DNA of 32,320 nucleotides from a virus. Location of the stretch: the IMG/VR virus record IMGVR_UViG_3300010299_000028, positions 1-32,320 of that record, one strand, 5' to 3'. The notes beneath the pieces were generated by a model that was not told the origin of the DNA, did not search any database, and worked only from the letters and a program-made list of their open reading frames with translations. A program made the position numbers and the translations under genes. Positions within the stretch are counted from its first letter, which is position 1, and each line of letters begins with the position of its first letter. Below, in pieces: positions 1-32,320 of the stretch.

Positions 1-191
1 CACGAGAAGACAAGAGTTATCTGATTTGTATGGCTAACAGCATTTACAACATTTATTGTAAAGGGCGTAAGATTTTTTCTCATTTGACAGAGGAAGAATA
101 TTTCAATACAATGGAGGACCTGTCGATAGAGTATTATCAGACTGGTTCTCCAAAACCAGAAGACATTGACACTGAAATTAACAAGGAGTAA
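1..191 (+). CDS. small cyanophage-type protein of unknown function (5' end cut by window)
   Basis: The reading frame is open from base 3 and ends with TAA at 189-191. An internal ATG at 30 would give a 53-aa protein beginning MANSIYNIYCKGRKIFSHLT, so the true start may lie inside the window or upstream. From memory, the pattern 'YNIY-x-KG ... LTEEEY ... G' followed by an acidic tail resembles a family of small proteins common in marine T4-like phages, whose function is unknown. The C-terminal part is acidic (PEDIDTEINKE). The stop codon follows directly on the AAGGAG that serves as ribosome binding site of the next gene, so the two genes are probably translated from one message. I cannot assign a function. 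Confidence 0.6.
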   Translation, partial: REDKSYLICMANSIYNIYCKGRKIFSHLTEEEYFNTMEDLSIEYYQTGSPKPEDIDTEINKE

Positions 192-193
192 TT

Positions 194-343
194 ATGGCAA
201 AAGCAAAAGGTGGTCTCAACAAGAGCTCTTATATTCCCGGTCCTCCTAAAAAGTCTCGTCAGGGAAATGGTATGGGAACTAAGTACGCCGCGTCTTCTCG
301 CAATGGGGCACGGAAGAAGTATCGTGGGCAAGGTAAAGGGTAA
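194..343 (+). CDS. 49-aa very basic conserved phage protein
   Basis: The gene has an ATG at 194 with a strong ribosome binding site AAGGAG at 183-188, five bases upstream. The 49-residue product is very rich in Lys, Arg, Gly and Ser and has almost no acidic residues: it begins MAKAKGGLNKSSYIPGPPKK and ends in KKYRGQGKG. Small basic proteins of this look recur in cyanophage genomes, but I know of no assigned function. The composition would suit binding to nucleic acid or to an acidic surface, which is inference only. It uses CGT, CGC and CGG for Arg, unlike the AGA-dominated baseplate genes downstream. Confidence 0.7.
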   Translation: MAKAKGGLNKSSYIPGPPKKSRQGNGMGTKYAASSRNGARKKYRGQGKG

Positions 344-346
344 ATA
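341..346 (+). promoter_or_regulatory. weak late-promoter-like TAAATA at gene boundary
   Basis: TAAATA overlaps the stop codon of the 49-aa gene and ends 23 bases before the next ATG. It matches only the core of the T4 late box TATAAATA. TAAATA is frequent in AT-rich DNA, so this is tentative. Confidence 0.2.
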
Positions 347-369
347 GGACAGAAGAATAAACTTAACAC

Positions 370-1026
370 ATGTCTTGTTTAATTACGAACTTACCCTCAA
401 TTGAAGTATGGGTTCGTAAAGAGTATCTAACCGATCACCAAAGTGGACATGGTGAATTTGTAAAGGGCGTTTGGGTTTCGGCAAAGTCGATTCCTGGACG
501 CGCTTTTTATTTTGAAACGTATTTGCCCGAATATGCGGCAATGTACGATAAATTACCCATCAGTGCTTTCTTGTCGCGCCCAGAAACACCAGATCCAGAT
601 ATGAATCTACCAAATCTACAGTTTTGGAACTGTATGGACTATGGTGTAGTAAGTATTAATAAGAAATTCATTGGAAGTATGGATTTTGAGTGCTATACAC
701 GCGATCATGGCATCCAAAAAGGTACTTATGTTTGTACGATCGACAATTATCACCGTGATCCAGACATGGTTGACTATGCCACGAGTGAAAATCCTGCTGA
801 ACATAAGTCTCATAACCTCATTGAACTCAATAATGGGCAGTACTGCCTCTATCCAAACAATAGATTACGCATTTTTGACAATAGTCTGACTCCAAAGGAA
901 CCAAAGATGCCCGATTTTAAGGTTTCAACTCAATATTATCAGGTTGAAAATGGTTATGAGCGCCTTGGGATGGGTAATGAAGACGAATATCACTGGAAAA
1001 CGGCACAAGAAAGAGAAAATAAATAG
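370..1026 (+). CDS. conserved cyanophage hypothetical protein, 218 aa
   Basis: A 218-residue protein starting MSCLITNLPSIEVWVRKEYL and ending in a charged tail. It has no signal peptide, no membrane segment and no catalytic motif that I recognise. It is rich in aromatic residues (many Tyr, Phe, Trp), with stretches such as LPNLQFWNCMDYGVV and a Tyr/His-rich middle (DNYHRDPDMVDY), and looks like a soluble globular protein. I recall proteins of this type near the gp25/gp6 baseplate genes of cyanomyoviruses, always unnamed. It does not resemble T4 gp53 or gp5, the T4 baseplate genes one might expect near here. The ribosome binding site is weak (AGAAG at about 351-355). Confidence 0.8.
   Translation: MSCLITNLPSIEVWVRKEYLTDHQSGHGEFVKGVWVSAKSIPGRAFYFETYLPEYAAMYDKLPISAFLSRPETPDPDMNLPNLQFWNCMDYGVVSINKKFIGSMDFECYTRDHGIQKGTYVCTIDNYHRDPDMVDYATSENPAEHKSHNLIELNNGQYCLYPNNRLRIFDNSLTPKEPKMPDFKVSTQYYQVENGYERLGMGNEDEYHWKTAQERENK
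1018..1025 (+). promoter_or_regulatory. possible late promoter box (7 of 8 match) before speD
   Basis: AATAAATA differs from the T4 late consensus TATAAATA only in the first base. It overlaps the end of the 218-aa gene and ends 36 bases before the speD ATG. It could give speD its own late transcript, but the match may be chance in AT-rich DNA. Confidence 0.3.
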
Positions 1027-1061
1027 TTTTTTGTTAGAAAACTGACTTGGAACGTTTTTCT

Positions 1062-1388
1062 ATGGGGAAACACCTTCTTCTTGAGGTGTATGATGTTGAC
1101 TTTGACCTAATTAATGACGTAAATTCTCTTCAAAACGTCATGATTAGAGGAATTGAACGTGCGAAGATGACGATTTTAAACACTTTTTCGCACTGTTTTC
1201 TTCCACAAGGGTGTACAGTCGTCATTGCCCTTGCCGAAAGTCACGTTTCTTGTCACACTTGGCCAGAAAATGGATGTTTAGCAGTTGATGTTTATACTTG
1301 CGGTGAAGGAAATCCCAAATTGATTGCGTTAGAAATACTTAAATACTTAAATTCAGACTCATATTTGTTGCGTGAATTGGATCGTTAA
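1062..1388 (+). CDS. speD: S-adenosylmethionine decarboxylase proenzyme (class 1B type)
   Basis: SpeD decarboxylates S-adenosylmethionine to the aminopropyl donor for spermidine synthesis; it is a pyruvoyl enzyme made by self-cleavage. With the ATG at 1062 the product is 108 aa (MGKHLLLEVYDVD...). The signature ESHVSCHTWPE lies at residues 59-69: Ser60 would become the pyruvoyl group after cleavage behind Glu59. His65 and Cys80 (in DVYTCG) match the processing and proton-donor residues of the short bacterial enzymes; the Ser-to-His and Ser-to-Cys spacings (5 and 20) fit the Thermotoga enzyme as I remember it (Ser63, His68, Cys83). An in-frame TTG at 1047 would add five residues, but the family normally begins near MG(K/R)H. 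No clear ribosome binding site precedes either start. speD is a known host-derived metabolic gene of cyanomyoviruses. All visible active-site residues are intact. Confidence 0.95.
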   Translation: MGKHLLLEVYDVDFDLINDVNSLQNVMIRGIERAKMTILNTFSHCFLPQGCTVVIALAESHVSCHTWPENGCLAVDVYTCGEGNPKLIALEILKYLNSDSYLLRELDR

Positions 1389-1391
1389 ATA
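1386..1391 (+). promoter_or_regulatory. weak late-promoter-like TAAATA at end of speD
   Basis: TAAATA overlaps the speD stop codon. It lies 64 bases before the next ATG and just ahead of two hairpins. Only the core of the T4 late box is present. Confidence 0.2.
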
Positions 1392-1396
1392 GAAAT

Positions 1397-1447
1397 AAGG
1401 AGATAGCAACCTCCTTTATAAAAGTTCTGTTTTATTCATTAAAACAG
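1397..1447 (+). other. two tandem RNA hairpins in the speD leader-side gap
   Basis: The first hairpin pairs AAGGAG (1397-1402) with CTCCTT (1411-1416) around an 8-base loop. The second pairs CTGTTTT (1427-1433) with AAAACAG (1441-1447) around a 7-base loop. The second stem runs into the AGGAG ribosome binding site (1446-1450) of the 80-aa gene, whose ATG is at 1456. The first stem hides an extra AAGGAG that has no start codon at a useful distance. Neither hairpin is followed by a clean U-run, so a strong intrinsic terminator is unlikely. Translation control or RNA stability is possible. Confidence 0.45.
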
Positions 1448-1455
1448 GAGCTAAA

Positions 1456-1698
1456 ATGTCCAACTCACCTGTCGATAGGGACAAGAACTACATGAGAGAG
1501 ATGTGGGGAACCACAAAACTCATTACCGATTATGAAGCAGATAAACCAAAAAGATTGATACAAGAAGTCATGCACGATTCGGCACCAAAGCATGATTTAT
1601 TAAAACAAACCGAACTTCATGAAAAAATTCGTAATGATGAAGATTATGATGATTGGAGTTATGGTACGGAACCAACATATGGTCATCCTTGGCAATAG
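1456..1698 (+). CDS. 80-aa acidic conserved cyanophage protein
   Basis: ATG at 1456 with AGGAG at 1446-1450, five bases upstream. The product is 80 aa, charged and hydrophilic, starting MSNSPVDRDKNYMREMWGTT and ending in an acidic, Tyr/Trp-rich tail (DYDDWSYGTEPTYGHPWQ). No membrane segment, signal peptide or known motif is seen. I recall small proteins of this look next to gp25 in cyanomyoviruses, with no assigned function. It is separated from gp25 by 30 bases that hold a perfect late-promoter box, so it appears to be the last gene of the upstream block. Confidence 0.75.
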   Translation: MSNSPVDRDKNYMREMWGTTKLITDYEADKPKRLIQEVMHDSAPKHDLLKQTELHEKIRNDEDYDDWSYGTEPTYGHPWQ

Positions 1699-1700
1699 AA

Positions 1701-1708
1701 TATAAATA
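1701..1708 (+). promoter_or_regulatory. T4-type late promoter box TATAAATA upstream of gp25
   Basis: An exact match to the T4 late consensus, located in the 30-base gap between the 80-aa gene and gp25 and ending 20 bases before the gp25 ATG. In T4 this box is read by the phage sigma-like protein gp55 with the sliding clamp. It would drive the gp25-gp6-gp7 block. Confidence 0.7.
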
Positions 1709-1728
1709 AATCAAGAAACTTTTGTCCG

Positions 1729-2130
1729 ATGGCAATACAGAGGATATCTAGATCGTTTAAAGATATTAGTTTATCCTTTGAACCTCATCCGGTTACAAAG
1801 GATTTACCAATACTAAAAAATGAAAATGCGATAAAAAGATCGGTAAGGAACATTGTGGAGACTATTCCTACAGAAAAGTTCTTTAATCCGATCTTTGGAT
1901 CTGATGTGAGAAGTAGTCTTTTTGAATTTGTTGACTATGGTACTGCTTCGATCATAGAAGAACAGATCAAACTCGCAATCAGAAACTTTGAACCAAGAGT
2001 AGATAATGTTTCTGTTGAGGTAAATCCTAAACCAGATACCAATGAGTTTGAAGCAACCATCTTTTTTGATATTATTGGACAGGACTTCCCAACTCAAGAA
2101 TTTACATTTATCCTAGAGGCAACAAGATAA
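1729..2130 (+). CDS. gp25: baseplate wedge protein gp25
   Basis: A 133-aa protein, essentially the length of T4 gp25 (132 aa). It has the family pattern: a basic N-terminus, the central FNPIFGSDVRSSLFEF stretch (T4: FDPEFGCDLSDQLFEN), and the diagnostic EPR motif in RNFEPRVDNV (Glu88-Pro89-Arg90). In T4, gp25 sits at the end of the sheath on the inner baseplate, binds the gp6 dimer and gp7, and starts sheath polymerisation; EPR proteins are universal in contractile injection systems. The gene follows a TATAAATA box and ends one base before the gp6 ATG, so the two are probably translationally coupled. There is no strong ribosome binding site at its start. Confidence 0.95.
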   Translation: MAIQRISRSFKDISLSFEPHPVTKDLPILKNENAIKRSVRNIVETIPTEKFFNPIFGSDVRSSLFEFVDYGTASIIEEQIKLAIRNFEPRVDNVSVEVNPKPDTNEFEATIFFDIIGQDFPTQEFTFILEATR

Positions 2131-2131
2131 A

Positions 2132-4039
2132 ATGCCTTTTACACAGTTTACCAATCTAGACTTTGATCAAATAAAGTCCTCAATAAAAGATTACCTCCGT
2201 GCGAATTCCAATTTCACGGATTTTGATTTTGATGGGTCTAATTTTTCTGTTCTGATTGATACTTTAGCGTATAACACATATATTACGGCGTTCAATTCAA
2301 ATATGGTTGTCAACGAATCCTTTTTGGATTCGGCAACCTTAAGAGAAAATGTCGTCTCTTTGGCAAGGAACATTGGATACGTGCCTCGCTCTAGGACCGC
2401 CTCAAAGGCGACAGTTTCGTTTAATGTACCAACTACCACAACAAGTCCCACACTGACCTTACAGGCAGGACTAGTGTGCGTTGGTGGCGTAGAAGACACC
2501 ACATATACTTTTTCCGTACCAGAAAATATAACCACCACCGTATCTAGTGGATCTGCCAGTTTTTCAGGTATTGAAATCTATCAAGGAACATTTTTACGCA
2601 ATCAATTTGTTGTTGATGGATCTTTAGATCAAAGATTTATTCTTGATAACGCATTCATTGATACATCGACAATAGTTGTTTATGTAAAGGGTATATCGGA
2701 TACTGGATTGGGAAGACAGTATAAGTTGGTTGATAATATCTTAACTCTTGATGGATCATCGGAGACATATCTAATTCAAGAGATAAAGGATGAAAAATAT
2801 GAATTACTCTTTGGTGATGGTATATTTGGAAAGAAACTGGAAGATGGAACTATTATTACGGTTACTTATATCGTTACAGATGGTAAGGACGGTAATGGTG
2901 CATCCTTGTTTTCCTTCTCTGGATCATTAAGAGGTTCATCGGATGAGATTGTAACTCCATCATCTTCAGTTTCTATTACTACATCAATAGCATCTTCCAA
3001 TGGTGGTGATATTGAAAGTATAGATTCTATCAAGTACTTTGCCCCAAGACTATATTCTTCACAGTATAGAGCAGTTACTGGAAGAGATTATGAGTCTATT
3101 ATTCAGTCAATATATCCAAATACAGAATCTGTTTCTGTCGTTGGTGGCGAAGAATTGGATCCACCACAGTTTGGTACAGTTCTGATTAGTATCAAACCAA
3201 AAAATGGTGACTATGTATCAGACTTTGATAAGCAACAAATCCTATCAAAACTAAAAAATTATTCATTAACTGGTATTAATCAATCAATCATAGATCTTAA
3301 AGTTTTATATGTTGAGATTGATTCTGCGGTGTATTACGATTCCCCCAGGGTTTCTAATATTAATGATTTAAAAACCAGAATTACATCCGCCCTTAATACA
3401 TATTCTTCTTCAACAGATCTGAATAAATTTGGTGGAAGATTCAAGTATAGCAAACTTGTAAGAGTTATTGATGATGTAGATACCGCAATTACATCTAATG
3501 TGACAAGAATTATCATTAGAAGAAATCTAAAGGCAGCAATAAATCAATTTGCACAGTATGAACTTTGCTTTGGAAATCAATTCCATATTGATCCAAAAGG
3601 ATTCAATATTAAAAGCACCGCATTTAAAATTTCTGGAGAGGCGGATTTTGTCTACCTAACAGATGTTCCAAATAAAAATTCTCTTGGAAACTTAGATGGT
3701 AGTGGAACTGGAATATTATCTGTTGTAAAACCAGATCCAAACGGTGTGGATAATATAGTTGTCGTAAAGTCTGCCGGAACGATAAATTATACTACGGGAG
3801 AGATAATTCTCACAACTATAAACATTACTGAAACTGATTTGGAAAACAATATAGTCCAAATTCAGGCATATCCAGAATCTAATGATATTATTGGATTAAA
3901 AGATCTATACCTAAGTTTTAGTGTTGCCGACAGCACCATAAATATGGTTAAAGATACAATATCATCTGGTGAACAAATATCTGGTATTGGATTTAAAGTA
4001 ACTTCAAGCTACCTAAACGGAGAACTAAAGAGGATATAA
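2132..4039 (+). CDS. gp6: baseplate wedge protein gp6
   Basis: A 635-aa protein, close to T4 gp6 (660 aa). The N-terminal helical part matches T4 in layout: DQIKSSIKDYLRANSNFTDFDF (given here as DQIKSSIKDYL, then a Phe/Asp-rich turn), then LIDTLAYNTY (T4 LCDLLAYNTL), NESFLDSATLRENVV and ARNIGYVPRS. Around residue 226, FGDGIFGKKLEDG followed by TDGKDGNGASLFSF corresponds to the T4 FGEGEI ... NGADANG segment. In T4 two copies of gp6 per wedge form the ring that holds the baseplate together and drive its change on contraction. The gene starts one base after the gp25 stop. Its 3' end supplies the AAGAGGA ribosome binding site (4028-4034) of the next gene. Confidence 0.93.
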   Translation: MPFTQFTNLDFDQIKSSIKDYLRANSNFTDFDFDGSNFSVLIDTLAYNTYITAFNSNMVVNESFLDSATLRENVVSLARNIGYVPRSRTASKATVSFNVPTTTTSPTLTLQAGLVCVGGVEDTTYTFSVPENITTTVSSGSASFSGIEIYQGTFLRNQFVVDGSLDQRFILDNAFIDTSTIVVYVKGISDTGLGRQYKLVDNILTLDGSSETYLIQEIKDEKYELLFGDGIFGKKLEDGTIITVTYIVTDGKDGNGASLFSFSGSLRGSSDEIVTPSSSVSITTSIASSNGGDIESIDSIKYFAPRLYSSQYRAVTGRDYESIIQSIYPNTESVSVVGGEELDPPQFGTVLISIKPKNGDYVSDFDKQQILSKLKNYSLTGINQSIIDLKVLYVEIDSAVYYDSPRVSNINDLKTRITSALNTYSSSTDLNKFGGRFKYSKLVRVIDDVDTAITSNVTRIIIRRNLKAAINQFAQYELCFGNQFHIDPKGFNIKSTAFKISGEADFVYLTDVPNKNSLGNLDGSGTGILSVVKPDPNGVDNIVVVKSAGTINYTTGEIILTTINITETDLENNIVQIQAYPESNDIIGLKDLYLSFSVADSTINMVKDTISSGEQISGIGFKVTSSYLNGELKRI

Positions 4040-4040
4040 G

Positions 4041-7000
4041 ATGATCGCAACCGGGTTTGAAACAAGAGTACAAGTACAACAGATTGTTGAAAATCAACTT
4101 CCAGAATTTATTTTATCAGAAAGTCCAAAAGCATCAGAATTCCTAAAACAATATTATATTTCTCAGGAATTTTCTGGTGGTACTGTTGACATTGTTGATA
4201 ATCTGGATCAGTATTTAAAACTGGACAATTTAACTCCAGAAGTAATTACTGGAGAAACTTCTCTGTCTGCAGATATTACTAGTTCAAGTTCGGTAATAGA
4301 AGTAGTAAGTACCAAAGGATTTCCAAATCAATATGGTCTCTTTAAGATTAATGATGAGATTATTACTTATACTGGTGTAACGACTAATACATTTACTGGT
4401 TGTATTCGTGGATTTAGTGGAATTACATCCTACCATTCCGAAAACTCTCCCGGACAATTAGTTTTCTCAACTTCCTCAGCAGATTCTCATACATCTGGGT
4501 ACTCTGTTCAAAATTTAAGTTCTCTTTTTCTAAAAGAATTTTATAAAAAAATTAAATATACTCTTACACCGGGATTAGAAAACGCAGACTTTGTTTCTAA
4601 TTTGGATGTAAGTAATTTTATAAAAGAGTCAAAAGCATTTTACCAAGCAAAAGGAACTGAAGAATCTTTCAGAATTCTGTTTAATGTTCTGTATGGAGTT
4701 ACTCCAAAGATAGTTGATCTTGAACAATATCTACTTAAACCATCTTCTTCTAACTTTATTAGAAGAGAAATTGTAATTGCCGAAAGAATCTCTGGCGATC
4801 CAAATAACCTTGTTGGACAAACAATTAGAAAGTCAACAGATGATGTGACACAGGCTTCTGTATCAGAAGTTGAAATAATTACAAGAAAGGGAAAAACCTA
4901 CTATAAATTAGGTCTTTTTGTTGGTTATGATGAAAAAGCTTTAATCGAAGGTAGTTTTTCTATTCCAGGAAAAACCAAAGTAATAGGTGATATTGCGGTT
5001 GGATCATCAGTAATTACTGTTGATTCTACTGTTGGATTTAGTACGTCTGGAACTGTCATCTCAAACGGTAATACGATTACATATGGCAATAAAACTATAA
5101 ACCAGTTTTTAAATTGCAGTGGAGTAAAATCGCAAATAGATTCTACCACAGACTTAAGATCTAATGAAACAATTTATGGATATGAAAACGGAGATATAAC
5201 CAAAAAAGTTGAATTAAGAATTACTGGAGTTCTATCTAAATTTGTTCCAACTTCAGATATAAAATTAACTTCTGAAGGGGAAAGAATTTTTGTAAAAAAT
5301 CTGGGTGAAAATATCATTAATCCAGAAATCAATAGTACAAAAAAACAGGTATTCTTTAATTCTTGGATTTATAATACGTCTTCAAGATATCAAATAAAAA
5401 CAATATCAGGATCTACATTTACACTATATTCTAATATTGATAAGTCAAGTCTAAAAGAAACCGATAAAGTAGATGTTGTTGTAAGAGGAACTCAAAATGT
5501 AGTTGTAACTGATGCAGTTATTCAAAACATCAATACAAATACAAAAGAAATAAATCTTGATAATCTTTCTGGATTTTCTCCAGTGACCGGACTATCATAT
5601 GATATCCGAAGAAAATTAAATAAAGCCTCAAGTTCTGGGGTAGATATTTTATATGGAAATAATATAATCACTTCTGATATTCAAAATACCTATAATGATG
5701 AAGATCAATATTTTTATACATCTTCAAACTCACTACCATCATATCAAATAACAAAAAACGTATCCGAAAGCGTTATTTCTGAAGCATTGGGATCGAGTAT
5801 CCAAGGATATAGTTCTTCATCTTTAAAATACTCAATAATATCATTTAATAGTGATGTACCATTTATCACTGGAGATTCTGTTTATTATACTCCTCAAATT
5901 ACTCCAATAACAGGTCTTTCCGAAGGAATATATTTTGTAGAGGTTTTAACAAATAAAAACCAAGTAAGACTATACACTTCAAGATCATTTATTCCAATTG
6001 GTGACTATGTAGAATTTGAACCCTTGGCAGCAGGTACAGGTTCTCATACATTTACATTATTAGATCATCATGATAGAAAACTAGAACCACAAAAATTACT
6101 CAAAAAGTTTCCTTTAACATCCAACATAAAATCTGGATATGGAGTAGAAACAGTTCCTGGAACTGTTGGAATGTTAATCAATGGTGTTGAAATAATTAAC
6201 TATAAATCAAATGATAAGGTATATTATGGACCCATTCAATCGATTAAAGTTTTAAATGGTGGAAATAATTATGATGTAATAAATCCACCAACTATTCAAA
6301 TAGCATCTCCAGGAACAGGAACAACCGCACTTGTTAGACCAGTTATTAGTGGTGTAGTAACTTCCGTTTATGTTGATCCTCAAGATTTTGACATTGAAAA
6401 AATTACTTCAGTCACAGTAACTGGAGGTAATGGGGATGGTGTGGTTTTACAACCAATTCTTTCAAAGAGATATAGAGAATTATCCTTTGATGCTAGATTG
6501 TCTACAGAATCGGGTGGAATTGATGTAACTAATGAAACAATTACATTCTTAAACAATCACAATTTATCCAACGGACAATCTATAGTTTACAATAAAAATG
6601 GTAATGATCCTGTTAGTATTGGAACATTTGGTGGATTAAATACTGATCAAAATTTAACCTTACAAAGTGGATCGGTATACTATCCAGAAATAGTAAATAC
6701 AACCACTATCAAACTATATCAAACATTTTCCGACTATTATGCTGGTATCAATACTGTAGGATTCACAACAGCAAGCAACATAGGATTACACAAGTTTAGA
6801 ATCTATGATGAAAAGAATACTCTAACCTCTATTAAAGTTATAAGTCCTGGAAGTGGATATCAAAATAGAAAATTAATTGTAAAACCAGTAGGCGTTTCTA
6901 CAATTAATTCCACTATTACTTTTACGAACCATGGATTTAGTGAAGGTGATAAGATTGTATACTCTAGTACAGGATCATCTATATCCGGATTGACGACTAC

Positions 7001-10000
7001 CAATCAATATTACATTGTCAAGTTAGATAATGATTCATTTAGACTTGCTAATGCTGGAGTTGGTGGAACGGTAACATCAAATTATAATAGAAACAATTAT
7101 GTAAAATTTAGTTCTGTTGGATCTGGATATCATAACTTTGAATACCCACCTATTCTGGTCAACATTAATGTTGAATATTCTGGCACCACTGGAGTTATAA
7201 CCGCAACTCCAGTAGTTAGAGGATCCATAGTTGATGCTTATGTATATGAAAGTGGAACTGGATATGGAACCGAAATTTTAAATCTTGAGAAAAAACCAAC
7301 TCTAACCATAAACAATGGTAAGAATGCTCAATTAAAACCCATTATTAATAATGGAAGACTGATATCTGTAGAAATACAAAGCAGAGGATCTGAATATACC
7401 GCCTCTCCGGATTTAGAAGTTGTGGGAGATGGTGTTGGTGCAAAATTAAGAGCAGTTGTTCAAAATGGATATATTTCTGATGTTAAAATCCTAAACGCTG
7501 GTGTATCATACACACAAGATAAAACAACCATCAAAATAACTCCAGCAGGATCTGGTGCCATTTTAGTACCAGAGGTTAGAAATCTATCGATTAATAATTT
7601 TAGTAGATATGGTACAGAAATTTTATCACAGTCAGACGATCAATTAAAATATTCTTTCGTTGGATATTCTACACAAATTGGAAATACATATTTTGGTGAT
7701 ACTGGATTAGATCACTCTCCAATTATTGGATGGGCATATGACGGTAATCCAATCTATGGACCATATGGATATAGTGATCCATCCGATGAAAATTCTACAA
7801 TAAAATTATTACAAAGTGGATATACGAGTAGTTCAACAAATGTTGAGAATAGACCAACATCATTTGGTGTAGGATTTTTTGTTGATGATTACAAATTTAC
7901 AAATTCTGGTGACCTTGATTACAGTAATGGTAGATTCTGTAAAACTCCAGAATATCCTGATGGGACATATGCATACTTTGTTGGAGTATCTACAAATCCA
8001 TCAACAGGTAAATTAGAACCACAATATCCATATTTTATTGGAAATACTTATAGATCAAATCCTTTAGATGAAAATTTCTTAATTAATCAAGAAACATTTG
8101 ATTTTAATTCTTCAAATCTTATTAGAAATACTTTCCCATATAAGGTATCCGATGAATATGCCGACAATGATTTTATAATTGAATCTAATGAGTACATAGA
8201 TCAAACTGCTATCGTAGACTCTGTAACAAAGGGATCCGTGGATTCTTTCCAGATCGTTGAGTCTGGAAGTGATTATAAAATTGGAGATTCTCTTGAGTTT
8301 GATAATACAGGAACTGGTGGTGGTGGACTGAGTGCTTTTGTCAAGTCTTTAACTGGTAAAGAAGTTTCTAATATTCAAACCGAAGTTGATGAATACCAAA
8401 ATGTAGTTTTTGTTTGGAATAATTCAAACCAAGTATCAGCATACATTTCAACTTCACATAGTTTTATTACTGGAGACTATGTAGTTGTTTCTGGGTTATC
8501 GACATCAATCAATACTCTAACTGGATCACATCTCTCTGGAGTTACAACTTCAAGAACTGTACTTTATAAGGAAGTATCCTCAAATGCTACTGCTGGTGTA
8601 GTTACGGACATTTATGTTTCATCTATTCCAGAGTCAATTTCGATTGGAAGTAGTATTGGCATCGGCACAGAAAGGCTTTTTGTTCTTAACAAATTCTCAG
8701 ATAGAAGTATTCTGCGTGTAAAGAGGGGTGTAGTTGGATCTGCCCATACATCATCAACATTTGTTGATCTTATTCCAAGTTACCTATCTCTACCAGTACA
8801 GTCAGATTATTTTGAGTCTAAGATAAATGATGTATATTACTTTAATCCTAAAGAATCTGTTGGTGTAGGAACGGTCGTTGGCGTAGGGACTTCTACGAAT
8901 TATACTATTGGTGAATTGTTAGAGGTTGTTTCCATACCATCTCAAAGCATTTATCTACCAAACCACCCATTCAAAACAAACCAACAAGTTACATTAAGAA
9001 AGCCATCTGTAGGACTAGCACTAACAGTATCAGATACTTCTGGTGGATCTACATTTAATGTTCCATCATCTGGAGATAGTCAGACTGTATACATCATTAA
9101 CAAATCTAAAGATTATATTGGAATTGTAACTCAAGTTGGATTAACAACAAGCACAAATGGACTATTCTTCGTAAATAATGGTTCAAATGAATTTGATTAT
9201 TCAATAGAATCGAATTTCGCACAAGTAACGGGTACTGTTCAAAAAATAACAACTCAAGTATCAGTTTCTACCTCACATAATCTTTCTAATGGAGATCTGA
9301 TTAACTTAACGGTTAATCCAAATCAGTCTGTAGGAATTGGCACATCGACGGCAATATCGGTAAAATATAACCAATCAAGAGATTTGGTTATAATAAATCC
9401 TGTCGGATTCTCCTCGGAGTCCGTAGATATTCTCAATAATAAAATAACAATAACGTCACATGGATTAAAAACTGGTGATAAAGTATTTTATGATGCAAAT
9501 TTAGTTTCCAGCGGTTTAGGTACAGGAGACTATTTTGTATACAGAATTGATAATAATAACATTCAATTGACTGAGACTTATTCAGATTCTATAAATTATC
9601 CACCAAATGTTGTAAGTCTAGGATCTACGGGAGGATCTAATCATGAACTTTCTCCAATAAATCCAGAAATTTCTGTAGTTAAAAATAATAATTTAGTGTT
9701 TGATTTGAAAGATCCTTCACTCTCTGGGTATAAGTTGAAGTTATATTATGATTCAAACTTTAAAAATGAATTTGTATCTACAGGAAGTACAAATAACTTT
9801 ATAGTTTCTGGTGTAGGCACCATTGGTGTTTCAACCAATGCCTCTCTTACATTAAATTATTCAAGTACAAATCCAACTAACCTATTCAATACTTTAGAAA
9901 AATCTGGATATATTAGTACATCAGATATTGACGTACATAATTATTCTCAAATCAAATATGTTGAGAGTAATTATAATAATTCTTATAAAGTATTTGGTGT

Positions 10001-13000
10001 TGGAACAACCACTTTCAACGTCTCTTTAAATGAGATACCAGAATCTCTATCATATTCACAATCTAATACAGAAACACTTAAATATTCCACAACATCTTTA
10101 ACGGCAAGAGGAGGAGTAAATTCATTACAAATAACTTTTGGAGGATCAGGATACAAGAAACTTCCAACATTTGTAAGTGTTGCTTCTACACAAGGAATTA
10201 ATGCCAAAATTTTACCAAAATCTAGGAACATTAACAGGGTTGATGATGTAAGAATTATAGATCCTGGATTTGAATATTCTTCAGATAAAACGCTGAGACC
10301 AGAAGCATTTGTTTCACCAACTGTTTCACTAATTAATTCTGATGAGATTGAAAATATTTCTGTTACATATGGTGGAAGAAATTATACTTCCGCTCCAAAT
10401 CTTATTATTGTAAACCCACAAACTGGAGTACAAGTTTCTACAGGTATTCTAGAATCAACATTAAATGGATCCTCTATCTCTAATGTATCCATAATTGAAT
10501 CTCCAAAAGGATTAAATTCTTTAGAGCAATCCATTGTAGCGATTAATAATAGTAATGGAGTTACTGTAAATACTATTCAATCTTCACAAAGTGGAATAGT
10601 AACCTGTGTATTAGTTACTCCAATATCTGGATTTAGTACTTCAGCATTTAGTGTCGGAGATAAAATATTTGTTGAAGGAATCCAAAAGTATGGATCTGAT
10701 GGTGAAGGATTCAATTCTGAAAATTATCAGTATCAATTCTTTACTGTTACAGCATATAGAAATACAAATCCTGCTGAACTAGAATTTAATCTATCTGGGA
10801 TTACCACAAATGCTGGTATAGCAAAAACTGCACAAAATTCATATGCCAATATTATTAGATATGATGATTATCCAAGATTTAGAACTGTTCAAAAGTCTTC
10901 AGTTTTCCAGGTTGGAGAAAAATTATTAGCACTAACTTCTGGGACTTATGTTGAGATTGATCTTATCATAACTGAAAGTGGAAGTGACTATATTAAAGTC
11001 TACGGAGATTATCAATTAACACTAAATGAAACAATAAAAGGAACAGTTAGTGGATCTATAGCAACAATCAATGATGTTATTGATAACTTTGGAAGATTTG
11101 ATGTTGACTATTCATTGAGACAAGATTATGGATGGTCTGATAATATTGGAAAACTGGACGAAGACTATCAAGTATTACCAGATAATAATTACTACCAATC
11201 ATTGTCATATACTATAAAGAGTCCGATAGAATTTGAAGAACTTATAAATCCAGTCAATAGACTTCTTCATACTAGTGGATTAAAGAACTTCTCAGATACA
11301 GAATTAACTTCAACCGCATCAATATCGATTGGATCATCAACTATAGAATCAATAAGTATTTTTGATATTTTAGAAGAAAGAAGAGTTGATACAATCAATA
11401 ACTATGACTTAACAGTAGATGTTGATGTATTTGATGGTAAATCAAAGTTCTTAAAATTAAAAAATAAAAAACTCGCTGATTACATTGAATGTAAGACAAA
11501 TCGAGTCTTAACCATTGATGATATAAGTTCGCAGTTTTCCAATTCATTGTCATCTCTGAATGGGTATGTTGATTTATCTCTGGATGACGAATACTCAAGA
11601 TTTTTAGTTCAAATTAAAAATCCAAACAATGATGATGTTCAATTAACTGAATTGGTTCTGTTTAAAGATTCTAATGATGTATTTACATTTGAAAAATCAA
11701 ACATATACAACACATCTCAAGAATTGGGTGAATTGTCTGGAAATATTGATGAATTTGGAAATACAACTTTAAGATTTACTCCTAACGACATTTATGATAG
11801 TGACTATGATCTTAAAGTATTTAAAAATTATTTTAATACAGATTTGGTAGGAATATCAACCCAATCTGTTGGATTTGTGGATCTGGTAGGTGTTAATAGA
11901 ATAGTTGCTGTTGGACAAACATCAGAATTAGTATCCGCAAATATCGGAAATGTGGACTCTTTCTTTGCTACAATAGAAGTTACAGATAATACAGCATCTG
12001 ATAAGAATTATGTTGAATTATATGTTACTCATGATGGCACAAATTCTTACTTCTCCGAATATTACGTTGATACTAAACAAGAATCTGGATATTCATCAAA
12101 CTTTATCGGAACGTTCACTTCAGAAATTAATTCTGGAATTTTGAGCATTAATTATGAAAACACATCATCCAATGAAATTTTAGTAAGGTCTAAAATTGTT
12201 GGATTTGGTACAACTTCATCTGGAATTGGTACTTATAGATTTAAAGAGAGTGGTCAAACTGACGGAACTGAGAGATCTTTAAAATTAGAATCAAACTTTA
12301 CTAATGTTTCTTCAGCATCAACTATTGTAGGATTTAGTACCTCCAATATCACATCAGTTAAGAACTTGATTAGAGTTTCTTATGGATCAACAAGTGCTAT
12401 TCATCAAGTATTGATGTTCCAAAATTCCTTGAACATTTATAACGTACAGTATCCTTTCCTCTCTATTGGTAGTACTTCTGGAATTGGAACTTTCTCCACG
12501 GAATATAATGGTTCTAATTTCAATTTAATATTCCACCCAGACACGTCAATATCAGACACAGTACAAATTCAAACGTTTAGTGAGGCAATTTATGGAACTA
12601 GTGATTTTACCAACGTTGCTCCAGATTTAACATATGGACCTTCAACTGAATCATTGTCTCTCATTCAATATAATGCGATTAATGGGTCAAGATCTAATAA
12701 AACTAATTTCACACTAAATCATGGTGGAGTTCCAATTTTTGAGAAAAAATTTAATCCAGCAGACACATCTACTTTAAATCCATCGACTGGAATTTTCACA
12801 GTTAATGACCATTTCTTTAATACTGGAGAAAGATTGATTTACACTCCAAATTCAACTTTTGTTGGAGTGGCAGCATCCTCTGTTGGAATTGGAGCAACTT
12901 TAAATTCTGTTGGTATTGTTACCGATATTCTTCCCGAAGAAGTCTATGCTATTAAGATTAATAAGGATAAATTTAGAATCTCTACCAGAAGTGATTTTGC

Positions 13001-15914
13001 TTCTAGTGGGATATATGTAACATTTACATCTTCTGGATCTGGAAATTCCCACGAACTTGAGATGTATAAGAAGACTGAAAAATCCTTAATTGATATTGAT
13101 GGAATAATTCAGTCTCCATTAGCATTTACTCCAATCAACACAACACTTAATGATAACGGTGGGCAAATAACTAATTCGGCAACAATATTTGGAGTTTCTG
13201 GCATAGCATCAATAAGACCAAATAACATTGTTAGAGTTGATGACGAATATATGAAGGTTGTTTCAGTTGGAGTTGGAACAACGTCTGTTGGACCTATAAG
13301 TGGTTCTGGTAGTGTCAATCTTTTGGAGGTTAATAGATCGTTTGTAGGAACTATATCGACATCACATACTGATGGAACAGAGGTCAGGGTTTACAGTGGT
13401 TCTTATAACATTATTGGAAGTCAAATTTACTTCACAGACGCTCCAAAAGGAAAATCTACAACATTAAAAGATTCTTCTAATTTGGAATTTGCCAAATCCA
13501 CATTTGATGGTAGAGTTTATCTAAGAAATGATTATACAAATAATAGAATCTTTGATGATATTTCAGATAGATTCAGTGGAATTGGTCAAACATATACTAC
13601 CACTATTCAAGGTATAAACACCACTGGAATTCAAACTGGCAGCAGTATTCTTCTAATTAATGGTATTTTCCAAAAACCATCTACCTTTAATAATACTGGA
13701 AACAATTATTCATACATTGAAAATGTTGGAGTTTCTAGTGTCGTATTTACTGGAATTACCTCATCTAATGGATCAATTATTAAGAGTGAAACTGACATAA
13801 ACCAAAATCAATTACCAAGAGGTGGTGTAATTATATCTCTTGGATCGACCGGAGGATTAGGAGTTGCTCCTTTGGTTGGAGCATCGGTTACTGCAGTTAT
13901 TGGTGCTGGCGGAACAGTTGTTTCTGTTGGACTGGGAACTACCGACATTTATGGATCTGGATATCGTGGAACAGTTTCTATTGGAATCACCGAAAGTGGT
14001 CACACTGGAACTGCTGCCACTATTACTGCTCTTGTTGGACTTGGTGGTACATTGGCGTTTACTGTTGTAAATGCGGGAACAGGATATACGAATCCAACCA
14101 TAGAAATTCCTCAACCATCTTATGAAAATCTAGAAATTATTGGTGTCTCTAGACTTGGAATTGGCGCAACAACAGAAACTGGAACCGGTCTCTTAATATC
14201 TGTAGATGTTGGAGCAAGTTCTACTACTGGAATTGGTTCAACTTTATTTGAAGTTTCCTCCTTTGATATCACTAGATCTGGATATGGATTTAAAGTTGGT
14301 GACGTATTTAAACCAGTGGGTCTAGTAACCGATAGAAATATTCCATCCTTGGTAAGTGATTTTGAGCTTACTGTTTTGGACGTTTATAGTGACAAACTAT
14401 CATCTTGGGAATTTGGTGAATTTGACTTTATCGATCCAATAACAGATCTACAAGATGGCAACAGAACAAGATTCCCTCTATCGTATAATGGTCAACTATT
14501 GAGTTTTGAAATAAATGCGAATGATCCAGATTCTTCTTTGATAGATCTAAATGCTTTACTATTGATTTTTGTAAATGGAGTCCTACAAACACCACAAGAA
14601 TCTTATATTTTTGAAGGTGGAACTTCATTTACATTTAATGTTGCTCCAGAACCAGAAGATAACATTTCTATTTTCTTCTATAAGGGTACTTCTGGATCTG
14701 ATAGTGTTACAGTTTCTATTGTAGAAACTGTTAAAGAAGGTGATTTAGTTCAGGTATTGAAAAATAACGAATATTCGGGAACAGTTGATCAAAATATCAG
14801 AACAATTTATAATATAGCAACTTCTGATAAGATAGAAACAAATCTCTATGTTGATGCTGGAATTGATCAGACAAACTTTAAACCATTAAGTTGGACAAAA
14901 CAAAAAGTTGATAAATTTATTAACGGAGAAACTGTTTATAAGACAAGAGACTCTATAGAATCTTTGGTCTATCCTACAGCAAGAATCATTAAGGATCTAT
15001 CTACTTCAGATACGGAGATATTTGTTGATGATGCACAGTTCTTTAACTATGAGGAAAATACTTCATCATTGATTATTTCTAGTTTTGGTGGTTTGATCGT
15101 CAGTGGAACATCTCCAGTAGCAGCAGGACTCACTGCTATCGTTTCAGCAGCGGGTACGATTCAAAGTCTCTCTATCACCAATGCTGGCAGTGGATATGTA
15201 GGTTCCGCTATAACTGTTTCGATATCTGCTCCACCATCAGTTGGTGTTGGTGTTGGTACAACTGCTACAGCAACTGCTACATTAACAAATGGGCAAGTAA
15301 CGTCTACAACTATCGTCAATTCTGGTTTTGGATATCTACAAAGTGCTCCACCACAAGTTCTTGCTCCATTACCTTCTTTCATAAAAGAAGATGTAAATAG
15401 CATTACTACCGTTGAAGGTTTCTCTGGTATTGTTACTGGAATAACAACTACATCTGGAACTTCTGGAAATCCACTAGCACTTAAGTTCTTCCTAAATTCA
15501 TCATCTTTTGTTGGACTTGAGACTGGATATCCTCTTTATATCTTTGACACATCTGTTGGATCGGGGGTAACATCGATTGATAGTAGTGACATTGCTCTAG
15601 TTGGCATTGGAACAACGTTCTTAGATAACGTATATTATATACATTCAATCACCTCTAGTGGATCTAATTCTGAAATTATAACAAATGTTGATTCTGGATC
15701 AAATATTATTGGAATTAACACTTCTGGAACTACATCTCAACCAATTGGTAAGTTCTCTTGGGGTAAATTATCTGGATTTACTAGATCTATTTCCCCAATT
15801 TCTATCGCAGTAACAGGATTTACGGTTGATTCTGGTTTATCAACTTTCCCATCAATTCAAAGGAGAGATTATGGTCTAAGGGATAGTGGCGCTTTGAGAA
15901 AGGATCTTGGATAG
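4041..15914 (+). CDS. gp7: giant gp7-type baseplate wedge protein with beta-module array
   Basis: A single uninterrupted 3957-codon frame, in the T4 position of gp7 (between gp6 and gp8). Residues about 1-310 resemble the C-terminal third of T4 gp7 (1032 aa): FYQAKGTEESFRILFNVLYG at 200-219 (T4 FYSTKGIEASYKFLFKVLY) and NLVGQTI near 256-262 (T4 DLVGQTI). In T4 this part contacts gp6 and gp25. The remaining 3600 residues are Ser/Thr/Gly/Asn-rich beta-type modules: type A (EIITYTG...RG...H; 77-135, 316-362, 1527-1578, 3055-3126); type B (GSGY repeats; about 733-804, 929-950, 1059-1183, 1397-1440, 2025-2160, 3266-3360, 3705-3778); type C (HGF-x-x-GD-x-V-x-Y; about 600-674, 834-920, 959-1037, 1803-1873, 2917-3012). 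A YHYH-like domain lies at 1224-1341. Cysteines are very few (about five). Ribosome binding site AAGAGGA, six bases upstream. T4's N-terminal gp7 domains appear absent. Confidence 0.85.
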   Translation: MIATGFETRVQVQQIVENQLPEFILSESPKASEFLKQYYISQEFSGGTVDIVDNLDQYLKLDNLTPEVITGETSLSADITSSSSVIEVVSTKGFPNQYGLFKINDEIITYTGVTTNTFTGCIRGFSGITSYHSENSPGQLVFSTSSADSHTSGYSVQNLSSLFLKEFYKKIKYTLTPGLENADFVSNLDVSNFIKESKAFYQAKGTEESFRILFNVLYGVTPKIVDLEQYLLKPSSSNFIRREIVIAERISGDPNNLVGQTIRKSTDDVTQASVSEVEIITRKGKTYYKLGLFVGYDEKALIEGSFSIPGKTKVIGDIAVGSSVITVDSTVGFSTSGTVISNGNTITYGNKTINQFLNCSGVKSQIDSTTDLRSNETIYGYENGDITKKVELRITGVLSKFVPTSDIKLTSEGERIFVKNLGENIINPEINSTKKQVFFNSWIYNTSSRYQIKTISGSTFTLYSNIDKSSLKETDKVDVVVRGTQNVVVTDAVIQNINTNTKEINLDNLSGFSPVTGLSYDIRRKLNKASSSGVDILYGNNIITSDIQNTYNDEDQYFYTSSNSLPSYQITKNVSESVISEALGSSIQGYSSSSLKYSIISFNSDVPFITGDSVYYTPQITPITGLSEGIYFVEVLTNKNQVRLYTSRSFIPIGDYVEFEPLAAGTGSHTFTLLDHHDRKLEPQKLLKKFPLTSNIKSGYGVETVPGTVGMLINGVEIINYKSNDKVYYGPIQSIKVLNGGNNYDVINPPTIQIASPGTGTTALVRPVISGVVTSVYVDPQDFDIEKITSVTVTGGNGDGVVLQPILSKRYRELSFDARLSTESGGIDVTNETITFLNNHNLSNGQSIVYNKNGNDPVSIGTFGGLNTDQNLTLQSGSVYYPEIVNTTTIKLYQTFSDYYAGINTVGFTTASNIGLHKFRIYDEKNTLTSIKVISPGSGYQNRKLIVKPVGVSTINSTITFTNHGFSEGDKIVYSSTGSSISGLTTTNQYYIVKLDNDSFRLANAGVGGTVTSNYNRNNYVKFSSVGSGYHNFEYPPILVNINVEYSGTTGVITATPVVRGSIVDAYVYESGTGYGTEILNLEKKPTLTINNGKNAQLKPIINNGRLISVEIQSRGSEYTASPDLEVVGDGVGAKLRAVVQNGYISDVKILNAGVSYTQDKTTIKITPAGSGAILVPEVRNLSINNFSRYGTEILSQSDDQLKYSFVGYSTQIGNTYFGDTGLDHSPIIGWAYDGNPIYGPYGYSDPSDENSTIKLLQSGYTSSSTNVENRPTSFGVGFFVDDYKFTNSGDLDYSNGRFCKTPEYPDGTYAYFVGVSTNPSTGKLEPQYPYFIGNTYRSNPLDENFLINQETFDFNSSNLIRNTFPYKVSDEYADNDFIIESNEYIDQTAIVDSVTKGSVDSFQIVESGSDYKIGDSLEFDNTGTGGGGLSAFVKSLTGKEVSNIQTEVDEYQNVVFVWNNSNQVSAYISTSHSFITGDYVVVSGLSTSINTLTGSHLSGVTTSRTVLYKEVSSNATAGVVTDIYVSSIPESISIGSSIGIGTERLFVLNKFSDRSILRVKRGVVGSAHTSSTFVDLIPSYLSLPVQSDYFESKINDVYYFNPKESVGVGTVVGVGTSTNYTIGELLEVVSIPSQSIYLPNHPFKTNQQVTLRKPSVGLALTVSDTSGGSTFNVPSSGDSQTVYIINKSKDYIGIVTQVGLTTSTNGLFFVNNGSNEFDYSIESNFAQVTGTVQKITTQVSVSTSHNLSNGDLINLTVNPNQSVGIGTSTAISVKYNQSRDLVIINPVGFSSESVDILNNKITITSHGLKTGDKVFYDANLVSSGLGTGDYFVYRIDNNNIQLTETYSDSINYPPNVVSLGSTGGSNHELSPINPEISVVKNNNLVFDLKDPSLSGYKLKLYYDSNFKNEFVSTGSTNNFIVSGVGTIGVSTNASLTLNYSSTNPTNLFNTLEKSGYISTSDIDVHNYSQIKYVESNYNNSYKVFGVGTTTFNVSLNEIPESLSYSQSNTETLKYSTTSLTARGGVNSLQITFGGSGYKKLPTFVSVASTQGINAKILPKSRNINRVDDVRIIDPGFEYSSDKTLRPEAFVSPTVSLINSDEIENISVTYGGRNYTSAPNLIIVNPQTGVQVSTGILESTLNGSSISNVSIIESPKGLNSLEQSIVAINNSNGVTVNTIQSSQSGIVTCVLVTPISGFSTSAFSVGDKIFVEGIQKYGSDGEGFNSENYQYQFFTVTAYRNTNPAELEFNLSGITTNAGIAKTAQNSYANIIRYDDYPRFRTVQKSSVFQVGEKLLALTSGTYVEIDLIITESGSDYIKVYGDYQLTLNETIKGTVSGSIATINDVIDNFGRFDVDYSLRQDYGWSDNIGKLDEDYQVLPDNNYYQSLSYTIKSPIEFEELINPVNRLLHTSGLKNFSDTELTSTASISIGSSTIESISIFDILEERRVDTINNYDLTVDVDVFDGKSKFLKLKNKKLADYIECKTNRVLTIDDISSQFSNSLSSLNGYVDLSLDDEYSRFLVQIKNPNNDDVQLTELVLFKDSNDVFTFEKSNIYNTSQELGELSGNIDEFGNTTLRFTPNDIYDSDYDLKVFKNYFNTDLVGISTQSVGFVDLVGVNRIVAVGQTSELVSANIGNVDSFFATIEVTDNTASDKNYVELYVTHDGTNSYFSEYYVDTKQESGYSSNFIGTFTSEINSGILSINYENTSSNEILVRSKIVGFGTTSSGIGTYRFKESGQTDGTERSLKLESNFTNVSSASTIVGFSTSNITSVKNLIRVSYGSTSAIHQVLMFQNSLNIYNVQYPFLSIGSTSGIGTFSTEYNGSNFNLIFHPDTSISDTVQIQTFSEAIYGTSDFTNVAPDLTYGPSTESLSLIQYNAINGSRSNKTNFTLNHGGVPIFEKKFNPADTSTLNPSTGIFTVNDHFFNTGERLIYTPNSTFVGVAASSVGIGATLNSVGIVTDILPEEVYAIKINKDKFRISTRSDFASSGIYVTFTSSGSGNSHELEMYKKTEKSLIDIDGIIQSPLAFTPINTTLNDNGGQITNSATIFGVSGIASIRPNNIVRVDDEYMKVVSVGVGTTSVGPISGSGSVNLLEVNRSFVGTISTSHTDGTEVRVYSGSYNIIGSQIYFTDAPKGKSTTLKDSSNLEFAKSTFDGRVYLRNDYTNNRIFDDISDRFSGIGQTYTTTIQGINTTGIQTGSSILLINGIFQKPSTFNNTGNNYSYIENVGVSSVVFTGITSSNGSIIKSETDINQNQLPRGGVIISLGSTGGLGVAPLVGASVTAVIGAGGTVVSVGLGTTDIYGSGYRGTVSIGITESGHTGTAATITALVGLGGTLAFTVVNAGTGYTNPTIEIPQPSYENLEIIGVSRLGIGATTETGTGLLISVDVGASSTTGIGSTLFEVSSFDITRSGYGFKVGDVFKPVGLVTDRNIPSLVSDFELTVLDVYSDKLSSWEFGEFDFIDPITDLQDGNRTRFPLSYNGQLLSFEINANDPDSSLIDLNALLLIFVNGVLQTPQESYIFEGGTSFTFNVAPEPEDNISIFFYKGTSGSDSVTVSIVETVKEGDLVQVLKNNEYSGTVDQNIRTIYNIATSDKIETNLYVDAGIDQTNFKPLSWTKQKVDKFINGETVYKTRDSIESLVYPTARIIKDLSTSDTEIFVDDAQFFNYEENTSSLIISSFGGLIVSGTSPVAAGLTAIVSAAGTIQSLSITNAGSGYVGSAITVSISAPPSVGVGVGTTATATATLTNGQVTSTTIVNSGFGYLQSAPPQVLAPLPSFIKEDVNSITTVEGFSGIVTGITTTSGTSGNPLALKFFLNSSSFVGLETGYPLYIFDTSVGSGVTSIDSSDIALVGIGTTFLDNVYYIHSITSSGSNSEIITNVDSGSNIIGINTSGTTSQPIGKFSWGKLSGFTRSISPISIAVTGFTVDSGLSTFPSIQRRDYGLRDSGALRKDLG
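7710..8063 (+). other. YHYH-like domain inside the giant gp7-type protein
   Basis: Residues about 1224-1341 of the giant protein read IIGWAYDGNPIYGPYGY, then a spacer of about 35 residues, then DLDYSNGRFCKTPEYPDGTY, AYFVGV and finally QYPYFIGNTY. This is the order of signature motifs I know from the YHYH domain family (G-x-A-x-DG-x-PIYGP, NGR, PDGTYHYH, YPY-x-x-G). The name-giving His residues are replaced: the YHYH position reads YAYF. The domain therefore probably keeps the fold but not any histidine-dependent chemistry or metal binding. It contains one of the very few cysteines of the protein. Confidence 0.65.
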
Positions 15915-15920
15915 TATAAG

Positions 15921-15928
15921 TATAAATA
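15921..15928 (+). promoter_or_regulatory. T4-type late promoter box TATAAATA upstream of gp8
   Basis: An exact late-consensus match in the 32-base gap after the 11.9-kb gene, ending 18 bases before the gp8 ATG. A new start here would spare gp8 and the DUF4815 gene from depending on transcription through the giant gene. Confidence 0.7.
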
Positions 15929-15946
15929 TAGGAAAAAGCTAGTAAT

Positions 15947-17497
15947 ATGGCTGCTATTGTAACAGACCAATTTAGAATTTTAAACGCGAATAATTTTGTT
16001 GAGAGTGTAGAAAATTCTTCAAATTCATATTATGTTTTTGTCGGATTATCCAATCCAACTCAGGTTGGGTTTGGCAGAACTTCTGATTGGAATACAAATA
16101 CACCAAATCCAGTAGATAATTTCAACAATATCAATCATTCTTCTGACACGATGATTTTTGGTAAAAAAGTCACGAGTGTTAATATTAGAAGATTGGTAAG
16201 AAGAATTGATTGGACACAGGGAACTAGATATGAGATGTATCGCCAGGATTATAGCGTAACATCTCCATCTCCAATAACACAAGCGTCGAGATTATATGAT
16301 GCAAACTATTACGTTATGAATAGTAATTATAACGTATATATTTGTATAGACAATGGATCTTCTGGAATTAGCACTACAGGGAATGCCTCTCAAGATGAAC
16401 CGCTTTTTACGGACTTAGAACCATCTAGAGCAGGAGAAAGTGGTGATGGATATATTTGGAAATATTTGTTCACTGTTTCGCCAAGCGATATTATAAAATT
16501 TGATTCTACTGAATATATTTCTGTTCCCAATAATTGGTCAACATCAACAGATACCCAAATACAAGCAGTTAGAGAAAACGGCGACTCCACCGTAAATAAT
16601 AATCAAATTAAAAAAGTTTATATTGAAAAACAAGGATCTGGGTACTCTGGTGGTTTGGGTCAAGAAGTTAACATTTTGGGAGATGGTACTGGTGGAAAGG
16701 TGGTGTTGGATGTTGTAAGTGGGAAAATAACAAATGCTGTTGTTTCTTCTGGTGGCAAAAACTATACCTATGGAATGGTAGATCTTGGATCAATTAATGC
16801 GAATGCCACTGGTAATTTTGCCAAATTAGTTCCTATTATTCCACCATCAAAAGGTCATGGGTATGACTTATATAAAGAATTGGGAACCGATAAAATTTTA
16901 GTTTATGCTAGATTTGATGATTCCACAAAAGATTTTCCTACCGATACAAAATTTGCCCAAATTGGAATTCTAAAAAATCCGACTTCAATTGGATCAACAT
17001 CTATTTTCGCAAATAATGAATTTTCTTCACTGTATTCTATCAAATTCTCTTCAGTTTCTGGTAGCATTAGTGTAGGTGATAAGATTAGTCAGTCAGTTAC
17101 TGGTGGTTCTGCTCATGGGTATGTTGCCTCATATGATTCGGAGACTAAAGTCCTAAAATATTACAGAGACAGATCTTTGTATTTTAATCAGACAACTCTC
17201 GATCAAACCGATTATATTGGAATTTCTACTAGTGGTAAAGTATTAGATTTTGACTCTTCAGCAAATCCCGTTACTACTTCTGGCGGGTTCTCTGGATCTA
17301 TCGATATTAATTTTACTGGAATTACCACAAATCCAACTGGCAATAAGATTATTAGTCTTGGTAGTCAATTTACAAATGGTCTTTCGAATCCAGAGATAAA
17401 TAAAGGGTCGGGAGAAATTGTATATTTGGACAATCGACCATTGATTTCAAGAAATTCTAGACAAAAAGAAGACGTTAAAATTATCCTGGAATTCTAA
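15947..17497 (+). CDS. gp8: baseplate wedge protein gp8 with inserted beta modules
   Basis: A 516-aa protein with clear gp8 landmarks: an N-terminal segment with VTDQFRI (T4 IVTSKFRT), IRRLVRRIDWTQGTRYE (T4 VIPRRDWGDTRYP), GDGYIWKYLF at 166-175 (T4 GDGYVWEYLF), and a C-terminus EIVYLDNRPLI...KIILEF (T4 EMIYMENRPPI...NILFTF). In T4, gp8 (334 aa) is a dimer that binds gp10 and gp7 in the baseplate wedge. The extra length comes mainly from two inserts: a type-B module (about 221-301, with GSGYSGG, GDGTGG and GGKNYTYG) and a segment at about 367-480 with VGDKISQSVTGGSAHGYVAS that resembles modules in gp14 and the DUF4815 protein. The gene follows its own late-promoter box and ends three bases before the next ATG. 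Confidence 0.9.
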   Translation: MAAIVTDQFRILNANNFVESVENSSNSYYVFVGLSNPTQVGFGRTSDWNTNTPNPVDNFNNINHSSDTMIFGKKVTSVNIRRLVRRIDWTQGTRYEMYRQDYSVTSPSPITQASRLYDANYYVMNSNYNVYICIDNGSSGISTTGNASQDEPLFTDLEPSRAGESGDGYIWKYLFTVSPSDIIKFDSTEYISVPNNWSTSTDTQIQAVRENGDSTVNNNQIKKVYIEKQGSGYSGGLGQEVNILGDGTGGKVVLDVVSGKITNAVVSSGGKNYTYGMVDLGSINANATGNFAKLVPIIPPSKGHGYDLYKELGTDKILVYARFDDSTKDFPTDTKFAQIGILKNPTSIGSTSIFANNEFSSLYSIKFSSVSGSISVGDKISQSVTGGSAHGYVASYDSETKVLKYYRDRSLYFNQTTLDQTDYIGISTSGKVLDFDSSANPVTTSGGFSGSIDINFTGITTNPTGNKIISLGSQFTNGLSNPEINKGSGEIVYLDNRPLISRNSRQKEDVKIILEF

Positions 17498-17500
17498 AAA

Positions 17501-20500
17501 ATGCCACAGAAAACTAATTTAAACATAAATCCTTATTACGACGATTTTGATAAGGATAGTAATTTTTATAAAGTTCTGTTTAAACCAGGATATCCTGTAC
17601 AGGCTAGAGAATTAACAACACTCCAGTCTATCTTACAGAATCAGATAGAATCTTTCGGTAGTCATATCTTTAAAGAGGGATCAATGGTGATCCCCGGAAA
17701 TATTAATTATGATTCGGAGTATAATTCAATAAGATTAAATTCCGAACATCTTGGAATACCAGTTTCTTTATACGTTAATCAACTAGTAGGGAAAAGATTA
17801 ACAGGTCAAAACTCTGGAATTACCGTAGTAGTCGATAGTTATGCTTTACCAGCAGAATCTACAGACATTACACATTTAACACTGTTTATCAAGTATCTTA
17901 ATTCTGGAAGTGATAATGAAGTAAGAACTTTGGATGATGGTGAAGATTTAATTACAGAAGAATCTTTTGTTTATGGCAATACTTCTATTAACGCTGGAGA
18001 TACTGTCGCTACTTTAGTAGCATTGAATGCTTCTGCTATTGGATGTGCTGTAGGTGTTTCTCAGGGAGTTTATTTTATTAGAGGAACATTTGTAGATGTT
18101 TCTACAGATAAAATAGTATTAGATCCATATTCAAACACTCCATCATATAGAGTTGGATTAAATATTTTAGAGGAAATTGTAACCGCAAAGGATGATCCCT
18201 CACTATATGATAATGCAAGAGGATTTTCAAATTATGCCGCACCAGGTGCCGATAGATTAAAAATATCCACAGTATTATCCAAAAAACCATTAACAGATTT
18301 CAATGACAAAAGTTTTGTCGAATTAATTAGACTTGATAATGGTGAAATTAAAAAGTTACAAAATAAATCAGAATATTCAATTATCAAAGATTATTTTGCT
18401 AAGAGAACTTTTGAAGAGTCTGGTGATTATACTGTAGATAAGTTTAAGATTCAAGTAGCAAACTCACTCAATGATGGTATTTCTAATGAGGGAGTATTCT
18501 TATCAACTCAAACAACTGATTCTGGCAACACCCCAAGCGATGACTTGATGTGTGTCAAGGTATCTCCAGGAAAAGCATATGTAAGAGGATTTGATATTGA
18601 GAAGCAAGCAACAACCATTCTTGATATTGAAAAACCAAGAGACAAAACAACAGTAAATACATCATTGGTCCCATTTGAGATGGGGAATTTGATCAAAGTT
18701 AATAATGTTACTGGAACACCTTTTATTGGAATTAACAATAACAATAATTCAGTATCATTCTATAACCAGAGAAAATCATCAGAATCTTCAGGGACAGGAA
18801 CGGAGATTGGACAAGGAAGGATTTATTCCTTTAATTTGAGCGATGCTCCGTATTCAAATGATTCTTCGGAATGGGATTTATATCTTTTTGACATTCAAAC
18901 TTATACGTCTCTGACTATCAATCAAAGTTTAGATTCCAACCAATGCCCAGCAACATCCTATATTAAGGGTGTGAGTAGTGGTGCTTCTGGATATGTTGTT
19001 TCTGCTGCTGCTGGAACTGAATTAACAGTCACTCAAACTTCTGGAACATTTATTGCCGGAGAGCAAATTTTAATCAATGAATCAACCGAATATTCTAGAA
19101 GCATTAAGACCGTAAAGGTTTATGGAACGCAAGATATTAAGTCATTATTCCAAAATTCGACTTCAATATCTTCGGGAATCAAGACTTCATTTGTAGCAGA
19201 TACTGTTCTTCAAAGATTTACACCGTCTGGATTTAATGTTACAGACACTATTAAAATAACGGGAGGAGCAAGTGCAGGCACAGTTACTTCCCCAGGTAAA
19301 AATTTCTTGGGAATTAGAAGTGACACAATTATTAGATATCAAGTTTCTGGACTGTCCACAGAAACTTATAATAGGGTTGTTTCTGTTTCTGGTGATGGTC
19401 TAACAATGACCGTTGCCGGAATTTCTAGTGTTTTTGGAGTTTGTAATGGAGGACTTCCATCTTCCGACCAATCAGTCACATTCTCTCTTGGTATTCCAAT
19501 CATTAAGAATAATGAGAATGCTGGTCTTTATGCTCCCCTAGAAGCTTCTAATATTTCTGATGTAAACCTATCAAACTCAAATCTTTTAGTAACGAATCAA
19601 CTTAGAGAATTAACCACGGATGTAAACGGTTCTCTATCCATTGATGTCACTTCTACAGGAATCTCAAGTGCATTCTTTGAAACATTTGATGTAGAAAGAT
19701 ATTCTGTTCACTATTCAAATGGAGATATTGAAGATCTAACATCAGATCAATTTAGTTTAAATTCCAATGGAGCACAAATTGTTCTATCTGGATTAACTCC
19801 AAGCCAGTCATCTAATGTTACGGTAAATACTACTGTAAGAAAAAATTCAATTACGAATAAAGAAAAAGATTTTATTAGAAGCCAAAAGATAATAATTAAT
19901 AAATCAGTTTCTGGTGTATCTACAGCATTAAGTGGATTATCAACAAGCCAATTCTATGGATTGAGAGTCCAGGATAAAGAGATTTCATTAAACGTTGCTG
20001 ATGTAACTAATGTCGTCGGCGTATTTGAATCTTTAGATACATCAGATCCAACTCTCGATAGATTAACCTTTGTGTCTGGACTGGGATTAGATACAAATTC
20101 AATTCTTGGGGAAAGACTACTTGGAGCTACCAGTGGAGCGATTGCTCAACTTGTTACAAGATCATCTTCAACAGAAGTTGAAATTTGCTATCTTACGCCA
20201 CAAAAATTCACAATTGGTGAAACTATTGCTTTCGAAGAGTCAAATATTCTTACCAATCTTCAGAATATAACTATCGGCAATTATTTAAATATCACCAATA
20301 GATTTGAATTAGATAAGGGTCAAAGGGAACAATATTATGATTATTCTAGACTTGTTAGAAAGATTGATTTTCCAGAACCAACAAGAAAACTTTTAATAGT
20401 ATATAATTACTATTCAATACCATCAAATGATCTTGGTGATCTTTATACAGTAGAATCTTATGATCAAGAAAGATTTGCCAATGACGTTCCTCTATTGTCT

Positions 20501-23500
20501 GGTGGATTAAGATCTTCAGACACTTTAGATTTTAGACCAAGAGTAGCACCTTTTACATCAACAACTTCTTCACCATTTGCCTTTGCTAGTAGAACTTTTG
20601 GAACATCGGGAACCAATCCAACACTGGTAGTCACTCCAAATGAGAGCTCATTGATTGGGTATAGTTATTACCTGCCAAGAATTGATAAACTTGTTTTGGA
20701 TAGTCAAGGAAACTTCTCCTTGATTAAAGGTGTCTCTTCCTTGGATCCAAAAGAACCAACTAATGTTGAGAGTGCGATGGATATCGCTACCATCAATCTT
20801 CCAGCATATCTGTATAGTCCAGATGATGCTGTTATCACTCTTGTTGATAATAGAAGATATACAATGAGAGACATTGGCAGACTTGATGATAGAATTGCCA
20901 ATTTAGAAACAGTAACATCACTAAGTCTTTTAGAACTTGATACAAAGACTCTTCAGATTCAAGATGCTGACGGTCTATCAAGATTTAAGTCTGGATTTTT
21001 CGTTGATGACTTTAAGAATAACAACTTATTAGATGTTTTAAATCAAGACTGTAAGTGTGATGTTGATATTGAAAATAAAGAGTTAAATTCTCCTCTTGAA
21101 TTTTATTCATTAAAACCAGAATTAGCACTATTACCATCAACAAATACAGATACTGCTGATTTTTCAGCTAATCTTGAGTTGCTAGATTCTAATGTAAGAA
21201 AAACTGGCGATTTAATAACTCTCAATTATGATGAAGTTGAGTGGATTGAGCAACCTTTGGCATCTAGAGTTGAAAATGTCAATCCATTCAATATGATTGA
21301 ATTTATTGGAAGGGTTGAATTAAGCCCAGCATCTGATAACTGGGTCAGAAACATATTTGTTAGCGGTGGTGAAAGAACAATTACCGGAGATTTTGATGGT
21401 TCTTATGTAGAAACTATCAAGATAAGTAGTGTTCCAGATGAACACATAAGATCAAGAAATGTTGGATTTGCTGCTGGGGGATTAAAACCAGTTACAAGAT
21501 ATTATCCATTCTTTGATAGTTCAAGTGGAATTGACATTGTTCCAAAACTCTTGGAAATTTCTATGACATCTGGAATTTTCCAAAACGGTGAAACGGTTGA
21601 TGGATTTATTGGTGGAACAAGAGTAATAACCTTTAGAACTTGTCAACCAAATCACAAGACTGGTGATATTAATAACCCAGCTACAACATTTAACGCCAAC
21701 CCATATAATGTATCAATTAGTTTACCAACAACATATTCAGCATCATCAACAGTATTGAATGTAGATGCTGCTTCTCTTTCGGAAGAAGCACAAGGAAGGT
21801 TTAATGGTTATGTTACTGTCGGCACTGTTCTTCTTGGAAGATCTAGTGGCGCTCAAGCTACAGTTTCAAATATCAGATTAGTTTCTGATACTTTTGGTGA
21901 TCTTGGCGGTACATTCTTCTTTAGAGATCCTCTTGCTTCTCCCCCACCACCATTAAGATTTAGAACTGGTACAAAGACATTTAAGTTAACATCCAGTTCT
22001 TCAAATGCAACTCCTCTCCCAGGAAGTCTCTTAATTAGTAGTGCCGAAACTAGTTATGCAACAAGTGGAATAGTTGATACATTTAGACAAACTACAGTTA
22101 TTGTAAGAAGACCACCACCACCTCCACCACCACCACCAGCACCAAATCGTGGTGGTGGAAAGGATCCACTAGCACAAACCTTTACGGTTGATGAAACTGG
22201 TGCTTTCCTGACATCTGTAGATCTCTTCTTTGCTAATAAAGATGAAAATGAAAGAGTAACTGTTGAATTAAGAACAGTCGAACTTGGAACTCCTACAGAT
22301 CAACTAGTTCAAGATTATGCAAGGGTTACATTAGAACCATCTCAAGTCAATACTTCGACGGATGGATCAGTTGCCACAAGAGTGACTTTCCCATCACCAA
22401 TTTATCTACAACCAGGAACCGAGTATGCTTTAGTTATTCTTGCTCCATCATCAAATAATTATGAGTCATGGATTGCCAGAATGGGTGAGAGAACAGTTAA
22501 CACGCAGAATCTACCAGATGCTGAAAGTGTTATTGTAACTCGCCAATATCTTGGTGGAAGTTTGTTCAAGTCCCAAAATGGAACTATTTGGACTGCTAGC
22601 CAATTTGAAGATCTTAAGTTTAAACTGTATAAAGCACAATTTACTCAAAATCTTGGTACAGTTTATTTCTATAATCCAAAACTTGGAACACAGAGTAGTC
22701 AAATACCAAGACTTCTTCCAAATCCAATTAAAACATTACCAAGAAAACTTAAGGTTGGTATTACTACTACAACAACTTTAGATAATACTCTAATTCCTGG
22801 AAGAAAAGTCAGTGAAGGAAGTTCTTCTGGACCTACTGGATACATTGAAAAGGTTGGAAGTAATATTGCCGCACTTACATTAACTAATACTGGTGTAGGA
22901 TACTCAAATGGCACATTTACTGGAGTATCACTTTATAATGTAACTGGAAGCGGTTCTGGTGCTGTTGGTGTAGTAACAGTTTCATCAAATGTCATTTCTG
23001 CGGTTTCAATCACAACTCCTGGTAATGGATATGTTATTGGCGATGTTCTGGGAATTACAACAAGTAATGTTGTGAAAGGAACTAATGCCACGATAACTGT
23101 ATCTAATATTAATGGAATTGATACATTATATCTTACCAATGTTCAAGGTGAAGAATTTACCGATGGTCAAGATTTGATTTACTATGATGGAACAACCGCA
23201 GTTTCTTTGGCGAATACTGATATAAGAGGTTCATCTTCTGTTATTAGTAATCTTTATGATGGAAGAGTTATTGAGGTTGAGCATTATAACCATGGAATGA
23301 CCGCAGATACAAATAAGGTAACATTGGCAGATGTTCAACCAAACAGTGCACCAGTTTTATTAACTGCTGACATAACTTCAACATCAAGCATAATTTCGGT
23401 TGCTAGCACCACACCTTTCGCAACATTTGAGGGAATTTCTACCTCTACTGGATATGTTAAAATCAATAATGAAATCATTTACTATGATAGTATTGGATCT

Positions 23501-24583
23501 GGAACTCTTGGTATTGGAACAAGAGGTGTAGATAACACTTCGGTCAGAACTCATTCAATTAATGATCTATGTTATAAGTATGAACTGAATGGCATCTCTC
23601 TTACTAAGATTAATACAACCCATGATATGCCAATCGATTCTGCCCTTAAATCTTCTAAGAATATTGACAAATATTATTTACAGATAAGCAGATCCAACAG
23701 ACCATCTGGCGATTCTCAATTGAGTTTTACGGATCAAAGATCTGTTGGCGGTACAGATGTATTTGCCTCACAAAACTTCCAATATAATGCTATCGTTCCA
23801 CAATTTAATGTTATAACCCCAGGCGAATCTACTTCAGTTTCATGTCAATTAAGATCAGTTTCTGGAACTAGTGCTGGTGGATCCGAAGTATCATTTATTG
23901 ACCAAGGATATGAATCAGTTGAACTTAATCAGTTAAACAGACTGTCATCTACTAGAATGGTCTGCTCCGAAATCAACGAGACTTCAAAGCTTACGGAGTT
24001 ACCAAAAAATAGATCAACCACATTGTCAGTTCAATTTAATTCCCAAGATCCAAATCTTTCTCCAGTTTTGGATACTCAAAATGGTGTTCTTGTTCTACAA
24101 AGAAACAGAATCAATTCTCCAGTAAGTGACTATGCTAAGGACTCTAGGGTTAATCAAATTTCCGGAGATCCACACTCCTCAATTTATATTTCAAATAGAA
24201 TTGATTTGAAACAACCAGCAACTTCTTTGAAGGTTCTAGTTTCGGCATATAGACACTCTTCTGCGGATTTCAGAGTTCTTTATAGACTCTTTAGACCAGA
24301 TTCAAGTGAAGTTGAGCAAACTTATGAACTATTCCCTGGATACAATAATTTGAAAGATCTTGATGGGGATGGATTTGGTGAAACCATCATTGATACAACT
24401 CTGAATAATGGAAGAGCGGATGCTTTTGTACCATCAAGTAGAGATAATGAATTTTTAGAATATCAATTTAGTGTTGATAATCTTGATCAATTTGTTGGAT
24501 TTGCTATTAAAATTGTATCAAGTGGAACTGATGAGGCACATGCCACAAGATTTAAAGATTTGCGAGTAATCGCATTGGCATAA
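17501..24583 (+). CDS. DUF4815-type large virion structural protein, 2360 aa
   Basis: The N-terminus (NINPYYDDFDKDSNFYKVLF, then GYPVQARELTTLQSILQNQI and HIFKEGSMVIPG) is typical of DUF4815 proteins of large myoviruses. A second conserved stretch starts near residue 935 (FELDKGQREQYYDYSRLV, then LLIVYNYY and DTLDFRPRV), and another near 1121-1172 (MRDIGRLDDRIANLE ... RFKSGFFVDDF). A nine-proline tract (1538-1546) precedes a beta-rich domain starting GGGKDPLAQTF (about 1551-1663, with LQPGTEYALVIL), possibly a sugar-binding-like sandwich. A type-B module lies at about 1788-1853 and a type-A module at about 1957-2030. The C-terminus (from SNRIDLKQPATSLKVLV) ends in a beta domain with DLDGDGFGE at 2286-2294. 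It sits where T4 has gp9/gp10, so a peripheral baseplate or fibre-attachment role is likely by position; homology to gp10 is not visible. Confidence 0.85.
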   Translation: MPQKTNLNINPYYDDFDKDSNFYKVLFKPGYPVQARELTTLQSILQNQIESFGSHIFKEGSMVIPGNINYDSEYNSIRLNSEHLGIPVSLYVNQLVGKRLTGQNSGITVVVDSYALPAESTDITHLTLFIKYLNSGSDNEVRTLDDGEDLITEESFVYGNTSINAGDTVATLVALNASAIGCAVGVSQGVYFIRGTFVDVSTDKIVLDPYSNTPSYRVGLNILEEIVTAKDDPSLYDNARGFSNYAAPGADRLKISTVLSKKPLTDFNDKSFVELIRLDNGEIKKLQNKSEYSIIKDYFAKRTFEESGDYTVDKFKIQVANSLNDGISNEGVFLSTQTTDSGNTPSDDLMCVKVSPGKAYVRGFDIEKQATTILDIEKPRDKTTVNTSLVPFEMGNLIKVNNVTGTPFIGINNNNNSVSFYNQRKSSESSGTGTEIGQGRIYSFNLSDAPYSNDSSEWDLYLFDIQTYTSLTINQSLDSNQCPATSYIKGVSSGASGYVVSAAAGTELTVTQTSGTFIAGEQILINESTEYSRSIKTVKVYGTQDIKSLFQNSTSISSGIKTSFVADTVLQRFTPSGFNVTDTIKITGGASAGTVTSPGKNFLGIRSDTIIRYQVSGLSTETYNRVVSVSGDGLTMTVAGISSVFGVCNGGLPSSDQSVTFSLGIPIIKNNENAGLYAPLEASNISDVNLSNSNLLVTNQLRELTTDVNGSLSIDVTSTGISSAFFETFDVERYSVHYSNGDIEDLTSDQFSLNSNGAQIVLSGLTPSQSSNVTVNTTVRKNSITNKEKDFIRSQKIIINKSVSGVSTALSGLSTSQFYGLRVQDKEISLNVADVTNVVGVFESLDTSDPTLDRLTFVSGLGLDTNSILGERLLGATSGAIAQLVTRSSSTEVEICYLTPQKFTIGETIAFEESNILTNLQNITIGNYLNITNRFELDKGQREQYYDYSRLVRKIDFPEPTRKLLIVYNYYSIPSNDLGDLYTVESYDQERFANDVPLLSGGLRSSDTLDFRPRVAPFTSTTSSPFAFASRTFGTSGTNPTLVVTPNESSLIGYSYYLPRIDKLVLDSQGNFSLIKGVSSLDPKEPTNVESAMDIATINLPAYLYSPDDAVITLVDNRRYTMRDIGRLDDRIANLETVTSLSLLELDTKTLQIQDADGLSRFKSGFFVDDFKNNNLLDVLNQDCKCDVDIENKELNSPLEFYSLKPELALLPSTNTDTADFSANLELLDSNVRKTGDLITLNYDEVEWIEQPLASRVENVNPFNMIEFIGRVELSPASDNWVRNIFVSGGERTITGDFDGSYVETIKISSVPDEHIRSRNVGFAAGGLKPVTRYYPFFDSSSGIDIVPKLLEISMTSGIFQNGETVDGFIGGTRVITFRTCQPNHKTGDINNPATTFNANPYNVSISLPTTYSASSTVLNVDAASLSEEAQGRFNGYVTVGTVLLGRSSGAQATVSNIRLVSDTFGDLGGTFFFRDPLASPPPPLRFRTGTKTFKLTSSSSNATPLPGSLLISSAETSYATSGIVDTFRQTTVIVRRPPPPPPPPPAPNRGGGKDPLAQTFTVDETGAFLTSVDLFFANKDENERVTVELRTVELGTPTDQLVQDYARVTLEPSQVNTSTDGSVATRVTFPSPIYLQPGTEYALVILAPSSNNYESWIARMGERTVNTQNLPDAESVIVTRQYLGGSLFKSQNGTIWTASQFEDLKFKLYKAQFTQNLGTVYFYNPKLGTQSSQIPRLLPNPIKTLPRKLKVGITTTTTLDNTLIPGRKVSEGSSSGPTGYIEKVGSNIAALTLTNTGVGYSNGTFTGVSLYNVTGSGSGAVGVVTVSSNVISAVSITTPGNGYVIGDVLGITTSNVVKGTNATITVSNINGIDTLYLTNVQGEEFTDGQDLIYYDGTTAVSLANTDIRGSSSVISNLYDGRVIEVEHYNHGMTADTNKVTLADVQPNSAPVLLTADITSTSSIISVASTTPFATFEGISTSTGYVKINNEIIYYDSIGSGTLGIGTRGVDNTSVRTHSINDLCYKYELNGISLTKINTTHDMPIDSALKSSKNIDKYYLQISRSNRPSGDSQLSFTDQRSVGGTDVFASQNFQYNAIVPQFNVITPGESTSVSCQLRSVSGTSAGGSEVSFIDQGYESVELNQLNRLSSTRMVCSEINETSKLTELPKNRSTTLSVQFNSQDPNLSPVLDTQNGVLVLQRNRINSPVSDYAKDSRVNQISGDPHSSIYISNRIDLKQPATSLKVLVSAYRHSSADFRVLYRLFRPDSSEVEQTYELFPGYNNLKDLDGDGFGETIIDTTLNNGRADAFVPSSRDNEFLEYQFSVDNLDQFVGFAIKIVSSGTDEAHATRFKDLRVIALA
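22112..22138 (+). repeat. nine-codon polyproline tract
   Basis: Nine consecutive Pro codons (eight CCA, one CCT) encode residues 1538-1546 of the DUF4815 protein, flanked by RR and APNRGGG. It looks like a rigid linker between the central part and the DPLAQTF domain. Long proline runs stall ribosomes and normally need elongation factor P. Confidence 0.85.
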
Positions 24584-24783
24584 TGATACCAGTAGAAGGT
24601 CACAAGCATCTTTATCGAGATGAAAACTCTGGTGCTATTGTAAATCATGATGTTCATGGATATACACAATATATCAAAATGAAATTTGAAAGACAGCACC
24701 AGAGGGAGGAGTTGGATCAGATAAAAAATGATATTGATGAGATCAAATCTTTATTAAAAGAAATTATCAATGGATCCAAATGA
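24583..24783 (+). CDS. 66-aa conserved cyanophage protein with coiled coil
   Basis: The ATG overlaps the stop of the DUF4815 gene by one base (TAATG), indicating translational coupling. The 66-aa product starts MIPVEGHKHLYRDENSGAIV, followed by a Tyr-containing linker, and ends with a heptad-like helix (REELDQIKNDIDEIKSLLKE) likely to form a coiled coil. I recall proteins of nearly the same form (EGHKNLYRD...GAI...Y...coil) immediately after the large structural gene in many cyanomyoviruses, with no assigned function. Coupling to a virion gene suggests an assembly helper or a small tail component; this is inference. Confidence 0.8.
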   Translation: MIPVEGHKHLYRDENSGAIVNHDVHGYTQYIKMKFERQHQREELDQIKNDIDEIKSLLKEIINGSK

Positions 24784-24809
24784 CACCAATTATCTTGGAT
24801 TCGATGAAG

Positions 24810-24817
24810 TATAAATA
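24810..24817 (+). promoter_or_regulatory. T4-type late promoter box TATAAATA upstream of fibre genes
   Basis: An exact match to the T4 late consensus in the 62-base gap after the 66-aa gene, ending 28 bases before the ATG of the 113-aa gene. It would start the fibre-neck block. An AT-only 7-bp stem (24817-24823 with 24832-24838) lies just downstream. Confidence 0.7.
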
Positions 24818-24845
24818 TATTTTAGATCCTGAAAATATTTTATAA

Positions 24846-25187
24846 ATGGCAGCGGTTTATGTAAGTAATTTAGTCGTAAATACTGGTACTACATTTACTC
24901 AAACTTTTTCACTAGAAAATAGTGATTCAAGTTCTGTTCTAAACTTGGGTGGATATAGTATTTCTGCCCAAATGAGAAAACATGCTGGTAGTTCTTCATA
25001 TACAACATTTGATGCCTCCATTTTAAATGCTTCTGCAGGAACAGTTAAGGTTGGTCTAGGTACTACAACAACAGCATCATTAAAACCTGGTCGCTACGTT
25101 TATGATGTTCTAATTACTGATAATAGTGGAGTGATAACTAGAGTTGTTGAGGGATCTGTTCTAGTTAGAGAAGGAGTAACTCGCTAA
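24846..25187 (+). CDS. small structural protein, probable Ig-like beta sandwich
   Basis: A 113-aa protein, first in the block behind a late-promoter box. The sequence alternates beta strands and turns: VVNTGTTFTQTFSLENSDSS, then LNLGGYSISAQMRKHAGSSS, then GTVKVGLGTTTTASLKPGRY and VVEGSVLVREGVTR. The pattern of 'Asn-Leu-x-Gly-Tyr-Ser-Ile-x-x-Gln-Met-Arg-Lys' followed by 'Leu-x-x-Gly-Arg-Tyr-x-Tyr-Asp-Val' resembles small Ig-like phage baseplate domains (for example BppU N-terminal type), and such proteins are frequent in cyanophage fibre clusters. It lies where T4 has gp11/gp12, but I see no direct similarity to those. Its stop overlaps the next ATG by one base (TAATG). Confidence 0.75.
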   Translation: MAAVYVSNLVVNTGTTFTQTFSLENSDSSSVLNLGGYSISAQMRKHAGSSSYTTFDASILNASAGTVKVGLGTTTTASLKPGRYVYDVLITDNSGVITRVVEGSVLVREGVTR

Positions 25188-25417
25188 TGGCAGACATTAG
25201 AGTAAGAGTTGGTCAACAAAATGCGATAAAAGTCGTATCATCACTAGCAGGAACCAAAGATATATCTTTGGGTGATCTAACAGATGTAAACTTACCATCC
25301 GCACTATTAAATGGAATGGTTCTTGTTTATAACTCTACTACACAAAAATGGGACGCAACACTGGAGCTAACCCCAGGAACATCACAGAATTTAGACATCA
25401 ACGGAGGTAGCTTTTAA
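25187..25417 (+). CDS. 76-aa small fibre-associated protein
   Basis: A 76-aa protein coupled on both sides by TAATG overlaps. It contains ISLGDLTDVNLPSALLNGMV and LVYNSTTQKWDAT, a short phrase ('DLxDVN...nGxVLVYNxxxxxWdA') that recurs in tail-fibre proteins of marine phages. It ends in LDINGGSF, closely like the C-terminus of the following fibre protein (TLDGGQF). It is probably a minor fibre component or adaptor; no enzymatic motif is present. Confidence 0.75.
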   Translation: MADIRVRVGQQNAIKVVSSLAGTKDISLGDLTDVNLPSALLNGMVLVYNSTTQKWDATLELTPGTSQNLDINGGSF

Positions 25418-26862
25418 TGGCAAGTATTATTAGGATCAAAAGATCCTCTGGTACTAGTTTACCCGCCAGTCTGCAATGGGGTGAGTTAGCAATTGTAACT
25501 GGCGTTGGTAGCGCCACAGGAACTAACCAAAATAGAGATAGAGTCTATATTGGTGATGATGGATCTAACGTATTAAGTGTTGGTGGACGTTATTATACGT
25601 CCATGATGGATCACGTTCCAGGAACCGTTGATGGAATAACAAATACAAGAAATAGTGACGGTGGTATAGTTGCTATTCTTGATAATAATAGAAAGGTTGA
25701 TCAGTGGAATGTTGATAACCTAAGATTAGACGGAAATACATTTTCATCCCAGAATACAGACGGTGATATTATATTAGATCCCAATGGGACTGGTGAAATT
25801 AATATCGTTGATGACACATTTCTATCTTTTGGTACAGATAAAGATAGTAAAATTGAATATGATGAAAACGGCACCAATCAGTTAACATTTACTGGTGCTG
25901 ATATTAGGATTAATATCACATCAGACTCTACTAGTAAAGATACTGGTGCTCTCATAGTTGAGGGTGGTGTCGGTATTGAAGGAAATTTGAACGTTGGTGG
26001 AAATGCCAGCATTACGGGTGTTACTTCATTTACTGGTGAAGTAAATCTTGGTGATGTAAGAATAACTGACAATATAATTTCTACTGTTCCTGGATCTGAT
26101 GGGATCTTATATATTGACCCATATCCAGATGGATTGAGTAATGAAGGAACCGTTGTAATCAAAGGTGATTTACAAGTTGATGGTACAACAACATCGGTAA
26201 ATTCTACTGTTGTATCAATCAACGATCCGATTATTGTTCTTGGTGACGTAACAAGCAAAAGAACAGTAATGTCGCCAGTTGCTTCTGGTGTCTCTACAAT
26301 TACTCTTGATTCTGTAATTGGCATTAATACTGGAGATATTATTCAAGGTAGTGCTTCTCTACCAAATAGTGGATTAACTACGGTTACTGCTTATAATACA
26401 ACAACAAAAATCATTACCATTGAAGGTACTACCTCTTCTGGTATTACTACAACCACACAATTAACAATCACCCATGCCTTTGATACCAATACCGACAGAG
26501 GTATTGCTTTTGATTATAATACTGGTGTAGGAACGGCAAATAACAAGAGTGGTTTCTTTGGTTATATTGACGGGTCAAATACTGGTAGTGCAGCAGTAGA
26601 TAGATCTTGGACATATATTCCAGATGCTACGATCACATCTCCTGGCATTGTAACTGGAACTAGAGGTTTCCTAGATATTAAAGGTATCTATTATCAGACT
26701 GGAGATTTCAGCACCAGTGGTATTGTATATTTCAATTCTGATGGTTTACAGACCTCAACAGTTGCTCCAGGATCAGGTATTAGTACATCAAACTTTGTTC
26801 TAACAACCGATTCTGTTGGAACACCAACTTGGACAGATACTCTCGATGGAGGACAATTCTAA
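25417..26862 (+). CDS. tail fibre-like structural protein, 481 aa
   Basis: The N-terminus IIRIKRSSGTSLPASLQWGE resembles the virion-attachment start of many phage fibres (I-x-I-R/K-R-S-x-G...L-x-x-GELA). It is followed by a short repeated shaft: DGDIILDPNGTGEINI, then GALIVEGGVGIEGNLNVGGN, then ASITGVTSFTGEVNLG, typical of trimeric beta-structured fibres. Residues about 280-350 hold a variant GD-x-I module (VSTITLDSVIGINTGDIIQG), and then RGIAFDYNTG...KSGFFGYIDG, a phrase common in cyanophage fibre proteins. The C-terminus is TPTWTDTLDGGQF. The protein is likely to take part in host contact. No intramolecular chaperone or lectin domain is recognisable. It occupies the T4 gp12/wac region. Confidence 0.8.
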   Translation: MASIIRIKRSSGTSLPASLQWGELAIVTGVGSATGTNQNRDRVYIGDDGSNVLSVGGRYYTSMMDHVPGTVDGITNTRNSDGGIVAILDNNRKVDQWNVDNLRLDGNTFSSQNTDGDIILDPNGTGEINIVDDTFLSFGTDKDSKIEYDENGTNQLTFTGADIRINITSDSTSKDTGALIVEGGVGIEGNLNVGGNASITGVTSFTGEVNLGDVRITDNIISTVPGSDGILYIDPYPDGLSNEGTVVIKGDLQVDGTTTSVNSTVVSINDPIIVLGDVTSKRTVMSPVASGVSTITLDSVIGINTGDIIQGSASLPNSGLTTVTAYNTTTKIITIEGTTSSGITTTTQLTITHAFDTNTDRGIAFDYNTGVGTANNKSGFFGYIDGSNTGSAAVDRSWTYIPDATITSPGIVTGTRGFLDIKGIYYQTGDFSTSGIVYFNSDGLQTSTVAPGSGISTSNFVLTTDSVGTPTWTDTLDGGQF

Positions 26863-26865
26863 TCT

Positions 26866-27039
26866 ATGAATACTGAAGTGGACGTAAATATTCTCATTAA
26901 TATTTACAATCAAAAATTATCAACTTTATCAAATCAAAATACTTTACTGGAAGCAAAACTTCAAACCTTGAAAAAGGATTATGAAGATTTACAAGAAAGA
27001 TATGGCGATCTCTTAAGTTCCAGTCAAATAGAGGAATAG
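26866..27039 (+). CDS. 57-aa coiled-coil protein before gp13
   Basis: The ATG at 26866 lies three bases after the fibre gene stop, and the frame ends with TAG at 27037-27039. The 57-aa product starts MNTEVDVNILINIYNQKLST and continues as a heptad-rich helix (LLEAKLQTLKKDYEDLQER), ending SSSQIEE. It is almost certainly a single coiled coil. Its 3' end (GAGGA, 27031-27035) serves as ribosome binding site of gp13. I recall similar short coiled-coil proteins next to gp13 in cyanophages. T4 carries the coiled-coil fibritin wac at this position; the comparison is positional only. Confidence 0.8.
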   Translation: MNTEVDVNILINIYNQKLSTLSNQNTLLEAKLQTLKKDYEDLQERYGDLLSSSQIEE

Positions 27040-27043
27040 TAAA

Positions 27044-27889
27044 ATGGCAAAACCAGCATCTAGACAACAACTTATTGACTACTGTTTGAGGAGGCTAGGT
27101 GCTCCTGTATTGGAAATTAACGTTGATGATGACCAAATAGATGATTTAGTTGATGACGCTCTTCAGTACTTCCAGGAGCGTCATTTTGATGGTGTTGAAA
27201 GGATGTATCTAAAGTACAAAATATCTCAATCAGATTTGGATAGAGGAAGAGCAAAAAGCACTGATGGAGTTGGCATCGTCACAACAACAGCAACATCAAC
27301 TTCCATCAGTGGATATGGCACAACAACATCAAGTTTTTATGAAACTTCCAATTTCATACAAATTCCAGATTCGGTTATTGGAATAGAAAAAATTTTTAAA
27401 TTTGACACCAGTTCAATTTCTGGAGGAATGTTTAGTATAAAATATCAATTATTCCTCAACGATTTATATTATTTTAATTCAGTTGAACTTCTTCAATATG
27501 CGATGGTAAAAACATATTTGGAAGATATAGATTTTTTACTTACAACTGATAAGCAAATTAGATATAACAAACGTCAAGATAGACTTTATCTAGATCTTGA
27601 TTGGGGATCACAATCTTTAGATACGTATTTAATAATAGATTGCTATAGAATTTTAGATCCAGATACATATACTAATGTTTATAATGATAGTTTCCTAAAG
27701 AAATATCTTACAGCACTTATTAAACGTCAGTGGGGACAAAACTTGATTAAGTTTAGGGGCGTAAAACTACCTGGCGGTATTGAATTAAATGGCAGAGAAA
27801 TCTATGAAGATGCTGAAAGGGAATTAGAAAGTATTAAACAATCAATGGCTCTTGAATATGAGCTTCCACCTTACGACTTTATTGGATAA
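27044..27889 (+). CDS. gp13: neck protein gp13
   Basis: A 281-aa protein (T4 gp13: 309 aa). Landmarks match T4: LRRLGAP at residues 15-21 (T4 LRRLGAP), FQERHFDGVE (T4 YGEYHFDGLN), and near the C-terminus KKYLTALIKRQWGQNLIKF followed by LPGGIELNGREIYEDA (T4 LPGGVTIDGQRLIEEA). In T4, gp13 and gp14 close the filled head below the portal and form the surface to which the tail binds. The ribosome binding site is GAGGA at 27031-27035, eight bases from the ATG. Its stop overlaps the gp14 start by one base. No added beta module is visible in this protein. Confidence 0.94.
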   Translation: MAKPASRQQLIDYCLRRLGAPVLEINVDDDQIDDLVDDALQYFQERHFDGVERMYLKYKISQSDLDRGRAKSTDGVGIVTTTATSTSISGYGTTTSSFYETSNFIQIPDSVIGIEKIFKFDTSSISGGMFSIKYQLFLNDLYYFNSVELLQYAMVKTYLEDIDFLLTTDKQIRYNKRQDRLYLDLDWGSQSLDTYLIIDCYRILDPDTYTNVYNDSFLKKYLTALIKRQWGQNLIKFRGVKLPGGIELNGREIYEDAERELESIKQSMALEYELPPYDFIG

Positions 27890-29322
27890 TGGCACTAAAT
27901 CCATTTTTTCTACAAGGATCACCGAGTGAACAGAGGCTCGTACAGGATCTTATTAATGAACAACTCACAATATATGGAGTTGAGGTAACTTATATACCAA
28001 GAAAGTTTGTTAGAAAACAAACTATTATTGAAGAAATACAATCATCGGTATTTGATGATAATTTTTTAATTGAAGCATATGTTAATACTTATGAAGGTCA
28101 CTCTGGTGCCGGAGATATTCTAACAAAATTTGGAATGAGTTTGAGAGATGAATTGACAATTACAATATCAAAGGAAAGATTTGAAGACTTTATCGCTTCT
28201 TTTATGGCAGCAATGCCTGAAAATGAAATAGAATTAGCATCTAGACCTCGTGAAGGAGATTTGGTTTATTTTCCGTTGGGTCAAAGACTATTTGAAGTTA
28301 AGTTTGTTGAGCATGAGCAACCATTTTATCAATTAGGTAAAAATTATGTTTATGAATTAAAGTGTGAACTCTTTGAATATGAAGATGAGGTTCTCGATAC
28401 TTCAATTGATGAAATTGATACCACAATCGAAGATATTGGATTTATTACGACTCTAAACCTCATTGGACTTGGTAGAACGGCAACAGCAACTGCTAATAAA
28501 GGTGATGGATATATCAGTCAAATTTTCTTAAACAATGATGGTAGTGGATATACCGGAACTCCAATTGTTTCTATTTCTACTGCACCATCTGGAGGAACAA
28601 ATGCGACTGCTGTTGCTATTACAACGAATAAAGCGGGCGTTTACTCTATAGATAGAATTCTTTTAACAAATGCTGGTATTGGATATCAATCACCTCCAAC
28701 AATCACAATCAGTGGTGGTGGAGGAACTGGAGCAGCAGCAACATGTTCCATTCAAACTTCTGAGTTTGGTGTGATATCGATTGCCATGGTAGATAATGGT
28801 GTTGGATATTCTACAGTACCATTGGTAACTATATCTAACCCAGGATCTGGTATTGGATCTACTGCTCTTGCTATTGCCACCATAAATGCTGACACTGAAG
28901 TTTCTTCTATTAGAATTGCCAACGCTGGCATAGGATATACATCTGGAGATACTCCAACTGTTACCGTTGCTCCACCACCACTTATAACTGGAATCGGAAC
29001 ATTTAGATTTAATGAAATTATTAGAGGACTTACATCTAAAACAGAAGCAAGAGTTAAATCTTGGGATTCGGATACAAAAATTCTTAAGATATCTTTAGTC
29101 GGAATAGGAACAACCGTAAGTGGATTCATTCCCGGAGAAACAATAGTTGGAACATATTCAACAGTTTCTGCGGCATCCACATCAGATGGATATGCCATTT
29201 ATAGTGTAAAATCATACGATCATACAGATACATATGATAAATATGATCAAAACGACGAGATTGAAGAAGAGGCAGATACCTTCCTTGATTTCTCACAATC
29301 TAATCCATTTGGAACTTACTAA
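27889..29322 (+). CDS. gp14: neck protein gp14 with large beta-module insert
   Basis: A 477-aa protein, almost twice T4 gp14 (256 aa). The first 190 residues match T4: QRLVQDLINEQLTIYGVEVT, IPRKFVRKQTIIEE, FGMSLRDELTITIS, GDLVYFPLGQRLFEVKFVE and PFYQLGKNYVYEL (T4 GDLIYFPMDNSLFEINWVE, PFYQLGQN). Residues about 199-365 are type-B GSGY modules and 368-430 a type-E module (FNEIIRGLTSKTEARVKSWD). The short acidic C-terminus with DFSQSNPFGTY corresponds to T4's SSPFDNDF ending. So the extra 200 residues are inserted near the C-terminus rather than added after it. The insert probably projects from the neck. The gene overlaps gp13 and gp15 by one base each. Confidence 0.92.
   Translation: MALNPFFLQGSPSEQRLVQDLINEQLTIYGVEVTYIPRKFVRKQTIIEEIQSSVFDDNFLIEAYVNTYEGHSGAGDILTKFGMSLRDELTITISKERFEDFIASFMAAMPENEIELASRPREGDLVYFPLGQRLFEVKFVEHEQPFYQLGKNYVYELKCELFEYEDEVLDTSIDEIDTTIEDIGFITTLNLIGLGRTATATANKGDGYISQIFLNNDGSGYTGTPIVSISTAPSGGTNATAVAITTNKAGVYSIDRILLTNAGIGYQSPPTITISGGGGTGAAATCSIQTSEFGVISIAMVDNGVGYSTVPLVTISNPGSGIGSTALAIATINADTEVSSIRIANAGIGYTSGDTPTVTVAPPPLITGIGTFRFNEIIRGLTSKTEARVKSWDSDTKILKISLVGIGTTVSGFIPGETIVGTYSTVSAASTSDGYAIYSVKSYDHTDTYDKYDQNDEIEEEADTFLDFSQSNPFGTY
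28483..28980 (+). repeat. tandem type-B (GSGY) modules within gp14
   Basis: This stretch encodes about 165 residues in which the phrase 'I-x-x-A/D-G-x-GY...P-x-V-x-I...G-x-G-A' returns four times: DGSGYTGTPIVSIS, NAGIGYQSPPTITISGGGG, DNGVGYSTVPLVTISNPGSG and NAGIGYTSGDTPTVTVAPPP. The same phrase occurs in the giant gp7-type protein, gp8 and the DUF4815 protein. Period is about 40 residues. Confidence 0.85.
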
Positions 29323-30368
29323 TGTTGGGAACTTACTTTTATCACGAAATCCTACGAAGAACTGTCATTTCTTTTGGTACAATTTTTAATGATATTCACA
29401 TACGCCATAAGAATTCAACCGGTGGAGATATAAGTGATATTAGAGTTCCTCTTGCTTATGGTCCTATTCAAAAGTTTTTAGCAAGAATTGAACAGCAGGC
29501 AGATTTAAATAAAGCAACTCAGATTACATTACCAAGAATGTCATTTGAGATGAATTCCATTCAATATGATCCAACAAGAAAAGCTGGAGTAACTCAAACA
29601 TTCAAAGCATCTGATGGTACTAACCTTAAGAAGGTTTATATGCCTGTTCCATATAATATTGGATTTGAACTGAATATTTTGTCAAAACTGAATGATGATG
29701 CCTTACAAATCGTTGAGCAAATTTTACCGTACTTTCAACCATCATTCAATTTAACATTAGATTTAGTAGATTCTATCGGAGAGAAAAAAGATATAAGTGT
29801 TGTATTGGATAGTATTTCTTTCCAAGATGACTACGAAGGAGATTTTTCAACGAGAAGGGCATTAATTTATACTTTACAATTTACTGCCAAAACCTATTTG
29901 TTTGGTCCGATCGCAGATACCACAGATGGTCTTATTCGTAAGGTACAGGTTGATTACTATGCTTCTATTGATAGAGAAAATGCTAAGAGAGAATTGAGAT
30001 ATACTGCGACTCCAAAGGCACTTAAGGATTATAATAATGATGATAGTGCCGTATTAAGAGAACCTCTTACAAAGACTGAAACTAGATTATCAATCAACTC
30101 ATCATCTAATCTTTCTGCGGATGATAGAATTATTATTAACAGTGAAATAATGAAAATTATTGAGATCGTTGATGGAACAACAATTACTGTTAAGAGAGGA
30201 TATGATGGTAGCACAATTACTACACACTTGGAAAATACAAGTATTGATAAGTTGACTGCTGCAGATGATGCTTTGATTGATGTTGACGATGACTTTGGAT
30301 TTAATGAAAATCTATATTCATTTACAGACTCTAAAGACTACAGTCCTTCAAGAAGTATAGATATCTAA
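29322..30368 (+). CDS. gp15: tail terminus protein gp15 with C-terminal module
   Basis: A 348-aa protein (T4 gp15: 272 aa). The start MLGTYFYHEILRRTVISFG and the later DIRVPLAYGP correspond to T4 MFGYFYNSSFRRYATLMG and IRVPITYAS. QIVEQILPYFQP at 129-140 is identical to T4, and DGLIRKVQVDYYA matches DAEGLIRTTYTDF. In T4, gp15 forms a hexamer that caps the finished tail tube and sheath and joins it to the neck. After about residue 250 this protein carries an extra type-A module (LSINSSSNLSADDRIIINSE ... TVKRGYDGS ... H) and an acidic tail that T4 lacks. The gene overlaps gp14 by one base. Confidence 0.93.
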   Translation: MLGTYFYHEILRRTVISFGTIFNDIHIRHKNSTGGDISDIRVPLAYGPIQKFLARIEQQADLNKATQITLPRMSFEMNSIQYDPTRKAGVTQTFKASDGTNLKKVYMPVPYNIGFELNILSKLNDDALQIVEQILPYFQPSFNLTLDLVDSIGEKKDISVVLDSISFQDDYEGDFSTRRALIYTLQFTAKTYLFGPIADTTDGLIRKVQVDYYASIDRENAKRELRYTATPKALKDYNNDDSAVLREPLTKTETRLSINSSSNLSADDRIIINSEIMKIIEIVDGTTITVKRGYDGSTITTHLENTSIDKLTAADDALIDVDDDFGFNENLYSFTDSKDYSPSRSIDI

Positions 30369-30383
30369 TAATGAGATAGTATT

Positions 30384-30812
30384 ATGTCGAACAGTTTTGA
30401 TAAAATCGATGAGGCTCTGAACATAGAGAGTAGTCTTGTAGAGATCGACTCTCCACAAAATGAAAGAGTTGATCTGATTAAAAAACCAGATAATAATGAT
30501 ATTCAAAAAGATTATCAGTATACCAGAGCAAATTTATATTCATTGATTGAAAAGGGGCAAGAGGCAATCAATGGGATCATGGAACTTGCTGGAGAGGGTG
30601 GAAGTCCAAGAGCATATGAAGTTGCCGGTCAATTAATTAAGTCTGTTGGAGATGTTACGGATAAATTAATTGATCTTCAGAAAAAACTTAAAGATGTCGA
30701 GGAAGATACTGTCAAAACAACTAATAATGTTACAAATAATGCTTTGTTTGTTGGATCAACAGCAGAGTTATCAAAACTACTTAAACAAGGTTTTCTAAAT
30801 AATAAAGAGTAA
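30384..30812 (+). CDS. gp16: terminase small subunit gp16
   Basis: A 142-aa protein (T4 gp16: 164 aa). The core matches T4: DYQYTRANLYSLIEKGQEA, then SPRAYEVAGQLIKSVGDVTD, KLIDLQKKLKDVE and NALFVGSTAELSKLL (T4 DYGVVRRNMHF, SPRHMEVFATLMGQM, REILKLHKDMKDI, NATVFMGSPTEL). In T4, gp16 forms rings that help start DNA packaging by the large terminase gp17. The N-terminal 40 residues are acidic; the centre is helical and probably coiled coil. In T4 gp17 follows directly; here at least two other genes come next. Confidence 0.92.
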   Translation: MSNSFDKIDEALNIESSLVEIDSPQNERVDLIKKPDNNDIQKDYQYTRANLYSLIEKGQEAINGIMELAGEGGSPRAYEVAGQLIKSVGDVTDKLIDLQKKLKDVEEDTVKTTNNVTNNALFVGSTAELSKLLKQGFLNNKE

Positions 30813-30824
30813 TACGATATTTTA

Positions 30825-32258
30825 ATGGGCTGGTCTGGCAAATACAAAAGATCAATAGATTGTGATAATCCTAAGGGGTTTTCACAAAAGGCTCATTGTG
30901 ATGCTCGCAAAAAAAGAGCGGCAGGTGAAGAAACATCTTCAAAATCTCCATTTAATGAAGATGTGAAAGGTGCTACATTTTCAAAATTTTCACACAAAAC
31001 AAAGCACCTTTCAAAATCTCAACATCAGTTAGATCCAAATTTAGATATAAAACAATTGGTTCATCACGCAACTGTTCAATATGTTGATAGGGACGCTGAT
31101 GGTGATGTTGACGTTTATGATAAACCAAACAAAAAAACTCCAGATGAAAATCCATTAAGTGGACCAGTTCAAGCTCAAGTTTCTTCTAAAAAATTAATTG
31201 CCAAACAAAAAGGTGAATTAAAGCATACCAGAAGAGGTATGGCATATGAGGAGACTAAATCTGGAGATGAAGGTCTTCGTGATTGGTTTGGTAAGTCAAA
31301 ATCATCTGACGGTAAAAGTGGTTGGGTTCAATTAGGTGGCAAATGGGCAGGAAAACCTTGTGCTCGTCAACCAGGACAAACTTCCACACCAAAATGCGGC
31401 AGTTCTAAAATGGCAGCAAATCTTTCCCCAGAGGAAGAAGAAAGAGCGAGAAGAAGAAAAAATAGACAAGATCCTAACCAACCAGAAAAAACTGGTGGAG
31501 CAAAACCAACAAATGTAAGAACCGAAGAAATGGATTTACAAGAAGTCAAGGACAAACCAGGCAAAGGCAGTGGTAAAAAAGATGCCTGTTACAATAAAGT
31601 AAAATCAAGATATGATGTTTGGCCAAGTGCTTATGCTTCTGGAGCACTGGTTAAGTGCCGCAAAGTTGGTGCGGCAAACTGGGGAAATAGTACAAATGAA
31701 GAGAAGGATCATGAGTATTCAATGGCTCGTTCTGAACTTTCCACAATTATTGCTGCGGCAAAGAGATTGAAGAAAAAAATGGGAAAGGGTGAAGGGAATA
31801 TTGAAGCATGGGTTCAATCCAAAATTACAAAAGCGGCAGATTATATTGACACTGCGGCAGATTATGTCGAAAGCGGTGAGCATAATGTTGATGAGGCATG
31901 TTGGGTTGGATATAAGCAAATTGGCATGAAAAAGAAGGGTAAGAGAATGGTTCCAAATTGTGTAAAGGAGGGATATTCAAACTGGCGACAAGAACTCGAA
32001 GAAGATTGGCAAAAGGTTAACAAGTCAGATAAAACTGATGGTATGAGTCCCGCAGCAGTTAAGGCATATCGTCGTGAGAACCCAGGTTCCAAACTTAAGA
32101 CTGCTGTAACTGGTGATCCAAAACCAGGTAGTAAGGATTCTAAGCGCAGAAAGTCCTTCTGTGCCCGCTCTAAGGGGCAGCAAGACATGCATAACATCGA
32201 TTGCTCTAAAACCCCCGATAAAGCAATTTGTAAAGCCCGTCGTCGCTGGAAGTGCTGA
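30825..32258 (+). CDS. modular, basic, Cys-containing phage protein between gp16 and next gene
   Basis: A 477-aa, Lys/Arg/Gly-rich protein made of short modules joined by charged linkers: (1) residues 1-30, SIDCDNPKGFSQKAHC; (2) an EF-hand-like loop at 88-99; (3) GLRDWFGKSKSSDGKSGW with a PCARQPG...PKCGSSK Cys pair, about 150-197; (4) DACYNKVKSRYDVWPSAYAS to VKCRKVGAANWG, 253-287, resembling DUF5872-type sequences; (5) a helical YSMARSELSTIIAAAKRLKK to WVQSKITKAADYI, 297-352; (6) ACWVGYKQIGMKKKGKRMVP, about 358-382; (7) a C-terminal KRRKSFCARSKGQQ to ICKARRRWKC. I recall each module in various marine phage proteins, in different combinations, without known function. The Cys pairs could bind zinc. 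The position after gp16 hints at a head or packaging role. Arg codons CGT/CGC are frequent in its last third. Confidence 0.8.
   Translation: MGWSGKYKRSIDCDNPKGFSQKAHCDARKKRAAGEETSSKSPFNEDVKGATFSKFSHKTKHLSKSQHQLDPNLDIKQLVHHATVQYVDRDADGDVDVYDKPNKKTPDENPLSGPVQAQVSSKKLIAKQKGELKHTRRGMAYEETKSGDEGLRDWFGKSKSSDGKSGWVQLGGKWAGKPCARQPGQTSTPKCGSSKMAANLSPEEEERARRRKNRQDPNQPEKTGGAKPTNVRTEEMDLQEVKDKPGKGSGKKDACYNKVKSRYDVWPSAYASGALVKCRKVGAANWGNSTNEEKDHEYSMARSELSTIIAAAKRLKKKMGKGEGNIEAWVQSKITKAADYIDTAADYVESGEHNVDEACWVGYKQIGMKKKGKRMVPNCVKEGYSNWRQELEEDWQKVNKSDKTDGMSPAAVKAYRRENPGSKLKTAVTGDPKPGSKDSKRRKSFCARSKGQQDMHNIDCSKTPDKAICKARRRWKC
31086..31121 (+). other. EF-hand-like calcium-binding loop in the modular protein
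   Basis: Residues 88-99 read DRDADGDVDVYD. Asp occupies loop positions 1, 3, 5, 9 and 12, Gly position 6 and Val position 8, a full match to the EF-hand/dockerin loop pattern. Flanking helices are not obvious, so a dockerin-like single loop is as likely as a true EF-hand. Confidence 0.6.
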
Positions 32259-32261
32259 TCA

Positions 32262-32320
32262 ATGAAAAGTTTTCAACAGTTTCTATCAGAAAGCATCACC
32301 ATTAATGGTGATTTTAATGG
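32262..32320 (+). CDS. start of a gene with capsid-targeting-like N-terminus (3' end cut by window)
   Basis: ATG at 32262, three bases after the stop of the modular gene; only 19 full codons are in the window. The visible product MKSFQQFLSESITINGDFN begins very like the capsid-targeting sequence of T4 internal head proteins (MKTYQEFIAEA). The LSE at residues 8-10 fits the (L/I)-x-E cleavage pattern of the prohead protease gp21. This does not look like the start of the large terminase gp17. Many marine T4-like phage proteins share such an N-terminus, so the identity of the protein stays open. Confidence 0.6.
   Translation, partial: MKSFQQFLSESITINGDFN

Follow-up and report, generated by a model that had tools for sequence, protein, structure and literature searches.

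A modular basic protein with paired cysteines in the gp16-gp17 slot of cyanomyoviruses

Results

The gene and its neighbours

The window analysed here is a stretch of 32,320 nucleotides of viral DNA (IMG/VR record IMGVR_UViG_3300010299_000028, positions 1 to 32,320), and the gene of interest lies near its 3' end, at 30825-32258 on the plus strand. It is an ATG-started open reading frame of 477 aa whose product, hereafter the module protein, has a pI of 9.6, a net charge of +34 and 12 cysteines (residues 13, 25, 179, 191, 255, 278, 359, 379, 446, 460, 469 and 477), exactly the Cys-rich basic protein that an initial annotation of the window had described. It is a basic outlier, as 12 of the 13 other window genes checked encode products with a pI of 4.1-5.3 and the remaining one has a pI of 8.1. 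The gene is a real coding frame under strong purifying selection (dN/dS 0.06-0.13): comparison with the closest relative (L016) gives a dS of 0.28 and a dN of 0.018 (ratio 0.06), and four more pairwise comparisons give ratios of 0.07-0.13. T4 late-promoter-like TATAAATA sites are found at window positions 1701, 15921 and 24810, shortly 5' of the gene starts at 1729, 15947 and 24846; the module gene has no such site nearby and would thus be transcribed from upstream.

The ATG lies 12 nt past the stop codon of the immediate upstream neighbour, the gene for the T4 gp16-like small terminase subunit (30384-30812, plus strand; PF11053, E=4.4e-7; phrog_445, E=1e-55), and the module gene as a whole is located just downstream of the neck/tail genes gp13-gp15. 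On its other side, at 32262-32320 on the plus strand, begins a conserved gene of about 103 aa (MKSFQQFLSESITINGDFNG...) with a T4 capsid-targeting-like N-terminus, which runs off the window. Of 71 relatives, 57 have this gene (N-terminus MKSF..F[LI]SES) directly 3' of the homologue of the module gene. The family of the downstream gene has the capsid-targeting-like N-terminus MKSFQQFLSES...GDFNG (for example, L010 7592-7900), of a kind that is rare outside this FNG family (about 13 of 2,270 non-module ORFs), and its product is absent from the proteins detected in virions of S-SCSM1 (ORF30) and S-SZBM1 (191).

The large terminase gene gp17 lies beyond the window end and follows the module gene in relatives, in agreement with the placement between gp16 and an expected gp17 that had been proposed from the window. 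Homologues lie between terS and terL in S-SRM01, Syn9, S-SM2, S-SCSM1 and DSL-LC02, and after terS in S-SM1. The interval between gp16 and gp17 is a known hot spot (Sullivan et al. 2010, PMC3037559), which tail-fibre-like genes also occupy in S-SM2 and S-SCSM1. The module gene is a usual occupant of this hot spot in cyanomyoviruses and not a foreign insertion; to call it "inserted", as the initial annotation did, is thus misleading, while the virion-or-packaging-region context given there is supported.

The module protein matches phrog_727 (E=9.4e-93) over most of its length, and full-length relatives exist. By tblastn, 401 phage records contain relatives, with few exceptions those of cyanomyoviruses, and an IMG/VR scan retrieved 450 related stretches. 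GenBank labels homologues in S-SM2 and S-SM1 as T4-GC 119 and the S-E7 homologue as "T4-like structural protein". Judged by these matches, the protein is a member of a large, known and functionally uncharacterised cyanomyovirus family, T4-GC119 / phrog_727. Hundreds of cyanophage genomes carry this family, whose members are mostly still annotated as hypothetical. Absence from close relatives together with a lack of expression had been named as grounds for discarding the gene; it is present in hundreds of relatives. NCBIfam and PADLOC searches returned no match for the module protein, and in the literature searched we found no paper that describes DUF6321, the Pfam domain at its C-terminus, or that names gp114 together with Syn9. 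Among cellular genomes there were 13 matches, mostly on short MAG contigs with viral-looking neighbouring genes. Two lie inside long contigs with a bacterial assignment, L117 (a WOR-3 MAG chromosome, 2.8 Mb) and L109 (Neomarinimicrobiota, 335 kb), in which M4- and M3-like modules (defined below) are seen, perhaps owing to a provirus or a binning error.

Seven modules and their shuffling

Seven modules were defined by profiles built in this analysis and later widened with other loci; they recur in differing orders and numbers, which bears out the earlier description of beads on a string with at least seven modules. All are encoded on the plus strand. The protein begins with MGWSGKYKRSIDC, and its first module, M1 (30825-30929; GWSGKYK...C13...C25), is basic, has one Cys pair, is recognised by its own profile and occurs in 17 phage records. 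M2 (30951-31160, likewise recognised by its own profile) is Cys-free and slightly acidic and carries a dockerin/EF-hand-like Ca-loop. M3 (31248-31424; LRDWFG...GWVQ...C179...C191; 355 phage records) is basic with one Cys pair, to which some relatives add a second, optional pair. M4 (31530-31700; DACYNKVKSRY..WPSAYASGALVKC; 366 phage records) is again basic with one Cys pair and may be distantly related to the first half of DUF5872, which it matches below threshold (PF19197). M5 (31695-31880; 55 phage records) is Cys-free, slightly acidic and predicted to be helical, with two helices in a low-confidence model. M6 (31872-31982; ACW.GYKQ.GMKKKG...VPNC; 332 phage records) is basic, has one Cys pair and is predicted to form a beta hairpin. 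Finally, M7 (31986-32255; 503 phage records) corresponds to DUF6321 (PF19846, E=3.6e-11), has a net charge of +11.8 and contains a core Cys pair (446-477) and an optional one (460-469). The basic modules are therefore the Cys-bearing ones (M1, M3, M4, M6 and M7), and the slightly acidic ones are the Cys-free M2 and M5.

Among complete ORFs there are 37 different multi-module orders, with changes such as M5 before M3 in S-SM2, the loss of M1 or M2 and the duplication of M2. Non-recurrence of the modules elsewhere had been put forward as a reason to doubt them, and our module-by-module profile search finds that they do recur. The window protein has M1 and M2 and is without an extra module, RYCPxCxKxETRxECKYG (alignment A1 columns 401-450), that lies between M4 and M5 in most of its close relatives (for example, L025 and L051). 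This extra module has three Cys, and since that number is odd, unlike in the other modules, it could be a metal site. Further segments are seen around the modules. Melnitz-1 gp17 (L094 2990-4942) has a nucleotidyltransferase-like N-terminal half fused to M6 and further Cys-bearing segments. In P-SCSP1u, a free-standing basic mini-protein (GLYANIHAKRKRI..GSGEKMRKPG; L102 4198-4374) follows M7, and the same segment recurs inside a module-bearing S-RIM44 protein (L090 4323-5228); as it is found both beside and inside module carriers, the kit would be larger than the seven modules.

The Ca-loop motif of M2, DRDADGDVDVYD, spans residues 88-99 (31086-31121, plus strand) and is the EF-hand-like loop mentioned in the initial annotation. 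The motif is present in 61 of 6,592 distinct ORFs of the loci, against 0-1 after shuffling; related module proteins make up the majority of these 61, and 13 are without the modules. A search with EF-hand families gave no match to the module protein, in which a single 12-residue loop fits the motif, and in the low-confidence full-length model this loop is surrounded by strands rather than helices. The presence of such a loop together with several possible zinc sites in one protein was considered unusual for a phage late gene, which is too strong, as the Ca-loop motif and the paired-Cys modules recur in other marine phage proteins.

Cysteine pairs and predicted structure

Cysteines were counted over the distinct aligned sequences of each module. 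Both Cys are present in 67 of 68 rows for M1 and in 94 of 94 for M6, and M4 has both in 145 rows, neither in 13 and a single one in 0. The core pairs of M3 (185 of 185) and M7 (210 of 210) are invariant, while their additional pairs are optional: the outer pair of M3 is complete in 50 rows and missing in 122, the inner pair of M7 is complete in 23 and missing in 184, and a single Cys occurs in 0 rows in either case. On the trees, the state of a pair changes at least three times in M7 and twice in M3 with no intermediate seen, the number of independent events being modest. All 12 Cys of the module protein fall into covarying pairs that are gained and lost almost only pairwise.

Two fixed Cys accompanied by two optional ones that travel together fit disulfides and do not fit a four-ligand zinc site, and we infer that the pairs are disulfide staples. 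Four ligands conserved as a set, by which a zinc finger would be recognised, were not seen in the modules, and M1, M4 and M6 hold two Cys each. Zinc sites in the module protein were accordingly rejected. Of the initial annotation, the paired cysteines hold for all 12, and the "several possible zinc sites" do not, given that the Cys covary in pairs. Counting against the candidate disulfides, they would need to form in the reducing cytoplasm or after exit from it.

The full-length model (pLDDT 49) is too poor for use, and M7 alone gives a good helical model (pLDDT 83). Two of its helices (model residues 50-68 and 80-88), judged by their positions in the model rather than by coordinates, could form an antiparallel hairpin with the core Cys pair face to face. 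Foldseek, VIA-align and sequence searches found no solved fold for M7, and its significant and near-significant matches in BFVD are DUF6321 proteins, among them the S-SCSM1 virion protein.

A T4-type capsid-targeting N-terminus, with a propeptide ending in L/I-x-E, is absent from the module protein, and N-termini of this kind are not enriched among module ORFs (3 of 362). Cutting of the string into beads by the prohead protease was also considered and finds no support overall, since L/I-x-E is not enriched in the linkers (38 observed vs 63 in shuffles). An L-x-E is kept between M3 and M4 and, in most cases, between M6 and M7 (DLQE|V, ELxE|DWQ), and these are weak candidate processing sites.

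Modules as separate genes in other marine phages

The modules had been thought to look like free-standing phage domains, and M7, M4 and M3 do exist as separate genes. In Roseobacter phage CRP-7, three small genes in a row stand directly upstream of terL: gp65 (M7-like), gp64 (M4) and gp63 (M3-like). The assignments of gp65 and gp63 were made by visual inspection of conserved residues, and for gp63 there is in addition a match to the M3 half of DUF5872. The order is the same on a marine contig (L111), where M7, M4 and M3 are encoded by genes of 100 aa, 52 aa and 83 aa; used as IMG/VR queries, each of the three retrieved at least 581 related stretches. Of the loci retained, 92 carry each of the three modules as an ORF of its own, arranged as M7>M4>M3 on one strand in 80 of them and as M4>M3>M7 in 12. 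This count is subject to ascertainment bias, since a single locus supplied all three queries, and it includes loci that overlap within one contig, although each scan selected for one module only. Where at least two separate modules are present, a pair lies less than 600 nt apart in 124 of 126 loci. M4, M7 or both occur as separate ORFs in 78 of the 80 loci found via M3 alone, and M3 and M4 in 38 of the 72 found via M7.

The free-standing genes lie directly before terL in L333 and L347 (as M4>M3 or M7>M4>M3; the terL of L347 is confirmed by phrog_38). Elsewhere they adjoin capsid genes, as in L321 (phrog_1328) and in 21 of the 92 trio loci, which have a capsid gene of the HTVC027P type; in the T7-like P-SCSP1u, a lone M7 gene is immediately 3' of the major capsid gene. 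Their products are very basic, with medians of pI 11.1, net charge +24 and 82 aa for M3, pI 10.5, +17 and 60 aa for M4, and pI 11.8, +28 and 96 aa for M7, whereas the remaining ORFs of 150 aa or more at such loci have a median pI of 5.0. The hosts of module-bearing phages include Synechococcus, Pelagibacter, Roseobacter and Flavobacterium. New here are the occurrence of M7, M4 and M3 as separate, neighbouring and very basic genes, their shuffling into 37 fused architectures, and the gain and loss of the modules' cysteines almost only in pairs. Modules that are separate in one lineage and fused in another are a classic sign of proteins that act jointly.

Virion detection of homologues

Several homologues have been detected in particles. 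S-SCSM1 ORF29 (M3-M4-M6-M7), which occupies the terS-terL slot and has the same downstream gene, is labelled a virion protein in its record; 45 proteins of this phage were found in CsCl-purified particles by mass spectrometry. In the S-CREM2 virion proteome, ORF160 (M3-M6-M4) is represented by 7 peptides and ORF137 (M7) by 4 peptides with a coverage of 4.1%, and S-SZBM1_139 (M6) by 4 peptides in that of S-SZBM1, in which the M7 homologue (192) was not detected. The authors of the S-SCSM1 and S-CREM2 studies point out that contaminants can be present in CsCl preparations. The presence of the module protein itself in the virion is supported by these homologues in other phages.

A separate observation concerns the NMNAT/cytidylyltransferases of cyanophages. 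In all three virion-detected ones examined (L097 38820-40049; L099 21609-22469; L096 390-1478, minus strand), the N-terminal peptide resembles a T4 capsid-targeting sequence and ends in L/I-x-E (MKSFLQFLKEA, MKNFSSFLTEA and MRFRQFIIEA), suggesting from their N-termini that these enzymes may be packaged as head cargo.

Discussion

The reading that we prefer, to which we give about an even chance, is that the module protein is a head-associated, DNA-binding virion protein. Both the head position and the DNA binding are what we infer from the very basic free-standing modules and their place beside capsid and terminase genes, which make DNA the most likely partner. The protein would be built into the head of a cyanobacterial T4-like phage as a single chain of small basic mini-domains (M1, M3, M4, M6 and M7), each presumably stapled by a disulfide, with the two slightly acidic Cys-free modules M2 (Ca-loop) and M5 (helical) interspersed. 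Its basic modules may bind and neutralise packaged DNA via several contacts per chain, as proposed for T4 internal proteins, and fusion would join into a single multivalent binder what other marine phages produce as separate small proteins. The acidic character of M2 and M5, the absence of a T4-type capsid-targeting N-terminus, the small number of independent Cys-pair changes, the lack of detection of S-SZBM1 192 and the 4.1% coverage of S-CREM2 ORF137 count against this reading.

The same protein could instead be injected and act early, packaged with the genome like the T4 IPs or Alt, with modules that protect DNA or hit host targets. The fusion of M6 to a nucleotidyltransferase-like protein in Melnitz-1 points this way, as do the NMNAT/cytidylyltransferase proteins of cyanophage virions, which are thought to enter the host, and a shuffling into 37 architectures that resembles variable internal proteins. 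However, the module protein has no recognisable enzymatic domain and no capsid-targeting sequence, and its modules, unlike host-specific effectors, are conserved among phages infecting very different hosts, so that we regard an injected role as somewhat unlikely. The position between terS and terL, along with the separate module genes upstream of terL in CRP-7, L333 and L347, would also suit an accessory of DNA packaging, acting alongside the terminase in DNA end recognition or as a clamp and found in virions only incidentally. This we consider unlikely, because in many loci the separate genes adjoin the capsid gene instead and module carriers were detected in the virions of three phages.

A location outside the head, in the neck, the tail or another outer structure, is quite improbable in our judgement. 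Stapled basic modules could be adhesive or stabilising in water and M2 could bind calcium; disulfides and Ca-loops suit extracellular proteins, and both the neck/tail genes just upstream and the tail-fibre-like genes of the same hot spot would fit, but the free-standing proteins, with net charges between +17 and +28 and with capsid and terL genes as neighbours, resemble nucleic-acid binders and not fibres. We see very little likelihood of a zinc-finger regulatory protein not destined for the virion. A Cys-rich and basic composition, and the RYCPxC module of relatives that could bind metal, might suggest one, yet the Cys occur as pairs rather than as groups of four gained and lost as a unit, there is no match to any zinc-finger family, and homologues are detected in virions.

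There is also a broader and speculative reading, which we think unlikely: that marine tailed phages from several unrelated groups share a disulfide-stapled, protamine-like kit (M7, M4 and M3, with M1 and M6) that coats or condenses head DNA, and that the staples of the fused strings of cyanomyoviruses close on leaving the reducing cell, a redox switch for genome retention or release. If true, the kit would be a conserved gene trio beside a capsid or terminase gene in some phages and a set of freely shuffled, multivalent strings in cyanomyoviruses. The separate neighbouring genes and the paired cysteines pose a testable question, namely, is a shared set of stapled basic mini-proteins used by marine phages to pack their DNA? 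With the free-standing trio, three small proteins are at hand that can be directly expressed and assayed.

Comparison with known systems

The closest known relatives are members of T4-GC119 / phrog_727 such as Syn9 gp114, S-SM1_115, S-SM2_109 and S-SCSM1 ORF29, which resemble the window protein in their gp16-gp17 slot, their modules, a C-terminal DUF6321 and a similar size, charge and Cys richness, and differ from it in the order and number of modules. The Pfam entry DUF6321 (PF19846), which window residues 402-475 match with 44 bits against a curated cut-off of 28.5 bits, covers only one of the seven window modules and has no assigned function. DUF5872 (PF19197) is a more distant case. Free-standing M4 matches the first part (12-39) of its 116-position profile and free-standing M3 the second (47-96), and a Cys-free form of M4 (L240) matches at E=1.2e-11; window M4 scores 15.4 bits (E=0.03), below the cut-off of 27.5, and window M3 has no match. 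The halves of DUF5872 are thus in the order M4-then-M3, whereas the window has M3-M4, and the window modules are not filed as members. In the literature searched, DUF5872 is mentioned by name alone, for the genome of one giant virus, the algal CpV-BQ1 (PMC12085832), with no function described.

In modules and core Cys pairs, and in the terL or head genes nearby, CRP-7 gp65/gp64/gp63 and the 92 trio loci are like the window, but the CRP-7 M7, M4 and M3 are separate small proteins (47-84 aa) in place of one chain. The functional parallel lies in T4. Its internal proteins are basic, located inside the head and proposed to contact the packaged DNA (PMC9026906). No sequence similarity was found between the module protein and IPI-IPIII or Alt, which also differ from it in having a capsid-targeting N-terminus, and compared with the internal proteins it is modular, larger and made up in part of Cys-paired modules. 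The basic character is common to both, and the module protein may work like the T4 internal proteins.
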